Positions 1 through 64,000 of a DNA stretch of 64,000 nucleotides are shown here, piece after piece. Origin of the DNA: Flavihumibacter fluminis (lineage in GTDB: Bacteria; Bacteroidota; Bacteroidia; Chitinophagales; Chitinophagaceae); contig NZ_JAKEVY010000002.1 in assembly GCF_021491375.1 (NCBI RefSeq), positions 434,001-498,000 on the forward strand, written 5' to 3'. The notes under the pieces are model-generated. The model ran no database searches, was not told where the DNA came from, and saw nothing but the letters and a program-made list of their open reading frames with translations. Positions within the stretch are counted from its first letter, which is position 1. Each line of letters begins with the position of its first letter. The translations under genes were made by a program, and so were the position numbers.

Positions 1-549
1 TTATTGGTTCAGCATACAAGTAAAAAATCCGGTACCAGCGATTCTGGTGCAAGTACTGAGGCTGCTGCCGGATCTGCTGCTGAATTTAAAATCGCCTACT
101 TCGACATCGATTCATTACAGAACAAATACGAGTATTTTAAAGATGCCCTGGCCCAGTTAAAGGCCAAGGAAGAAAATATGAATAAAGAGCTTTCCGGATT
201 GGAACGTTCTTATCAGAAAAAAATCAATGAATGGCAGCAACAAGGTGCCAGCATGAGCCAGTCGCAGGCAGAAGCAGTTCAGCGTGAATATGGCCAGATG
301 CAACAGAATTACCAGCAGCGTCGGCTCACCCTCGAGCAGCAGCTGGAGAACCTGAAAATGGATTACAAGAAAAACATTAAGACTAAAATTGAAGAATACC
401 TGCGTGAGTTCAATAAGGACAAAGGATATGCCTATATTATTTCCTATGAACCCGAACTGATGTTTTACCGGGATACCGTTTACAATATTACCGATCAGAT
501 CATCCAGGGGTTGAATGCGGAGTATAAGAAGGGGGAGGAGAAGAAGTGA
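1..549 (+). CDS. OmpH/Skp-family periplasmic chaperone, 5' truncated by window edge
   Basis: The reading frame is open from the first base, so the true start and signal peptide lie outside the window. About 181 residues remain. After a Ser/Ala/Gly-rich stretch, the IAYFDIDSL segment and the long Gln/Lys/Glu-rich helical region with a conserved C-terminal part (GYAYIISYEP) match the OmpH/Skp family. These proteins form coiled-coil trimers that hold unfolded outer-membrane proteins in the periplasm. The stop codon TGA lies inside the first unit of a 7-bp repeat array. The function is inferred from family resemblance. Confidence 0.85.
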   Translation, partial: LLVQHTSKKSGTSDSGASTEAAAGSAAEFKIAYFDIDSLQNKYEYFKDALAQLKAKEENMNKELSGLERSYQKKINEWQQQGASMSQSQAEAVQREYGQMQQNYQQRRLTLEQQLENLKMDYKKNIKTKIEEYLREFNKDKGYAYIISYEPELMFYRDTVYNITDQIIQGLNAEYKKGEEKK

Positions 550-590
550 GAAAAAGTGAGACGTGAGACGTGAGAAGTGAGAGGTGAGAA
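546..590 (+). repeat. Tandem 7-bp repeat GTGAGAN at ompH-like gene stop
   Basis: One GTGAGAA at 546-552 contains the stop codon of the upstream gene. After a 3-base gap, five head-to-tail units follow at 556-590: two GTGAGAC, then GTGAGAA, GTGAGAG and GTGAGAA. Base 7 is the variable one. The same unit recurs at 2288-2315, 40641-40668, inverted at 40719-40746 and 45254-45312, and as a single unit at 60496-60502. Confidence 0.9.
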
Positions 591-663
591 GGCATGGAAG
601 AGGAAACAATGGATACGGGAGGCATGGAGACGGGACAGGGGTAAGAATGTGAAAGTTTTTTGG

Positions 664-691
664 ACCCGCGGATTTTATTCGCGGGTTTTTT
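664..691 (+). terminator. Rho-independent terminator after the OmpH-like gene
   Basis: A 7-bp GC-rich stem (ACCCGCG with CGCGGGT), a 9-base loop and a run of six T form a classical intrinsic terminator. It sits about 115 bp after the stop codon, behind the heptad array, and separates this gene from the permease gene. Confidence 0.85.
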
Positions 692-697
692 GTGCCC

Positions 698-822
698 CGC
701 CTCCTTTGTCTCCCTTCTCCCTTGTCTCCCTTGTCTCCCGTTCCCCGTCTCCCGTCTCCTTTGTTTCCTCTTCCAATCCTCCATCTTCCATTCTTCCATT
801 CCCCCTTTATTCCTATCTTCCA
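698..822 (+). repeat. Pyrimidine-rich tract with degenerate GTCTCCC heptads
   Basis: Almost pure C/T on this strand, with repeated CTTGTCTCC, GTCTCCC and CTTCCATTC-like units. GTCTCCC is one base away from GTCTCAC, the reverse complement of the heptad unit GTGAGAC. A purine-rich counterpart lies at about 594-640. Nearly the same tract occurs at about 40673-40716 between an esterase gene and rnz. No convincing coding sequence is seen. Confidence 0.7.
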
Positions 823-839
823 TGCTTAACTAACTGCTT

Positions 840-2291
840 ATGGCCCAGGAAGGCGCTTCTTTTAAACCCACACTTGGATTATTGGATGCCACGATGATTG
901 TAGCAGGATCCATGATCGGCTCAGGCATCTTTATTGTTTCATCAGATATTGCACGCAATGTTGGCAGTGCCGGCTGGTTGATTTTTGTCTGGTTACTGAC
1001 CGGATTTATGACATTAACGGCTGCCCTGAGTTATGGCGAATTAAGTGCCATGTATCCTAAAGCAGGCGGACAATACGTTTACCTCAAAGAGGCCTATAAC
1101 CCCCTGATTGGATTTCTTTATGGCTGGAGTTTTTTTGCGGTAATCCAAACCGGTACCATCGCAGCCGTAGGAGTAGCATTTTCCAAATTTGCAGCCTATA
1201 TCTTTCCCTCGCTCAGTGAAAAAAACATCCTGATTGATGCAGGATACATCCAGATTTCCTCTGCTCAGCTGGTTGCCATCCTGGTAGTAGTAATTCTCTC
1301 ATTCATAAATACACGGGGCGTCAAGGAAGGCAAGCTGATCCAGACCACCTTTACGCTGGCCAAACTGCTTGCGTTATTCGGATTGATCGTATTTGGTTTC
1401 CTGATCGGTGCAAAAGCCGGTATCTGGGATGCCAACTGGGCTGATGCCTGGAGCTTTGGTAAACTGGCAAAAACGGAAGCCGGTGATGAATTGGTGTATG
1501 TGGGAGAAACGGTCAAAAAAACGTTTTATGAAAACTGGCCTGCCATCATCGGAGCCTTATCTGCAGCGATGGTAGGTTCGGTATTCAGCAGTGATGCCTG
1601 GAACAACGTAACTTTTATTGCAGGAGAGATCAAACGGCCGGAGAAAAATATCGGTCTCAGTTTGTTCCTGGGAACCCTGATTGTTACCATCATTTATGTT
1701 TCTGCCAACCTGATGTACACGGCTGTACTGCCCATCAATGAAATCGCATTTGCACAGGATGATCGCGTGGCAGTTGCAGCATCACAGAATATTTTTGGAA
1801 GCGTCGGTACGATTGTGATCGCACTGATGATCATGGTTTCGACTTTTGGTTGTAATAACGGCCTGATCTTATCAGGTGCCAGGGTTTATTATACGATGGC
1901 GAAAGATGGTTTATTCTTTTCCTCTGTTGGTCGCCTGAATAAAAATGGAGTACCTGCCAAAGCCCTCTGGATCCAGTGTGCCTGGGCCAGCCTGCTTTGT
2001 CTTAGTGGAAAATATGGCGATCTGCTCGACTATGTAGTATTTGTGGTGCTGATCTTTTATGTACTTACCATTCTGGGTATCTTTAAGCTGCGTCGCTCTC
2101 ATCCGGATGCACCAAGACCCTACAAAGCTTTCGGTTATCCCATCCTGCCTGCCTTGTATATCCTGCTGGCAACTGCCATGTGTTTTGCCCTCTTGTACAC
2201 AAAACCTAAATTTGCATCCTTCGGATTACTGATTGTACTGATTGGTATTCCGATTTATTACCTGGCGGTGGCAAGAAGAAGTGAAAAGTGA
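840..2291 (+). CDS. APC-family amino acid permease
   Basis: A 483-residue integral membrane protein with about 12 hydrophobic segments. It has the family's N-terminal signature around residues 15-40 (MIGSGIFIVSSDIA) and a GGQYVYLKEAY stretch near residue 78. APC transporters move amino acids or polyamines across the inner membrane, usually by proton symport or exchange; the LAT/SLC7-like look suggests amino acid exchange, but the substrate cannot be read from sequence. The ATG at 840 gives a normal N-terminus. It lies alone between a terminator and rfaE1. Its stop TGA is embedded in the first unit of a heptad array. Confidence 0.9.
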   Translation: MAQEGASFKPTLGLLDATMIVAGSMIGSGIFIVSSDIARNVGSAGWLIFVWLLTGFMTLTAALSYGELSAMYPKAGGQYVYLKEAYNPLIGFLYGWSFFAVIQTGTIAAVGVAFSKFAAYIFPSLSEKNILIDAGYIQISSAQLVAILVVVILSFINTRGVKEGKLIQTTFTLAKLLALFGLIVFGFLIGAKAGIWDANWADAWSFGKLAKTEAGDELVYVGETVKKTFYENWPAIIGALSAAMVGSVFSSDAWNNVTFIAGEIKRPEKNIGLSLFLGTLIVTIIYVSANLMYTAVLPINEIAFAQDDRVAVAASQNIFGSVGTIVIALMIMVSTFGCNNGLILSGARVYYTMAKDGLFFSSVGRLNKNGVPAKALWIQCAWASLLCLSGKYGDLLDYVVFVVLIFYVLTILGIFKLRRSHPDAPRPYKAFGYPILPALYILLATAMCFALLYTKPKFASFGLLIVLIGIPIYYLAVARRSEK

Positions 2292-2315
2292 GATGTGAGA
2301 CGTGAGATGTGAGAC
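2288..2315 (+). repeat. Four tandem GTGAGAY heptads at permease gene stop
   Basis: Four perfect head-to-tail units alternate GTGAGAT, GTGAGAC, GTGAGAT, GTGAGAC. The permease stop TGA (2289-2291) is formed by the first unit. The array fills most of the 40-bp gap to rfaE1. Confidence 0.92.
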
Positions 2316-2331
2316 GCAAAAAAACAAATCC

Positions 2332-3318
2332 ATGAATTTTGATCAGCTGTTTGATTCCTTTAGCAAGGTGAAAGTTGCGGTAGTTGGAGATGTTATGCTG
2401 GACACTTATTGGTGGGGCCATGTGGATCGCATTTCTCCGGAAGCACCTGTTCCTGTAGTGGCTTTGGACAGCAGTGAATTAAGAATTGGTGGTGCCGGTA
2501 ACGTAGCACTGAACCTGGTGGCACTCGGAGCACAGGTGCATATTTTTTCAGTGATGGGAGAGGACCAGGATGGCAAACAACTGGATCAATTACTTACCGA
2601 CAGCAATATTGATACGTCGTATATTCTTTTCAGTCACGAAAGAAAAACAACCAACAAAATCCGCGTTATCAGCAGGAACCAGCAAATGATGCGACTGGAT
2701 TCGGAAACCGTAAAAGACCTGAGTGCTACAGAAGAGGAAGCGATTTTCGACAGAATTTCAGAGTATGTTCAGAAGGAGCAACCCCAGGTGCTGATTTTTG
2801 AAGACTACAACAAAGGTGTACTCACGGAATCCCTGATAACAAAGATTATTTCCCTTTGCAAACAGGAGGGAGTTCTCACAACCGTAGACCCTAAAAAGAA
2901 AAACTTCTTCGCCTATAAAGGAGTAGATATATTCAAGCCGAATCTGAAAGAAGTAAAAGAAGGATTGAATCTCTCCCTGGAAAAAGTGGATCAGGCATCT
3001 CTCAGCGAAGTACACAGCAGGTTATCGCAGGAACTCGGGCACGCTGTTTCCTTTATCACCCTGTCTGAAAAAGGCGTTTTTGTACAACAGCAGGAAACCG
3101 CTTTTCAAATACCTTCTCATATTCGCAACATTGCAGATGTATCCGGTGCTGGTGATACGGTTATTGCGGTTGCCTCACTTGTTTATGCAGTAACTAAAGA
3201 TATTCGCTTGTTTGCCGCAATGGCCAATATTGCGGGTGGGTTGGTTTGCGAAGAAGTGGGTACCGCAGCCATTGATAAAAAACGTTTCCTTCAGGAATGC
3301 AAGCAGTTACTTAGTTAG
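2332..3318 (+). CDS. rfaE1: D-glycero-beta-D-manno-heptose-7-phosphate kinase
   Basis: A 328-residue PfkB/ribokinase-family protein that matches the kinase half of E. coli HldE. It phosphorylates heptose 7-phosphate at C1 in ADP-heptose synthesis for lipopolysaccharide core. Visible motifs are GGAGNVALNLVALGA near residue 55 and the ATP-site DVSGAGDT with the catalytic Asp near residue 275. The length fits a stand-alone RfaE1 without the cytidylyltransferase domain. I chose the ATG at 2332; an in-frame ATG at 2302 would add ten residues encoded by the heptad array. The 3' end overlaps the convergent DUF4230 gene by 8 bp. Confidence 0.93.
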   Translation: MNFDQLFDSFSKVKVAVVGDVMLDTYWWGHVDRISPEAPVPVVALDSSELRIGGAGNVALNLVALGAQVHIFSVMGEDQDGKQLDQLLTDSNIDTSYILFSHERKTTNKIRVISRNQQMMRLDSETVKDLSATEEEAIFDRISEYVQKEQPQVLIFEDYNKGVLTESLITKIISLCKQEGVLTTVDPKKKNFFAYKGVDIFKPNLKEVKEGLNLSLEKVDQASLSEVHSRLSQELGHAVSFITLSEKGVFVQQQETAFQIPSHIRNIADVSGAGDTVIAVASLVYAVTKDIRLFAAMANIAGGLVCEEVGTAAIDKKRFLQECKQLLS

Positions 3319-3937
3319 TAGCTACTCGTATTTTTTGAAATCCCTGCAGTGCCAGGAAATTCCGCAGCACTTTTAATGCCTGTTCATCCGCTTTCACGAG
3401 AATGCCTTTTTCGGTTGCCCGTTGCCGTAACTTTTCACTGGCCTGGGATACCAGTTTATTGGTTTCGGCCTGCGACCAATTTCCTTCTTCAATAAAAACA
3501 TCCGTGCCGGATGGATTAACGATGATGTCCTGAATGCGGGCAGCAGGGATCGTTACTGATACTGAATCATAGCGTATGAATATTGCATTGGATTCCAACC
3601 TGCTCAAATCAGTTCCGGCTATCACTTTTCCTTTCACTACCAATACCAGTTGCTCTGCCTGTGCAAGAGGTAGCGGACTTATCCAATCCAGTATTTTTTT
3701 CGGAGAGCCTGGGGGAACCGGACGAACCTGGCTCACCACCACTTCATCGGATGATTCAATGGTAAAAAGAGTCGCGATCTGTTTGATTTCTGTGATGAGC
3801 AGGGGTGTTTCTTCAATCAGTACGGGGCTCGCCTTAAACCAGCTGCCGACAGATGGTAGCCAGTTCAATTTCACCAGCAGGCTGTACAACAGTACAACGA
3901 TCACTAAAGCAACTACTATTTTCACTATTCCTCTCAT
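3311..3937 (-). CDS. DUF4230 family membrane-anchored protein (downstream copy)
   Basis: 208 residues with one N-terminal hydrophobic helix (about residues 5-25) followed by a soluble domain resembling DUF4230. Features include an initial ETPLLITEIKQIATLFTIES-type segment and a C-terminal helical part (LRQRATEKGI). The role of DUF4230 proteins is not known to me. This gene overlaps the upstream paralogue by 4 bp (ATGA), so the two are almost certainly co-translated, and its 3' end overlaps rfaE1 by 8 bp in convergent orientation. Assignment rests on resemblance only. Confidence 0.8.
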   Translation of the reverse strand: MRGIVKIVVALVIVVLLYSLLVKLNWLPSVGSWFKASPVLIEETPLLITEIKQIATLFTIESSDEVVVSQVRPVPPGSPKKILDWISPLPLAQAEQLVLVVKGKVIAGTDLSRLESNAIFIRYDSVSVTIPAARIQDIIVNPSGTDVFIEEGNWSQAETNKLVSQASEKLRQRATEKGILVKADEQALKVLRNFLALQGFQKIRVATN

Positions 3938-4503
3938 CGCAGTATACTGGTGGGTTGGTCAGCAAATTCAATGTTGATTTCGGTATAGCCCAGTTGTTGG
4001 CAAAAGCGGGTGATCCAGTCACGGGTATGACTACGCGCTGTTTCAAGTATACCTGTTTCAGGTATAGCAGCTTCGATCTGCTTCTCTGCCTGTGCCAATA
4101 AGGCTGTTCTTTCCTCCTGGCTGAATTCAGAGCGAAGCAGTCCCACTTCTTCATATTCCAGTCGTATTTTCTCCGGGGGCAGTTGAAGAGAGAGGATTTT
4201 CGGTGGCGGTAATTTGATCTGAATGGAATTTCCAGAGCTGGTGATATCCTCTTCACTTAACTGCGTCAGATCAATTCCTGCTTTGAGATTGGCTTCCACA
4301 CTTAGCAGAATTTTTCGATCCCCGATTTTATACCAGGTCTGGTTATCACTGGCCTTTACAATTTTGGTAACCGTGTATTGAGTGGTAGCCAAAGCACCCA
4401 TTTCTTTTATCGCCAATACCTTTTCCTCTCTTGGGATGGATGAGCTGCAGCCTGCCAGCAGGAGAAGTAAAAGTCCGTTCAGATACTGCCCAAATTTGCT
4501 CAT
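3934..4503 (-). CDS. DUF4230 family lipoprotein (upstream copy)
   Basis: 189 residues starting with a lipoprotein signal (LLLLLLAGC, Cys19). The rest parallels the following gene: an N-terminal KEMGALATTQYTVTKIVKAS segment, a beta-rich middle part (QIKLPPPKILSLQL) and a C-terminal helical part with ERTALLAQAEKQIEAA. It is a second DUF4230-type domain with a lipid anchor instead of a transmembrane helix. The pair is divergent from ispD across a 33-bp gap that carries a perfect inverted repeat. No biochemical function is known to me. Confidence 0.8.
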   Translation of the reverse strand: MSKFGQYLNGLLLLLLAGCSSSIPREEKVLAIKEMGALATTQYTVTKIVKASDNQTWYKIGDRKILLSVEANLKAGIDLTQLSEEDITSSGNSIQIKLPPPKILSLQLPPEKIRLEYEEVGLLRSEFSQEERTALLAQAEKQIEAAIPETGILETARSHTRDWITRFCQQLGYTEINIEFADQPTSILR

Positions 4504-4508
4504 ATTTG

Positions 4509-4531
4509 CAAATTACGTCTTTCGTAATTTG
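4509..4531. promoter_or_regulatory. Symmetric divergent promoter/operator between DUF4230 gene and ispD
   Basis: Perfect 9-bp arms CAAATTACG and CGTAATTTG are separated by 5 bases. Each strand therefore reads TAATTTG and then exactly 5 bases before an ATG (4537 on plus, 4503 on minus). TAATTTG is one base short of the Bacteroidota -7 element TAnnTTTG. I infer two mirror-image promoters giving very short leaders, or an operator covering both starts. Confidence 0.5.
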
Positions 4532-4536
4532 ATCAT

Positions 4537-5217
4537 ATGGAAAAATATGCAGTGGTAGTAGCAGGTGGGTCCGGACTTCGGATGGGAACAGCAGTTCCGA
4601 AGCAATTTCTGATGCTGCGGGATAAACCGGTACTCTGGTATACGCTGACGGCCTTCCTGGATGCCTTTTCAGATATGCAGATCATCCTTGTATTGCCGGA
4701 ACACCATATGGAAACAGGTAAAACTATTTTACGCTCAACGTATGACCCCAACCGAATCTGGATGACTAGCGGTGGAGAAACCAGGTTTCATTCCGTGAGA
4801 AATGGGTTGCAGCATATACAGAGGCACTCTATTGTATTTGTGCATGATGGTGTACGATGTCTGCTGACACCTGATCTGATTCGTCGCTGTTATAGTGGCG
4901 CGGTGGATAAGGGCAACGCAATTCCGGCAACCAGGGCAGTTGATTCCATCCGGATGGAAACAGTAAATGGAGCAGTTTCCATTGATCGGGATAGAATCCG
5001 GGTGATTCAAACCCCGCAGACATTTTATTCAGATATTATTAAATCTGCTTTTGAACAGGATTTCCATGAATCCTTTACAGATGAAGCCAGTGTGGTTGAA
5101 AAACTGGGCGTTAAAATCAATCTGATCGAAGGCGAGATTACCAATATCAAAATTACCCGGCCGTTGGACCTATTGATAGCTGAAAAAGTATTGGAAGAAA
5201 GAGAGATGGGCCTTTAA
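4537..5217 (+). CDS. ispD: 2-C-methyl-D-erythritol 4-phosphate cytidylyltransferase
   Basis: 226 residues, the normal length for IspD. It transfers CMP from CTP to methylerythritol phosphate in the non-mevalonate isoprenoid pathway. The nucleotide-binding loop VVAGGSGLRMGTAVPKQF is at residues 6-23, FVHDGVRCLL lies near residue 105 (IspD usually has R-P here), and IQTPQTF near residue 162 is the conserved family segment. The ATG at 4537 is the only sensible start. The stop overlaps the convergent acyltransferase-like gene by 4 bp. Confidence 0.93.
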   Translation: MEKYAVVVAGGSGLRMGTAVPKQFLMLRDKPVLWYTLTAFLDAFSDMQIILVLPEHHMETGKTILRSTYDPNRIWMTSGGETRFHSVRNGLQHIQRHSIVFVHDGVRCLLTPDLIRRCYSGAVDKGNAIPATRAVDSIRMETVNGAVSIDRDRIRVIQTPQTFYSDIIKSAFEQDFHESFTDEASVVEKLGVKINLIEGEITNIKITRPLDLLIAEKVLEEREMGL

Positions 5218-6116
5218 TAGCGGGGCTTCAGCCATCGCAATGGGAATGGCAGATCATTCCAGGCAACAAAATAATAGGGCTCATTGACTGCTCCGAAATT
5301 CTGATAAAAATGCGCAATACCGGGGAGATCAGATCCTTCCATATCCAGCCAACTCAGCCGGCCTGCAAATTCCCGGATCAACTGATCCAGTAAAAAATGA
5401 TTGGCTGCTTTTTTTCGTGCGTGTGGCACCGTTATATTGGCTAGTAAATATAGCCGATCACTGTCTTTCAGACAAAGACAGGCTGCCTGGACTTCATTGC
5501 CTAACAGCACTTCCCGTAGAACGAGTTGCCCTTGTCCTTTTTCTGAATTGCAGTACTGATGGAGCTGCTTGTAATCCTGGTTGGAATAGCTCAAGGATTT
5601 TCCATAGGTGTTTTGATACAAGGCAAGAACACTGTTCGGATTATCAGCCGGCCGGTATTCAAAAGCATGCTGCGACGCAATTTTCCTGTTTTTCTGAAGA
5701 TCGGTTTTGTATTGCGATTCGATACTTGCATATGCCGGTTGCAAGTTGACCAGGTAATTATTTCTTTCCTTCGTGTAGCAATGGTTGTTGGCTGGATTGT
5801 TGGCAAGATAAAACTCTGCAAACCTGAATCGTTTCCTACAGGCAGAAAGGAAAAGATGGATGAGGGAACTGTCAACAGGTGCCAGCGAATGGATCGCTGT
5901 TTTTTGAATAAAAGCTGGTTGATACAGATAAGCTATTCCCCATTTGGTTCTCGGAAAAACAGGCAATACCGCTTCGTAATCCTTGTACACAAAAGCAGCC
6001 CAGTTACCTGCCATGGCTGTAAAAAATGCAGGATCCGCATACAGGCTGGTTGGTCCGGTTAAACGCTGCCATTTTTCATGAGAGAGTTCAGCAGCATCAA
6101 CGTATCGTATGGTCAT
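5214..6116 (-). CDS. FemAB/GNAT-like acyltransferase of unknown substrate
   Basis: 300 residues. The layout, with two halves of GNAT type (LPVFPRTKWGIAYLYQPAF near residue 55; a C-terminal HFLLDQLIREFAGRLSWLDM segment near 245), resembles the FemAB-like acetyltransferase domain proteins common in Bacteroidota. These may transfer acyl or aminoacyl groups, but the substrate is unknown. The start at 6116 makes a 4-bp ATGA overlap with the M1 peptidase gene; an ATG at 6131 is the alternative. It ends the minus-strand operon and overlaps ispD by 4 bp at its 3' end. Confidence 0.7.
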   Translation of the reverse strand: MTIRYVDAAELSHEKWQRLTGPTSLYADPAFFTAMAGNWAAFVYKDYEAVLPVFPRTKWGIAYLYQPAFIQKTAIHSLAPVDSSLIHLFLSACRKRFRFAEFYLANNPANNHCYTKERNNYLVNLQPAYASIESQYKTDLQKNRKIASQHAFEYRPADNPNSVLALYQNTYGKSLSYSNQDYKQLHQYCNSEKGQGQLVLREVLLGNEVQAACLCLKDSDRLYLLANITVPHARKKAANHFLLDQLIREFAGRLSWLDMEGSDLPGIAHFYQNFGAVNEPYYFVAWNDLPFPLRWLKPRY

Positions 6117-8836
6117 TGTGTCATCAGCCATTTCTTTGCCGACAGGTTTTGAATATCAATGCTGAAAGAAATCGTTTTCCAGAATCTTTTTTCTCCCAAT
6201 GTTGATTGATGGTAGTTGCGGAATACTTTTGAATTTACAATAGGTATGTAAAGATTAACCAGATTTCGGAATAAAGAGAGTTGCAGCCCTGCATCCATTA
6301 AAAATCGTCCATCTTCCTGATCTTCTTCCCAGGCGCCTGCATAAGTGCCGATATCCATGAATAACTTCATTGGAATTTTCACCGGCAGTTTGCTTAAGGG
6401 ATTTAAATTGGCCGGAATATCTGCAGTGAGATTCAGCGCGGTTAACCAATTATCAGACCTTCCCACTTTACTGCTTAACAAATCGGTTCGTACTTTGAAT
6501 CCGCCGTCCCGCATCATGAGCTGCTGGCTTTTCCATCCGGTGAATTCATTTCTGCCAGCGAAATAGTTGCTGTAGGTATAATCTTCAAAACCATTTGCAC
6601 CTGTCATGTTCAGGTAATACCGGCTGTTGGTTAGTTGCTTCTCCACGGTAGTTGCACCATGTGTAATAAACTTGCCGGCAAAGAATCTTACCTGCACACC
6701 ACCACCTTCCGGTTTTGGATAATTCAGGAAGTACTGTGCTGTGAATGAAAGTCGCGAAAAAGTATTCCCTACTTCAATCCGGCCATCCAGACTGTATGGA
6801 TATAACCGACGATGATTGGCATGAAAGAATCGCAGTTGTTGCAGGTTCCTGTTTACCGGATTGATTTCATCTACGAAGGAAGTATCCGTACCATCAATAA
6901 CCTGTCGGGTTTTCAGAAACTCCTCTCTGAAAAAATAAGAGGTAAATTGAAGGAAGCTTTCTTTTTTCGAAAGGGCAGACGGGTTGGCAAAATTGAGTCG
7001 CAGATAGGGAGCCAGTTTCAGCACACTGAATTGGAGATCCGTGGTGCCTGCCTGAAATGCGTCCATAGTCACCTTCATCATCGAAGCACCCAATACCCAC
7101 TCCCGCACAGATAATGCATTTCTTTTTTCGCGGTTGGGACTGAACCAATGCTGACTGATATGTCCGATGCCGCCGAGTTTCTTACTGCTGGTTCCATAAG
7201 TTGGTGCAAGCAAGAATCGAAACCGGCTGAGCGGAAGCTGATAGTTATGAAGAAAAGCCCCCACCTGTAAACCATCATAGTGATTGTATCCAATAGCCGG
7301 ACCAATTCCCAGGTACTGAAATTTATCCGCTTGCCGGCTGCTGAATAAAAAAACAGGTTTCAGTTTTCGTTCGGAAACAGTCAATAAAGATTCATCAGAT
7401 GGAAATGGAGTTGACAGTGCGAAACTGGTTGCCCAATCGCTGCTGTCTGCATGCCTGTAAAGGTGCTTCTTTACATAGGTACGCATCAACTCATCAAATC
7501 GATCTGCGCCCAGCTGCTGTTCCAGTTGTTCCAGTTGAAGAGCTGTTTTCTCATACACCATCAATCCATAATTCGTGGAGGTCAACTCTTCCGATGGCAG
7601 GGCGGGTGATTGAGCAGCGTGAATGCTTTCCAATCCGTGGATCAATGCCAGCGATACATTATCCGGGAATCTGTTTGCCGGAAAACCGGCAGCAGTACCA
7701 TCAGGATAGAATTGCTTTTTGTATCGGTTATCATAAAACCTGTTGAGCCCTTCGTCCAGCCAGGGACTTTTTCTTTCGTTATTGGCAATGGACAATGCGA
7801 ACCAGTTATGACCGGTTTCATGTGCGATGGTAAGATCCAGTTCCTGCTGATCGCGAAGCTGGTTCAATACCGTGATCGTTGGATATTCCATGCCTCCGGC
7901 CCCGGGACCGTGGTAGCCATCTACAATGGTCATAGTTGAATAGGGGTAATCACCCAGCCAGGAAGACCGGGTAGTTATTGCCCGCTTCAGATAAGCAAGA
8001 CTGTTTTCCCAATAGGATTCATTTTGTTTCAATACCGCGGATTCCAGCTTAATAATTTTACCGGATGCGAGTTGTACGGTGTCCTGCTGCAGAAAAAAAT
8101 CTTTCGAAACAAACCAGGCAAAATCAGTACAGTTATCCTGGCTGAATTGAACTACTTCCTTATCAGAACCTGAACCCAAGTCACGCTGACCAGTAGCTGC
8201 TATTTGAAAACCCCGGGGTACGGTTAGGCGAACCCGGTAGTTGCCGAATTCATTGTAGAATTCACCCTGATCCAGATAGGGCATGGGATGCCACCCCTGT
8301 GCATCGTATACTGCAGGTTTGGGATACCATTGGGTAATGGCATAAAAACCATTCTTATGCCCCGATCGTGAAAACAGCAAAGGAAGTTTGACCTGGAAGC
8401 TGTTTACAATTTGCACCGCTTCTCCAGGCGCCAGGGGATTCAACAGGATGAGTTTACCAAAATCCTGGTGAAGGGAGTCTTCCTGCCATTCCAGCAACTC
8501 GTTATTCACAGCAAACTGCAGGCGGTTAATATAACCACGGTCTTCTTCCTTGCTGAAATAAAAATCGAGGCGATTATTGCGCAGGAGTTGTTCACTGAAT
8601 GCAGTATGGTCGTTTTTATAGGCATTGGGCCAGATATGCAGATAGATATAATGCAGCGTATCCGGACTGTTATTGAAATAATGAATCACCTGCCGGGCGG
8701 AAACTGTATGGGTGGTGGGATTCAACTCGGCTTCGATGTTGTGATCCACGCGTTGCTGCCAGTAATCCTGTGAAAAGCCAAGCAGCTGGCAAGCCAGAAA
8801 AACAGGTAAAAGGAATATTTTTTTCAGCTGGTACAT
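6113..8836 (-). CDS. Secreted M1-family metallopeptidase
   Basis: 907 residues with an N-terminal signal peptide. The zinc site HETGH lies near residue 335, followed about 18 residues later by the third ligand Glu in WLDEGLNRF, as in gluzincins. The exopeptidase-type motif appears as GAGGMEYP instead of GAMEN. The long C-terminal half (from about 480) is beta-rich and has no motif I recognise; related Bacteroidota M1 proteins share such a tail. Aminopeptidase activity on peptides in the periplasm or at the outer membrane is likely. It is 6 bp after the sugar transferase gene and overlaps the next gene by 4 bp. Confidence 0.88.
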   Translation of the reverse strand: MYQLKKIFLLPVFLACQLLGFSQDYWQQRVDHNIEAELNPTTHTVSARQVIHYFNNSPDTLHYIYLHIWPNAYKNDHTAFSEQLLRNNRLDFYFSKEEDRGYINRLQFAVNNELLEWQEDSLHQDFGKLILLNPLAPGEAVQIVNSFQVKLPLLFSRSGHKNGFYAITQWYPKPAVYDAQGWHPMPYLDQGEFYNEFGNYRVRLTVPRGFQIAATGQRDLGSGSDKEVVQFSQDNCTDFAWFVSKDFFLQQDTVQLASGKIIKLESAVLKQNESYWENSLAYLKRAITTRSSWLGDYPYSTMTIVDGYHGPGAGGMEYPTITVLNQLRDQQELDLTIAHETGHNWFALSIANNERKSPWLDEGLNRFYDNRYKKQFYPDGTAAGFPANRFPDNVSLALIHGLESIHAAQSPALPSEELTSTNYGLMVYEKTALQLEQLEQQLGADRFDELMRTYVKKHLYRHADSSDWATSFALSTPFPSDESLLTVSERKLKPVFLFSSRQADKFQYLGIGPAIGYNHYDGLQVGAFLHNYQLPLSRFRFLLAPTYGTSSKKLGGIGHISQHWFSPNREKRNALSVREWVLGASMMKVTMDAFQAGTTDLQFSVLKLAPYLRLNFANPSALSKKESFLQFTSYFFREEFLKTRQVIDGTDTSFVDEINPVNRNLQQLRFFHANHRRLYPYSLDGRIEVGNTFSRLSFTAQYFLNYPKPEGGGVQVRFFAGKFITHGATTVEKQLTNSRYYLNMTGANGFEDYTYSNYFAGRNEFTGWKSQQLMMRDGGFKVRTDLLSSKVGRSDNWLTALNLTADIPANLNPLSKLPVKIPMKLFMDIGTYAGAWEEDQEDGRFLMDAGLQLSLFRNLVNLYIPIVNSKVFRNYHQSTLGEKRFWKTISFSIDIQNLSAKKWLMTQ

Positions 8837-8842
8837 GGGTAG

Positions 8843-10261
8843 TTATTTTCCTTTTCCTGAAAAAATGATCCGGATGGTGTACAGCATGATTTTGAGATCA
8901 AGTGCCAGAGAAATATTTTCAATATAGAGCAGGTCGTATTTCATTCGTTCCAGCATTTCATCCACATTTTCTGCATATCCAAATTGTACCATGCCCCAGG
9001 AAGTGAGTCCGGGTTTTACATGCAGCAAATATTTAAAATAGGGATTGCGTTGCATGATCTGATCAATATAAAACTGCCTTTCAGCTCTTGGTCCAACGAG
9101 ACTCATATCACCACGCAGGATGTTCCAGAGTTGAGGAAACTCATCCAGCCTCCATTTGCGCATGTGGCGGCCCCAGGGTGTAATGCGGGGGTCGGTGGTA
9201 GAAGAAAGAGCGGGACCGTTTTGCTCAGCATCCTCAAACATGGATCTGAACTTAAGCATGGTGAAAGGTTTGCCTTTATAACCGATCCGTTCCTGCCGGT
9301 AGAGAATTGGTCCGGGTGAAGAAAGTTTAACCCGTATGGCTACATACAGGAAAACAGGAGACAGGAGCAGCATGCCTGTCAATGAAACGAAAATATCAGT
9401 GATGCGTTTGATATTCTGTTGCCAGGCTGGAATCAACCCGGTGTGGATATCGTTTAAAAAGGGACTGAAAACATTTTCGGTGCGAACTGCACCAGACAAA
9501 ATGGAAATGGCAGAAGGAACCATTTTAATTTCTACATCTAAATCGCTTAACCGTTTCAGGTAGTTTTCTGTGTCGGCCTCTTTATTCGATTCAAGCGCCA
9601 GCACCACGAGTTGGATCTGGCAGCGATCAATGATGGCTTCCAGTTGATCGTCTGTGCCCAGGTAGACAAGTGATTTGCTAAGGCTGTTGGGAGCAGGAGC
9701 GATATAGCCCTGGAAATGGTATCCCTCTTTTCTTAGCTGTGTTGCATTGGCTTTGTAGATAGTAGCAGCAAGACCGGAATCACCGACAAGAAGGGATGGA
9801 AATTTGATAGTACCCTTTCTCAATTGTTTTTTTACCTTTTCTAAAATCATCCATCTTCCCAGGAAACTAACACCAATCTGGCTGAGTACAAAAAATGCAA
9901 AGGTTTTATAGTAGTATGCAAGACTTTTATCCTCATCGTTTAGCAGGATCACAAAAAAGATAGCGATACATCCGATCAGGCTGGCAACAACCGTGGTGGT
10001 GAATTCCCCCAGTCTTGATTTTTTATAGAGCGACTGATATGATCCAATAACTGCATAGAACAACACCCAGCAAAAGGGTAGGATCAGCCAACCCTGAAGA
10101 AAGCCCGGATTCAAAAAAAGCTTACCATCCTGAATACTAGGGAAACCCAGGAGATGATTGCGATAGAGATAAAAGATAAACCAGACAAGCAGGGCTGCCA
10201 GGTAATCGCTCAATGCATACCAGGCCGGTGAAATAATTGGTTGGGAAGATTTTCGACTCAA
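8843..10261 (-). CDS. Polyprenyl-phosphate sugar-1-phosphate transferase (WcaJ/EpsE type)
   Basis: 472 residues. Four or five hydrophobic segments lie in the first 130 residues. A nucleotide-binding-like middle domain (LLVGDSGLAATIYKA near residue 157) and a C-terminal bacterial sugar transferase domain follow, with PGPILYRQERIGYKGKPF, MLKFRSM and WRLDEFPQLWNILRGDMSLV. Such enzymes start exopolysaccharide or O-antigen units by loading a sugar phosphate on undecaprenyl phosphate. The only suitable start is a TTG at 10261 whose bases overlap the upstream stop (TTGA). No glycosyltransferase, flippase or polymerase gene is nearby, so it may act with distant loci. Confidence 0.88.
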   Translation of the reverse strand: MSRKSSQPIISPAWYALSDYLAALLVWFIFYLYRNHLLGFPSIQDGKLFLNPGFLQGWLILPFCWVLFYAVIGSYQSLYKKSRLGEFTTTVVASLIGCIAIFFVILLNDEDKSLAYYYKTFAFFVLSQIGVSFLGRWMILEKVKKQLRKGTIKFPSLLVGDSGLAATIYKANATQLRKEGYHFQGYIAPAPNSLSKSLVYLGTDDQLEAIIDRCQIQLVVLALESNKEADTENYLKRLSDLDVEIKMVPSAISILSGAVRTENVFSPFLNDIHTGLIPAWQQNIKRITDIFVSLTGMLLLSPVFLYVAIRVKLSSPGPILYRQERIGYKGKPFTMLKFRSMFEDAEQNGPALSSTTDPRITPWGRHMRKWRLDEFPQLWNILRGDMSLVGPRAERQFYIDQIMQRNPYFKYLLHVKPGLTSWGMVQFGYAENVDEMLERMKYDLLYIENISLALDLKIMLYTIRIIFSGKGK

Positions 10262-11232
10262 CTATTAATTGTGTTATGGCGAATCTTGGTTAATATCTGG
10301 TGCGCAACTTCCATCGCCCTGAAGCCATCCACTTCAGAAACAACTGTCGGTGTGTTATTAAGGATAGCATCCCTGAATTCTTCCAGTTCTTTTTTGATGG
10401 CATTTACCTCAGGGACTGTCGGATTGGCTACCGCGATGGTCTTTTTCCCTTTTGGGGTATCAATATCAAATTCGAATACATTTTCATCCGCGTCTGCCTT
10501 CAGGCGGATCACTTCTGTTTTCTTGTTCAGGAAGTCGATGCCAACATAGGCGTCTTTCTGGAACAGTCTCATCTTACGCATTTTTTTCATGGAAATGCGA
10601 CTGGAAGTGAGATTGGCAACACATCCGTTGTTAAACTCAATGCGTACGTTGGCGATATCCGGGGTATCGGTCATAACAGCCACTCCACTGGAAGAAATAT
10701 TCTTTACTTCACTTTTTACCATGTGCAGGATGATATCGATATCGTGGATCATGAGATCAAGGATCACGCTCACTTCTGTGCCTCTTGGATTAAACTGGGC
10801 CAGACGGTGTACCTCAATGAACATGGGGTTCAGCTTCAGGTTTTTGGTAGCCAGGTAGGCGGGGTTGAATCGCTCTACATGTCCTACCTGCATTTTAACA
10901 TTGGACTCCTTTACCAGCTTAACCAGTTCCCTGGCTTCATCCATAGTATTGGCAAGAGGCTTTTCCACGAAAACATGTTTCCCGTTGCGGATCGCCAGCT
11001 GACAGAGTTCAAAGTGAAAGTTGGTTGGGGCTACGATATCTGCGGCATCAATGGCCTGGAGCAAGGCTACTGGGTCATCAAAGCGTGGAATTCCATATTG
11101 TTTACTGACTTCTTCTGCTGTTTGGTCATTGGGATCAAAAAAACCGACCAGGTCAACGCCGGCAATTTCTTTCCAGTTGTTAAGGTGAAATTTTCCAAGA
11201 TGCCCGGTACCAAAAACGCCGATCTTCAACAT
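10258..11232 (-). CDS. Gfo/Idh/MocA-family NAD(P)-dependent oxidoreductase
   Basis: 324 residues with the N-terminal Rossmann motif GVFGTGHLGKFHL and the family signature VFVEKPLANTMDEA near residue 90, containing the E-K-P motif. Substrates in this family are sugars or nucleotide sugars. Coupling by a 4-bp overlap to the sugar transferase gene suggests a role in making or modifying a polysaccharide precursor, which is inference. The ATG at 11232 is preferred over an in-frame TTG two codons upstream. A perfect TAnnTTTG match (TATATTTG, minus strand, 11250-11257) lies 17 bases before it, without a clear -33 box. Confidence 0.85.
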   Translation of the reverse strand: MLKIGVFGTGHLGKFHLNNWKEIAGVDLVGFFDPNDQTAEEVSKQYGIPRFDDPVALLQAIDAADIVAPTNFHFELCQLAIRNGKHVFVEKPLANTMDEARELVKLVKESNVKMQVGHVERFNPAYLATKNLKLNPMFIEVHRLAQFNPRGTEVSVILDLMIHDIDIILHMVKSEVKNISSSGVAVMTDTPDIANVRIEFNNGCVANLTSSRISMKKMRKMRLFQKDAYVGIDFLNKKTEVIRLKADADENVFEFDIDTPKGKKTIAVANPTVPEVNAIKKELEEFRDAILNNTPTVVSEVDGFRAMEVAHQILTKIRHNTINS

Positions 11233-11445
11233 AAGCAATAATTAAACAGCAAATATAATCAAGCCTGTTAACCTATTCTAAGTCTTTATAAAACAGTGAA
11301 TTCTGTATCTGAGATTCCCCTGTTTATACAAATTATCCAAAATTGATACTTTATTAACATTTTTTTTGGCACTTCTTATCAAAATGTTAAATTCATGTCG
11401 TCTTTTTCTAAGACTTATTAGTAAAACCAAATTAACTGATTGCTC

Positions 11446-14400
11446 ATGCCAAAAAAAATCACCCTGCCCTTATTGGGCAAGTTCCTAACGTTTTTATTGA
11501 TCATGGCCTCTTTCAGTGCACAGGCACAGAAGGCCATTTCGGGCAAACTGGTTTCCAAAACCAACCAGCCATTGCCCGGTGCCACTATTACAGTGAAAGG
11601 CACCACTGTGGGTACAGCTACTGATGAACAGGGAAATTTCCGTATTACCTTACCTCCCGGACGAAATACACTGGTTATTTCGAACGTAGGGTTTACAACC
11701 AAAGAAGTTGTCGTTGGAGATGACACAAACCTTAATATTACGCTTGACGAAGACATTTCTGGTCTGAGTGAGGTAGTTGTTACCGGTTATAGCAGCCAGC
11801 AACGCAAGAATATCGTTGGTGCTGTTTCCACTGTAAAAGGGGAGCAGCTGGCAGCGGTTCAGACAGGTAACGTAGAACAGCAATTCCAGGGTCGCGTACC
11901 TGGTTTAACTGTAATTACATCCGGACAGCCGGGTACAGTAAGCCAGGTAAGGATCCGTGGTTTTGGTTCCTTTACTCCTGGTGGAAACGATCCACTTTAT
12001 GTAGTGGATGGAGTGCCCACTTATAATATTGACTTCCTGAATGGTAATGATATCGAGTCCACTACAGTACTGAAAGATGCGGCTTCTGCATCAATCTACG
12101 GTGCCCGTGCATCTGCGGGTGTGATCCTGGTTACTACCAAAAAAGGAAAATCCAGTCAGGGCATTCGTGTTACTTATGATATGTCTTACGGTGCTACTGT
12201 TCCTGGAAAAGGTTTAAATCTCCTTACTCCCCAGCAACAGGCTGATATGACCTGGGTTGCGTTGCGCAATGCAGGCCAGCCCCTGACCCACCCCCAATAT
12301 GGAAGTGGTGCGAATCCGGTGCTGCCTGATTACCTGAAAGTAGGTGATGAGTTTGGATTAAGTAATTTATCGCCCAGTGATCCAAGACTTGATCCTGCCC
12401 GTTTCAACACCAACTTTGATGCGGGTTCCATTTACCAGGTAATCCGTGCCAACAAAGCAGGTACCGACTGGTATGGTGCATTAACAGAAACCGGCCGGAT
12501 TCAGAACCATACACTCGGACTGAGTGGTGGCAATGAAAATGCCCGTTATTATGCAGGCTTCAGTATCTATGATGAAAAAGGTACAGTGTTGAATACCTTT
12601 CTGAAGAGATATACACTGCGCCTGAACAGTGAGTACAAAATCGGTTCTCACATTCGTCTCGGTCAAAACTTCCAGTTTACTTATCGCGAAAACCCCAATA
12701 TCGGTGGTCCACAGGGTGAGAACGACATCATGTTCGCACTTACCATTAACCCGCTTATTCCTTTGTATGATGAAGGAGGTGGGTTTGCAGGAACTACTGC
12801 ACGTGGTTTCAACAACTCAACCAACCCCGTAGCCCGTCGTATCCGTTCAAGAGATAACAAAGGATTCAGCGGCGGTGCTTTTGGTAATATTTTCGGAGAA
12901 GTTGACTTCGCCAAACATTTTACATTCCGTACCAGCTTTGGTGGAAGTTTCTTCTACTTCCAGAACCGTTTCCTCAACTACAGAACCTATGAGAACTCTG
13001 AAAACGTAGGTAACTACACATTTGGAGAAGGCGCAGGTAATGGTGGCGATTGGACCTTTACTAATACCATCCGCTATGGTCAGGAAATTGGCAAACACAA
13101 TGTGAACTTCATTGGAGGTATTGAAGCAATCAGCTATGGTTATTTCCGTGGCCTGAGTGGACAGGGATTAAATCCATTCTCAATCGATCCTAACTATGTT
13201 ACCATTACCAACACCGATCCTAATGGTCGCCAGGTAAACAGTAATGGTAGTCCGTTTATCAAACTGTTCTCTCAGTTTGGTAAAGTAGATTATTCATATG
13301 ACGATCGTTACCTCTTCACAGGTACTTTGCGCAGAGATGGTGCATCTGTATTTGGAGAAGACAACCGCTACGGTGTATTCCCTGCCTTCTCTGCGGGTTG
13401 GAGAATCACCCAGGAAAACTTCATGCAGAATACCAAGTGGATCAATGAACTGAAAATCCGTGGTGGCTGGGGTAAAATGGGTAACTCAAGAATCAGTCCG
13501 AACAACCTGTTCAATACAGCAGGAGCGCAGGCTCTTTTCGGATATGATCTTGGTGGCGCTAACACCAGCACAAGTCCTGGTCTGGCCCTTACCGGTATCG
13601 GAAACCCAACAGCGAAGTGGGAAGAAAATACTACCATCAACGTAGGATTTGACGGTACCTTCTTCAATAACAAAATTGATGTAATATTTGACTGGTATAC
13701 CCGCAGAACCAAGGACCTCCTGTATCGGGACCGTCTGCCTGCAACAGTAGGTAATGCTACACCTCCTTTCATCAATATCGGTTCTATGAAGAACAGCGGT
13801 ATTGACCTGATGGTTACCTATAAAGACAGGGTAAGCAGCAAGTTCCGCTATGAAATGGACTTCATCTTTACCAAGTACACCAACGAGATCACTAAAGTAT
13901 CTGATGCCAGATCCTTCTTTGATGAATCATTCAGCGGTCGTATTGGTGGAGGTATTGTACGTAACGCTGTAGGACAGCCGGTTTCTTCCTTCTTTGGTTA
14001 CAATGTAATCGGCTTGTTTGCTGATCAGGCTGATGTTGACAAGTCTCCTGATCAGGATGGCGCTGGTCCAGGTCGTTTCAAATATGAAGATGTAAATGGT
14101 GATGGCAGAATCAATGATGAAGACCGTACCTTCCTGGGTAATCCTAACCCTGATTTCTCTTATGGTTTCAATGCCCGCCTGATCTTCGGCGATTTTGATG
14201 TGGAAGCCCTGTTCTATGGTGTATATGGTGGTGAAGTATTGAACTTTACCCGCTGGTTTACTGATTTTTATCCTTCTTTCGCGGGAATCGGAAAATCTGA
14301 CCGTGTATTGGATGCCTGGACTCCGGACAACAGAGACACTAAAGTTCCCATTTTTGAGAACATTTCCAACTTCTCAAATAACGGTGTGTTGAACTCTTAC

Positions 14401-14649
14401 TATGTTGAAAAGGGTAGTTACTTCCGCTTAAGAAGTTTGAAACTGGGATATGTTGTACCTTCTGCATCATTAAAGAAATACGGAATTGACAAGCTGCGTT
14501 TCTTCCTGCAGGGAACCAATTTGTTTACCATTACCAAGTACACCGGTAATGATCCGGCTGTAAGTGGTGTGGATACCAACTTCGGTGTGGATGTAGGTAA
14601 CTATCCTACCAACCGCCAGTTCCTGTTTGGATTAAGTCTTGGCTTTTAA
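11446..14649 (+). CDS. SusC/RagA-family TonB-linked outer membrane protein
   Basis: 1067 residues: a signal peptide ending near AQAQ, a carboxypeptidase-regulatory-like beta-sandwich (about 25-110), the plug domain with LSEVVVTGYSSQQRKNIVGA and the SusC signature GARASAGVILVTTKKGK near residue 218, then a 22-strand-type barrel ending with aromatic Phe. SusC proteins import ligands held by a SusD partner. The ATG at 11446 is preferred to a TTG two codons earlier. The 213-bp upstream gap is AT-rich and probably holds the promoter, but I see no perfect -7/-33 pair. SusD follows after 34 bp. Confidence 0.95.
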   Translation: MPKKITLPLLGKFLTFLLIMASFSAQAQKAISGKLVSKTNQPLPGATITVKGTTVGTATDEQGNFRITLPPGRNTLVISNVGFTTKEVVVGDDTNLNITLDEDISGLSEVVVTGYSSQQRKNIVGAVSTVKGEQLAAVQTGNVEQQFQGRVPGLTVITSGQPGTVSQVRIRGFGSFTPGGNDPLYVVDGVPTYNIDFLNGNDIESTTVLKDAASASIYGARASAGVILVTTKKGKSSQGIRVTYDMSYGATVPGKGLNLLTPQQQADMTWVALRNAGQPLTHPQYGSGANPVLPDYLKVGDEFGLSNLSPSDPRLDPARFNTNFDAGSIYQVIRANKAGTDWYGALTETGRIQNHTLGLSGGNENARYYAGFSIYDEKGTVLNTFLKRYTLRLNSEYKIGSHIRLGQNFQFTYRENPNIGGPQGENDIMFALTINPLIPLYDEGGGFAGTTARGFNNSTNPVARRIRSRDNKGFSGGAFGNIFGEVDFAKHFTFRTSFGGSFFYFQNRFLNYRTYENSENVGNYTFGEGAGNGGDWTFTNTIRYGQEIGKHNVNFIGGIEAISYGYFRGLSGQGLNPFSIDPNYVTITNTDPNGRQVNSNGSPFIKLFSQFGKVDYSYDDRYLFTGTLRRDGASVFGEDNRYGVFPAFSAGWRITQENFMQNTKWINELKIRGGWGKMGNSRISPNNLFNTAGAQALFGYDLGGANTSTSPGLALTGIGNPTAKWEENTTINVGFDGTFFNNKIDVIFDWYTRRTKDLLYRDRLPATVGNATPPFINIGSMKNSGIDLMVTYKDRVSSKFRYEMDFIFTKYTNEITKVSDARSFFDESFSGRIGGGIVRNAVGQPVSSFFGYNVIGLFADQADVDKSPDQDGAGPGRFKYEDVNGDGRINDEDRTFLGNPNPDFSYGFNARLIFGDFDVEALFYGVYGGEVLNFTRWFTDFYPSFAGIGKSDRVLDAWTPDNRDTKVPIFENISNFSNNGVLNSYYVEKGSYFRLRSLKLGYVVPSASLKKYGIDKLRFFLQGTNLFTITKYTGNDPAVSGVDTNFGVDVGNYPTNRQFLFGLSLGF

Positions 14650-14683
14650 TTCTTGAATTCGTGAATGCTTAAATTGTTTTAAC

Positions 14684-16441
14684 ATGTTAAAGAAGAGAAT
14701 CGTATACATTTCGGGTTTCCTGCTCAGTGCTGCGGTGCTGTTGGTTGCCTGTGATAAAAAATTCCTGGATCAGGAAACAACGGGACTGTTGACAGAACAA
14801 CAGGCCCAAAGCCTGAAAGGTGCTCAGCAATTTTTAGTCGGATCCTATGCTGCACTGAAAGGTATTGGCTGGGAAGGTGGTGGATCCAACTGGGTATATG
14901 GAAGTATTGTTGGTGGTGAAGCCAACAAAGGTTCTGATGCAGGTGATCAGGCGAATATTGTGCCGATCCAGCAATATGCACCATTGCCTACGAACAGTTA
15001 TTTCAACATCAAATGGCAGGCATTGTATGAAGGCATCGCCCGGACCAATGCAACCATTCGTATTTTGAATAACCTTGCAGAATCGGATATTGCTCCTGCT
15101 GCCAAAGAACAGATGCTTGCAGAAGCTCGCTTTCTGAGAGGTTACTATCATTTTGAGGCAAAAAAAATGTGGAACAATATTCCCTATGTGGACGAAACCA
15201 TCAATGTATCCAGCGCCAAGGTTGGCAATACAGAAGATACCTGGCCTAAAATCATGGAGGATTTGAATTTTGCAAGAACTACACTTGCAGTGAATCCTGG
15301 TGCTGTTGGTCGTATCAATAAGTGGGGAGCTGATGCGATGTATGCCAAAGCTTTATTGTACCAGGGAAAATATGCGGAAGCTCGTCCGATTTTTACTGAT
15401 ATCATTAATAATGGAAGAACTTCCAATGATATCCCTTATGATCTGGCTCCATCTTTCCATGACAACTTCAATCCTGACCGGGAAAATGATGCTGCCGTTC
15501 GCGCAGAATCAGTTTTCGCTTATGAAGCATCAATCAATGATGGTTCCGGTGGATTTAATGCCAACTATGACCATATCCTGAACTTCCCCTATAATGGTGG
15601 TCCTGGTGGTTGTTGCGGATTCTTCCAGCCTTCTTTTGAGTTTGTGAATTCCTTCCGTACGAATGCGAATGGTCTTCCTCTGCTCGATGGATCTTATAAT
15701 GTTGGTGCCAACCAGGTTATTAGTGACATGGGATTGGAATCTTCAGCTCCTTTCACACCCGATGCTGGTAGATTGGATCCACGTCTCGACTGGACAGTAG
15801 GCCGCAGAGGTCTGCCTTTCCTGGATTGGGGTCCTCATCCGGGTAAAGCCTGGATCCGTGATCAGGGTAATGGTGGTCCGTATGCACCTAAGAAGATGTC
15901 TTATTATCGTAGCCAGCAAGGCAGACTTACCGATGGTACCAACTGGACCAGTGGTTTGACTTCTACCAACTACAAGATCATCCGTTTCGCGGATGTGTTA
16001 TTGATGGCTGCTGAGGCTGAAATTGATGGTGGTGGATCACTGGAAACGGCCAGAGGTTATGTTAACCAGGTACGTGCCCGTGCAGCTAAACCAGAAACCT
16101 TCGTAGTTGACGAGGATGGTAATAATGCAGCCAATTATGTAATAGGTCTTTATAACACTGCATGGACCGATGCCAATGTTGCAAGACAGGCGGTTCGTTT
16201 TGAAAGAAAACTGGAACTCGGTATGGAAGGTCATCGTTTCTTTGACCTCGTACGCTGGGGTGTTGCAGATGTAGAATTAAATGCCTTCCTGAATTATGAA
16301 AAACCCAAACTGAGTGCAGGATATGGTTCAGCTACCTTCACAAAAGGTAAGAATGAATACTTCCCGATTCCTCAGGATCAAATTGATCTTCATACTTCCG
16401 GAGGTTCATCTACACTTCAACAAAATCCTGGTTATAACTAA
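14684..16441 (+). CDS. SusD/RagB-family nutrient-binding lipoprotein
   Basis: 585 residues with a lipoprotein signal (VLLVAC, Cys23). SusD hallmarks are the N-terminal KKFLDQETTGLLTEQQA region, TPR-like helices (AEARFLRGYYHFEAKKMW near residue 150) and the C-terminal RqAVRFERKLELGMEGHRFFDLVRWG segment near residue 505. It caps the SusC barrel at the cell surface and binds the ligand. A strong terminator follows 33 bp after the stop, so the next genes may need readthrough or their own promoter. Confidence 0.95.
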   Translation: MLKKRIVYISGFLLSAAVLLVACDKKFLDQETTGLLTEQQAQSLKGAQQFLVGSYAALKGIGWEGGGSNWVYGSIVGGEANKGSDAGDQANIVPIQQYAPLPTNSYFNIKWQALYEGIARTNATIRILNNLAESDIAPAAKEQMLAEARFLRGYYHFEAKKMWNNIPYVDETINVSSAKVGNTEDTWPKIMEDLNFARTTLAVNPGAVGRINKWGADAMYAKALLYQGKYAEARPIFTDIINNGRTSNDIPYDLAPSFHDNFNPDRENDAAVRAESVFAYEASINDGSGGFNANYDHILNFPYNGGPGGCCGFFQPSFEFVNSFRTNANGLPLLDGSYNVGANQVISDMGLESSAPFTPDAGRLDPRLDWTVGRRGLPFLDWGPHPGKAWIRDQGNGGPYAPKKMSYYRSQQGRLTDGTNWTSGLTSTNYKIIRFADVLLMAAEAEIDGGGSLETARGYVNQVRARAAKPETFVVDEDGNNAANYVIGLYNTAWTDANVARQAVRFERKLELGMEGHRFFDLVRWGVADVELNAFLNYEKPKLSAGYGSATFTKGKNEYFPIPQDQIDLHTSGGSSTLQQNPGYN

Positions 16442-16473
16442 TAGAACCGGTAACATTTTGTAGATTTATAATG

Positions 16474-16500
16474 AAAAGGGTAGAGTTTCTCTACCCTTTT
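16474..16500 (+). terminator. Intrinsic terminator after susD
   Basis: A perfect 12-bp stem (AAAAGGGTAGAG with CTCTACCCTTTT) closes a TTT loop, and the stem ends in T4. It lies between susD and the FG-GAP gene, 27 bp before the latter's start codon, so it may attenuate expression of the distal genes. Confidence 0.88.
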
Positions 16501-16526
16501 CACTATCTCCCTGAAATGAACTGCAC

Positions 16527-19500
16527 ATGTTTCGCTACTGCATCTGTTTTTTAGTTTCGCTGGCCCTGCTTAGTTCCTGTAAAAACGCTTCCAGAATGGG
16601 CTTTGAACTGATACCTGCTGAAAAATCCGGTATCCGGTTTGCCAATACCATTACAGAAAATGATTCCATCAATATTCTCGACCTGGAATATACCTACAAC
16701 GGGGGAGGAGTGGCGATCGAAGATTTTAACCAGGACGGACTGCCTGATATTTTCTTCACGGGTAACAGGGTCGGCAATCACTTGTACCTAAACAAAGGAG
16801 AACTCAACTTTGAAGACATCAGTGCAACTGCCGGTATCAATGGCAATGACAAATGGTCAACCGGTGTGGCTGTTGTGGATATCAACAACGACGGACTTAA
16901 AGATATTTATGTAGGCGCCTCCATCTCAAACGATCCGTTGAAAAGAGCCAATATGCTCTTTATTAATAAAGGTGCTGGTAAAGATGGAAAGCCTGTATTC
17001 GAAGACCAGGCAACTGCATACAACCTGGCAGATACCGGACATACCACCCATGCTGTATTCTTTGATTATGACAATGACGGCGACCTGGATTGTTATGTAC
17101 TCACCAATAAAGTAGGCGCTGATCGATACCCCAATCAATACAAGCAAAAACAACTGGATGGCACAGCCGAAAATACAGATCGGCTGTATCGAAATGATTT
17201 TGACAGCAGCAAAGGGCATCCTGTGTTTACCAATGTATCTAAAGAAGCTGGCATATTACAGGAGGGGTACGGACTTGGGGTAGCCATCGCCGATATAAAT
17301 GGAGATGGCTGGAAAGATATTTATGTAACCAATGATTTTCTTACCAATGATATTCTGTGGATTAATAATAAGGATGGCAGTTTTACGAATCGGGTAGAAC
17401 AATATTTCAAACACACATCCTACTCCGCTATGGGTAATGATGTAGCGGACATCAATAACGATGGCTTGCCAGATCTGATAGCAGTGGATATGTTGCCTGC
17501 ATCCAATGATCGGAAAAAAATGATGATGGCTGCCAACAGTTACCAGAACTATCTGAACAATGAAGAGTTCGGGTATCAGTACCAATATGTACGTAATACG
17601 TTGCAATTGAACCTGGGTCCGGCCTGGAAAGATTCTGCCGGAACCTCACACCCTGTATTTGGAGATATTGCTTTCTATGCCGGGGTGGCTGAAACAGACT
17701 GGAGCTGGGCTCCGCTGTTCGTTGACTTTGATAATGATGGCTGGCGCGACCTGATGATCACGAATGGTTATCCGAAGGATATTACAGATCGGGATTTTAT
17801 GACCTATCGCGCATCCGCCAATAAAATTGCTCCCAAGGAAATGATTCTGGATCAGATTCCGGAAGTGAAACTCTCCAATTTTGTTTTCAAAAATTCGGAT
17901 GGTTCCAGGTTCACTGATAAAACTGCAGACTGGAAATTTGATAGTCCCAGTTTTTCAAGCGGTGCCGCCTACGGCGATCTGGATAATGATGGAGACATGG
18001 ACCTGGTGATCAATAATACCAACCAGGTGGCGATGGTTTATAAAAACAAGGCAATTGAAAAATTATCAGATAACCAGTACCTGCAGGTGCAGTTGGAGGG
18101 ACCACCAACCAATCGTGACGGTTTCGGTACAAGAATTGAAATCCACCTGGGAGACAGCATGCAGGTAACAGAGTTCAGTCCCTACCGGGGTTATCTATCC
18201 ACCATGCAGGACATCATCCATTTTGGACTTGGTAAACAAAAGCAGGTTGATAAATTGCTGGTTACCTGGCCAGATGGGAAAGTTCAGCAATTGAAAAATC
18301 TTCCCGCCAATCAACGCCTCGTGTTAAATTATAAAGATGCGGTTACTACTGTGTTGGAAAAGCAGGAACCAATAACTCCGTTATTCACGAATATAACAGC
18401 ATCTATACAACCCTACTTCCTTCACCAGGAATATGATTACAGTGATTTCAACGTGCAGAAATTGCTGCCGCATAAGTTATCTGAATTCGGTCCGGCAATG
18501 TCGGCAGGGGATCTCGATGGAAATGGTCTTACTGATCTTGTCGTTGGTGGTTCCTTTGGATATAGTGCATCCATACTGCTGCAGCAAATGGACGGTTCAT
18601 TTAAAAGAACAGAGCTGATTCCGGCTGCTGATGCGCAAACCAAATCCTGGGAAGATATGGGTATCCTGCTATTCGATGCAGAAAAGGATGGCGACCTTGA
18701 TTTGTATATCACCAGTGGTGGCTATGAATTGGAAGCAGGGGCTAGCAGCTATCGTGATCATTTCTACCTGAACGATGGCAAAGGAAACTTTACAGAAGAC
18801 AGCACAGCCATTCCTGTTAATACGATAAGTAAATCCTGTGTTCGGGCTGCAGATATGGATGGAGATGGTGATCTGGATTTGCTGCTGGCAGGAAGAGTAA
18901 AACCATGGAACTATCCATTGCCGGTTTCCAGTACGTTGTTGTTGAATGAATCCGGAAAAGGAAAGGTTCAGTTCAGGGATGCGACCAAAGAACTGGCGCC
19001 TGAACTGCAAGAACTGGGGATGGTTTGTGATGCCATCTGGACAGATATCGATAATGATAACTGGCCTGATCTGTTGTTGGCAGGAGAGTGGATGCCGGTT
19101 ACCATTTTTAAAAATGAAAAGGGTAAACTGAAACGAATAAACGAAACGGGACTGGAAAATAAATCCGGATGGTGGAACAGCATTGCACCCGGAGATTTTG
19201 ATAATGACGGGGATATTGATTATGTGGTTTCCAACCTGGGTTTAAATTCATTTTATCGTGCATCGGATAAGGAACCGGTTCGCATCTACGCAGGTGATTT
19301 TGATAATAACAAATCACTGGATGCGATTCCAACTCTTTACCTTCCGAATGCAGAATGGGAGCGAAAAGAGTTTCCTGCTCAAACCAGGGATGATCTCATC
19401 AAACAAATGATCAGCCTGCGCAGAAAATTCCAGAATTATAAATTGTTTTCGACTGCTGGTATCCGTGAGATACTGAATGATTCGCTGCTTCAAACAGCCT

Positions 19501-20078
19501 GGAAGGGGGAAGTGAATCAATTGGCTTCGGTATATATCGAAAACAAAGGAAACGGTAAATTTTCCATGAAGGAATTACCGATGCTGGCCCAGGTTTCTAT
19601 GTTGAATGGAATGTTTGCAGAAGACCTGAATGGAGATGGAAACCTGGATTTGATAAGTACCACCAACGACTATGGTACTGAAGTATCAGTAGGCAGGTAT
19701 GATGCCCTGAATGGCTTGGTATTGCTGGGTGATGGTAGTGGGAATTTTTCAGCCCTTTCAATTGCCTCCTCTGGATTTTATGTGCCGGGAAATGGAAAGT
19801 CATTGGTATGTTTGGTTGGGCCAGATCAAACCAGTAAACTGGCAGTTTCTCAAAACAGGGGAACGTTGCAATGGTTTAACTGGAAAGGAGCACTCGCGCA
19901 GGCACAGCCTGCAAGTAATGATACCTATGCTATAATTTCTCTTACCAACGGCAAGCAAAGAAAACAGGAGCGCTATTGGGGATCCGGATTTCTTTCCCAA
20001 TCGCCTTTCCTGCTCTTTACCAACCAACAGGTAAAACAGATTGAATATTTTACTGGATCAAAAACCGGATCGAAGTGA
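16527..20078 (+). CDS. FG-GAP/VCBS repeat lipoprotein with ASPIC/UnbV domain
   Basis: 1183 residues. It has a lipoprotein signal (LLSSC, Cys18) and many calcium-loop repeats of the DFNQDGLPDIFF, DINNDGLKDIYV, DMDGDGDLDLLLAG kind spread across the protein, which predict integrin-like beta-propellers. An ASPIC/UnbV segment lies around residues 525-600 (GFGTRIEIHLGDS to LLVTWPDGKVQQL). It is probably anchored at the cell surface. Its biochemical role is unknown; similar proteins often lie next to SusCD pairs in Bacteroidota. The stop overlaps a possible GTG start of the next gene (GTGA). Confidence 0.88.
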   Translation: MFRYCICFLVSLALLSSCKNASRMGFELIPAEKSGIRFANTITENDSINILDLEYTYNGGGVAIEDFNQDGLPDIFFTGNRVGNHLYLNKGELNFEDISATAGINGNDKWSTGVAVVDINNDGLKDIYVGASISNDPLKRANMLFINKGAGKDGKPVFEDQATAYNLADTGHTTHAVFFDYDNDGDLDCYVLTNKVGADRYPNQYKQKQLDGTAENTDRLYRNDFDSSKGHPVFTNVSKEAGILQEGYGLGVAIADINGDGWKDIYVTNDFLTNDILWINNKDGSFTNRVEQYFKHTSYSAMGNDVADINNDGLPDLIAVDMLPASNDRKKMMMAANSYQNYLNNEEFGYQYQYVRNTLQLNLGPAWKDSAGTSHPVFGDIAFYAGVAETDWSWAPLFVDFDNDGWRDLMITNGYPKDITDRDFMTYRASANKIAPKEMILDQIPEVKLSNFVFKNSDGSRFTDKTADWKFDSPSFSSGAAYGDLDNDGDMDLVINNTNQVAMVYKNKAIEKLSDNQYLQVQLEGPPTNRDGFGTRIEIHLGDSMQVTEFSPYRGYLSTMQDIIHFGLGKQKQVDKLLVTWPDGKVQQLKNLPANQRLVLNYKDAVTTVLEKQEPITPLFTNITASIQPYFLHQEYDYSDFNVQKLLPHKLSEFGPAMSAGDLDGNGLTDLVVGGSFGYSASILLQQMDGSFKRTELIPAADAQTKSWEDMGILLFDAEKDGDLDLYITSGGYELEAGASSYRDHFYLNDGKGNFTEDSTAIPVNTISKSCVRAADMDGDGDLDLLLAGRVKPWNYPLPVSSTLLLNESGKGKVQFRDATKELAPELQELGMVCDAIWTDIDNDNWPDLLLAGEWMPVTIFKNEKGKLKRINETGLENKSGWWNSIAPGDFDNDGDIDYVVSNLGLNSFYRASDKEPVRIYAGDFDNNKSLDAIPTLYLPNAEWERKEFPAQTRDDLIKQMISLRRKFQNYKLFSTAGIREILNDSLLQTAWKGEVNQLASVYIENKGNGKFSMKELPMLAQVSMLNGMFAEDLNGDGNLDLISTTNDYGTEVSVGRYDALNGLVLLGDGSGNFSALSIASSGFYVPGNGKSLVCLVGPDQTSKLAVSQNRGTLQWFNWKGALAQAQPASNDTYAIISLTNGKQRKQERYWGSGFLSQSPFLLFTNQQVKQIEYFTGSKTGSK

Positions 20079-20086
20079 AGACAACA

Positions 20087-21418
20087 ATGAAGCTCTATAA
20101 AGTACTCCAATATCTCGCCTTCCTGGCAGTGATCGGCACATGGATTTCCTGCGCTGATACCAAATCCAAAGCAGTAACCCTGCCCGGAGTGGAAATCCTG
20201 CATGCCAATCAGAAAAAACTGACTGACCTGATTATTTACGATGTATTCACGCCTCCCGTTGCTGCAAGAATTTACAGTTACACATCGCTTGCTTCCTATG
20301 AAGCGATCAGACATCTGCAATCAGATCAACCTTCTCTTACAGCTAAGCTGCCTGGTTTCAAAGCAATGCCCCTACCGGAACAAGGGAAGGAGTATGATTT
20401 CTTACTCTCCGCTACAAGGGCTTTTCTGAGTGTCGCAAACAGTCTCACTTTTTCTGTTGATACCCTTTTACAATATGAAAAAGTGGTGCTCGCAACATAC
20501 AAAAGTGGACTTGATCCTGAGGTGTATGAAAGGTCCATCGCATTCGGTGAAACCATCGCTAAAAAAATAATGGAAAGAGCAGCTATTGATAACTATCCGC
20601 AAACCCGCGGTAAACCACGTTATATAGGAAGCCGATTACCAGGCAAATGGAAGCCAACTGCTCCGGATTACAGTGATGCGGTAGAGCCCTGCTGGGGTGA
20701 TATGCTTCCTTTCTATAACGACAGCGTTGCTGCCTATCCGTTACCTCCTGCGCCAGCTTATTCCATGAATCAGTCGGATTCTTTTTATAAGCAGGTAATG
20801 GAAGTCTATACCATTGGAAACAATCTCACCGAAGAACAAAAACTAATTGCCACTTATTGGGATGATAATCCCTTTGTAACCGAACATGAAGGACACCTGA
20901 TGTTTGCCAACAAAAAAATTACACCTGGTGGCCACTGGATGGGAATTGCTTCCATTGCCTGTAAAAAAGCAGGAACAGATCCTGTAAAAACAGCCAGGGT
21001 GCTGGCACTTACCGCCATGAGCCTGATGGATGGATTTATTGTTTGCTGGGATGCAAAATACAAGTATGAACTTGTGCGACCCATTACCGTGATCAACGAA
21101 CAGCTTGATAAAAACTGGTTACCTTATTTACAAACTCCTCCTTTTCCGGAATACCCAAGTGGCCATAGTGTAATAACTGCTGCAGCAGCAACTGTGCTGA
21201 CGATTGAACTGGGAGAAAATTTTGCATTTCATGATGATAGTGATAAAGAATACATAGGCCTGGAGCGCGATTTCAATTCGTTCCAGGAAGCAGCTGCCGA
21301 AGCTTCTATCAGTCGGGTGTATGGAGGGATTCATTTCCGGCCGGCAGTAGAAGAAGGAACAAAACTGGGAACCTGGTTGGGCGCTGAACTCATGAAAAAA
21401 ATCAATGCAGCAGAATGA
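20087..21418 (+). CDS. Vanadium-dependent haloperoxidase-like PAP2-superfamily lipoprotein
   Basis: 443 residues from ATG 20087 (GTG 20075 is an alternative overlapping the previous stop). The N-terminus is a signal peptide, probably lipoprotein type (IGTWISC). The acid phosphatase/haloperoxidase active-site set is present in order: KYELVRP near residue 325 (Lys and Arg), PSGH near 358, and SRVYGGIH near 408, where Arg and His are six residues apart as in fungal vanadium chloroperoxidase. The fold binds vanadate or phosphate, so it may be a haloperoxidase or a phosphatase. Sequence alone does not settle which. It overlaps the next gene by 4 bp. Confidence 0.82.
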   Translation: MKLYKVLQYLAFLAVIGTWISCADTKSKAVTLPGVEILHANQKKLTDLIIYDVFTPPVAARIYSYTSLASYEAIRHLQSDQPSLTAKLPGFKAMPLPEQGKEYDFLLSATRAFLSVANSLTFSVDTLLQYEKVVLATYKSGLDPEVYERSIAFGETIAKKIMERAAIDNYPQTRGKPRYIGSRLPGKWKPTAPDYSDAVEPCWGDMLPFYNDSVAAYPLPPAPAYSMNQSDSFYKQVMEVYTIGNNLTEEQKLIATYWDDNPFVTEHEGHLMFANKKITPGGHWMGIASIACKKAGTDPVKTARVLALTAMSLMDGFIVCWDAKYKYELVRPITVINEQLDKNWLPYLQTPPFPEYPSGHSVITAAAATVLTIELGENFAFHDDSDKEYIGLERDFNSFQEAAAEASISRVYGGIHFRPAVEEGTKLGTWLGAELMKKINAAE

Positions 21419-22899
21419 GGCCGGTTGTCTTTTTACTATGTATAGGTTGGCTGTTTTTTTCACAATGCCTCGGTCCTGAAAAAAGAAAGTTTACAGACGC
21501 AACTTCTGCACAGGGATTTGAACTGGCTCAACAATATTGTCAATCCTGTCACCTCGTACCTCAGGCTACCGACCTGGATAAAGCTACCTGGGTAAATTAT
21601 GTGCTACCTAAAATGGGGTTGTTTTTGGGCTATCATTCCATGGGAATGAACCGGTATATCACTAAAACAGCTAAACCCTTACTTTCATTGGAAGACTGGG
21701 ATAAAATCCGGCATCACTTTATTACCGAAGCGCCCGATCAACTATCTGATACCAGTAACCGAAAAGCAATTAAAACCGGGCTGGATGGATTTGAAGTACT
21801 GAGTGGTTCGCAATTAACAGAGCAGCCTCTTACAACCTATATTGGATACCAGGAAGCAACAGGTCAGTTATTGGTGGGAGATGGCATGCAGCCCGCATTG
21901 TTTGTAACAGATCCGACCGGAATATCAAAGCCAGCTACTTTTTCAACCGGTGTTGGAATATCGCATGTTATTACTGATACCTCGCTCTATGTATTAACGA
22001 TGGGGGTATTGCAACCTTCCGACAGCAGGCTGGGTGCATTGGTCAAATACAATTCGGAAACAGGAGCCGGTCAAACGGTGCTTGATAGCCTGCAGCGACC
22101 GGTGCATTTTGTACTGGAAGATCTGAATCAGGATGGCAGGAAGGATATTATTGTCGCAGAGTTTGGAAATCAATCGGGACAACTAGCCTGGTACGAGCAA
22201 ACACAGCAACAAACTTTTTTGAAACATACACTCCGGGCACAACCAGGTGCTATACGAATTATCACAACCGACTGGAATAAGGATGGCCATCCCGATATAG
22301 TTGTTTTAATGGCACAGGGGGATGAGGGCGTGTTTTTATATGAAAACAACGGGACTGGTCAATTCAAAGAAAAAGTCTTGCTGAGATTTCCAGCAGTACA
22401 TGGTAGCAATTTTTTGGAAATGCTGGATTATAACCAGGATGGTTTGCCGGATCTGCTGGTTACTAATGGAGATAATGGCGATTATCCGCCGGTTATGAAA
22501 CCCTACCATGGTATCCGGATCTTTCAGAACCTGGGAAATAATAAGTTTGAACAGGTGCTCTTTCTTCCAATGAATGGGGTAGGTAAAGCCATGGCTGCTG
22601 ATTTTAACCAAGATGGCCATCTGGATATTGCCGCCATCTCTTTTTTCCCGGATAGGATTAAGAGTCCTGAGGAAGCTTTTGTTCTCTGGAAGGGATTGGG
22701 ACAGGGTGACTTTGAGCCCACCAGTTTTCCGGAAGCAAAAAATGGGAACTGGCTAACAATGGACCGGGCTGATATGGATGGAGATGGCGACCTGGATATC
22801 GTAATTGGTCAGGCTTCCTTTGGATTGAATGAGTCCGGGTCAGGGCAGGCTGCTGGTTTGCAAAGCTCCTGGATCCTGCTAAAAAACCGGTTAAGATAA
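21415..22899 (+). CDS. Haem c-motif protein fused to FG-GAP repeats
   Basis: 494 residues with an N-terminal export signal, possibly a lipoprotein signal (FFSQC, Cys18). A single haem-attachment motif C-Q-S-C-H is at residues 42-46. From about residue 150 there are FG-GAP/VCBS calcium-loop repeats (DLNQDGRKDIIVA, DWNKDGHPDIVVL, DYNQDGLPDLLVT, DMDGDGDLDIVIG). A haem c unit joined to a propeller suggests a surface or periplasmic redox protein. It is the last gene of the group and is translationally coupled (ATGA) to the haloperoxidase-like gene, which suggests a joint oxidative function. The function itself is inference. Confidence 0.78.
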   Translation: MRPVVFLLCIGWLFFSQCLGPEKRKFTDATSAQGFELAQQYCQSCHLVPQATDLDKATWVNYVLPKMGLFLGYHSMGMNRYITKTAKPLLSLEDWDKIRHHFITEAPDQLSDTSNRKAIKTGLDGFEVLSGSQLTEQPLTTYIGYQEATGQLLVGDGMQPALFVTDPTGISKPATFSTGVGISHVITDTSLYVLTMGVLQPSDSRLGALVKYNSETGAGQTVLDSLQRPVHFVLEDLNQDGRKDIIVAEFGNQSGQLAWYEQTQQQTFLKHTLRAQPGAIRIITTDWNKDGHPDIVVLMAQGDEGVFLYENNGTGQFKEKVLLRFPAVHGSNFLEMLDYNQDGLPDLLVTNGDNGDYPPVMKPYHGIRIFQNLGNNKFEQVLFLPMNGVGKAMAADFNQDGHLDIAAISFFPDRIKSPEEAFVLWKGLGQGDFEPTSFPEAKNGNWLTMDRADMDGDGDLDIVIGQASFGLNESGSGQAAGLQSSWILLKNRLR

Positions 22900-22903
22900 T
22901 TTA

Positions 22904-23641
22904 CTAGTTAGCAAGCCTGCTGTTCTGCGCATACTGTTGAATCGGCGCATGAATAAAGAGGCAGGAACCATCTTTTATGGTGTTGATGATGGGACGTGCC
23001 AGGTAGGTCGGAATAGCCGGGCAACCATAACTTCTGCCCAGGTAGCCCTGGCTTTCGATAAGCGATTCGGAAACATAATTTGCTCCATGTACCACAATCG
23101 CCCGGCGAAGTGCGTTGTCATTAATGCCTTTTTCAAGTCCGGATAATTTTAAAGAATACCCGTTACTGCCATAATAAGTTGACTCGGTGCGATAAAAACC
23201 CGGACTGCTCATATGAGATTTGGCCCGGTTGGAATAGGCAACAGCCTGATCCTTTCCGGAATTCCGGCCATGCGCCACGTAGGTATGAAAGAGTAACTGA
23301 TTTTTTTCCAGATCAATGATATACAATCTTTTAGAGGTGCTGGGCTGACTGAAATCAGCTATACTAAGTACAGAGGGATTGGAAAGCTCTCCCTTTCTTT
23401 TCAGTTTCTCCCAACCGCGAATGGCCTTCTCAAATGCATCTGCAGAGAGTCCCAGGGAATCCAGCCTTAATCCGTGGTAGACAGAAATCCACACAGCAAT
23501 AGCTGGAGCTTCAGCGATGCTGCTGTCTGAATAGCTTTTTTTGGAACCGGATGGGATTGTTTTATTGCCTGAGTAGGCACTTATGGATAAAGTGGCAATC
23601 ACTAGGATAGTGAATAGTAAGCCTGCTGATTTATACCGCAT
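22904..23641 (-). CDS. Murein L,D-transpeptidase catalytic domain (YkuD_2-type) protein
   Basis: 245 residues with a signal peptide at the N-terminus. The C-terminal half has the VVHGANYVS histidine segment and the GRSYGCPAI segment with the catalytic Cys. This is the pattern of the YkuD-like L,D-transpeptidase family found in Bacteroidota. It would cross-link or trim peptidoglycan stem peptides in the periplasm. It is convergent with the haem/FG-GAP gene, with 4 bp between the two stop codons. Confidence 0.85.
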   Translation of the reverse strand: MRYKSAGLLFTILVIATLSISAYSGNKTIPSGSKKSYSDSSIAEAPAIAVWISVYHGLRLDSLGLSADAFEKAIRGWEKLKRKGELSNPSVLSIADFSQPSTSKRLYIIDLEKNQLLFHTYVAHGRNSGKDQAVAYSNRAKSHMSSPGFYRTESTYYGSNGYSLKLSGLEKGINDNALRRAIVVHGANYVSESLIESQGYLGRSYGCPAIPTYLARPIINTIKDGSCLFIHAPIQQYAQNSRLAN

Positions 23642-24020
23642 TCTAATAGTCCTTTTTATTAACCAGATCAGATGGCATTGTCACCGGTATAGACGGTTTG
23701 AGCCTGAAAATGGTTGTAACAAGGATGCAAAAATCCTTAACCGATACTGAATTTACGGATTTCTGGCTTTTTGGGGCAGGAATGTATCAGGAATATTAAA
23801 ATATGTGGTGAATAAAGCGTGTAAAACTAAGTCTACCTGGATGGAAATTGGCCTCAAGTTTGTTTAGTATGGACGAATCCAACTTAAAATCCAATTCCAG
23901 AAAACCGGTTTAAGGCCCGTTTTTTTAGTCCATGCCTTTGAAATCAATTAATCTGGCCTCTGACAACCGAATAATCTACCGCAGTGGCGACAAGAGATGT
24001 AGTGATACGTCTCTTTTTTT
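23642..24020. other. 379-bp intergenic stretch with no recognised gene
   Basis: Both flanking genes are on the minus strand. No coding sequence or known RNA is recognised. The stretch should contain the promoter of the L,D-transpeptidase-like gene. Its minus-strand-upstream half also carries two hairpins followed by T-runs on the plus strand (23901-23926 and 23993-24022), which fit no annotated plus-strand gene. Confidence 0.5.
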
Positions 24021-24022
24021 TT
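23993..24022 (+). terminator. Orphan terminator-like hairpin
   Basis: An 8-bp stem (AGAGATGT with ACGTCTCT, one G-U pair), a 6-base loop and eight T. Oriented for plus-strand transcription although no plus-strand gene precedes it. A weaker one with a C-C mismatch lies at 23901-23926. They may end a small RNA. Confidence 0.5.
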
Positions 24023-24800
24023 ACATACTTTCTATGGGATGAGGAGCGATTGTACGGCAAAGGGTGCGCATTTTTTGGATCACCTGCTCAATGGTATCTT
24101 TTGATATCTGCAAAAAGTGCTTATTGGAATGCTGATCGTCTTCCGCAAATTCAAGGTAGAGTTTGGTGGCTGCCAGGGTCTGTGCAAAATCCTCGTGCAT
24201 CTTGTAAGCGATGTATTTCAGTTCCTGCCTGAATTCTTCTGTTTTCAACTCCGTTTTTTTTGAGGCTGCCAGTAGCAGGTCGTTTTTATGTTCCAGGAGT
24301 TGCTTGTTCTGTAATTTGGAGACCACCAACCGGCCAATTTGCTGGGCAATTTTTTCCAGTGCAATAACCTGGGTTTCACTCAGTCCAACTCTTTTTTCCA
24401 CTCCCATTATGCTGAGACAGCCAGATTTGTAACCTGTATCCAGTTTGATTGGAACAGAAGCCAAAAACTGAATTTGTGCGGGCAGTTGAATCTGATAGGA
24501 TGCGAAAGTGGAAGTTAATTGTTCCATATCAGCAACTATCAGGATCTTATCACATTGGGTCGGTATTTTATAGAATTGTTGTTGAATATCCGGAAAGCCT
24601 AACCATTCTGCCAGGCCTTTTCGCACAAAATATTTTGTAACTCCCAAAAAGCTGATGGCTGCTACCTGGCAATCGCTGATGTGGGCAGCCAACTCAACTG
24701 GTAAATGCAAATCTTCGTCGCTGACTAATTCCAAAGGCATAGACGAGGAACTGAGTCCGGGTGTATTTGTTTGGTTGGTATGAGCAAGAACCGTGATCAT
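24021..24800 (-). CDS. GAF domain protein with histidine-kinase-like dimerisation helix, no ATPase domain
   Basis: 259 residues. Residues about 30-165 look like a GAF sensor domain (CQVAAISFLGVTKYFVRKG; GYKSGCLSIMGVEKR). A coiled segment leads to YKMHEDFAQTLAATKLYLEF with His202, which resembles the phospho-acceptor helix of NarX/LiaS-type (HisKA_3) kinases. The protein ends about 57 residues later, so the HATPase_c domain is absent. It lies 17 bp after the Crp/Fnr gene on the same strand and is probably co-transcribed. It may be a sensor adaptor or a truncated kinase. Confidence 0.65.
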   Translation of the reverse strand: MITVLAHTNQTNTPGLSSSSMPLELVSDEDLHLPVELAAHISDCQVAAISFLGVTKYFVRKGLAEWLGFPDIQQQFYKIPTQCDKILIVADMEQLTSTFASYQIQLPAQIQFLASVPIKLDTGYKSGCLSIMGVEKRVGLSETQVIALEKIAQQIGRLVVSKLQNKQLLEHKNDLLLAASKKTELKTEEFRQELKYIAYKMHEDFAQTLAATKLYLEFAEDDQHSNKHFLQISKDTIEQVIQKMRTLCRTIAPHPIESM

Positions 24801-24817
24801 AGCAGGGTCGGTTGGAA

Positions 24818-25405
24818 TTAGGTGGTTAAAATTCGCTTACTTCTGATCCGGCAAAGTGTTTCAAGCCGCATACCCAGGTAGGAAGCTGAATACTTTAACG
24901 GAATCCGGTTAATGAGTCCGGGGTGTTTTTCAACGAAACGAAAGAACTTGTCTTCCGCGGAAGGAATTCTGCTGATGAATGCTCTTTCTTCAGCTCCCCG
25001 GTAATTGTCTTCCAATAATAACTTCGTAATGACAGGAATCTCGGGACAGTTTGCAAACAGGAATTCAACCATATCTGCGGCAATACCGATGAGTTCACAT
25101 TCTGTCAGTGTCTGAATATATTCGTCACATTCCTGTTCAAGGCCGATATTACTGATACTGGTAATCATTTCCTGTTCCTCATTCAGCCAGGTGGTGATTT
25201 CTTCACCCTTGAATTTCCGGTACCCTCTCACAACGCCCTTGACCAGGAAATAAAGGGTGCGATGGTCCATGCCCGGTTTAAACAAAAAAGCCCCCTTCTT
25301 TAACGTAATGGTATAGGAGTGCTGGCTGATCAGCTCTTCCGTTTTACTGCTCAGCGGATAAAGTGAATTCAGAAACTCGGTCAAATGATGCTTACTACTA
25401 CTCAT
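24818..25405 (-). CDS. Crp/Fnr-family transcriptional regulator (copy A)
   Basis: 195 residues: a cyclic-nucleotide-binding-like beta-barrel (about 20-130, with GAFLFKPGMDHRTLYFLVKG) and a C-terminal winged-helix part whose recognition region is LKYSASYLGMRLETLCRIRS. No Cys cluster typical of FeS-type FNR is seen. It is a clear paralogue of the divergent gene at 25681; both share an ITTWL/I segment, MITSIS/IVTSIS and NRIPLKY/NRVPIKY. The signal sensed is unknown. Confidence 0.83.
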   Translation of the reverse strand: MSSSKHHLTEFLNSLYPLSSKTEELISQHSYTITLKKGAFLFKPGMDHRTLYFLVKGVVRGYRKFKGEEITTWLNEEQEMITSISNIGLEQECDEYIQTLTECELIGIAADMVEFLFANCPEIPVITKLLLEDNYRGAEERAFISRIPSAEDKFFRFVEKHPGLINRIPLKYSASYLGMRLETLCRIRSKRILTT

Positions 25406-25593
25406 ATGCGTTGATGGTCACATTATTAGAAACTCAAACTTCTTTCAAATGTTGTGTTTTAAGACCTGTGGTGAATGGGTAAAATTTCGGAAATAGTTTG
25501 TAAAATCTACAGGTTTTGGACTTTTTCATAAGTGAAAACCTATAAAATCAATGTCAGATAGGCCACTATTTTATACTTTAAAGGCAGATTCTT

Positions 25594-25607
25594 TTGATTA
25601 TTGTCAA
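25594..25607. promoter_or_regulatory. FNR-like box, 9 of 10 conserved bases
   Basis: TTGAT-TATT-GTCAA matches the Crp/Fnr palindrome TTGAT-N4-ATCAA at nine of ten conserved bases. Its centre is exactly 36 bp from the perfect copy at 25630-25643, in the gap between the two divergent Crp/Fnr genes. Confidence 0.5.
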
Positions 25608-25629
25608 CCTTTTTTCTTGAAAATTTCGT

Positions 25630-25643
25630 TTGATATAAATCAA
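25630..25643. promoter_or_regulatory. Perfect FNR-type palindrome TTGAT-N4-ATCAA
   Basis: TTGAT-ATAA-ATCAA is a perfect match to the Fnr-type consensus. Its centre is 44 bp upstream of the start codon at 25681. A -7-like GATATTTG (25667-25674; one mismatch to TAnnTTTG) lies between, so the box would sit near -42, the usual site for class II activation. This placement is inferred. Confidence 0.6.
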
Positions 25644-25680
25644 TGACCCTAATAAAGGCCTCATCCGATATTTGTAAACA

Positions 25681-26274
25681 ATGGTAAATCAAAGCGCTCC
25701 GGACATTTCCCACTTAGTTCAATTGCTGGGCAGTTTGCACCCGCTTACCCCGGAGATTATTGATTTTCTTAAGCAAAAGGCTACAACTAAAACGGTTCGG
25801 AAAGGTAAAATGCTGCTCAGGAGTGGTGAAGTTTGCCACCACCTGTATTTTATCTCCAAAGGGGCCATCCGGGGCTTCATAAAAGAGGATGACAAGGATA
25901 TTACTACCTGGATCTCAATTGACAATGAAATTGTGACATCCATCTCCGGTTTGAACGACCAGGCACCTTCCAACGAAAATATCCAGGCAATTGAACATTC
26001 GGAATTACTGGTGATCAGTCATGCTGACCTCGAAACCCTTTACCGGAATTACCTTGAGTTTAATATTGTCGGCAGAAAGTTGCTGCAACGGTATTACCAG
26101 GATGCGGAAGGCAGAGCTTTTGTTGCGCGCATCCCGGGTACTGATCATAAATACCAGTATTTTGTAGAGCATTACCCGCACCTGATCAACCGGGTACCCA
26201 TAAAATACATTGCGTCTTTTCTGGGTGTTACCCTGGAAACCCTGAGCCGGGTGAGGAAACGATTATCTGTTTAA
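25681..26274 (+). CDS. Crp/Fnr-family transcriptional regulator (copy B)
   Basis: 197 residues with the same architecture as the divergent copy A: an N-terminal cyclic-nucleotide-binding-like domain (GKMLLRSGEVCHHLYFISKG near residue 42) and a C-terminal HTH (IKYIASFLGVTLETLSRVRK). Two FNR-like boxes lie directly upstream, so autoregulation or cross-regulation by copy A is likely. The oxidoreductase gene starts 10 bp after its stop, so this regulator may control sugar-derivative oxidation; that link is inferred from position only. Confidence 0.83.
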   Translation: MVNQSAPDISHLVQLLGSLHPLTPEIIDFLKQKATTKTVRKGKMLLRSGEVCHHLYFISKGAIRGFIKEDDKDITTWISIDNEIVTSISGLNDQAPSNENIQAIEHSELLVISHADLETLYRNYLEFNIVGRKLLQRYYQDAEGRAFVARIPGTDHKYQYFVEHYPHLINRVPIKYIASFLGVTLETLSRVRKRLSV

Positions 26275-26284
26275 ATTAACAATC

Positions 26285-27691
26285 ATGTCTAACCGAAAAG
26301 CAGCCGGTCGCCGTCATTTTATAAAGGGGCTCGGCTCTGCTGCATTGGCTTTAACCCTCCCATCCATGAGTGAGGCAGCTGGCAGCGAAAAGGAAGTTAT
26401 ACTCACGCCAACGACTAAACGAATCAATGCCAATGATCGGATACGGGTTGGCGTTATAGGGATGGGAATCATGGGGCATCGCAACCTGAGAACAGCACTG
26501 AAAGTGCCGGGTGTTGAACTCGCCGGAGTATGTGATCTTTACCAGGGCCGCCTGACTCGCGCGAAGGAAATCTATGGCGCTGACCTTTTCACAACGATGG
26601 ATTATAAGGCGCTTATTGACAGATCTGATATCGATGCGGTTATTGTAGCAACCAGTGATAACTGGCATGCCCCGATTGCCACTTATGCTATGCAGAAAAA
26701 GAAAGCAGTTTATGGGGAGAAGCCCGTGGTTCATAAAATTTCGGAAGGACTGCCCCTTATTGCAGTACAGCAACAGTCAGGTGCCATCATGCAGGTGGGA
26801 AGCCAGCGTGTGAGCAGCCTGCACTATGCAAAAGCAAAGGAATTATATACCGCTGGCGCGATTGGTAAACTGAATCTCGTAGAAGCTACCTATGATCGGC
26901 AAAGCACAATGGGGGCCTGGCAATACACCATGCCACTGGATGCATCTACTGCAACTGTAGACTGGGATGGATTTATCCGTGGCTCGAAAAAACCTCCTTT
27001 TGATGCAAAGCAGTTTTTCTGGTGGCGAAATTATCGGGCTTTTGGAACTGGAGTAGCAGGCGATCTCTTTGTGCATCTGTTATCAGGTGTGCATTTTATA
27101 ACGGGGTCTCTTGGTCCCACTAAAATTTATGCAAGTGGCCAGCTCGCCCATTGGAAGGACGGACGCGATGTACCGGATATCATGACTGCTATTATGGATT
27201 ATCCTGCTACTGCTCAGCACCCTGCATTTCAACTAACACTAAGGGTCAATTTTATCAGTGGAGGAGGGGATACCAGTTCCATTCGTTTGATTGGGGATGA
27301 AGGGGTGTTGAAGCTTGGGGGACGCGACCTGGAACTCACGCACAGCATCATGCCGAAAGCGCCTGGGATTGGTGGTTGGGATGCTTTGGAAACCTATCCT
27401 GCAGCTATGCAGGAGGAATTACGTAAACAGTATAACAGTCGCTATTCACAAGCTGATCACCAAAGACCTCAAAAGGAGCCGATTCGATTTGTCAATCCTC
27501 CCGGTTATGATGATCACCTCGATCATTTCATGAATTTTTTTGAAGCCATGCGTACGGGTAAACCGGTGATTGAGGATATTAGCTTTGGATTCCGTGCAGC
27601 TGCTCCCTGTATTGCCTGCAATGACAGTTATTTTCAGCAGCGGATCCTGCACTGGGATCCTGTTCAGATGAAACTCATCAACAAGAAATAA
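26285..27691 (+). CDS. Exported Gfo/Idh/MocA-family oxidoreductase with Tat signal
   Basis: 468 residues. The N-terminus GRRHFIKGLGSAALALTLP is a twin-arginine signal, so the enzyme is exported folded with its cofactor. The Rossmann motif GVIGMGIMGHRNL follows near residue 55, and the family E-K-P motif is seen in VYGEKPVVHK near residue 145. Such periplasmic members act on sugars or glycosides in Bacteroidota. The spacing to the aldo/keto reductase gene is 6 bp, so the two probably form one operon acting on related carbohydrates. Confidence 0.88.
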   Translation: MSNRKAAGRRHFIKGLGSAALALTLPSMSEAAGSEKEVILTPTTKRINANDRIRVGVIGMGIMGHRNLRTALKVPGVELAGVCDLYQGRLTRAKEIYGADLFTTMDYKALIDRSDIDAVIVATSDNWHAPIATYAMQKKKAVYGEKPVVHKISEGLPLIAVQQQSGAIMQVGSQRVSSLHYAKAKELYTAGAIGKLNLVEATYDRQSTMGAWQYTMPLDASTATVDWDGFIRGSKKPPFDAKQFFWWRNYRAFGTGVAGDLFVHLLSGVHFITGSLGPTKIYASGQLAHWKDGRDVPDIMTAIMDYPATAQHPAFQLTLRVNFISGGGDTSSIRLIGDEGVLKLGGRDLELTHSIMPKAPGIGGWDALETYPAAMQEELRKQYNSRYSQADHQRPQKEPIRFVNPPGYDDHLDHFMNFFEAMRTGKPVIEDISFGFRAAAPCIACNDSYFQQRILHWDPVQMKLINKK

Positions 27692-27697
27692 ACAACT

Positions 27698-28693
27698 ATG
27701 TATTCGGCTAATCCTGATCGTTATAACGGAATGCAGTACCGTCGCGCTGGTAAAAGTGGGTTAAAACTGCCTGCTCTCTCTTTTGGGCTCTGGCATAATT
27801 TCGGTGAGTTGGATCCTTATGCCAAATCCAAATCCATTGTATTTAAGGCATTTGATCTGGGCATCACTCATTTTGATCTGGCGAATAATTATGGTCCGCC
27901 TTCCGGAGCTGCTGAAACAAATTTCGGCAAGATCCTTAAAGAAGAGTTGGGACGTTATCGCGATGAGCTGATCATTTCCACCAAAGCAGGCTGGCCCATG
28001 TGGCCGGGTCCCTATGGTGATCTGGGATCAAAAAAATACCTGGTTGCCAGCCTGGATCAGAGTTTGAAACGCATGGGATTGGACTATGTCGATATCTTTT
28101 ATCATCACCGGCCGGATCCTGATACACCGATGGAGGAAACTATGGCCACCTTGGACCTGCTGGTGCGCCAGGGCAAAGCTTTGTATGTAGGGATATCAAG
28201 TTACAGTGCGGAAGAAACCAGAAAGGCTGCAAAGCTGTTGAAGGAGTTGGGAACGCCCTGTCTGATTCATCAGCCCAAATATTCCATGCTGGATCGATGG
28301 GTGGAAAATGGATTACTGGATGCAGTAGAATATACCGGTATGGGATGCATTACTTTTTCTTCATTGGCGCAGGGGCTCTTAACCAACAAATACCTGAAAG
28401 GCATACCGGAGGGATCAAGGGCTGCCAGACCACTGGGCAATGGAGCTATGGAAGCAGAGCAGATCACTCCGGAAAACATTGCGAAAGTGAAACAATTGGA
28501 TGATCTGGCAAAAGAGCGCGGTCAGAGCCTGGCCCAGATGGCTTATGCCTGGGTACTCAAGGATCCAAGAATTACTTCCGTGATTGTGGGAGCCAGTCAA
28601 CCTGAACAGGTGGAAGATGCAGTAGGCTGTCTGAAACACCTGCAATTTACTGCAGCAGAATTGCAACGTATTGAAGACATCCTTGCCAGCTGA
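27698..28693 (+). CDS. Aldo/keto reductase, YghZ (glyceraldehyde-3-phosphate reductase) type
   Basis: 331 residues with the aldo/keto reductase tetrad: Asp and Tyr in THFDLANNYGPP near residue 55, Lys in ISTKAGW near 98 and His in FYHHRPDPDTPMEE near 138. The C-terminal GASQPEQVEDAV segment is the NADP-binding part. It resembles YghZ/Kv-beta-like members, which reduce small aldehydes such as L-glyceraldehyde 3-phosphate. There is no signal peptide, so it is cytoplasmic. The 3' end overlaps the GluQ-type gene. Confidence 0.87.
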   Translation: MYSANPDRYNGMQYRRAGKSGLKLPALSFGLWHNFGELDPYAKSKSIVFKAFDLGITHFDLANNYGPPSGAAETNFGKILKEELGRYRDELIISTKAGWPMWPGPYGDLGSKKYLVASLDQSLKRMGLDYVDIFYHHRPDPDTPMEETMATLDLLVRQGKALYVGISSYSAEETRKAAKLLKELGTPCLIHQPKYSMLDRWVENGLLDAVEYTGMGCITFSSLAQGLLTNKYLKGIPEGSRAARPLGNGAMEAEQITPENIAKVKQLDDLAKERGQSLAQMAYAWVLKDPRITSVIVGASQPEQVEDAVGCLKHLQFTAAELQRIEDILAS

Positions 28694-29573
28694 AAAAGTT
28701 CATAAAACCCGCTACGCACCTACACCCAGTGGCTATCTGCACCTGGGCAACCTGTATTCGTTCATACTAACGGCGATCCTTGCCCGAGATTCAGGTGCTT
28801 CGATTTTATTGCGAATAGATGATATGGATCGGGAGCGGTTTCGGCCGGAATATCTTCAAAATATTTTTGAAACGCTTCATTATTTTGAGTTGCCTTACCA
28901 GGAGGGTCCAAAACATGAAGCTGATTTTTTCCAGAACTGGTCGCAGCAGCACCGGATGGATAGGTATACAAAAGCATTGGATGAGTTAAGGCAAAAAGAA
29001 TTGTTGTATGCCTGTGCCTGCACCCGAACGGATTTGCAAAAAGCCAGCCTCCAGTCTGGTTGCACAGGAAATTGCAGCTCCAGCTATTCGCTGGATGATC
29101 CAGGCTTGAATTGGCGTTATCGAACCCCTGAGCAGTCGCAATTCCTGCAAATGTTCAATGGAGAAACACGCGCTTATTCTTTCCCTGTTTCCATGAAAGA
29201 TTTTATCGTACGGAAAAGAGATGGTACACCTGCCTATCAGTTGTGTTCCGTAGTGGATGATGCGCAGTTTGGAGTAAACCTGGTAGTGCGGGGTGTTGAT
29301 CTGCTGGAAAGCAGTATCGCACAGGTGGCGTTGAGTCATTCATTGGACAACAACAGCTATGCTACCGCTGTTCACTTTCATCATCCGCTGCTTACAGATC
29401 AGGCTGGCCACAAACTCTCCAAATCGGAAGGCGCTGAAAGTTTGCATACACTTATAAAAAATGGCTCTACTCCGTCCCAAATACTTACCCTGCTTGCACA
29501 GCGATGTAGTATAAACCATCCGGTTTCACATTGGACGGATTTCACCTACTCTGAACTTACTTCGATTGTATAA
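28683..29573 (+). CDS. gluQ: Glutamyl-Q tRNA(Asp) synthetase-like protein (GluRS catalytic core only)
   Basis: About 296 residues. It has the class I synthetase HIGH-like motif (APTPSGYLHLGNLYS), a Cys-rich putative zinc site (CACTRTDL followed by GCTGNC) and the KLSKSEG motif. The anticodon-binding half of GluRS is missing. This matches YadB/GluQ, which glutamylates queuosine in tRNA(Asp). No ATG is available: TTG codons at 28671 and 28683, both within the aldo/keto reductase end, are the candidate starts, and I chose 28683. A tRNA-Asp with anticodon GTC, the expected substrate type, is encoded at 37.7 kb. Confidence 0.82.
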   Translation: MPAEKVHKTRYAPTPSGYLHLGNLYSFILTAILARDSGASILLRIDDMDRERFRPEYLQNIFETLHYFELPYQEGPKHEADFFQNWSQQHRMDRYTKALDELRQKELLYACACTRTDLQKASLQSGCTGNCSSSYSLDDPGLNWRYRTPEQSQFLQMFNGETRAYSFPVSMKDFIVRKRDGTPAYQLCSVVDDAQFGVNLVVRGVDLLESSIAQVALSHSLDNNSYATAVHFHHPLLTDQAGHKLSKSEGAESLHTLIKNGSTPSQILTLLAQRCSINHPVSHWTDFTYSELTSIV

Positions 29574-29627
29574 GCAGGTAACAGCAGATTCCATAGCTTT
29601 GCTGCAATTGAGCAATATTTCAACAGC

Positions 29628-30047
29628 GTGAAACCAAGCCCGCGACCTGCCTGCCTGATCTTCGTTTATGCCTTTGGTTTAGGCCTGTTCGCCTGTGCTG
29701 ATCCGGTTCCGGAACAGGAGCCCGTTAAAAAAGATTATATCAGGAAAATTGAAGGGGTAGATGAGCCGCTCTCTCCGGAAGAAATACAAAAAGGAGAGGT
29801 GCTGATTGCTTACTCCGATTGTTACACCTGTCACCAAAAGGATAAAAGATCCAAAGGCCCTGCTTTCGAGTCTATCGCTGCACGATATCCAGCAAACAAG
29901 GGGTATGTCAGCCTCCTGGCCCTGAAAATCATCCAGGGAGGTTCAGGTGCCTGGGGCCATCCGGTTATGACACCACATCCGACGCTGACAGAAGATGATG
30001 CCAAACTGATGGCTACTTATATTCTTTCCTTAAAAACAGGGAACTAA
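29628..30047 (+). CDS. Small c-type cytochrome, putative lipoprotein
   Basis: 139 residues beginning at a GTG. The N-terminal hydrophobic segment ends in LGLFAC, a plausible lipobox. The haem motif C-Y-T-C-H is at residues 65-69, and a Met in HPVMTPHP near residue 113 is a plausible sixth ligand, as in class I cytochromes. It is probably a periplasmic electron carrier. TAGCTTTG at 29594-29601 fits the -7 consensus TAnnTTTG, but no -33 box is visible at normal spacing. Confidence 0.82.
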   Translation: MKPSPRPACLIFVYAFGLGLFACADPVPEQEPVKKDYIRKIEGVDEPLSPEEIQKGEVLIAYSDCYTCHQKDKRSKGPAFESIAARYPANKGYVSLLALKIIQGGSGAWGHPVMTPHPTLTEDDAKLMATYILSLKTGN

Positions 30048-30175
30048 TGGGATAGGTCGGTATGATTTGGGGTACTGTTTCTACACCCCACCGCATATTC
30101 AGGCCGGCATGGTTCTTTTACGATGTAATACAAATGCTTGTAAAAGCGATTTGTTAACAATTAAACTTCATCATT

Positions 30176-30367
30176 ATGGAAGCGTGGAAAGAAAAAATAG
30201 CAGGCAACTGGAATATTATTAAAGGTAAGATCAAACAACAGTATGGAGACATGACTGACAACGACCTCACCTACGTAGAAGGTAAAGAAGATGAGTTGCT
30301 CGGTCGCATTCAAAAAGCCTCTGGTAAAACCAAAGAAGAGGTAAAGGAATGGATTGATAAATTATAA
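30176..30367 (+). CDS. CsbD-family stress protein
   Basis: 63 residues, the usual size of CsbD/YjbJ-like proteins. The family pattern is visible: KIAGNWNIIKGKIKQQYGDM, then DLTYVEGKEDELLGRIQKAS and KTKEEVKEWIDKL. These small acidic or amphipathic proteins are induced by stress in other bacteria; their molecular role is unclear. A 10-bp palindrome TTGTTAACAA lies at 30151-30160, 16 bp upstream of the start. A strong terminator follows, so the gene is probably monocistronic. Confidence 0.88.
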   Translation: MEAWKEKIAGNWNIIKGKIKQQYGDMTDNDLTYVEGKEDELLGRIQKASGKTKEEVKEWIDKL

Positions 30368-30386
30368 TCAAACCGGTTACCCTTTT

Positions 30387-30416
30387 AAAATGGCCATCCC
30401 TGTGATGGCCATTTTT
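30387..30416 (+). terminator. Intrinsic terminator after csbD-like gene
   Basis: A perfect 12-bp stem (AAAATGGCCATC with GATGGCCATTTT), a 5-base loop and a T-run. It begins 20 bp after the stop codon. Confidence 0.9.
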
Positions 30417-30458
30417 AGTTATATTCAAGTTTGTTTTAATGTTATCAACCTGAATGCC

Positions 30459-31043
30459 ATGATTCAAAAACTACTGTTACTCTCCTGTTGTGTACTATTT
30501 ATCGCTTGTTCAAGTAATGCTCCTGTTGAGCAGGTAACTCCGGCAGCTGATTCTACTGAGCTGGTTATAATGCCTGAATTACCCGCTTCTGTAGTGCTCA
30601 AAAACTGGGAGGCCGGTGATCCTCAGCTGGCTGGTACCATTGCCAATTTGTACCAGGCCTGGGATTCCGATATCCCTACTGATATGGCTTCCTACCTGGC
30701 TGACAGTACTGTTTTTGATTGGCCCAATGGCGTACGGGTGAGCACCAATAAAGAAACAGTCGAAGCGGAGTTGCGCAAATGGCGCAATGCGTATTCCTCC
30801 ACCACCAATACTCCTTTTTCTTTGATTTCACTTCACAATAAAGACCGCAACCAGGACTGGGTAATTGCCTGGGTCTGGAATAAATGGGAAACCAAAGACG
30901 GTAAAAAGGATTCCATGTTGGTCTGCGATAACTGGTTGCTGAAAAATGGAAAAGTAGTTTACCTCAACAGCTCCGAAAACCGCACTTCCAAATCGTTGTC
31001 CGGATTGCTGAATACAGCTCTTCCCGCCCAGGAGCAGAAATAA
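30459..31043 (+). CDS. NTF2/SnoaL-like lipoprotein
   Basis: 194 residues from ATG 30459. The frame is open further upstream, but the lipoprotein signal (LLLLSCCVLFIAC, Cys17) starts here and the terminator lies before it. Residues about 60-180 have the look of an NTF2-like fold: an N-terminal helix (AGTIANLYQAWDS) and then a beta sheet with DWVIAWVWNKWETKDG. No catalytic residues can be assigned. It is probably a periplasmic binding or scaffold protein. Confidence 0.7.
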   Translation: MIQKLLLLSCCVLFIACSSNAPVEQVTPAADSTELVIMPELPASVVLKNWEAGDPQLAGTIANLYQAWDSDIPTDMASYLADSTVFDWPNGVRVSTNKETVEAELRKWRNAYSSTTNTPFSLISLHNKDRNQDWVIAWVWNKWETKDGKKDSMLVCDNWLLKNGKVVYLNSSENRTSKSLSGLLNTALPAQEQK

Positions 31044-31047
31044 TCAG

Positions 31048-31055
31048 TAGGTTTG
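31048..31055 (+). promoter_or_regulatory. Candidate -7 element TAGGTTTG
   Basis: A perfect TAnnTTTG match 10 bases before the ATG of the next gene and just after the NTF2-like gene's stop. No TTG box is seen 19-21 bp upstream, so the support is limited. Confidence 0.35.
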
Positions 31056-31065
31056 ATTTCTTTAA

Positions 31066-31647
31066 ATGGCTATGCAACGTTCTCATATTTGGAAAGATTC
31101 TTACTGGTATCGCACCTATAAAACAAATCGGTTTCTTTTTGTTTTTGTTGTTCTTTTTTTTGTTTGCAGTCTTGGTTCCAATCTGATAAAATTGGAGACT
31201 ACTCCTTTTTTTGTCTGGCGGATGTATTCAGCCAAATTACCCGAAACCAATCAATACACTGTCCAGGAAATCTGGTACAATCAGAATAAACTAGTTGTGA
31301 TACCGAACACCTGGCAGGAATCCAGGAAATTGATGATTTTTGATCCGCTGCACCTGTACATTCATACACAGATAGACCAAAAAGGAAACTATTCGTTTAA
31401 GAACTACCTGCTTGAAAACTGGGGACAAAGGCACCCGGCCTTCCTGCCGGTATTACCCCAGCTCACTATTCAGCCTGACCAATGGAGTCGTTTTCCAGGT
31501 TGGTTCCTTTCCTATCTGTCGAAGCAGGTTGGTGAAGAAGTTGATGAAGTACATGTTCTGAGAAAACAGGTGGAATACCAGAAAAATGGCAGCCTCCGGT
31601 TAATCAGTGTTGATACTGTCTTATATATCAACCGCAGTACACTATGA
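31066..31647 (+). CDS. Membrane-anchored protein of unknown function, partner of HTTM-like gene
   Basis: 193 residues. One hydrophobic helix (about residues 23-40, FLFVFVVLFFVCSLGSNLI) follows a basic N-terminus; the rest is predicted to face the periplasm. I do not recognise a named domain. Its stop overlaps the start of the multi-pass membrane protein by 4 bp (ATGA), which strongly suggests that the two products work together. Confidence 0.6.
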   Translation: MAMQRSHIWKDSYWYRTYKTNRFLFVFVVLFFVCSLGSNLIKLETTPFFVWRMYSAKLPETNQYTVQEIWYNQNKLVVIPNTWQESRKLMIFDPLHLYIHTQIDQKGNYSFKNYLLENWGQRHPAFLPVLPQLTIQPDQWSRFPGWFLSYLSKQVGEEVDEVHVLRKQVEYQKNGSLRLISVDTVLYINRSTL

Positions 31648-32516
31648 ACTTTGAATTAACCCCATCCCAACGTAGCCTGCTAACCCGCATGATTGCAGGC
31701 TATATTCTGTTTTTTTATCTGCTTCGCTTATACTTTGGCGTGACCCCCTCTCAACTTGGTCATCCCCCCTTGTTTGCAGTGGAAATGGATATCACTTACT
31801 GGATTTTCCAGGGCTCAGGTCTTGCTGATTGGCTCCTGGCCAATCCTGTACAATCCATCAGTTTCGATCTGTTGTTAATCAGCAGCGGAGCATATCTAAT
31901 CTGGAAGCCGAAGCAAACCTTAGCTATATTGATTTTTGCGATCCTGATTGGTTTGTATTTCATGCTCTTTAACAGTCGCATTACTCACCATACACATGCG
32001 ATGTGTGGGGTGGTTTTGATACTATGGCCCTTTGCTTTCCGAAACCAGGAACTCTTCAACCGTCTATGGGAAGGACTCCGCTACCTGACCTGTTTCATTT
32101 ATTTCATGTCCTTCTACTGGAAGGCTTTTATCGGTGACTCTTTTTACCAGTTCAATCATGGTCTGTTGAGTGTGCAGGGTAACCTTGCAGAGTATATTTA
32201 TCACAATCCGGATAACCTGCTTACTGCTTTTTACCAGTGGATGATTGCTCACCCGACGTTGCTAAACATTGGAAATACGGCTATATTCCTCCTGGAGGGA
32301 GTGATGCTAGCTGGGCTCTTCACAAGAAAATTGGATCACTATCTTTTCTGGATACCCATACTGGTACATATGGCCGGTTATTTTTTCTCTGATGTGTTTT
32401 TCATGGAGATGCTGGTACTTGACTTCACTTTATTGCCGATATCTTTGCTTTCTTCAAACAGCATCCAGCATCACTCGCTTCTTATTTTTAAGTTGCTTAA
32501 AGTGAGATGGCGTTAA
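31644..32516 (+). CDS. HTTM-like (vitamin K-dependent carboxylase-related) membrane protein
   Basis: 290 residues with about seven or eight hydrophobic segments. The order of helices, the His-rich loop ITHHTHAMCG near residue 112 and YWKAFIGDSFYQFNHGL near residue 155 recall HTTM-domain proteins, which are related to gamma-glutamyl carboxylase. The similarity is weak by eye and the reaction is unknown. Its last 63 bp overlap the 3' end of the convergent AraC-type gene, an unusually long overlap. Confidence 0.6.
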   Translation: MNFELTPSQRSLLTRMIAGYILFFYLLRLYFGVTPSQLGHPPLFAVEMDITYWIFQGSGLADWLLANPVQSISFDLLLISSGAYLIWKPKQTLAILIFAILIGLYFMLFNSRITHHTHAMCGVVLILWPFAFRNQELFNRLWEGLRYLTCFIYFMSFYWKAFIGDSFYQFNHGLLSVQGNLAEYIYHNPDNLLTAFYQWMIAHPTLLNIGNTAIFLLEGVMLAGLFTRKLDHYLFWIPILVHMAGYFFSDVFFMEMLVLDFTLLPISLLSSNSIQHHSLLIFKLLKVRWR

Positions 32517-33014
32517 TCCTGTTACCTTTTTGAACTGCGTGGAAAGATGGGCTACACTGCTGTAATGCATCTGATAGGCTATTTCTGTTAAATTAATCTG
32601 ATCATAAACAAGTAATTCTTTTACCCGTTCAATTTTATGCGTGATCAGAAACTGCTCTATAGTTGTACCCTGCACTTCTGAAAATAGATTCGCCAGATAG
32701 GTATAATCATGATTTAACTTTTGATGCAGATATTCAGAAAACTTTATTGCCAAAGGTTCTTCAGAGTTGTGAACCAGATCTATAATAACATTCTTTATCT
32801 GCTCAATTAAAACACTTTTGCTGTCATCCATCAATTCCAGCCCAGCTTTCAATAGTGCTACCCTTAATTGATTTTGCTGTTCACAGGAAATATTTTCAAT
32901 GATTTCAACCTCGCCTAGTTCCACCATACTAAAATGAATACCTAATTTGATTAGCTCCTGTTTTACGACCATTTTACACCTGGTGCAAACCATATTTTTA
33001 ATATAGAGTTTCAT
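32454..33014 (-). CDS. AraC-family regulator with HMA-like CxxC N-terminus
   Basis: 186 residues. The N-terminus MKLYIKNMVCTRCKMVV carries Cys10-x-x-Cys13 in a setting like heavy-metal-associated domains. The C-terminal ~100 residues form the double AraC HTH (LANLFSEVQGTTIEQFLITH, then LTEIAYQMHYSSVAHLSTQF). This architecture is common in Bacteroidota and suggests metal or redox sensing through the Cys pair, which is inference. There is no metal transporter next to it. The C-terminus is encoded by DNA that also encodes the end of the HTTM-like protein. Confidence 0.83.
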   Translation of the reverse strand: MKLYIKNMVCTRCKMVVKQELIKLGIHFSMVELGEVEIIENISCEQQNQLRVALLKAGLELMDDSKSVLIEQIKNVIIDLVHNSEEPLAIKFSEYLHQKLNHDYTYLANLFSEVQGTTIEQFLITHKIERVKELLVYDQINLTEIAYQMHYSSVAHLSTQFKKVTGLTPSHFKQLKNKKRVMLDAV

Positions 33015-33163
33015 TGGAAGAGAAGATTAATATAAACATGGTCTATCTAAATATAACCTTTTATACCCAGATTCATTTGACTCCTTCTGTAAAGTGTGAA
33101 TTATATAACATATTTCTGAAGTTGTGTAACAGTTTGTCCGCTTATTTGTGTCAGCTTTGTGAA

Positions 33164-33814
33164 ATGAAAAATATAAAACAACTAGTACTTTCCATTCTTG
33201 CTCTAACTTCAGCAGCAGTGATGAATGGACAAGCCACTGATGCATCTTTCATGATTGATAAGGTGAATCAGCATGCAGTAATGATTACATTAAACCAGAC
33301 AGAGGAAATGGCCAGGGATGCCCTGCAATTGAGACTCGAAAGGTCTGGATTAAAGAAGAAAATGAGAAGGGGAGTAGTTCGGTATAAGGAAGTAGTGCTT
33401 TCTGAAATCAGTCCGGAAAAAATTGATATCTATACTAAAATTGAAAAGGGGCAAAATAATAGCAGTGTAGTTTATATGGCTGTATCAACAGGGTACAATA
33501 ATTTTGCTAATAGTACAGATGATACTCTGATCAATCAAAATGTCAAAGCGTATCTTGAATCATTGGTTATGTATACCAATTCCTTCTCTGATGATGTTGA
33601 TATTTCCGCTCAGATCAAAGATTTAGGAAAGGAGGAAAAAGAACTTGAGAAATTAATGGAGGAGCAAAAAGACCTTCAAAAACAAAAGTTATCTGTCGAA
33701 AACAGACTTAGAGAATTGGATCAGGAAATCAGATTGAAAGGTGAACTGATCAGTAAAAATAAAGCAGCTCTGGAAGCAGCCAGGGTGAAGCGAAGTGATC
33801 CTAAAAATAAATAA
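33164..33814 (+). CDS. Secreted protein with C-terminal coiled coil, unknown function
   Basis: 216 residues from ATG 33164, where a signal peptide begins (MKNIKQLVLSILALTS, cleavage likely after MNGQA). The open frame reaches further upstream to 33014 but that part does not look like protein. The middle part has a beta-rich stretch (NNSSVVYMAVSTGYNNF), and residues about 155-210 are a Glu/Lys-rich coiled coil (KELEKLMEEQKDLQKQKLS). I do not recognise the family. A very short gap of 1 bp separates it from the next small frame. Confidence 0.6.
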   Translation: MKNIKQLVLSILALTSAAVMNGQATDASFMIDKVNQHAVMITLNQTEEMARDALQLRLERSGLKKKMRRGVVRYKEVVLSEISPEKIDIYTKIEKGQNNSSVVYMAVSTGYNNFANSTDDTLINQNVKAYLESLVMYTNSFSDDVDISAQIKDLGKEEKELEKLMEEQKDLQKQKLSVENRLRELDQEIRLKGELISKNKAALEAARVKRSDPKNK

Positions 33815-33815
33815 T

Positions 33816-34010
33816 ATGCAACCCCCTTTCCTAAGTGCAGGAACAATTGTTTATGAGCACAATATGATAAATGAGCCTTTATTTGATTTATCTTCTGATG
33901 AAATCCCTTCACATGGTAAAGAGGGTAAACGAAGTTTTGGAATAATTGATCTTTGGATCATGCGAAAGAAAAGACGTTCTTATAGAATGTACCGTAACAA
34001 TTTTTATTGA
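33816..34010 (+). CDS. Small hypothetical protein (64 aa)
   Basis: The ATG is 1 bp after the preceding stop, which suggests translational coupling. The C-terminus is strongly basic and aromatic (IMRKKRRSYRMYRNNFY) after FGIIDLW. I recall short Bacteroidota proteins ending in a similar DLW-basic pattern but cannot name a family. It may be a real small gene or a fortuitous frame. Confidence 0.42.
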   Translation: MQPPFLSAGTIVYEHNMINEPLFDLSSDEIPSHGKEGKRSFGIIDLWIMRKKRRSYRMYRNNFY

Positions 34011-34031
34011 GGAGAGTTAATTCAGTGAATA

Positions 34032-34736
34032 TCAGATATGAAAAGTTTTTTTTAGACTCCTTCCTTTTTTCATTCTGAAATGCACAAAAAATAACACAAT
34101 AACAACAGGAATCGTACAGGCTGCTACAAGTAAACTCCAATCAATATGAAAGATTCCTCTCAGGTAATAATATAATATCCCATCAATTAAAATACAAAGA
34201 ATGGCCGCTCCAAGAAATACATACGCTATCAGATTGATACCTTTATATTTAGAATGGCGGATGATTTTAATTAAAATAGCAGCTAGAAAAGTGGCTGCAA
34301 AAATTAGCGGTATTCCAACTTTTATCGACCAGTTAATACCATCGGTTATTAAATCAAAAAGAAAAAGTAAAATGATTGATAGCGTTAGGCCGCCTGCAAG
34401 TTGAAATGTCGTCCTCTGCTGCCAGAAGGTAAACATCGAAATGTAAGAAAATACGGTCAGGCAGATTGCTGCCGGATATTCCGACCACGTAATGTTGCTA
34501 TTAAGAATACAATCAATTACAATAGCTGCTACAATGGAAGAAAGCAGTATAAGTGAAATGATCTCCCAGGTAAACTTCTTTTCCGGGGGACTCATTTTTT
34601 TTCCATAAACAATAAACTCTTTCCCAGCTGTATCAGGGATTGACGCAATTTCTGAATTACCGGTTGCTTGTCTGCATAAAGGACAAACAGTCATCGTCTC
34701 TTCCAATTCAACCCCACAGTTACGGCAAATGTTCAT
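34032..34736 (-). CDS. Zinc-ribbon membrane protein (DUF6320-like)
   Basis: 234 residues. The N-terminus has a C4 zinc ribbon (ICRNCGVELEETMTVCPLC), followed by about six hydrophobic helices from residue 57 to 222 and a basic tail. This layout matches DUF6320-type proteins. It lies 11 bp after the condensation-type acyltransferase gene on the same strand, a pairing I recall from other bacteria. Its role is unknown; a membrane-bound accessory for the acyltransferase is a guess from position. Confidence 0.72.
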   Translation of the reverse strand: MNICRNCGVELEETMTVCPLCRQATGNSEIASIPDTAGKEFIVYGKKMSPPEKKFTWEIISLILLSSIVAAIVIDCILNSNITWSEYPAAICLTVFSYISMFTFWQQRTTFQLAGGLTLSIILLFLFDLITDGINWSIKVGIPLIFAATFLAAILIKIIRHSKYKGINLIAYVFLGAAILCILIDGILYYYLRGIFHIDWSLLVAACTIPVVIVLFFVHFRMKKGRSLKKTFHI

Positions 34737-34747
34737 GTCAGTTTAGT

Positions 34748-36022
34748 TTAGTTGTACCAGGTTAGTTTTACCGCTATGCCCTGATTGGTTAAAAATGAAA
34801 GAAATCTTCGCTCCAGTTCTTTTGATACCGTTATGTTGCAAAATGTCAAATTCAATTTACCATTAAAACCTGCTGCAGCACAATTCACTTTTAGTATATC
34901 ATTTGGAGGTGGAGGGATAAATATAAATTGTTTTATCAGGGAATTTATTTCTGTGCCTAAATCAATATTCCCCATATTGGTAACCACACCACTATATTGC
35001 TTCGTTCCCCGGGAATACAAAATGGATAGAAAAAGTGATTTAATAAATAATGGAAGGGTTCTTACAAGTAGATTTTTTTCTCCGCTTACATTTCTCGATA
35101 TCATTTTACTGATTAGTTTCCTATCGGTTTCTAATCGAACCTGGTGAAAAACAATTTTCACTATTTCTTCAAAACTATAATGCCCCAGGTGCAGATCTAT
35201 GCCTGGCATCACATAGAGTGAAAAATTCCGCATGGTACGGGATGGGAAAATCCTGCGCAGATTTACCGGAACTTCGATACGAATTATTTTATTTGAGCGG
35301 TGTTTTTTTAATGAAGATTGTTCTTCATATAGTTCTTGCAAAGAATGCAGGTAAACGGCTACCAGGTAGTCTGTTATACTTACTTCATATTCTTTTGCCT
35401 TTGCAGCAATACTTTTTACTGGTAGTTCTGCAGTCAATATTTTAAGTCGGGGGCGATCATTTAACCTGAAGGGTACATGAAATGCATTCGGTTGCCTTTG
35501 ATTTACACTATCAATTTTTTTGAAATATCGATTATAGGCATCTTCATACTCCTCTTCCTTCGGAATATCCTCCGGCTTGTGAAAGGGCAATTCCTGCGGA
35601 AGCTGAACCCCCGTCTTTTCGAGGTAGAGAAATAATAAGGTTTTTAGAAACTCCAATGCGCCAGTTCCATCCGTAAGAATATGCGAGAATTCAACGCTAA
35701 TTCGATTAGCCTTTACCAATATTCTGAATAAGAGCTCCTGTTTTTCAAATGCGCGACAGGGTGTATCACTATCAGGAATTACTGTAAATGGAAGATCAGC
35801 AGGTTCCAGGTAATACCAGAAAAAGCCCGCTTTAAGGGTAACTTTATAATACGGAAACCGATTCTCGAGGCTTTGAATGGCTTCAATGAACTGTTTTGCT
35901 TTCACCCTCTCCTTCAAATCAACAGATATCCTGAAAACGGCGGTTAATTCCTGGCTTTTTACTGCCGGATATATTTTGGCTGCATTGTCAAGCCTTAACC
36001 AAAAATCGGTAAAGTCCTGCAT
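34748..36022 (-). CDS. Condensation-domain/alcohol acetyltransferase-like acyltransferase
   Basis: 424 residues. The active-site motif of the CoA-dependent acyltransferase superfamily appears as FSHILTDGTG (HxxxD) near residue 112, and a second conserved region with NLRRIFPSRTMRNFSLYV lies near residue 255. The enzyme type joins acyl groups to alcohols or amines. There are no adenylation or carrier domains, so it is not a standard NRPS. It is transcribed with the zinc-ribbon membrane gene, and a divergent HSL-type hydrolase gene starts 104 bp upstream, making a possible ester synthesis/turnover set. Confidence 0.75.
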   Translation of the reverse strand: MQDFTDFWLRLDNAAKIYPAVKSQELTAVFRISVDLKERVKAKQFIEAIQSLENRFPYYKVTLKAGFFWYYLEPADLPFTVIPDSDTPCRAFEKQELLFRILVKANRISVEFSHILTDGTGALEFLKTLLFLYLEKTGVQLPQELPFHKPEDIPKEEEYEDAYNRYFKKIDSVNQRQPNAFHVPFRLNDRPRLKILTAELPVKSIAAKAKEYEVSITDYLVAVYLHSLQELYEEQSSLKKHRSNKIIRIEVPVNLRRIFPSRTMRNFSLYVMPGIDLHLGHYSFEEIVKIVFHQVRLETDRKLISKMISRNVSGEKNLLVRTLPLFIKSLFLSILYSRGTKQYSGVVTNMGNIDLGTEINSLIKQFIFIPPPPNDILKVNCAAAGFNGKLNLTFCNITVSKELERRFLSFLTNQGIAVKLTWYN

Positions 36023-36126
36023 TTCTTATTATTTGTGAGGGCAGTTGATTAACAGTTCATCGGGACAGATACCTGTTTATAGTAGGTACCTTACGGAGTA
36101 ATTAGGATAACAATCAAACAAATCAG

Positions 36127-37020
36127 GTGGCAAGTACCCAAAGTAAATTATTCAATTTTATGCTAAGAATGGTTGGCAGGAAAAAGTTTCTCAGTCAACG
36201 ATTCGCTTCTGGCAGGTTTCAGTTTTTCAACCGGTCTCACCCACCGGATTCATTGCAGGATATTTGCACTATCCGGCAATACCAGGTTAATAATCGAAAT
36301 GTATTTGAATTAAGTTCAAAGTACGCAAAAGCCTCCGGCAGGCATATTCTTTATTTTCATGGTGGTGCTTATATTAGCGGTTTCCTTTCTTTTCATTGGA
36401 AATTTCTGGCCCGGCTGGTAGAAAAAACAGGCTGTACCATAACTGCTCCGGATTATCCATTGGCTCCGGAATATACCTACAAAGAATCCTTTGCAATGGC
36501 AGAATGGATTTACAACAAACTACTCCATACGCATGCTCCAAGTGACTTGATATTGATGGGGGATTCAGCTGGTGGAGGGTTTGCGCTGGCACTTGCTCAA
36601 AAAATTCAATCAGATTCTCTTCCCCAACCTGATCAGATCATTTTGCTTTCACCCTGGTTAGATATAACGCTAAGCAATCCTCAACTCAAAGAATTTAAGG
36701 GTGTTGAACCTTTTTTAGGTATTGAAGGGCTTAGGACCGTCGGAAAGCTATATGCCGGAGATACGCCTCCGGATTATTACCTGCTTAGTCCGGTTTATGG
36801 ATCTTTTGAGGGATTGGCAACCATTTCAGTTTTTATAGGCACCAACGATATTCTCCTGGCAGATGCCAGAAAACTGAAGATTCAATTAGACTCCCTGGGA
36901 ATTGAATACAATTTTTTTGAATTTGAAGAAATGCCACATGCCTGGATGTTTATGAATTTCCCCGAATCGAAAAAAGCACTGCAGCAGATTATTGAATTAA
37001 CAAATAGAAAACTGAAATAA
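36127..37020 (+). CDS. Alpha/beta hydrolase, hormone-sensitive-lipase type
   Basis: 297 residues. It shows the HSL oxyanion motif HGGAY near residue 79 and the nucleophile elbow GDSAGGG near residue 141, with a Asp/His pair placed later (ASP in IGTNDILLADA; His in EMPHAWMF). There is no signal peptide. The start is a GTG at 36127; an in-frame ATG lies at 36160. Divergent from the acyltransferase gene, it may cleave the ester that enzyme makes. Substrate unknown. Confidence 0.85.
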   Translation: MASTQSKLFNFMLRMVGRKKFLSQRFASGRFQFFNRSHPPDSLQDICTIRQYQVNNRNVFELSSKYAKASGRHILYFHGGAYISGFLSFHWKFLARLVEKTGCTITAPDYPLAPEYTYKESFAMAEWIYNKLLHTHAPSDLILMGDSAGGGFALALAQKIQSDSLPQPDQIILLSPWLDITLSNPQLKEFKGVEPFLGIEGLRTVGKLYAGDTPPDYYLLSPVYGSFEGLATISVFIGTNDILLADARKLKIQLDSLGIEYNFFEFEEMPHAWMFMNFPESKKALQQIIELTNRKLK

Positions 37021-37051
37021 TCAATAGTTTTCTCCGGGTAAAATGGAGTTT

Positions 37052-37408
37052 TTAATAAATCCTGTGATAGGAATTTACTCCTATAAACAAAAAAGTACCG
37101 GCAGCATAACAAAGAACATCCCAGCCATCTGCAGTAAAACGATTGCTAAGAGCCGGAAAAAGCAGTTCACCTAATATGGAGAGCAGCACAAAATAGCCGG
37201 CGATATGCAGAAGTGGTAAACGGTAGTAGGCATCCTTAAGAAGAACCCTGCGCTCCCATACAATCAGTTGCAGAATAATGGGCAAACAAACCAGGGCGTC
37301 CAAATAATTATCAACCTTTTCGATTCGCACATGGAAACATTTTTCCAATAGCTGGTGCAGGATAAAAAGGAACAAACAGCTGCCGAAAAGAAAAAACTCT
37401 TTTTTCAT
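37052..37408 (-). CDS. Small four-helix membrane protein (VanZ-like)
   Basis: 118 residues from ATG 37408, which lies one base after the upstream gene's stop. Four hydrophobic segments and the conserved-looking RFTADGWDVLCYAAGTFLF end resemble small VanZ-like proteins of Bacteroidota, some of which are annotated as citrate transporters without good evidence. The role is unknown. It is co-transcribed with the gene before it. Confidence 0.62.
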   Translation of the reverse strand: MKKEFFLFGSCLFLFILHQLLEKCFHVRIEKVDNYLDALVCLPIILQLIVWERRVLLKDAYYRLPLLHIAGYFVLLSILGELLFPALSNRFTADGWDVLCYAAGTFLFIGVNSYHRIY

Positions 37409-37409
37409 A

Positions 37410-37640
37410 TCAAAAAGCAGCCATAAAAACAAAGATTAAAATTACCAGGAGCACTGGGGAGAGCAATAACATAAGCAGCAGAATAGGTAGCTTGATTATG
37501 AATACCAGGATCTGAACCAGGGTGGGTTGTTCTTTATCAGGCTTCATCCAGGTTACGGCCTTATTTAACAATTTCCGGATGCCCGATTTTATTTCTTCCA
37601 GGAAGCTTTCGTCCTTGTCCGGTATTGGCATTTGATCCAT
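37410..37640 (-). CDS. Small membrane protein of unknown function (76 aa)
   Basis: An acidic/amphipathic N-terminal half (DKDESFLEEIKSGIRKLLNK) is followed by one long hydrophobic region (residues about 45-74) that could form a hairpin or two helices. I do not recognise a family. A good promoter lies directly upstream: TAAGTTTG ends 4 bases before the ATG. Confidence 0.6.
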   Translation of the reverse strand: MDQMPIPDKDESFLEEIKSGIRKLLNKAVTWMKPDKEQPTLVQILVFIIKLPILLLMLLLSPVLLVILIFVFMAAF

Positions 37641-37644
37641 GAGT

Positions 37645-37674
37645 CAAACTTACCACTATCAGCTGACCCATCAA
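37645..37674 (-). promoter_or_regulatory. Bacteroidota-type promoter, TTG-N19-TAAGTTTG
   Basis: On the minus strand a TTG (37672-37674) is followed after exactly 19 bases by TAAGTTTG (37645-37652), a full match to the -33/-7 arrangement known from Bacteroidota. The -7 box ends only 4 bases before the ATG, so the transcript is predicted to be leaderless or nearly so. Confidence 0.65.
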
Positions 37675-37685
37675 CTCAAAACGAC

Positions 37686-37709
37686 AAAGCACCTCATTTG
37701 AGGTGCTTT
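37686..37709 (-). terminator. Hairpin downstream of tRNA-Asp
   Basis: A perfect 10-bp stem (AAAGCACCTC with GAGGTGCTTT) around a 4-base loop begins 4 bases from the tRNA 3' end. In the minus direction it is followed by an interrupted T stretch; in the plus direction by TTTTT in all, so it may act in both directions. Confidence 0.65.
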
Positions 37710-37712
37710 TTG

Positions 37713-37786
37713 CGGACCGGACGGGACTCGAACCCGCGACCTCCGCCGTGACAGGGCGGCATTCTAACCAACTGAACTACCGATCC
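37713..37786 (-). tRNA. tRNA-Asp (anticodon GTC)
   Basis: Read on the minus strand, a 74-base cloverleaf can be folded: acceptor GGATCGG with CCGGTCC (one T-G pair), discriminator G, D-arm GTTC...GAAT, anticodon stem CCGCC/GGCGG with loop CTGTCAC (anticodon GTC), and T-arm GCGGG-TTCGAGT-CCCGT. CCA is not encoded. The GTC anticodon is the kind that carries queuosine at its first base, relevant to the GluQ-type gene in this window. Confidence 0.96.
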
Positions 37787-37923
37787 TTCCAACAACCTGA
37801 AACTCTGCGATTTAGATCCCGTTGTTTCAAATTGGGATGGCAAAGATAAAGGGATTTCCCAATTCAAAACAAAACTTTTCCTAAAAATTTTTCAACCCTT
37901 AATTTTACACCACAACTGATAGT

Positions 37924-38901
37924 ATGCCAGAGAATAAAAACCGACAGTTTTTAGATTTTGAAAAACCTATTAAAGACCTTTTTGATGAAATCGAGAAGCA
38001 AAAGATTTCATCCGAAAAAACGAAAATTGATAATTCCGATTACATAAAGAAACTGGAAGATCAGGTGCTGGAAACCCGCCGGCAGATCACTGAAAACCTG
38101 ACCAGCTGGCAAAAGGTTCAGCTCAGCAGGCACCCTGACCGTCCCTATACGCTGAAGTATATCCAGAAGATGACCACCAATTTCGTGGAACTCCATGGAG
38201 ATCGAAATGTAAAGGATGATAAGGCCATGGTTGGTGGATTTGCCCAACTGGATGGCGAAACCGTGATGTTCATAGGTCAGCAAAAAGGGATCAATACCAA
38301 AATGCGCCAGCTCCGGAATTTCGGTATGGCCAACCCGGAGGGCTATCGAAAAGCACTTCGACTCATGCGCCTCGCCGAAAAATTCAATAAACCTATTGTT
38401 ACGCTTATTGATACTCCGGGTGCTTATCCCGGACTGGAAGCGGAAGAACGTGGCCAGGGGGAAGCCATTGCGCGCAATATTTATGAAATGATGCGCCTCA
38501 AAGTTCCTGTGATCTGCGTAGTTATTGGAGAGGGTGCATCAGGTGGAGCCCTCGGGATTGGAGTCGGTGATCGGGTGTTCATGTTGCAGAACTCCTGGTA
38601 TACCGTGATCTCTCCGGAAAACTGTTCCTCTATTCTTTGGAGAAGCTGGGCGCAAAAAGAAAAAGCAGCAGACGAACTGAAACTTACTCCCGATCATATG
38701 GTCAGCTTTGGCCTGGTAGATGGCATCGTACCAGAACCTATAGGCGGTGCTCACTGGGATTATAATGAAGCTGCGGCCAACCTTAAAAAAGTGCTGATTG
38801 AAACCCTGAAGGAAATTAAACAGGTGCCCGCAGAAGAGCGGGTGCGTTTGCGCATCGAGAAGTACAGTAAAATGGGCTTCTGGGATGAATTGCCAGTTTA
38901 A
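37924..38901 (+). CDS. accA: Acetyl-CoA carboxylase carboxyltransferase subunit alpha
   Basis: 325 residues, the normal length of AccA. With AccD it transfers the carboxyl group from biotin to acetyl-CoA in the first step of fatty acid synthesis. The N-terminal [11 protein letters not shown], the [12 protein letters not shown] segment near residue 60 and the [15 protein letters not shown] acyl-CoA binding glycine region near residue 202 are typical. The following gene dapA starts 35 bp after its stop on the same strand. Confidence 0.96.
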
Positions 38902-38936
38902 TTATTCCTCATCAATCAACTTTTTACTTTTTAAAA

Positions 38937-39824
38937 ATGAATCTTAGACAATCTCTTCGTGGTACCGGTGTAGCTATCGTAACTCCTTTTACAGCTACCG
39001 GTGAAGTCGACTATACAGCACTTGAAAACCTGATTAATTTTCAGTTAGGTAATGGTGTCAATTATATTGTAACCTTGGGCACTACCGGGGAAACGCCCAC
39101 GCTTAGCAAGGAAGAAAAAAAGGAAATCATCCTCTTCACGTATGAGAAAGTTGGCGGTCGCGCTCCTATAGTAGTAGGAGTGGGTGGTAACAATACACAG
39201 GAACTCGTGAAAGACCTGGCCAGCTTACCGCTTGATAAAGCAGCTGCCGTATTAAGTGCCTGCCCATATTACAACAAACCTTCACAGGAAGGAATCTTTC
39301 AGCATTACAAAGTGCTGGCAGCAGCATCTCCCAAGCCGGTGATCCTGTACAATGTTCCTGGCAGAACGGGCCGTAATATGGAAGCTTCCACCACGCTTCG
39401 CCTGGCACATGAAGTTCCCAATATTGCAGGAATCAAAGAAGCCGCGAACAACCTTCCGCAGTGCATGCACATCCTGAAAAACCGTCCGGATCATTTCCTG
39501 GTTTGCAGTGGCGATGACGATCTCGTAATGCCACAACTTTCCCTTGGAATGGACGGAGTAATTAGTGTGATCGCCAACACGCTTCCAAAGCAGTTTACAG
39601 AGATGGTAAATGCAGGATTAGCCTTTGATTTCGCAAAAGCAAAAAGTATCAACGACCAGTTGCTGGAAGCCTATTACCTGTTGTTTGCGGAGAACAATCC
39701 CGCAGGCGTGAAAGCATTTTTGGCAGAGCAGGGATTGATCACCAACACCCTGCGATTGCCACTGGTTCCACTCAGCGCTGAGCTGCAGCAAAAAGTGGCG
39801 GCTTATCTCAAACAACTTTCCTGA
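38937..39824 (+). CDS. dapA: 4-hydroxy-tetrahydrodipicolinate synthase
   Basis: 295 residues, a TIM-barrel class I aldolase of normal DapA length. It condenses pyruvate with aspartate semialdehyde in lysine and diaminopimelate synthesis. The GTTGETPTLS motif is near residue 44, the Tyr of LYNVPGRTG near residue 138, and the Schiff-base Lys in IAGIKEA near residue 166. It feeds peptidoglycan precursor supply. The stop overlaps the esterase start (TGATG), so the two are coupled although functionally unrelated as far as I can see. Confidence 0.95.
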   Translation: MNLRQSLRGTGVAIVTPFTATGEVDYTALENLINFQLGNGVNYIVTLGTTGETPTLSKEEKKEIILFTYEKVGGRAPIVVGVGGNNTQELVKDLASLPLDKAAAVLSACPYYNKPSQEGIFQHYKVLAAASPKPVILYNVPGRTGRNMEASTTLRLAHEVPNIAGIKEAANNLPQCMHILKNRPDHFLVCSGDDDLVMPQLSLGMDGVISVIANTLPKQFTEMVNAGLAFDFAKAKSINDQLLEAYYLLFAENNPAGVKAFLAEQGLITNTLRLPLVPLSAELQQKVAAYLKQLS

Positions 39825-40639
39825 TGCTTAGAGCCAGACTGGCACTACTACTGCTCCTTTATTTTTCAGTTGCGGATGCGCAGTTTTCAACTGCAAGTCC
39901 GCAGGTTCAGATAATGGATTCGGGCTTCCCGATCAAGTCGCTTGGTCGGGAACGCCGGATCTGGATCTACCTGCCCGCCGACTATGCCAGCTCCGGTAAG
40001 CGATACCCGGTGCTTTACATGCACGATGCTCAAAACCTTTTTGATGCAGCTGCTTCTTTTGCCGGCGAATGGGGGGTAGATGAAGAACTGGACCGGATGA
40101 AACTCCCAATGATTGTTGTTGGTATTGATAATGGCGGGATGAAGCGTATGAATGAATACAATCCCGAAGATCATGAGCGCTTTGGAAAAGGAGAGGGAAG
40201 GGCTTACCTGGAATTCCTGGTGAAAGAACTCAAACCCTATATTGATCGTCAGTATCGAACCAAAAAGCAGGCAAAGTATACCGGCATTGCAGGATCTTCC
40301 ATGGGTGGATTGATATCCTATTATGCAGGCATCTGGTATCCTAAAAGCTTTGGAAAAATAGGGGTGTTGTCACCTTCCTTCTGGATTGCTCCCAATCTGC
40401 AAAAACGCACTGCGGAAAACATTCATCCCCGCAGGCACAAACATCAATTCTATTATTTCTATGCCGGCGCCAAAGAGTCCAAAACCATGGTATCCGATAT
40501 GGAAGCGATGATCACTATCCTGCAGAAAGCTGTTCCTTCTACCCAAATCACGAAGCGCGTTTCTCCCATCGGCGAACACAATGAAGCAGCATGGAGAAGC
40601 GAACTGCCTCATTTTCTTAGGTTTTACCTAAGAAAATGA
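39824..40639 (+). CDS. Secreted alpha/beta hydrolase, esterase D/enterochelin-esterase type
   Basis: 271 residues with a short signal peptide (cleavage near VADAQ). The PVLYMHDAQNLFD segment near residue 66 and the nucleophile elbow GSSMGG near residue 165 are typical of the Fes/esterase-D family; the His is probably in GEHNEAAW near residue 250. It would hydrolyse esters in the periplasm; the substrate is unknown. The last residues (HFLRFYLRK) are encoded by a perfect 16-bp inverted repeat that runs past the stop codon. Confidence 0.83.
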   Translation: MLRARLALLLLLYFSVADAQFSTASPQVQIMDSGFPIKSLGRERRIWIYLPADYASSGKRYPVLYMHDAQNLFDAAASFAGEWGVDEELDRMKLPMIVVGIDNGGMKRMNEYNPEDHERFGKGEGRAYLEFLVKELKPYIDRQYRTKKQAKYTGIAGSSMGGLISYYAGIWYPKSFGKIGVLSPSFWIAPNLQKRTAENIHPRRHKHQFYYFYAGAKESKTMVSDMEAMITILQKAVPSTQITKRVSPIGEHNEAAWRSELPHFLRFYLRK

Positions 40640-40641
40640 GG
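40607..40641. terminator. Perfect 16-bp hairpin spanning the esterase C-terminus and stop
   Basis: Arms 40607-40622 and 40626-40641 are exact reverse complements around a TTT loop. The stop codon TGA (40637-40639) is in the right arm. No T-run follows in the plus direction, so it is not a standard intrinsic terminator; it could stabilise the mRNA end. It directly abuts the heptad array. Confidence 0.75.
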
Positions 40642-40746
40642 TGAGACGTGAGATGTCAGATGTGAGACATTCCCGTCTCCCGTCTCCTTTGTTTCCTTTG
40701 TCTCCTCTTCCATGCCCCTTCTCACGTCTGACGTCTCACATCTCAC
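40641..40746. repeat. Mirror-image GTGAGAY arrays flanking a GTCTCC-rich core
   Basis: Four units at 40641-40668 (GTGAGAC, GTGAGAT, GTCAGAT, GTGAGAC) are mirrored by four inverted units at 40719-40746. Read on the minus strand these are GTGAGAT, GTGAGAC, GTCAGAC, GTGAGAA. The odd GTCAGAY is third in both arms, and the arms differ only at base 7. The 50-bp core holds GTCTCCC-like units and resembles 740-770. The stop codon of rnz lies in the first minus-strand unit. Confidence 0.9.
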
Positions 40747-41648
40747 TTTAGTATCCTATAAGTCGTTCCTTCCAATGCCAGCTGCGTATTCTCAAACACC
40801 TCCCTGGCTTCGTCTTCAAATTGCTGGAGCTTTTCGTATTTGGAACTGAAATGTCCTATTAAAAGGCGACCGACTTTGGCTTTGCTGGCAATGGTAGCAG
40901 CTTCATGCGTAGTGCAATGAAATCGTTTTGCAGCTCTCTCGGCCAGGTCTTTCAGGTAGGTTGTTTCATGGTAAAGCAGATCCACCCCTTTCACTGCTTC
41001 AATCAGACTTTCATTGTAACAGGTATCTGCTGAGTATGCATAGGAGTGCGGGGCAGGAGCAGGATCGGTAACCCATTCATTGGGAATTAGGGCGCCTGTT
41101 TTGGTGCGATAATCCTCACCCCATTTGAGGCGGTCATAGAAGATGGCTGGCACTTCATGCTGGATTGCTTTCTCCGGATTCACCTTTCGCGGCGCTTTCA
41201 CCTGGTCGAACCGAAATCCCCAGCAGGGAATGCGATGGCTGGTTGCAAAAGCTGTCACCCGAAATTTATCATTCTCCACCAACACCCCGGTTTCCAGGGG
41301 ATGAAAATGCAGCGGATAAGGCAGTAAGGTATCAGCAACTTTCAATTGAAGGTTGATTATCGTCAATAAATCAGCTGGCGCATATAAATGCAAATCCAGT
41401 TCTCTACCCAATAACCCCATGCTGGTTAGCAGGCCAATCAGCCCGAAATAATGATCCCCATGCAGGTGTGAGATGAAAATGTGCTGGATCTTACTGCGCC
41501 GGATCTTGTATTTGGCCATCTGCATCTGGGTGCCTTCACCACAATCAACCAGGAACAGGTGTTCATCCAGGGTCACAATCTGTGCCGTGGGATGCCGGTC
41601 AAATGCAGGAAGGGCCGAGTTATTGCCCAAAATGGTAACAGCCATCAT
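40743..41648 (-). CDS. rnz: Ribonuclease Z (tRNA 3' endonuclease)
   Basis: 301 residues of the metallo-beta-lactamase fold. The zinc motif SHLHGDHYFG is near residue 62, the N-terminal FLVDCGEGTQMQM near residue 32, and the downstream His/Asp ligands are seen in YAYSADTCYNE and LLIGHFSSKY. The enzyme removes 3' trailers from tRNA precursors. Two adjacent ATG codons could start it. It follows the STAS-domain gene after 3 bp, an arrangement I recall from other Bacteroidota. Its stop TGA is part of a heptad unit. Confidence 0.93.
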   Translation of the reverse strand: MMAVTILGNNSALPAFDRHPTAQIVTLDEHLFLVDCGEGTQMQMAKYKIRRSKIQHIFISHLHGDHYFGLIGLLTSMGLLGRELDLHLYAPADLLTIINLQLKVADTLLPYPLHFHPLETGVLVENDKFRVTAFATSHRIPCWGFRFDQVKAPRKVNPEKAIQHEVPAIFYDRLKWGEDYRTKTGALIPNEWVTDPAPAPHSYAYSADTCYNESLIEAVKGVDLLYHETTYLKDLAERAAKRFHCTTHEAATIASKAKVGRLLIGHFSSKYEKLQQFEDEAREVFENTQLALEGTTYRILK

Positions 41649-41651
41649 AGG

Positions 41652-42047
41652 TTAATCGTTGTTGAATAAAGGTTCTCCGTCATCGAGTAATTCCCGTTCA
41701 ATTTCTTCCATCTGAACTATATCCCAGGCTTCCGATTCCGTAGGAGTAGGACTCAAAATCTCGAGCAATTGCTGCTCATCAAGATAGTTTTCCACCTGTG
41801 GTTGTAATTCGCAGATCACAAAAGAAGCATTGTTTTCATAAAACGACTGCTGTATCTTGACCAGGGTTTCAGCAACAGGAAGTTCTATCGCCTCAACGGG
41901 ATTAAGATTCAATACCAGGTTTTTAACGTCATTTTGCAGGTATCCAACCAAACTTGCCTCCAGTTCCGCTGTCATATTAGCAGTCAATTTTGGTTCCAGG
42001 ACGGTAATGGCATGAAATTTCTCCTTGGTATCAATTTTGACCTGCAT
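41652..42047 (-). CDS. STAS-domain protein (anti-sigma antagonist-like)
   Basis: 131 residues. Residues 1-100 fit a STAS fold: beta strand KFHAITVLEP, then LKLTANMTAELEASL-like helix and VKNLVLNLNPVEAIEL. The usual phosphorylatable Ser/Thr after the D-S motif is not present (AIELPVAETL), so classic kinase control is doubtful. The last 30 residues are acidic. It is co-transcribed with rnz, 3 bp apart, and divergent from clpC. A near -7 box (TAAATTTC) is upstream. Function uncertain. Confidence 0.7.
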   Translation of the reverse strand: MQVKIDTKEKFHAITVLEPKLTANMTAELEASLVGYLQNDVKNLVLNLNPVEAIELPVAETLVKIQQSFYENNASFVICELQPQVENYLDEQQLLEILSPTPTESEAWDIVQMEEIERELLDDGEPLFNND

Positions 42048-42153
42048 ATAGTCTGAAATTTAGTGTTGATTTTAACGTTATTTCGATAGCGGCGAAGCAA
42101 ACCTAAACTCAAAAATATTCGTTATTATTGTATAACACACAACTACTTATAAA

Positions 42154-44685
42154 ATGGACAACAATTTTTCAGCCCAGGTAAAGGAGATCATCTCGTTCAG
42201 CAGGGAGGAGGCGTTGAGGTTGGGTAATGATTTTATCGGTACGGAGCACTTGCTGCTTGGGCTGATAAGAGAAGGTGACAACACCGCTGTCCGTATTCTG
42301 AAGAGTTTTAATGTGGATCTGTATGAACTGCGAAAGGAAGTGGAACTGGCAGTGAAGGATAAAACAGGAAAGAATATAGCCAATATCAATAGTTTGCCTC
42401 TCACCAAGCAGGCAGAGAAAGTGATTCGGGTTACTGTTTTGGAAGCAAAAGCATTGAAGAGCCCGACTGTTGAAACAGAACACCTCATGCTTTCTATTCT
42501 CAAGAACAAAGAAAATATCGCTACCCAAATCTTAAATCAATTTGACGTGGACTACGATTTATTCCGAAATGAACTCGGCGTTGTTAAGAGCAACGATGTG
42601 AGAAGTGAATATCCGGATGAGAATGAAGATGATTTTGATGAAGAGAAAAAATACAGCCAGCAGAAATCCAAACAGGCAGGCGCTACCAAAAGCAAAACGC
42701 CAGTATTGGATAATTTCGGTCGCGATATCACCCGCCTGGCTGAATCCGGTTCTTTAGATCCTATCGTTGGTCGCGAAGAAGAAATCGAAAGAGTATCTCA
42801 GATTCTGAGTCGCCGTAAAAAGAATAACCCCATCCTGATCGGTGAACCCGGTGTTGGTAAAACCGCTATCGTGGAAGGCCTTGCACTTCGCATTGTACAG
42901 CGAAAAGTATCCCGCGTACTGTTTGATAAGCGCGTGATTTCGCTGGATCTTGCTGCACTGGTTGCTGGTACCAAGTATCGCGGACAGTTTGAAGAGCGCA
43001 TGAAAGCCATCATGAATGAGCTAGAGAAAAACCGTGATGTGATTCTCTTTATCGATGAGATTCATACCATCGTTGGTGCAGGTGGTGCAAGTGGTTCACT
43101 GGATGCTTCCAACATCTTCAAGCCGGCTCTTGCACGTGGCGAATTGCAATGTATTGGTGCATCTACACTGGATGAATACAGAATGTATATCGAGAAAGAT
43201 GGTGCACTTGATCGTCGATTCCAGAAAGTAATGGTAGATCCTCCTAGTGTGGATGAAACCATCATGATCCTGAACAACATCAAATCCAAATACGAAGAAT
43301 ATCACAATGTGAATTATTCGGATGATGCGATTGATGCCTGTGTGAAGCTGAGTGACCGGTATATGACGGATCGCCTGCTGCCAGACAAAGCCATCGACGT
43401 ATTGGACGAAGTAGGTGCAAGGGTACACCTGAAAAATATCAATGTACCAGACGAGATCCTGGAACTCGAGAAGAAGATCGAAGAAGTGAAGAATGAAAAG
43501 AACAGGGTGGTAAAAAGCCAGAAGTTCGAAGAAGCAGCCTCCCTGCGTGATACAGAGAAACGCTTGCAGGAAGAACTCGAAAGAGCCAAGGCGCAGTGGG
43601 AAGAAGAAAGTAAACACAAGCGCTATCCCATTAGCGAAGAAGATATTGCTGAAGTGGTGAGTATGATGACCGGCATTCCCGTGAAGCGTATGGTGCAGGC
43701 AGAAAGTGAGAAGCTGAAGAAAATGTCGGATGATATGCGCGGCATGGTTATCGGTCAGGATGAAGCCATTCAGAAAGTAGTGAAAGCCATCCAGCGTAAC
43801 CGGGTAGGATTGAAAGATCCCAAGAAACCGGTGGGTACCTTTATCTTCCTGGGACCAACTGGTGTTGGTAAAACAGAGCTCGCACGTTCTCTTGCCCGCT
43901 ACATGTTTGACAGTGAAGATGCGCTGATCCGGATTGATATGAGTGAATACATGGAGAAATTCACCATCAGCCGATTGATTGGAGCGCCTCCGGGTTATGT
44001 GGGTTATGAAGAAGGCGGACAGCTGACAGAAAAAGTACGCCGCAAGCCATATTCCGTAATCCTGCTGGATGAAATCGAAAAAGCACACCCGGATATTTAC
44101 AATATCCTGCTGCAGGTGCTGGATGATGGCCAGCTGACTGATGGACTAGGTCGTAAAGTGGATTTCAAGAACTGTATGATCATTATGACCTCCAATATTG
44201 GTGTTCGCCAGTTGAAAGATTTTGGTGATGGAGTTGGGTTTGCAACTGCCGCCCGATCTGCCAGTTCGGAGGAAAACAATAAGGCAGTGATTGAGAAAGC
44301 GCTGAAGCGGACCTTTTCACCTGAGTTTTTAAACCGTATTGATGATGTGATCATTTTTAATTCACTTGAAAAAGAACATATTTTCCAAATCATTGATATC
44401 CTGTTGAAAGGTGTGCTCAAGCGACTGAACAACCTCGGCTTCACACTCGAGTTGACAGAAGAAGCAAAAAACTTCATCGCTATAAAAGGATATGATATTC
44501 AGTTTGGTGCGAGACCTCTCCACCGGGCATTACAGAAATACCTGGAAGATCCATTGGCAGAGGAGATACTCAATATGACTATCAAACAGGGTGATGTGCT
44601 GATCGCTGACCTGGATAAGGAGAATAATAAAATATTCTTTACCCTGAGCGAATCTGCTCCTAAAAAAGAGAAATCAGCATCCTAA
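42154..44685 (+). CDS. clpC: ATP-dependent Clp protease ATPase subunit ClpC
   Basis: 843 residues. The Clp N-domain lies at residues 1-145, AAA module 1 has Walker A GEPGVGKT near residue 230, a UVR-like helical pair ([18 protein letters not shown]) sits near residue 450, and AAA module 2 has Walker A GPTGVGKT near residue 567. This order identifies ClpC rather than ClpB, which has a longer middle domain and no UVR motif. It unfolds proteins and feeds them to ClpP. It ends with a strong terminator. The gene is AT-rich upstream but without a clear consensus promoter. Confidence 0.95.
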
Positions 44686-44707
44686 GATTCTAAGTAAATT
44701 CTAATAC

Positions 44708-44736
44708 AAGGCTACCCGAAATGGTAGCCTTTTTTT
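44708..44736 (+). terminator. Intrinsic terminator after clpC
   Basis: A perfect 9-bp stem (AAGGCTACC with GGTAGCCTT), a 6-base loop and T7. It ends 14 bp before the next start codon. Confidence 0.92.
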
Positions 44737-44750
44737 GTATTTTAAAGAAC

Positions 44751-45245
44751 ATGACCAAGCACCTGAAAAAAGAAGAAAAGCCATTTTATTTCAAAGTATT
44801 AACTGTGGGTTGTCTCCTGCTGCTGCTGGCCAACTGGATACTTGCCATTGTTACGTATCCTTCTCTGCCGGATACCATTCCTTCTCATTTCAATGCCAGG
44901 GGAGAAGTTGATGGATACAGTTCCCGTGCTACTTTATTCCTATTGCCTGCTGTGGCTACCTTTTCATTATTGATTTTGTTGCTGGTGGGACCTCTGAAGT
45001 CAAAGTTCAGTAATCTCTCCACCACCGTTTATTCAGTCCCCTTACAACCCATGACCGAAGCGCGTTTGTTAAAAGTGATTGCATTCCTGACGGCTATATT
45101 ATTTTTGGTAATTGAGACTTTAATCATTCAAACCGCCAAAACCGGTCAACCCCCCAGCCATTTTTACTGGGTCTTTATCCTGGCCGGTATTCTTGTCATC
45201 TATCCCTTCATCGAAATGGCCCTCGACAAAAAGAAGAAATCCTAA
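44751..45245 (+). CDS. DUF1648-domain membrane protein
   Basis: 164 residues from ATG 44751; an in-frame upstream ATG lies within the terminator and was rejected. Four hydrophobic segments are seen. The DUF1648 signature is present as LPDTIPSHFNARGEVDGYSSRA-like sequence near residue 42 (key residues P-D-x-I-P-x-H and G-x-x-D). Some relatives (SdpI) give immunity to secreted toxins, but most have unknown roles. A heptad array follows the stop. Confidence 0.8.
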   Translation: MTKHLKKEEKPFYFKVLTVGCLLLLLANWILAIVTYPSLPDTIPSHFNARGEVDGYSSRATLFLLPAVATFSLLILLLVGPLKSKFSNLSTTVYSVPLQPMTEARLLKVIAFLTAILFLVIETLIIQTAKTGQPPSHFYWVFILAGILVIYPFIEMALDKKKKS

Positions 45246-45253
45246 TCTTTCAT

Positions 45254-45312
45254 TTCTCACGTCTCACGTCTCACATTTCACTTCTTTTCACGTCTCACAT
45301 CTCACGTCTCAC
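45254..45312 (-). repeat. Inverted GTGAGAY heptads upstream of cmk
   Basis: On the plus strand: TTCTCAC, GTCTCAC, GTCTCAC, ATTTCAC, then a 10-base break and GTCTCAC, ATCTCAC, GTCTCAC. On the minus strand these are GTGAGAY units. The array ends exactly where the TATATTTG -7 box of cmk begins. Confidence 0.9.
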
Positions 45313-45320
45313 TATATTTG
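45313..45320 (+). promoter_or_regulatory. cmk: -7 element TATATTTG of cmk
   Basis: A perfect TAnnTTTG ends 4 bases before the cmk ATG, implying a leaderless or nearly leaderless mRNA. The region where a -33 box should lie consists of heptad units and has no TTG. Confidence 0.5.
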
Positions 45321-45324
45321 CTCC

Positions 45325-46014
45325 ATGGCTGGTAAAAAGAAAATCATCATCACCATTGACGGATGGAGCAGTTGTGGCAAGAGTACCGTTGCAAAACAAT
45401 TAGCTAGGGAATTGAACTATGTCTATATTGACAGCGGTGCCATGTACCGCGCCATCACCTTGTATTTTTTACGTAATCACATCGACTGGACAAATACTGA
45501 GGAAGTAAAGGGTGCACTTAAAAACATTCAGCTGGATTTTCGGTACAATGAACATAGTCAGCAATCAGAGATTTTCCTGAATGATGAAAATGTGGAATAT
45601 GTAATCCGCGACCTGGTTGTAGCTGAAAAAGTAAGTGAGATCGCTGCCATCCGCGAAGTACGTGAGTTTGCAGTGAAACAGCAGCAGTCCATGGGTAAGA
45701 AGAAAGGCATTGTGATGGATGGCAGGGATATTGGAACGGTGGTATTTCCCAATGCCGAATTAAAAATCTTCATGACGGCCGACAATGCTGTTCGCGTAGA
45801 ACGCCGGTTTAAAGAGCTCTATGAGAAGAATCCGAATGTCACCATCGAGGAAGTAAAAAACAACCTGGAAATGCGTGATTATATCGACAGCAATCGCGAA
45901 GTTAGTCCGCTTCGCCAGGCAGCAGATGCATTGGTGCTGGATAATTCCAAACTAACTATGCCGGAGCAACTGACCATTGCACTCAACTGGGTAAAGGAAC
46001 GCCTGCCTGCCTGA
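45325..46014 (+). CDS. cmk: (d)CMP kinase
   Basis: 229 residues, the usual Cmk length. The P-loop IDGWSSCGKSTVAKQLA is at residues 10-26, YIDSGAMYRAIT at about 35-46 and the GRDIGTVVFPNAELKIF segment near residue 135. The enzyme phosphorylates CMP and dCMP with ATP. The ATG at 45325 was chosen because the frame upstream is only repeat sequence. It stands alone, with a 111-bp gap to the TonB receptor gene. Confidence 0.94.
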   Translation: MAGKKKIIITIDGWSSCGKSTVAKQLARELNYVYIDSGAMYRAITLYFLRNHIDWTNTEEVKGALKNIQLDFRYNEHSQQSEIFLNDENVEYVIRDLVVAEKVSEIAAIREVREFAVKQQQSMGKKKGIVMDGRDIGTVVFPNAELKIFMTADNAVRVERRFKELYEKNPNVTIEEVKNNLEMRDYIDSNREVSPLRQAADALVLDNSKLTMPEQLTIALNWVKERLPA

Positions 46015-46125
46015 TTTCCTGGCTTCCTTCAGCTTTTCCCGATCTCGTAAATGCATTTCCTCATCGCGTAAACAAGCGTGTATTCTGCAGGATAAATTTG
46101 CGCCTTATAAAATGTAAGGACGAAG

Positions 46126-48474
46126 ATGAGGCAAATAGTATTGGTAATTGTATTGACTTTCAGTGTTTTGGGTTCAATCGCCCAAAACGGCACGGCAATT
46201 TTAAAAGGGAAAATCACCACAGCAGATAAAAAGCCCGGCGAAGGTGTGACGGTGGTTTTACAACCCATCAACCGTACAGTGCTTGCGGACAACGGAGGAA
46301 ATTATAACTTTTCAGGTCTCGAGGCTGGAGAATATACCCTTCTGGTAAGCCTTGTTAGCTATGAAGATATTACCCGCACAATTGAGCTAGCTGCCGGGGA
46401 AACCAAAACAGAAGACATCCAACTCAATCTTTCCAACCGCGAATTGAATGAAGTGGTGGTTATTGGGAATAAAAACAGTTTTAAAACCAACCGGGTTTCC
46501 AATTCCCTGAGGCTGGGCAGCAGTCTGCTGGAAACGCCACAGAATATCCAGGTAGTTACTTCCAAACTCATTAACGACCAGCAGATTTTTGATATGCTCG
46601 AAGGCGTTACACGTAATGTGAGTGGGGCCTCAAGAGTGGAGCACTGGGACAACTATGCGCGTATAACCATGCGCGGTAGTAATGTTGGAGCTTTCAGAAA
46701 CGGAATGAATGTATCCACTACCTGGGGGCCCTTAACTGAAGATATCAGCATGGTGGAACGTATTGAATTTGTAAAAGGTCCGGCTGGTTTCATGTTATCC
46801 AATGGCGATCCTGCAGGCTTCTATAATGTAGTTACCAAAAAGCCAAGCGGTCGTAACAAAGGTGAAGTAACCATGAGCCTGGGAAGTTTTGACCTGTATC
46901 GTGCAACTGCTGATATAGATGGAAAATTGACGGAGAATGGCAAACTGTTATATCGTATTAATGTTATGGGACAACTCAAAGGCTCCCATCGCCAGTTTGA
47001 TTTTAATAATCGCTATAGCATCGTTCCGGTGCTGAAGTATCTGATTGATGATCGTACTTCTGTAACATTGGAATATACTCACCAGTTCTCGGAGGTAAAT
47101 CTGATTGGTTCCAATTACCTCTTTTCCAAAAGAGGTTATGCAGATCAGCCCAGAACCATGACCTTGGCGGAATCCAGGATGCCTGCAACCAGAATGCTGG
47201 ATAGAAGTCTGCTTGCCATCTTTGATCACAAATTGAATGAGAACTGGAAATTAACCGCACAGGCTGCTTATTTCAATTATAACCAGGAAGGCGCTTCTCT
47301 ATGGGCGGCCGGATTTGACCCCATTAACGATAGCTTATTGCAACGTTCTATGAGTAGCTGGGATGTATTGGGTACCAGCAAAATGGGGCAGTTATTCCTT
47401 AATGGGGAAGAGCAAACCGGTGCAATCAGTCATAAGATCCTGGCAGGACTGGATATGAGTAACAAAGAGTATTTCCACGACTGGAATCAATATGCGATGC
47501 TGGGACTTCCTACGTTTAACGTTTATAAACCAGTATACGGACAGGGCTCCATTCTGCAGGTAGATCGCAGTAAAGATATCCGTGAAAGAGGAGTTCGTTA
47601 TTATAATGGTTATACCGGGTTTTATGTGCAGGATGAAATGGGTTTCCTCGATGATAAACTGCGGTTGACCCTGGCCGGTAGAATCACACAATTAAAAACC
47701 GGAGATGTTTATTCCGGTGATTTTAAACGTAGCAAGTTTACACCGAGAGTAGGGGTTAGTTATTCTATCGATGCCAATACAGCTGCTTATGCACTCGTTG
47801 ACCAATCCTTCATGGAAAACTATGGAGTAGATGAAACCGGTCGTGTTTTTGATCCTGTAACCGGAACCAATATGGAACTCGGCATCAAAAGAGATTGGAT
47901 GAATGGTAAATGGAATTCCGCTCTTACGGTATATCAAATCAAACGTGATAATGTTCTGGCGGCCGATCCCAATAAACCTAATCCTGCAGGAGGATTTTTC
48001 AATACAGAAACGAGGCAGGAAACAAAAGGAGTGGAGGTGGATATCAAAGGTCAACTGCTGAAGGGACTGGATGTGATTATCAACTATGCTTTCACGGAAG
48101 CAAAAGTGGTAGATCATCCAAATAAAGCAGCCATCGGCACGCAGGTAGCTGGTTCAAGTCGCCATATTCAAAACGCCTGGCTGAACTACCGCCTGGATCG
48201 TGGAAAATTAGCCGGATTTGGTGTGTCGCTAGGTTATCAATACCAGGCAAAAAGATCCCCCTGGTTTGTGTTTGATGGTACGGAAAACAGTTTGCCGGAT
48301 TATTTCAGAATGGATGGAAGCCTTTCTTACCAGCGCAAGAATATTGGATTTAACCTGGTCGTAAATAATATTCTGAACAAATACCTGTATTCTGGTGCAC
48401 CGTATGCCAATTTCTTCTATTGGCAGGCAGAGCCGGGAACCAATGTGCGATTCTCGGTTGGGTATAAATTTTAA
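46126..48474 (+). CDS. TonB-dependent siderophore-type outer membrane receptor
   Basis: 782 residues with a signal peptide (cleavage near SIAQN), a carboxypeptidase-regulatory-like domain (residues about 22-110), a plug with ELNEVVVIGNKNS and VKGPAGFMLSNGDPAGFYNV near residue 215, and a barrel ending in VRFSVGYKF. The GDPAG plug motif is typical of ferric siderophore receptors. The stop overlaps the PepSY gene start (TAATG). TAAATTTG at 46093-46100 fits the -7 box, with no clear -33 partner. Iron-dependent control is likely from the family but no Fur box is identified here. Confidence 0.9.
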   Translation: MRQIVLVIVLTFSVLGSIAQNGTAILKGKITTADKKPGEGVTVVLQPINRTVLADNGGNYNFSGLEAGEYTLLVSLVSYEDITRTIELAAGETKTEDIQLNLSNRELNEVVVIGNKNSFKTNRVSNSLRLGSSLLETPQNIQVVTSKLINDQQIFDMLEGVTRNVSGASRVEHWDNYARITMRGSNVGAFRNGMNVSTTWGPLTEDISMVERIEFVKGPAGFMLSNGDPAGFYNVVTKKPSGRNKGEVTMSLGSFDLYRATADIDGKLTENGKLLYRINVMGQLKGSHRQFDFNNRYSIVPVLKYLIDDRTSVTLEYTHQFSEVNLIGSNYLFSKRGYADQPRTMTLAESRMPATRMLDRSLLAIFDHKLNENWKLTAQAAYFNYNQEGASLWAAGFDPINDSLLQRSMSSWDVLGTSKMGQLFLNGEEQTGAISHKILAGLDMSNKEYFHDWNQYAMLGLPTFNVYKPVYGQGSILQVDRSKDIRERGVRYYNGYTGFYVQDEMGFLDDKLRLTLAGRITQLKTGDVYSGDFKRSKFTPRVGVSYSIDANTAAYALVDQSFMENYGVDETGRVFDPVTGTNMELGIKRDWMNGKWNSALTVYQIKRDNVLAADPNKPNPAGGFFNTETRQETKGVEVDIKGQLLKGLDVIINYAFTEAKVVDHPNKAAIGTQVAGSSRHIQNAWLNYRLDRGKLAGFGVSLGYQYQAKRSPWFVFDGTENSLPDYFRMDGSLSYQRKNIGFNLVVNNILNKYLYSGAPYANFFYWQAEPGTNVRFSVGYKF

Positions 48475-49643
48475 TGCGAAATCCAGTTGTCATGACCTTC
48501 AAAAAAATTATAGGAAAACTGCATCTTTGGCTGGGACTGATATCCGGTGTTTTGGTTGTTTTTCTTGGTATCACAGGCTGTTTGCTTGCTTTTGAAAAGG
48601 AAATCAGAAACCTTACGGAGTCTTATCAGTTTGTTGAAAAACAGGATAAACCTTACTTGCCTCCTTCACAATTAAAAGCTATTGCACTAAAGCACCTGGA
48701 TGGACGTCCTGTTGTGGGATTGGAATATGGAAGTCCGGGTAAAGCAGCTTTTGCTGCGTATTATGATACCGTGGCCTATACCATAGTTGCGATGAATCCG
48801 TATACCGGTGAAGTGCTGAAGGTGAGAGACATGACAAAAGATTTCTTTCGCATTGTATTGAAAGGACATTTTTATCTGTGGTTACCCCCAGCCATCGGCA
48901 GGCCTATTGTGGGTTCAGCAACATTGGTGTTTTTAATCATGCTGATTAGCGGCATCGTATTGTGGTGGCCAAAGAATAAGGCAGCCATCAAGCAACGCTT
49001 TTCCATTAAGTGGAATGCGAAATGGAGAAGAGTGAATTACGACCTGCACAATGTATTGGGTTTTTACATGAGCTGGATTGGGATTTTCCTCGCAATAACC
49101 GGACTTGTTTGGGCCTTTGATTGGTTTGCAGATGCAACTTACTATACGACCTCTGGTGGTAAAAAAAGACCACCACATGAGCATCCGGTTTCCAATCCAA
49201 AAATTCCGGGGAATACAGACCAGGTGGCTGACGAGTTATGGGCGGCGCATTTAGCCAATATGAGTGAAAAAGAAAGTATCACGGTGTTTTATCCGTTTAC
49301 AGAAACTGATCCGTTGGAAATGGGTGTCAATCACCGGCCTGGCACTTACTACAAAGTAGATTATTATCACTACGACCGATACAGTGGTGAAGAATTACCT
49401 GCTACCGGTTCTTATGCAGGGGGCTTCGATGAAGCCAGTGTCGCAGATAAACTCGTCCGCATGAATTATGATATCCATGTTGGAGCGATCTTAGGTTTAC
49501 CTGGTAAATTCCTTGCTTTCTTTGGAAGTCTGATAGCAGCATCACTCCCTGTAACCGGATTTCTGTTATGGAGAGGAAGAAGAAAAAAGCAAGCTAAATC
49601 TCAGGTGGCAGTAGGCAAAGTAATTTTGCAACCTGTTTTGTGA
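48474..49643 (+). CDS. PepSY-associated transmembrane protein, ferric reductase-like
   Basis: 389 residues with four hydrophobic helices: residues about 20-42 (GVLVVFLGITGCLLAFE), about 145-170 (LIMLISGIVLWWPKNKAA), about 195-220 (FYMSWIGIFLAITGLVWAF) and about 345-368. Paired His residues flank the helices (KGHFYLWLP, DLHNVLGFY, YDIHVGAI), as in PepSY_TM proteins. Members next to siderophore receptors are thought to reduce or release iron in the periplasm. Translational coupling to the receptor supports that role. Confidence 0.88.
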   Translation: MRNPVVMTFKKIIGKLHLWLGLISGVLVVFLGITGCLLAFEKEIRNLTESYQFVEKQDKPYLPPSQLKAIALKHLDGRPVVGLEYGSPGKAAFAAYYDTVAYTIVAMNPYTGEVLKVRDMTKDFFRIVLKGHFYLWLPPAIGRPIVGSATLVFLIMLISGIVLWWPKNKAAIKQRFSIKWNAKWRRVNYDLHNVLGFYMSWIGIFLAITGLVWAFDWFADATYYTTSGGKKRPPHEHPVSNPKIPGNTDQVADELWAAHLANMSEKESITVFYPFTETDPLEMGVNHRPGTYYKVDYYHYDRYSGEELPATGSYAGGFDEASVADKLVRMNYDIHVGAILGLPGKFLAFFGSLIAASLPVTGFLLWRGRRKKQAKSQVAVGKVILQPVL

Positions 49644-49658
49644 AAATTTACTTCAACA

Positions 49659-50120
49659 ATGAGCCAGATCAACCTATCCTCTATGAAAGTTATTGGTATT
49701 ACTGTTAGAACCTCAAATGCTGCAGGTGCACCCGGAACGGATATCCCGGAACTTTGGAATCGTTTTTTGTCGGAAGCAATATTATTAAAGATCCCGAACC
49801 GGATTAACGATACAATTTACTGCGTATATACAAATTACGAGGGCGATCACACTAAACCCTATACAACACTGTTAGGATGCCAGGTAACTGAAATGGATAC
49901 TATTCCACATGGCACGACCGGTATAGAGATTCCAAAAGGTATTTACGAACAGGTATCAGTTACCGGGAATTTAATGAATGGAATTGTATTTCAAGCCTGG
50001 ATAGATATCTGGCAGCGCCCATTAAATAGAACCTATATCGCGGATTTTGAAGTCTACGATGAGAAAGCAGCTGATATGTCCAATGCAGAAGTGAACATAT
50101 TTGTGGGTGTTCAGAATTGA
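49659..50120 (+). CDS. GyrI-like/AraC effector-binding domain protein
   Basis: 153 residues forming one domain of the GyrI/SoxR-effector type, seen as MKVIGITVRTSN near the N-terminus, TIYCVYTNYEGDHTKPYTTL near residue 47, IPKGIYEQVSVTG near residue 89 and the C-terminal ADFEVYDEKAADMSNAEVN. Stand-alone domains of this kind bind small hydrophobic molecules and some hydrolyse them. It starts 15 bp after the PepSY gene. It overlaps the convergent nuclease gene by 10 bp. Confidence 0.85.
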   Translation: MSQINLSSMKVIGITVRTSNAAGAPGTDIPELWNRFLSEAILLKIPNRINDTIYCVYTNYEGDHTKPYTTLLGCQVTEMDTIPHGTTGIEIPKGIYEQVSVTGNLMNGIVFQAWIDIWQRPLNRTYIADFEVYDEKAADMSNAEVNIFVGVQN

Positions 50121-50872
50121 ATGGTCGTCAATACAGGTAAATGATCTGAGTGCAGCACCGCAGGAACTTCCGATTGAACAGGCTTCCCTTTCAACCTCGA
50201 ATTGAAGAAAATATAATCAATTGTTTTAAGAGGCGCTTCTGTTGGGAAACTGGGTTGATCCAGACCTGAGGCTACAGTCAATTGCGATAAGAGCAGTTGA
50301 ATTTCAGGTTGTTCAGGTGTTGCATTCAGATCTCCCATAAAAATGGCTGGCAGTTTCCTTTTTTTCAGATACTGCAACACTTCCTTCGCCTGTTTCAATC
50401 GGGTTGCTGCATCCAGTGCGAAATGCGCATTGGCAAAAAGCACCCGACCTATAGCAGGAATATCCACTTCTACCACTATTAGCGCCAATGATTGCCTAAG
50501 GCTATCCGGTTTTAATAAACTCAACCGGATATTCTCCACTTTTTTGATGGGATAGCGCGACAAAATTCCTTGTCCGTATGCACCTCCCTGATAGGCAAAA
50601 TGCCGTACGAAAGCAAAATGCATCCCGGTAATGGCAGCCAATCGTTTCATCTGGTCGATTTGCCCGGAACGGCTGCAGACGCTGTCCACTTCCTGCAAGC
50701 CAACCAGTTGAGCCTTTGTGCCCAGGATAAAACACCCAATAGAGTCCAGGGTATTTCGCTCGTCTTTATCCGCACCGTGGTGAATATTATAACTCATAAC
50801 GGTGATGCCTGGTTGTTGACCAGCAACTTTAAGTCCTGCAAACATTACCAGGACTGCCAATAAATAAGCCAT
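50111..50872 (-). CDS. Secreted endonuclease/exonuclease/phosphatase-family protein
   Basis: 253 residues from ATG 50872; the upstream extension of the frame overlaps the next gene and is not protein-like. A signal peptide is present (AYLLAVLVMFAGLKVAGQ). The EEP fold motifs are in order: VMSYNIHHG, VGLQEVD, FMGDLNATP and HSDHLPV, holding the metal-binding Glu and Asp and catalytic His. Relatives cleave nucleic acids or phosphoesters such as sphingomyelin or phosphoinositides. It is exported, so it acts outside the cytoplasm. Overlaps the preceding convergent gene by 10 bp. Confidence 0.87.
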   Translation of the reverse strand: MAYLLAVLVMFAGLKVAGQQPGITVMSYNIHHGADKDERNTLDSIGCFILGTKAQLVGLQEVDSVCSRSGQIDQMKRLAAITGMHFAFVRHFAYQGGAYGQGILSRYPIKKVENIRLSLLKPDSLRQSLALIVVEVDIPAIGRVLFANAHFALDAATRLKQAKEVLQYLKKRKLPAIFMGDLNATPEQPEIQLLLSQLTVASGLDQPSFPTEAPLKTIDYIFFNSRLKGKPVQSEVPAVLHSDHLPVLTTIQF

Positions 50873-50876
50873 GAAT

Positions 50877-51158
50877 TTATTTGTGCTGCATATTACGCAC
50901 TTCATTCCACACAAAATCTTCGATTTCATCAAAGAGAAAGCGTTCCCTTTTTCTGCCTTTGGTCTCTTCTTCGAATTTGTTGGTGAGGTTGAGTGCCAGC
51001 TTGTACATTTCATCAGTGGCAGACTGATCCAGCATTTCAGAAAAACTCTTGGGTTGTTTTCCTTCTTCCAGGCTACGGATATAACATAATACTTCTACTA
51101 CCTCAAAATGTGTTTTTTGCCAGGATTCAAAACCGTTTGGAAATTCCGGTGTTCCCAT
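50877..51158 (-). CDS. Conserved-looking small soluble protein, unknown function
   Basis: 93 residues if the ATG at 51158 is used; a GTG at 51248 would add 30 residues but overlap the preceding gene by 50 bp. The sequence has a Trp/Phe-rich start (GFESWQKTHFEVVEVL) and an acidic/basic helical end (RERFLFDEIEDFVWNEVRN). No membrane segment. I do not recognise a family. It lies 4 bp before the nuclease gene and is probably co-transcribed. Confidence 0.6.
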   Translation of the reverse strand: MGTPEFPNGFESWQKTHFEVVEVLCYIRSLEEGKQPKSFSEMLDQSATDEMYKLALNLTNKFEEETKGRKRERFLFDEIEDFVWNEVRNMQHK

Positions 51159-51198
51159 GTTGAATAGTTTTAGATTCTCGTATTCAACTAAATTTAAC

Positions 51199-51849
51199 TC
51201 ATTTACCGGTATAAACAAGTTTTCTGAAATCTCCTCCACTACCGGCACCCAGGAAGATTCCGATTTTACCAGATTTTGCAGTCCGTAAACGGCTTACTTT
51301 CATAGCCGGGCTTGCATTTCCATTGATAAGAGCAATAACTTCGGTATCAGTAACGTGGATGGTCATACTAAACCAGTTATTGGGCTCCGGAGGAAATTGT
51401 ATGGCATTTTCAAACTCGGCATTCCGTTCGTCTCTCAATTTCTTCCAGGTAAATTCCGGATGTGCGATGTACTGGATTGAATGAATTCTTCGAACAGAAT
51501 CTGTAGCCAGGAAATTAAAGGGACGGCAATACACTGCTTCATAGGTTGAATCATTTTGTCCACTGAAAGCCAGCCCGACAAAACTTTTCTGGATCTCATC
51601 CTTGCCTCTTAACTCCAGTGTGAAGGTACCGGTAGAAAGGTTCTCAACCGGCAACCAGACAATGCCTTCTCCTTTTGTTTCCGAAACTTTGATATAATCA
51701 GACTGTTCATCGGTTTCGATACTGATCGTTCGGTTAATCACGACCAGTTTGCCCTTTTTATGAAATTGAGAGAGTCGAAGGGTTTTCTGTGCGGATACCG
51801 AACCTGAAAGCACCAGCAGTCCAACAAGTAGTGTAGTTATTTTATTCAT
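51199..51849 (-). CDS. Secreted concanavalin-like beta-sandwich protein
   Basis: 216 residues from ATG 51849, where a signal peptide begins (NKITTLLVGLLVLSGSVSAQ). The remainder is a single beta-rich domain (TFTLELRGKDEIQKSFVGLA, NDSTYEAVYCRPFNF, IGIFLGAGSGGDF) with the look of LamG/3-keto-disaccharide hydrolase-type sandwiches, common in secreted Bacteroidota proteins. No catalytic residues can be assigned. A ligand-binding role is possible. Confidence 0.65.
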   Translation of the reverse strand: MNKITTLLVGLLVLSGSVSAQKTLRLSQFHKKGKLVVINRTISIETDEQSDYIKVSETKGEGIVWLPVENLSTGTFTLELRGKDEIQKSFVGLAFSGQNDSTYEAVYCRPFNFLATDSVRRIHSIQYIAHPEFTWKKLRDERNAEFENAIQFPPEPNNWFSMTIHVTDTEVIALINGNASPAMKVSRLRTAKSGKIGIFLGAGSGGDFRKLVYTGK

Positions 51850-51936
51850 AAGTTTTATAAAGTTGACCGCAAATACTGTCAAATCCCTTAAAATAGAATG
51901 TTAAGAGTGATGAACTTGATAAGCTGAAAAATTCCG

Positions 51937-51954
51937 ATACGAACTTTTGCGTAT
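51937..51954. promoter_or_regulatory. Candidate operator 1, ATACG-N8-CGTAT
   Basis: The inverted repeat lies 52 bp upstream of the lipoprotein gene at 52007. Bases after it (TTGCGTATTG, CTGGAAT, GGATTTTTA) are shared with the region upstream of 55813, in the same order and spacing. Confidence 0.6.
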
Positions 51955-52006
51955 TGCAGTAGTCTGGAATTAGCAGGATTTTTATTCCAATTTTAAAATC
52001 CAGTAT

Positions 52007-53116
52007 ATGAAATGCATTCCAGTGTGGCTGGTGATATGCACCGGCTTATTTATTTCCTGTACCAAAAGCAAAGAGGATGGCTCCCCAACCAATGCAACCT
52101 TTGATCTAGTGGAACAACTACCTGGGGAACCGCGCTTATATGAACAGGCCGATCTGGTCATCCACAATAATCAACCCTTTGTTAGTGCTACCAGCTCGGA
52201 ATTCGGCAACCGAAACAGCGTCTTTCTCTTCCCTCTGCAGGATGGCTGGCGCAAATATGAACAACCCAACCAGGAATTTGTACTGCTTACCTCTTTTAAT
52301 AATATGCTTTACGGCATCATGGAATTTCGGGAACCTTATCAGGCGGGACAGGTTTCCACTTTCCGGTATTCCTATTTTCTGTACAAGTGGATCAACTCGG
52401 CGTTTGAAAACATAGCCCGACTTGACTTCACCGATCATAACGGAGTGGCTCAATCGCCTTTGCAGAATCTGCGCTGGTATAAAAACCAGGGCAGACTGCA
52501 ACTTGTTGCGCAACAAAGTAATGGTACCAGTTTTCTATGGAACCTCACGCTGGAACGTTTTGATCAGAAACAGGAAATCGGTAACTCCGGACTCAACCAG
52601 ATCGTGATTCCTTCCACTGCTGGTATCAATTTCACTTCTTACCGACAGATCAACGGAGCTTTTGACCGGCTGGATATTGTTCAGAATTATTTCTTCAATG
52701 GTCAGTCTTTACAGGCTGGCAAGGAGCATTTGTTTCAGGAAACCCTGGACGGCAGTTTTGATAATACTTATCTGTTTTATGCAGGCATGGGTAATGCCTT
52801 GTATGGAATACGTGCCAATCAATTGCGTAACCTGGATACAGATCAAACCATAAAAGAGTTAGCTGATGGATTGAGTTTTCAGGTTTCCAGCATTAAATCT
52901 GCAAACGGTAAGCTCTATATCCTGATTGGAAAAGGCGATGCGGACTGTAAAAAACTGGGTGTATTTGATGGCGCCAATTTTAAAGAATATGCCTACTCCC
53001 TGCCCGCTGAACTGGATCCCTGCTCCCGCCTGCTCGATGTGGAAGAAGTGAATGGAAAGCTCTACTGCCTGCTCCTTAGTAACCGGCAACTGGCAGTTGT
53101 ACAGCGACCGTTTTAA
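52007..53116 (+). CDS. Lipoprotein of unknown function next to two-component system
   Basis: 369 residues with a lipoprotein signal (GLFISC, Cys18). The rest is beta-rich with repeated blocks of the type LYGIMEFREPYQAG, LYGIRANQLRNLD and LYILIGKGDADCKKLGVFDG, suggesting a propeller or kelch-like fold. I do not recognise a family. Its upstream region shares an operator-like repeat with the gene on the other side of the two-component system, so it is likely a target of that system. The 3' end overlaps the response regulator gene by 4 bp. Confidence 0.68.
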   Translation: MKCIPVWLVICTGLFISCTKSKEDGSPTNATFDLVEQLPGEPRLYEQADLVIHNNQPFVSATSSEFGNRNSVFLFPLQDGWRKYEQPNQEFVLLTSFNNMLYGIMEFREPYQAGQVSTFRYSYFLYKWINSAFENIARLDFTDHNGVAQSPLQNLRWYKNQGRLQLVAQQSNGTSFLWNLTLERFDQKQEIGNSGLNQIVIPSTAGINFTSYRQINGAFDRLDIVQNYFFNGQSLQAGKEHLFQETLDGSFDNTYLFYAGMGNALYGIRANQLRNLDTDQTIKELADGLSFQVSSIKSANGKLYILIGKGDADCKKLGVFDGANFKEYAYSLPAELDPCSRLLDVEEVNGKLYCLLLSNRQLAVVQRPF

Positions 53117-53769
53117 GAAATCCAGTTGTTGCGCATTGCCGCATTGATGGCACTTACTTTATTGTTCACCTGCAACTTTCGGTAAATATTTTCCAGGTGC
53201 TTCCGAACCGTTCCTTCGCTGATCTCCAAACTGGCCCCAATCTGCTTATATCCCAATCCGTCTTTTAATAATTCTAGTAATTCGATTTCTCTTGGGGTTA
53301 GATGGCAGTCAGCTTGCTGATCGGGTCGCTTGGGTTTGGAAGCTTCTGCAGCACGAATATAGTTCAAAGCTTTCAGCGCAATACTGGCCGACATGGCAGC
53401 CCCTCCAGCAATGGTTTGCTGAATGAATGAGATCAGTTCGGTACCGGTTTCATCTTTCAGCAGGTATCCGCTGGCACCGGCTAATATCGATTGAAAGATT
53501 TTTTCATCATCATCAAAAGTGGTAAGCATGATGACCTTACAATGGGGGTAACGTTCTGCTATATGCGCAGTAGTCTCAATACCATTGAGCTCGGGCATTT
53601 CAATGTCCATTAATACCAGGTCAACGGACTGACTTTCCATTTTTTCCAGTAGCTCGGCCCCATTGCCCGCTTCAATACAAACCTCGACAGTTGGATCCTG
53701 TGCCAGTTTTTGAACAATGGAAATTCTTGCCCGGGCATTGTCTTCTGCTATCGCAATTTTAATAGACAT
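53113..53769 (-). CDS. NarL/FixJ-family response regulator
   Basis: 218 residues: a receiver domain with the phospho-acceptor Asp55 in VDLVLMDIEMP, the conserved Lys in LLKDETG, and a C-terminal LuxR-type HTH (LTPREIELLELLKDGLGYKQ, then EISEGTVRKHLENIYRKL). Its partner is the histidine kinase encoded directly upstream. Its own promoter seems to lie in the gap and in the end of the kinase gene: TAGATTTG 4 bases before the ATG, with an operator-like repeat 22 bp further upstream. Confidence 0.93.
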   Translation of the reverse strand: MSIKIAIAEDNARARISIVQKLAQDPTVEVCIEAGNGAELLEKMESQSVDLVLMDIEMPELNGIETTAHIAERYPHCKVIMLTTFDDDEKIFQSILAGASGYLLKDETGTELISFIQQTIAGGAAMSASIALKALNYIRAAEASKPKRPDQQADCHLTPREIELLELLKDGLGYKQIGASLEISEGTVRKHLENIYRKLQVNNKVSAINAAMRNNWIS

Positions 53770-53773
53770 AGTA

Positions 53774-53781
53774 CAAATCTA
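53774..53781 (-). promoter_or_regulatory. -7 element TAGATTTG of the response regulator gene
   Basis: On the minus strand a perfect TAnnTTTG ends 4 bases before the ATG at 53769. There is no TTG at the -33 position; the ATACG-N8-CGTA repeat lies 22 bp further upstream, as expected for an activator-dependent promoter. Confidence 0.5.
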
Positions 53782-53803
53782 TTGATTCAATGAAGCATTC
53801 GTT

Positions 53804-53821
53804 CTACGCAATACTGCGTAT
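53804..53821. promoter_or_regulatory. Candidate operator 2, CTACG-N8-CGTAT
   Basis: Same architecture as the sites at 51937 and 55746, with one base changed in one arm. It covers the last codons and stop of the kinase gene and lies upstream of the response regulator promoter. Confidence 0.55.
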
Positions 53822-55681
53822 CAAAGGGAACTTAATTTTCAGCCTGGTCCCGTTTCCTTTTTCACTTCGGATATCCAGGGTCCCATTGAGTTCCTTCACG
53901 CGTTCCCACAGGTTCCGAAGGCCTGATCCCATACTCTCATTGCTTGTATCCATTCCTGCTCCTGAATCACTAACGCTGGCTTCCAATAGACCATTTTCCG
54001 CTTCTAACTGAACAGTCACCATGCTGGGACTGGCATGTTTTAGTGCATTAGTTACTCCTTCCTGGATAATGCGAAATAAATGCGTTGCAATTTGGTTGCC
54101 CAGCACCAGGTCAGGATCACCGGTAACAGGCAGCACTTTTACCTGCGCGATTTTTTTATAAAAATCAATGAGTTTGGAATTAAAAGCAGATAGACTCACT
54201 TCCGGATTGTTCATCAACCATACCGTTTTTCGCAATTCGGCAATTGTTTCATCCGTCAGTTGGCGAATATCCTGCAAGGGAACGGATGGAGCAGATCCTT
54301 CATCCGCCTGCTCAACTGAGGCCTTGATAAAAGTGAGATAAGACCCGATATTATCATGCAGCTCGCGGGAGATTTGCATGCGCTGATCATTGAGTCGCGC
54401 CATCTCCTGCGCTTTTGCTCTTAGTTTTTGTTGCTTGAGGTAGAGAAGTGGAATTATAATTCCCAATAACAGTAGTACACTCACTCCACTTAAAGCCAGG
54501 TTTCGGAATCGTAAACTGGCTTTGCTTTTTTCCAGGGCTGCGTCTTTCTGTGCCGACTGATACCTGGTTTCCAATTCGGCTGAAGCTTTGAGCATTTCAT
54601 TTTCTGTAAAGCGATTTTTCTCTGCTTCATGAAGTCCCAGATAATATTGCATACTGTCTGCCCGCTGGAGTCCTCCATAGGCAATAGCCGTTTGGAGGTA
54701 GATGCTGATCAGTTGCTCTGATAATCCGCCTGCTGCTGCAACGGGCAGCGCCTGTTTCAATTGTTCCAGCGCAGACTTGAAAGATCCGGTAGCATTATAA
54801 GCAATAGCGAGCGTGGCTCTGGCACTGGCCAGTTCTCCATCGAGTCCTATGGATTTACGCAGTTCGATACTCTGTTCTGCCAGGCGAATCGCTTCAGCAA
54901 ACTCTTTTTTTCCAATGAAAATATTACTCAGGTTATTGAGCGCGGCAGATTGCGCATAGAGGTTTTTGGAGGCCCCGGCAATATCCTGCGCTTTGCGGTA
55001 ATAAATCAATCCGTTTGGGGTGTCCTTTGTTTTCAGGTAGGTATTACCAATATTTACAAGCGTATTTGATAATTCGTAGGAACGGTTTAGTGATTCCAGC
55101 AACCCGGCGCTTTGGGTTTGATACTCGATGGCTTTTGCATAGTTGCCCATCGTGAAATACAAGGATCCGATATTGCCCTGCACCTGGGCAGATTCAAATA
55201 CCTTGCGCTCTTTTTCATAATAAGCCAGGGCCGATGTGAACTGCAGCATGGCACTGTCCAGTTTCCCTGCTTTATAATAACAGTTACCTAATTTAAGCTG
55301 GATGGATGCCGTGCCGCTGGAATCCTTCAATGATTTTCGAATCGCCATACCTGTGGATAGTTCTGAGATAGCGGCATCCAGATTTCCTTTAAGCAGCAGG
55401 GCAGTGCCATAATCATTGCGGGCCTGTGCTTCCAGGGTTGGATTGGATATCCTGGAAGCTACAGCTACAGCCTGCTGACCGTAATGGATAGCCGAATCTA
55501 TGGAAACAGGCAGGTAGGCCCAGCAGAGATCGCTGAGGAGCTTAGCCTGTTCAGCTGCATTGGTTGTCTTTTTGAAAACAACTTTCAGGGAATCGGTTTC
55601 GGAATTGTTTTGTGCCATCAGCAGCAATGCATTCAGCACAAAGGCCAATAGCAGTACTGCAGGTTTAAAAACTATGTACAT
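53804..55681 (-). CDS. Sensor histidine kinase with TPR-repeat sensor region
   Basis: 625 residues from ATG 55681. A signal/anchor helix at the N-terminus is followed by about seven TPR repeats (residues 40-370; for example AIEYQTQSAGLLESLN), one transmembrane helix (LALSGVSVLLLLGIIIPLLY), a HisKA_3 helix with His near residue 441 (RELHDNIGSYLTF) and a HATPase_c domain (QEGVTNALKHA; GAGMDTSNESMGSGLRNL). Periplasmic TPRs presumably sense a protein or peptide. It is the cognate partner of the downstream regulator, separated by 34 bp. Confidence 0.93.
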   Translation of the reverse strand: MYIVFKPAVLLLAFVLNALLLMAQNNSETDSLKVVFKKTTNAAEQAKLLSDLCWAYLPVSIDSAIHYGQQAVAVASRISNPTLEAQARNDYGTALLLKGNLDAAISELSTGMAIRKSLKDSSGTASIQLKLGNCYYKAGKLDSAMLQFTSALAYYEKERKVFESAQVQGNIGSLYFTMGNYAKAIEYQTQSAGLLESLNRSYELSNTLVNIGNTYLKTKDTPNGLIYYRKAQDIAGASKNLYAQSAALNNLSNIFIGKKEFAEAIRLAEQSIELRKSIGLDGELASARATLAIAYNATGSFKSALEQLKQALPVAAAGGLSEQLISIYLQTAIAYGGLQRADSMQYYLGLHEAEKNRFTENEMLKASAELETRYQSAQKDAALEKSKASLRFRNLALSGVSVLLLLGIIIPLLYLKQQKLRAKAQEMARLNDQRMQISRELHDNIGSYLTFIKASVEQADEGSAPSVPLQDIRQLTDETIAELRKTVWLMNNPEVSLSAFNSKLIDFYKKIAQVKVLPVTGDPDLVLGNQIATHLFRIIQEGVTNALKHASPSMVTVQLEAENGLLEASVSDSGAGMDTSNESMGSGLRNLWERVKELNGTLDIRSEKGNGTRLKIKFPLIRSIA

Positions 55682-55745
55682 ACGGTGGTTGGGTTCTGAA
55701 GTGAATTTAAACAATTCACACAAACGGAGAGGTATATACGCAGTA

Positions 55746-55763
55746 ATACGAAGAATTGCGTAT
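55746..55763. promoter_or_regulatory. Candidate operator 3, ATACG-N8-CGTAT
   Basis: Identical arms and spacing to operator 1. It lies between the divergent kinase gene and the secreted protein gene at 55813, 49 bp before the latter, and is followed by the same CTGGAAT and GGATTTTTA elements as operator 1. Confidence 0.6.
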
Positions 55764-55812
55764 TGTGGATGGACTGGAATGTCTGGATTTTTACTGAAAA
55801 ATGTATTTCCCC

Positions 55813-56814
55813 ATGAAAAAAATCCTATTCCTGTTATTACCAGCCAGTTTATTAGTAACCGAATCCGCGTTCAGCCAGGTTACAGAAAAGGAAGCCAGTA
55901 AGTTTTTTGCTCCCAAAGGCAATCATCGATCTCCATTCAAAGGCGAAACAGAAGCCTGTTTAACCAGTGTGAATCTGCAATTCAAACTTGCCTCGCGCGA
56001 ATACATTGAGAAGCGGGGAGCCGGCAATATTATTTCCTGGGCCTTCCTGGAGGGTATCGATGAACAATTGATGCAGGAGATTGCGAATGAATATTACCTG
56101 CGACTCGCAGCGAAATTGAAAGAAAATGGAATCGGGTTGTCCGAGGAATATCAAAATACAGATGCCTACAAGAAATTAGTAGAGAAAAATTCAGACCGCA
56201 ACCGGGAAGTGTTTAAAAAGAACTGGGGTGTTAGTCGCATCATTACGGCCAATGAAGCTCCCTATATTGAATATCCGGTAGGTATGATGGGGCCACATTC
56301 TTCTTTGGGTAATGATTTGAAGAAGCCGGTAGGGCAGGTATTCATCACCATCGACTTTGCTGAGTTTGTATTGAAGATCAGTCAGTCGGCCCGCGATATC
56401 CAGGGTATTACCACCACCAAATCCAAATCCACCCTGATTCCGCGAATCCGGATTGAAGGGGTGTCGCAGGGTGCCAAGATGCGGGGCGATGGCAGTTATG
56501 CCATGTTTACCGGCCGCAACTGGGGGTATACCAATGCCATCATGCCAAATGATAAAGCACTGCATTCAGATTTGGGATATGCACTGGAAACACAGGCCAG
56601 TAAAGGCATGCCGGAAACCATGAAGCGCTTTAAGTCAAATGTGGCGGGTGATATGGCAGCCATTTTCAGTGGCGGACTGGTAGGTAATGGTCGCGCTACC
56701 GGCGAGTTCACTTACACGGTAAAAGCTGATCCGGCCTTGTACAAAAAAGCAGTGCTGGATGCATTGGATACCTTCAATAATTACCTGGTAGCTTATATCA
56801 GCGCAAATCGCTAG
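55813..56814 (+). CDS. Secreted protein of unknown function, probable two-component target
   Basis: 333 residues from ATG 55813, where a signal peptide starts (KKILFLLLPASLLVTESAFS); ATG 55801 is an alternative. The mature protein is mixed alpha/beta with LASREYIEKRGAGNIISWAF near residue 60 and a Gly-rich middle part (GVSQGAKMRGDGSYAMFTGR) near 215. I do not recognise the family. It reads away from the kinase gene and shares its upstream operator-like region with the lipoprotein gene at 52007. A strong terminator follows, so it is probably monocistronic. Confidence 0.68.
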   Translation: MKKILFLLLPASLLVTESAFSQVTEKEASKFFAPKGNHRSPFKGETEACLTSVNLQFKLASREYIEKRGAGNIISWAFLEGIDEQLMQEIANEYYLRLAAKLKENGIGLSEEYQNTDAYKKLVEKNSDRNREVFKKNWGVSRIITANEAPYIEYPVGMMGPHSSLGNDLKKPVGQVFITIDFAEFVLKISQSARDIQGITTTKSKSTLIPRIRIEGVSQGAKMRGDGSYAMFTGRNWGYTNAIMPNDKALHSDLGYALETQASKGMPETMKRFKSNVAGDMAAIFSGGLVGNGRATGEFTYTVKADPALYKKAVLDALDTFNNYLVAYISANR

Positions 56815-56834
56815 TGAAGTTGGTTTTTCCTGGC

Positions 56835-56870
56835 TCCCCGGGCAATTTTTTTGTCCGGGGATTTTGTTTT
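56835..56870 (+). terminator. Intrinsic terminator after the secreted protein gene
   Basis: An 11-bp stem with a GC core (TCCCCGGGCAA with TTGTCCGGGGA, one G-T pair), a T5 loop and a T-rich tail. It starts 20 bp after the stop codon. Confidence 0.88.
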
Positions 56871-56943
56871 CTGCCTTCTTTGTAGTTCAACCGAATAATA
56901 CATATATTGGCTGGAATTAATATCATTTTCAGCCTATTACAAG

Positions 56944-59283
56944 ATGAGCGATAACAGCGAGCAAATAAATCAACTCCTGAGCAAATTAGAACTGCTATTA
57001 AGAAGGCATGAAGAGTTTGCGAAAGAGATTTACAATCTTCGATATCAGATACAACAATTAAAAGAGGAAAAGCCATTTGTTGGCGCGGCAAAATCAACGG
57101 TTCCGGAAATTAAAGAATCCAGCCAACCTACAACTACAACCGCACCGGCGCAAAAGATTATCGAACCTTACCGGCCCCCCACACCGACGATCGTCAAGCC
57201 GAAAGAAAAATCGGACTGGGAGAAATTTATTGGTGAAAACCTGATCAATAAAATTGGTATTGTAATCACGGTCATTGGTGTGGCAATTGGTGCCAAATAT
57301 GCCATCGATAAAGAACTTATTAGTCCGCTTACCCGTATTATTCTCGGTTACCTGGTAGGTTTGGGCCTTCTTGGATTTTCAATCAAACTGAAACCGAAGT
57401 ACGAAAGTTTCAGCGCTGTTTTATTAAGCGGAGCAATGGCAGTGATGTATTTCATTACCTACACAGCGTATAGTTTATATGAATTATTTCCCCAATGGTT
57501 TGCATTTCTGCTGATGTTGCTGTTTACTGTTTTTACAGTAGTGGCGTCACTCCATTACAACCGGCAGGTGATTGCTCTAATTGGACTGGTTGGAGCCTAC
57601 GCAGTACCTTTTCTGCTAAGCGAGGGATCAGGCAAAGTGGGGATACTTTTCTCCTATATGGCTATTATTAATTTGGGAATCCTGTCCATTGCAGTAAAAA
57701 AATATTGGAAACCTCTTTATTACGCTGCTTTTGGATTTACCTGGATAATTTATGCAAGCTGGTTTTCTTTTTTTTATGTACAGGATCAGCATTTTGCTCT
57801 AGCGCTTCTTTTCCTGGCTATTAATTTTATCCTTTTTTACCTGACTTTCCTGGCTTATAAGCTCCTGCAAAACCAACAGTTTGTTGTCAGCGATGTGCTG
57901 ATGCTGGTGTTAAACTCATTCCTGTTTTATGGACTAGGTTATGCAATACTGGCCGACCACCCGACCGGTAAACACTTATTGGGACTTTTCACGCTTGGTA
58001 ACGCCATCATTCATTTTGTAGTAAGCGCTGTCATTCACCGTAAACAACTGGCAGACCGGACAATCTTTTACATGGTATCCGGACTAGTGCTGGTTTTTAT
58101 TACCATTGCCATTCCCGTACAACTGGACGGCAATTGGGTTACCCTGGTTTGGGCTGGAGAGGCTGCTTTGTTATTTTGGATTGGCCGAACCCGGCAGGTA
58201 CCTGTCTATGAAAAAATCTCCTATGTACTGATGCTGCTGGCATTCCTGAGTATGATCCAGGACTGGTCGGTTTTCAATTATAGTTACTTTAAAAACAACC
58301 CGGATTCCCGTTTCCTACCGGTATTTAACATCCATTTCCTTACTTATTTTCTGTTTCTGGCTTCCTTTGGTTTTATCAATTTTCTTCATCACAAAAAACT
58401 GTACAAGCCAGCGTTTGAATCCCAAAAGGAAATCGCGTCCGTTATTACTTATTTTATTCCCGCAATATTTCTGCTGATCATGTATCTCGGTATTCGGATG
58501 GAAATTAGCAATTACTGGATGCAACGTTACGTTGATTCCGCAGTTGAAATTAAAACAGGAAATGAAGCATATCCCAATTATTACTGGAACACTGACCTGA
58601 TCCAGTTTAAAAATCTTTGGGTTACTATCTATACACTTGCTTTCGTTTCCATACTGGCTTTTGTCAACTTCCGGTATTTCAAAAACCGGAACTTTGGTTA
58701 TGTTAACCTGGTGATCCTCTTGCTGGCGATTGCTATTTACCTGACTCAAGGCCTGTACGACCTGAGTGAACTGAGGGAGGCATACCTGAACCAAACCTTA
58801 TCGGATTACTTTAAGCGAGGTAGTTTTAATATCACTATTCGGTATATCTCTTTTGCATTTGTTGCATTAGCCCTCTTCACCTGTTATAAATATATCAAAC
58901 AGGATTTCATGAAACTGGATATGAAACCTGCATTTGATTTCCTGCTGCATGTTTCAATACTATGGATTGCCAGTAGTGAACTGATTAACTGGATGGACAT
59001 CGCCCATTCTACCCAGTCGTACAAACTAGGATTAAGTATTTTATGGGGATTGTATGCGCTTTTTCTGATAGCACTGGGTATTTGGAAAAAGAATAAACCC
59101 CTTCGGATTGGTGCCATCGCCTTATTTGGCATTACGCTGATCAAGCTTTTTACCTACGATATCGCTCATCTGGATACTATTGCTAAAACGATCGTATTTG
59201 TGTCCTTAGGAGTATTGCTACTGTTAATTTCGTTCTTATACAACAAGTATAAACATATTATTACGGATGAATTGGAGAACTAA
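56944..59283 (+). CDS. DUF2339 multi-pass membrane protein
   Basis: 779 residues. An N-terminal coiled coil (about 5-45) and a Pro/Thr-rich linker lead to the conserved WEKFIGENLINKIGIVITVI entry segment near residue 93. About 20 hydrophobic helices follow to the end, as in DUF2339 proteins. The function of this family is not known to me. The next gene (DUF3999) overlaps it by 17 bp; the same pairing occurs elsewhere, so the two products probably form a complex in the inner membrane and periplasm. Confidence 0.85.
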   Translation: MSDNSEQINQLLSKLELLLRRHEEFAKEIYNLRYQIQQLKEEKPFVGAAKSTVPEIKESSQPTTTTAPAQKIIEPYRPPTPTIVKPKEKSDWEKFIGENLINKIGIVITVIGVAIGAKYAIDKELISPLTRIILGYLVGLGLLGFSIKLKPKYESFSAVLLSGAMAVMYFITYTAYSLYELFPQWFAFLLMLLFTVFTVVASLHYNRQVIALIGLVGAYAVPFLLSEGSGKVGILFSYMAIINLGILSIAVKKYWKPLYYAAFGFTWIIYASWFSFFYVQDQHFALALLFLAINFILFYLTFLAYKLLQNQQFVVSDVLMLVLNSFLFYGLGYAILADHPTGKHLLGLFTLGNAIIHFVVSAVIHRKQLADRTIFYMVSGLVLVFITIAIPVQLDGNWVTLVWAGEAALLFWIGRTRQVPVYEKISYVLMLLAFLSMIQDWSVFNYSYFKNNPDSRFLPVFNIHFLTYFLFLASFGFINFLHHKKLYKPAFESQKEIASVITYFIPAIFLLIMYLGIRMEISNYWMQRYVDSAVEIKTGNEAYPNYYWNTDLIQFKNLWVTIYTLAFVSILAFVNFRYFKNRNFGYVNLVILLLAIAIYLTQGLYDLSELREAYLNQTLSDYFKRGSFNITIRYISFAFVALALFTCYKYIKQDFMKLDMKPAFDFLLHVSILWIASSELINWMDIAHSTQSYKLGLSILWGLYALFLIALGIWKKNKPLRIGAIALFGITLIKLFTYDIAHLDTIAKTIVFVSLGVLLLLISFLYNKYKHIITDELEN

Positions 59284-60499
59284 CCTACTGGGGTGTGTAT
59301 TGCTGTTATGTCACTTCTGCGCCTTCACCCAAATAAATGAATATCGTTATAAAAGGGAGCTGAAAGGTATTTCAGCGCAATGGCATACAGTTCAACTGCC
59401 TGATGATATCTTTCGTAATATGAATGATGACTTTTCAGATATTCGAATCTATGGCCTGACTCCGGAACAGGACACGGTAGAAGCGCCTTATTTGCTTAGA
59501 ATAGCAGCAGATAAAATCAGTAACCGTACTATTGACTTTAAAACAATCAATCGGTCAAGCAATGAAAACGGATACTACTTTACTTTTGAAATCCCCACTG
59601 TCGAATCTGTCAATCAACTTCAGCTAGATTTTAAACAAGAGAATTTTGACTGGAGAATTAAATTGGAAGGTAGTCAGAACCAGCAGGACTGGTATGCCGT
59701 TTTAAACGATTATCGCATTCTTTCCATTAAAAATGAGTCAACCAATTTTAAGTTTACAACGCTGGATTTCCCGGATATAAAGTTCCGGTTTCTAAGGCTT
59801 TCCGTTAACAGCTCAGTTAAGCCGGAATTGCTTTCTTCCAGTATAACCATTCAGCAAAAGATACCCGGGAATAGCCGAAGTTACAAGGTGAAGGAATTTA
59901 CTACCACTGAGAAAAAAGACACCAAACAAACGATAATAGATCTGATGCTGGAATATCCGGTGCCGGTTAGCTCCCTTGAAATCAAAATCAATGATACTGT
60001 TGATTACTATCGCCCAATCACCATTCAATTTTTAACCGACAGTGTTAAAACAGAACAAGGCTGGATTTTTAATTATCAATCACTGCTATCGGGCACGCTG
60101 AACACTTTTGAAAAACAGCAATGGGAGTGGGAGAGCAGGCTGGTCCAGAAACTCAAGGTAGTTATTGACAACCAGGATAGCCAGGCTCTGTCTGTAGGTG
60201 AAGTTGTGCTTAAGGGATATGTACATGAATTATTAGCACGTTTCACCATCCCGGGAAACTATGCGTTGTATCATGGAAATAAGAAGGCTTCCAGTCCTGT
60301 TTACGATTTGAACCATTTTGCAGACAAAGTTCCGGTTGAAGCCCAACTGCTGGATATGGGCCCGGAATTGAACACCCTGATAACTAAATCTCCTGCTGAG
60401 GAGCCCCTTTTTGCTAACAAATTGTGGTTATGGATCGTGATGGGGATTATAATTGTGTTGCTTGGAGTACTTACCTTCAATATGATTACAAAGAAGTGA
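59267..60499 (+). CDS. DUF3999 membrane-anchored protein
   Basis: 410 residues: a signal peptide (LLGCVLLLCHFCAFTQ), a large beta-rich periplasmic part beginning with YRYKRELKGISAQWHTVQLP, and one C-terminal transmembrane helix (LWLWIVMGIIIVLLGVLTF) with a short basic tail. This is the layout of DUF3999 proteins. It is translationally coupled to DUF2339. Its stop TGA lies in a single GTGAGAC unit (60496-60502), like the stops of three genes with full heptad arrays. Confidence 0.8.
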   Translation: MNWRTNLLGCVLLLCHFCAFTQINEYRYKRELKGISAQWHTVQLPDDIFRNMNDDFSDIRIYGLTPEQDTVEAPYLLRIAADKISNRTIDFKTINRSSNENGYYFTFEIPTVESVNQLQLDFKQENFDWRIKLEGSQNQQDWYAVLNDYRILSIKNESTNFKFTTLDFPDIKFRFLRLSVNSSVKPELLSSSITIQQKIPGNSRSYKVKEFTTTEKKDTKQTIIDLMLEYPVPVSSLEIKINDTVDYYRPITIQFLTDSVKTEQGWIFNYQSLLSGTLNTFEKQQWEWESRLVQKLKVVIDNQDSQALSVGEVVLKGYVHELLARFTIPGNYALYHGNKKASSPVYDLNHFADKVPVEAQLLDMGPELNTLITKSPAEEPLFANKLWLWIVMGIIIVLLGVLTFNMITKK

Positions 60500-60522
60500 G
60501 ACTTGTGCGCTAAATCTATGTT

Positions 60523-60756
60523 ATGCCCAGAACATTTATAAAAAGGTTCCAGACGATTGATCGCTTAATAAGAAATAAAGCAACCGGCACCAGCACACAG
60601 CTGGGAGAAAAACTGGGCGTTTCCAGGAGAACTGCTATTGAATTTATTACGGTAATGAAGGAAATGGGGGCTCCGGTTTACTTTTGTAAAATCAAAAATT
60701 CCTACTGTTATAAGGAATATGGGTCTTTTAACATTTCCTTTATCAGAGTGCAATAG
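60523..60756 (+). CDS. Small helix-turn-helix protein (77 aa)
   Basis: Residues 8-50 form an HTH of the DeoR/HTH_11 kind (FIKRFQTIDRLIRNKATGTS, then LGEKLGVSRRTAIEFITVMK), and the C-terminus is a short beta wing (GSFNISFIRV). Similar stand-alone HTH proteins are frequent in Bacteroidota; their targets are unknown. It lies 23 bp after the DUF3999 gene and before a lipoprotein gene. Confidence 0.72.
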   Translation: MPRTFIKRFQTIDRLIRNKATGTSTQLGEKLGVSRRTAIEFITVMKEMGAPVYFCKIKNSYCYKEYGSFNISFIRVQ

Positions 60757-60812
60757 GGCTGCACTCTGGTAAGGTAGTTTCGCATGAATTATTTACCACC
60801 AAAAAAATATTC

Positions 60813-61466
60813 ATGAAGAAGCTAACACTCCTGACACTTGTAGTTGCGGTATTGAGTTACAGTTGTAATGATGGAACCGATCAAACGAAAACTGAACCCC
60901 AGCAGGCGCAAACAAAAACAAATGAAAAAGTTCAGCGTGTAATTGATGAACTGGGTTTGGTTTATGTGGAAGAAGGTGCCCAGGATATAATTACCTATGA
61001 AGAAGTAAATGCAGCCCAGCAGGCTTGGTGCGATGCACTGGTTAAAATTGGCCAGCTTAAGGTAGAAGGAGGTGATTACAAAGCCTTCGCAGAACAGGTG
61101 CTATCCGATGCCTATAACTATGATTATGGGAAAGTGTTTTTCAAGCCGACACTTGCCTATGGCGATCAAACTTTCCGTAATAACAAAAAAGGAGCCTTGG
61201 CCTACTTTATCGGAGGGGATCCCGACTATCCAAATGACAAAGGCTTTGCGCTTGCTCCCTGGGTGAAGGCCCGATACGATAATGCAGGTGAAAACAACGA
61301 AGGCATTCAGATTTATGGATCCGTTGCTATTACAATGGGCAATGTGTGGGTGACAGGTAAAGATGGAAAAGAAGTAATGGTCGATAAAACCTGGGTCTTC
61401 AAGAAAGGAAAAGATGGCAAACTCCGCATCATTGTTCATAAATCAGCATTACCATTTAAACCGTAA
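60813..61466 (+). CDS. NTF2-like lipoprotein
   Basis: 217 residues with a lipoprotein signal (AVLSYSC, Cys18) and a Gln/Lys/Thr-rich linker. From about residue 60 the YEEVNAAQQAWCDALVKIGQ helix, DYGKVFFKPTLAYGDQTFRN and the late strands IYGSVAITMGNVWVTGKDGK and VDKTWVFKKGKDGKLRIIVH fit an NTF2-like fold. Relatives are sometimes labelled phosphoribosyl-AMP cyclohydrolase, which I think is wrong, since no HisI motif is present. Function unknown. A strong terminator follows. Confidence 0.68.
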   Translation: MKKLTLLTLVVAVLSYSCNDGTDQTKTEPQQAQTKTNEKVQRVIDELGLVYVEEGAQDIITYEEVNAAQQAWCDALVKIGQLKVEGGDYKAFAEQVLSDAYNYDYGKVFFKPTLAYGDQTFRNNKKGALAYFIGGDPDYPNDKGFALAPWVKARYDNAGENNEGIQIYGSVAITMGNVWVTGKDGKEVMVDKTWVFKKGKDGKLRIIVHKSALPFKP

Positions 61467-61477
61467 GAATGATTTTT

Positions 61478-61510
61478 AAAAAAGTACCGGCTTAGCCGGT
61501 ACTTTTTTTT
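61478..61510 (+). terminator. Intrinsic terminator after NTF2-like lipoprotein gene
   Basis: A perfect 14-bp stem (AAAAAAGTACCGGC with GCCGGTACTTTTTT), a TTA loop and T8. The A-run on the other side makes it work in both directions. Confidence 0.93.
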
Positions 61511-61592
61511 ATGCCTGGAGATTTCTCCCCCTTTCCATTTTACTAACTCGGTTTGATTTAATTTTAAATAGGTTCACCGATACATCTGATGA

Positions 61593-61721
61593 ATGAGAAA
61601 ATCGCATCGCGCAATACTGCAGTCTTATGGTATTACATTTACTGAACTTACCGGTACCTGGGAGAACCGGTTTAAAAAGGCTGGGAAACGTATAGAGGCG
61701 TGTATTCAGGATAAACACTAA
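61593..61721 (+). CDS. Possible small protein (42 aa) upstream of rtcB
   Basis: An open frame from ATG 61593 to TAA 61721 ends 3 bp before the rtcB start. It is basic (RKSHRAIL at the start, RFKKAGKRIEACIQDKH at the end) and begins 83 bp after the terminator. The spacing fits translational coupling or a leader peptide. I do not recognise it, and chance is possible at this length. Confidence 0.35.
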   Translation: MRKSHRAILQSYGITFTELTGTWENRFKKAGKRIEACIQDKH

Positions 61722-63907
<2,186 letters not shown>

Positions 63908-64000
63908 AGTCAAGGTTCCTATTACTGGAAATTATTTTTAAATATCTTCATTATGCAGTCCAGTTATTGCAAAGCCTGCATATTGTATTGCATTTTTCAC

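Follow-up and report, generated by a model that had tools for sequence, protein, structure and literature searches.

Sequence analysis of the window, the whole 64-kb stretch of DNA under study, suggested that a FimS/FimR-like two-component system directly activates the gene of its own regulator and the genes of two putative exported proteins, lipo369 and T333. The probability of this reading is put at about 85%. In this system, a histidine kinase with a TPR sensor would be paired with a NarL-type response regulator. The phosphorylated regulator would bind 7-2-7 operators as a dimer, centred near −43.5 and directly against the −33 element, and the bound regulator would activate promoters that mostly have an imperfect −7 box. 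Three promoters would be driven: that of the lipo369 gene, the regulator's own (with its operator inside the kinase gene end), and that of the T333 gene. The operators, their fixed spacing, their conservation and their co-occurrence with the regulator are established at the level of sequence. We infer binding, activation over repression, positive autoregulation, a periplasmic signal and the functions of the targets.

Genes of the two-component system and its predicted targets

The genes considered were the following.

52007–53116, plus strand: lipo369, putative lipoprotein (called by eye), left target
53113–53769, minus strand: NarL-type response regulator (receiver and GerE domains)
53804–55681, minus strand: TPR sensor histidine kinase (TPR, HisKA_3 and HATPase_c, Pfam scores over cut-off)
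55813–56814, plus strand: T333, putative exported protein (export called by eye), right target

The regulator scored over the Pfam cut-offs for Response_reg (85.8 bits) and GerE (61 bits), and thus had the receiver and GerE/LuxR helix-turn-helix of the NarL/FixJ type. Asp55, which sits in LVLMDIEMP, is probably the acceptor of the receiver domain. The kinase had hydrophobic segments at residues 1–26 and 392–418 flanking the TPR region, the arrangement of a TPR sensor kinase.

In Pfam and NCBIfam, both lipo369 and T333 stayed below every curated family cut-off, in agreement with the initial annotation, which had assigned them to no known family. The sole match among the matches listed for the targets was lacG (E 0.044, 12.7 bits versus a cut-off of 561). 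T333, searched against PDB structures with a 6-sequence profile, gave no match up to E 10. A second in-frame ATG for T333 was located at 55801.

Identification of the operators

A pattern search of the window found the 18-mer ATACG-N8-CGTAT perfect at 51937–51954 and 55746–55763, and a third copy at 53804–53821 with one change (outermost A to C), all three as initially annotated. With up to one mismatch, the window held 4 matches; shuffled sequences held 0.76 on average, and none of 100 reached 4. The fourth match, at 49810 with one mismatch, lay within a coding frame and was taken as chance. The 16-bp core TACG-N8-CGTA was intact at all three sites and occurred nowhere else in the 64 kb. The cores, beginning at 51938, 53805 and 55747, were inverted heptamers two bp apart, exactly the 7-2-7 geometry that defines NarL-type operators (PMC4549865, excerpts).

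51938–51953, plus strand: left 7-2-7 operator, core TACGAACTTTTGCGTA, core kept in L008, L009 and L010
53805–53820, minus strand: inner 7-2-7 operator TACGCAGTATTGCGTA, within the final codons of the kinase reading frame
55747–55762, plus strand: right 7-2-7 operator, core TACGAAGAATTGCGTA, core kept in L007, L008, L009 and L010
55737–55743, plus strand: additional heptamer TACGCAG, lying upstream of the right operator by one helical turn

A whole-genome motif search had been proposed as a check. In the 4.71-Mb genome, the perfect 18-mer occurred at 2 places, both in this window, and the reversed control pattern at 4. The numbers at one mismatch did not exceed the control (58 places versus 120). 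The palindrome by itself thus shows no numerical excess, and what counts is its placement, its conservation and the surrounding promoter.

Promoter design and spacing

Downstream of each operator came a 3-nt step, a spacer of exactly 20 nt and then a −7-like box of Bacteroidota type, xAnnTTT[A/G], facing the proposed target. The 3-nt step was TTG at the outer two operators only and GAA at the regulator's. With this fixed spacing to the −7-like box, the operator spans roughly −51 to −36, as an activator site would. The predicted promoters were as follows.

51954–51984, plus strand: left promoter, TTG 51954–51956, N20, −7-like box GATTTTTA 51977–51984; predicted start at about 51989
53774–53804, minus strand: regulator promoter, GAA 53804–53802, N20, −7 box TAGATTTG 53781–53774; predicted start at 53769, the A of the ATG
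55763–55793, plus strand: right promoter, TTG 55763–55765, N20, −7-like box GATTTTTA 55786–55793; predicted start at about 55798

Compared with the Bacteroidota sigma-A consensus (−33 TTTG, −7 TAnnTTTG), the −7 box was imperfect at the outer two promoters and perfect at the regulator, where it was oriented toward the regulator gene, as expected from the claim that the inner site precedes the regulator's own −7 box. The −33 motif is weak in F. johnsoniae (PMC6847099, excerpts).

The outer copies had been said to precede the genes for exported proteins. They do, and the one at 55746 lies between divergent genes, where the design faces the exported gene only. The kinase was rejected as a target of this site: facing the kinase, a −7-like box stood at N20 in 0/6 loci. 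The divergent gene at 51199–51849 was rejected as a target of the left site; its homolog in UBA7668 lies elsewhere and the site stays before lipo369.

Of 18 non-redundant sites facing a target, 16 had the −7-like box at precisely N20 and 1 had it at N19; other offsets of the same sites held a mean of 0.05 such boxes per offset. The rule had first been noticed by eye in some of the sites that entered this count. The count omits near-copies in L007, L008, L010 and L016, the kinase directions (counted apart), the reverse directions of L055, L061 and L063, and the perfect cores of L051 (1051) and L054 (5663, in a predicted frame) that do not lie by the regulator. It also omits the palindrome of G248, a genome without a regulator relative among the matches listed.

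A regulator bound at these operators might instead repress, covering the −33 region and blocking polymerase until a signal removes it. The operator does abut the −33 element, and a perfect TAnnTTTG stood at N20 in 4 of the 18 sites, the regulator's own included. However, the fixed distance to the −7 box is typical of what activators show, and 12 of the 16 N20 boxes lacked the T of position −12 or the G of position −5, suggesting a need for help. These two bases are nearly invariant in F. johnsoniae (PMC6847099, excerpts). NarL acts both as repressor and as activator, but its 7-2-7 sites at napF (−40 to −49) and yeaR (−38 to −47) argue against repression here (PMC4549865, excerpts). Repression is considered unlikely, and direct activation is preferred.

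Conservation in sister genomes

The outer cores were kept in every sister genome compared at them, including the divergent one (kinase 64% identical). The shared downstream elements of the initial annotation fared unequally in UBA7668: TTGCGTATTG and (G)ATTTTTA were kept and CTGGAAT was not, and the latter was dropped as a functional element. The inner operator was present in L008, L010 and L016 and absent in L009. The divergent sister genome UBA7668 lacks this site of the regulator's own gene. Empty sites were sought through the neighbouring gene DUF2339. Of 15 genus genomes, 4 had it at E ≤ 1e-100, and each of these also had the module, so that the search turned up no empty site.

The repeats could in principle be functionless, arising by chance or from shared ancestry of flanking DNA, and perfect palindromes are no commoner in the genome than the reversed control. 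Against this, the outer operators persist in UBA7668 although much of the neighbouring DNA has changed, and regulator genomes from other genera carry the pattern again, at unlinked places. Such an origin is extremely improbable.

Distribution across family genomes

The full promoter pattern was investigated in 244 family genomes, with regulator relatives scored among at most 12 candidates per genome. It occurred in 10/10 genomes with a regulator relative at E ≤ 1e-62, at 26 places. The other 234 genomes, without a regulator among the matches listed, held it at 9 places, and the reversed control likewise at 9 (10/10 versus 9/234, Fisher P 5e-13). In the regulator genomes, 12 places were neither beside the regulator nor used for making the pattern, with 0.38 expected. 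Among eight other-genus loci with a 51–58% identical regulator, a site stood at the regulator start in seven (L050, L052–L056 and L064, not L057). In G072, another genus, an unlinked T333 homolog (66% identity) retained the operator.

Other genomes departed from this arrangement. G192 had the regulator and no adjacent site. G135 had homologs of both targets beside a 43% regulator with no nearby operator, and elsewhere a 51% regulator with a site at its start; it had no full-pattern match, and including it makes the regulator-genome count 10/11. The operator-bearing regulators were not one clade (3 changes).

It is also conceivable that another DNA-binding protein uses the sites and that the link to the regulator is indirect. 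Regulator binding to the operators is a prediction from sequence, and G065 carried a full-pattern site, a convincing promoter before an outer-membrane-barrel-like gene, with no regulator relative at E 1e-50 among the matches listed. (The downstream genes were viewed at 3 of the 9 places in regulator-less genomes: G065, G025 and G125.) The co-occurrence and the sites at the regulator gene in other genera argue against another protein, as does the 7-2-7 geometry, which is that of the regulator's own family (PMC4549865, excerpts). This alternative is very unlikely. The claim that the regulator controls itself and both flanking genes is thus supported, as a prediction, by the 7-2-7 sites, the N20 boxes, the co-occurrence in 244 genomes and the G072 homolog.

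All 13 regulators that have a site carried the helix stretch RKH[IL]E, the site being adjacent for 12 of them and elsewhere in the genome for 1; 5 of the 13 come from one genus. The stretch was found in 0/5 regulators without a site. If the circuit is true, this suggests which recognition-helix residues determine regulator specificity.

Further regulon members were sought in this genome. The full pattern with up to two mismatches gave 17 places versus 21 for the control; these were the 3 known places and 14 at two mismatches. A longer operator pattern gave 10 places versus 8 for the control, and its one-mismatch place at C21:148073 was rejected, with no −7-like box at N20.

Comparison with known systems

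The kind of circuit is already known, and this one looks like a small regulatory circuit of known general type; literature searches found no description of this regulon. FimS/FimR of Porphyromonas gingivalis likewise has a TPR-containing periplasmic sensor kinase (PMC11053733, excerpts), and FimR directly binds and activates the promoter of the surface-protein gene mfa1 (PMC1974823, excerpts). In contrast, the window kinase matched the FimS model NF053520 weakly (69.1 bits, far under the curated cut-off of 600), and the targets here were not recognised as fimbriae. None of the words "binding site", "inverted repeat" or "footprint" appears in the FimR paper (PMC1974823), so the comparison with this system is confined to sensor, regulator and targets.

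NarL/NarP of Escherichia coli shares the regulator architecture (structure 1a04, E 2.6e-28) and the 7-2-7 geometry; at napF and yeaR its sites occupy similar activator positions (PMC4549865, excerpts). However, the regulator scored 128.1 bits against the NarL equivalog NF007935, under the cut-off of 250, and the sensor here is a TPR protein. The heptamer is TACGMAN-like, compared with TACCCCT in an engineered NarL site (PMC4549865, excerpts).

If the circuit is true, reading the sequence is enough to pin down, to the base, a Bacteroidota two-component system's operator and promoter spacing together with its autoregulation and its targets, and the prediction extends to other genera. It would also open a way into lipo369 and T333, two orphan families of exported proteins. 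More tentatively, and with considerable doubt, this Chitinophagaceae regulator lineage may have kept a rigid promoter grammar and the own-gene operator while exported targets were swapped between genera; here both exported proteins might feed back on the inducing periplasmic TPR sensor. The grammar meant is a 7-2-7 operator, TTG, N20 and a weak −7 box.

In the PDB, the regulator had its best sequence match in VraR (5hev, E 2.4e-30), a comparison made at the level of sequence only. VraR and its relatives are envelope-stress regulators.

Operator Sites in the Window

The initial annotation had proposed that three ATACG-N8-CGTAT sites, at 51937, 53804 and 55746, define a local two-component regulon. 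A pattern search of the window confirmed their positions. Three perfect copies of the inner 16 bp, TACG-N8-CGTA (the core), were located, at 51938, 53805 and 55747; the whole 64 kb contained no further one. The genes of the module were as follows:

52007-53116, lipo369, the proposed left target; lipoprotein-like N-terminus (by eye)
53113-53769, minus strand, NarL-type regulator; receiver and GerE domains
53804-55681, minus strand, kinase; TPR, HisKA_3 and HATPase_c domains
55813-56814, T333, the proposed right target; signal-like N-terminus (by eye)

The regulator and kinase are thus placed between lipo369 and T333. Neither target reached a curated cut-off in Pfam or NCBIfam, in agreement with the earlier view that both are of no known family. 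Residues 1-26 and 392-418 of the kinase form hydrophobic segments, from which we infer that its TPR region is periplasmic. A 153-aa protein at 49659-50120 matched only the Cass2 and GyrI-like effector-binding families; no DNA-binding domain was found in the same domain search.

Across the 4.71-Mb genome, perfect copies of the whole 18-mer were confined to the two outer sites. The reversed control occurred at 4 places. With one mismatch allowed, the motif matched 58 places and the commoner control 120. Rarity by itself is therefore little proof.

Promoter Geometry

The three operators consist of inverted heptamers with a two-base gap, the geometry of the 7-2-7 site described for NarL (PMC4549865). 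Reading from the operator toward the target gene, there is a step of 3 nt, a further 20 nt and then the 8-nt box xAnnTTT[A/G]. The -7 element of F. johnsoniae, TAnnTTTG, spans -12 to -5 (PMC6847099; the same span is given in PMC9723704). The 3 nt would therefore lie at -35 to -33, and the predicted operator position is -51 to -36, centre -43.5. The 7-2-7 sites of napF and yeaR are given as -40 to -49 and -38 to -47 (PMC4549865). The 3-nt step was TTG at both outer sites and GAA at the regulator; TTG carries less weight than the -7 box, since the -33 motif is described as weak in F. johnsoniae (PMC6847099).

Among 18 non-redundant target-facing sites, the box stood at exactly N20 in 16 and at N19 in one (mean at other offsets, 0.05 sites), although the spacing had been noticed by eye at some of these sites ahead of the count; the genome scan is therefore the less circular test. 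In the kinase direction, a -7-like box was present at N20 in 0/6.

In the promoter of the regulator gene the -7 box is perfect, and the predicted start falls on the ATG. The -7-like box lay 4 nt upstream of the regulator ATG in 3/3 cases (window 53769, L054 3931 and L055 5745), which suggests a leaderless mRNA. An additional heptamer, TACGCAG (55737-55743), lies upstream of the right operator at a distance of one helical turn. TATACGC at this heptamer was invariant in an alignment of 5 genomes, and two dimers may therefore bind here.

Conservation within the Genus

The kinase and T333 co-occurred: of 15 genomes, the same five had both. The named records among them are titled Flavihumibacter cheonanensis WS16, Flavihumibacter UBA7668, Flavihumibacter Prado059 and a MAG titled Flavipsychrobacter. 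The right operator was a perfect 18-mer in 5/5. The left core was perfect in 4/4 genomes covering it, the Prado059 contig piece stopping inside lipo369; the outermost base was changed in one. UBA7668 is the informative case, because its kinase has 64% identity and much DNA around the operators is changed, yet TACGA, TTGCGTATTG and ATTTTTA are kept at both sites. The inner site was present in 4/5 genomes and absent in UBA7668, where the kinase and regulator frames overlap. In UBA7668, the divergent gene at the left site encodes a different protein of 726 aa (L009 1882-4062), and window gene 51199-51849 has its homolog further downstream (L009 12797-13435).

Pattern Scan of Chitinophagaceae Genomes

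Regulator relatives were searched in 244 Chitinophagaceae genomes, with 12 candidates at most scored per genome. At least 10 genomes (three in the window genus) had a relative at E ≤ 1e-62, and at least 4 additional ones at E ≤ 1e-50. The strict palindrome occurred at 6 places in 5/244 genomes, four of them among the ten; its control occurred at 3 places, none in the ten. The full promoter pattern (operator, 3 nt, N20 and box) had 35 matches, spread over 19 genomes; 26 of them lay in regulator genomes (10/10) and 9 in the others (9/234). Its reversed control gave 9 places, none in the ten. The association had a Fisher P of 5e-13 with at most 12 candidates per genome scored and a pattern built partly from sites in the ten, so places independent of this were counted apart. 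Twelve of the 26 neither adjoined a regulator nor had been used for building the pattern (expected 0.38). Without G266, which shares its genus with G146, the count was 7 against 0.35 expected. In G065 (L127 1713), a full-pattern promoter was also seen upstream of a gene whose 206-aa product looks like an outer-membrane barrel by eye; no regulator relative was found for this genome among the matches listed at E 1e-50.

Genes Downstream of Other Sites

At 9 of these 12 independent places, the ORF downstream had an N-terminus that looked signal- or lipoprotein-like by eye. One place faced a frame of 42 codons that begins with TTG, looks signal-like at its start and runs into a stop near the contig end; no convincing gene was found downstream of two. 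A type IX secretion tail scored above cut-off in two of the nine proteins (L119, L121). Another of the nine, at an unlinked place in G072, is a T333 homolog with 66% identity; its retention of a putative operator is the strongest single point. Some target-facing sites have no clear target, since at L052 and L053 no 60-codon frame was found to start in the 350 nt that follow the divergent site. Two similar full-pattern sites without a convincing gene ahead, L118 4259 and L119 6072 (G266 and G146), might be promoters of a short or non-coding RNA, or a gene may have been missed there.

Proposed Circuit

The phosphorylated regulator would activate the three window promoters. Basal supply of the regulator with autoactivation is plausible, given the perfect -7 box and predicted start on the ATG. 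At both outer promoters the -7 box is weak, and transcription there would depend on the regulator. That the lipo369 and T333 proteins feed back on the TPR sensor is a guess. The nearest characterised system is FimS/FimR, with a TPR sensor and a regulator directly activating a surface-protein gene (PMC1974823, PMC11053733); by score, the window kinase is not a FimS.

Regulator Loci in Other Genera

Eight loci in other genera had a regulator of 51–58% identity (L050, L052-L057 and L064). The core was present at the regulator start in seven and was not found nearby in L057. A second core lay upstream of the kinase in all four loci with an adjacent kinase and covered upstream DNA (L050, L052, L053 and L056). 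In G139 and G135, the lipo369 and T333 homologs adjoin each other, divergent from a kinase-regulator pair. The operator lies between them in G139. In G135, the regulator of this pair has 43% identity, and no core was found nearby; a core stands at the start of the 51% regulator of that genome, and the genome scan found no match to the full pattern. A distant T333 homolog (30–35% identity) was seen in another family of the same order (L017 12608-13594), adjoining OmpA-like and barrel-like genes (by eye); tblastn of the 17-kb stretch found no kinase or regulator homologs.

RKH[IL]E in the recognition-helix region, a stretch noticed after the fact, was present in 13/13 regulators with the core (adjacent in 12, elsewhere in the genome in G192; five of the 13 from one genus) and in 0/5 relatives without a nearby core, the paralog in the window genome included. 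The regulators with the operator did not form a single clade.
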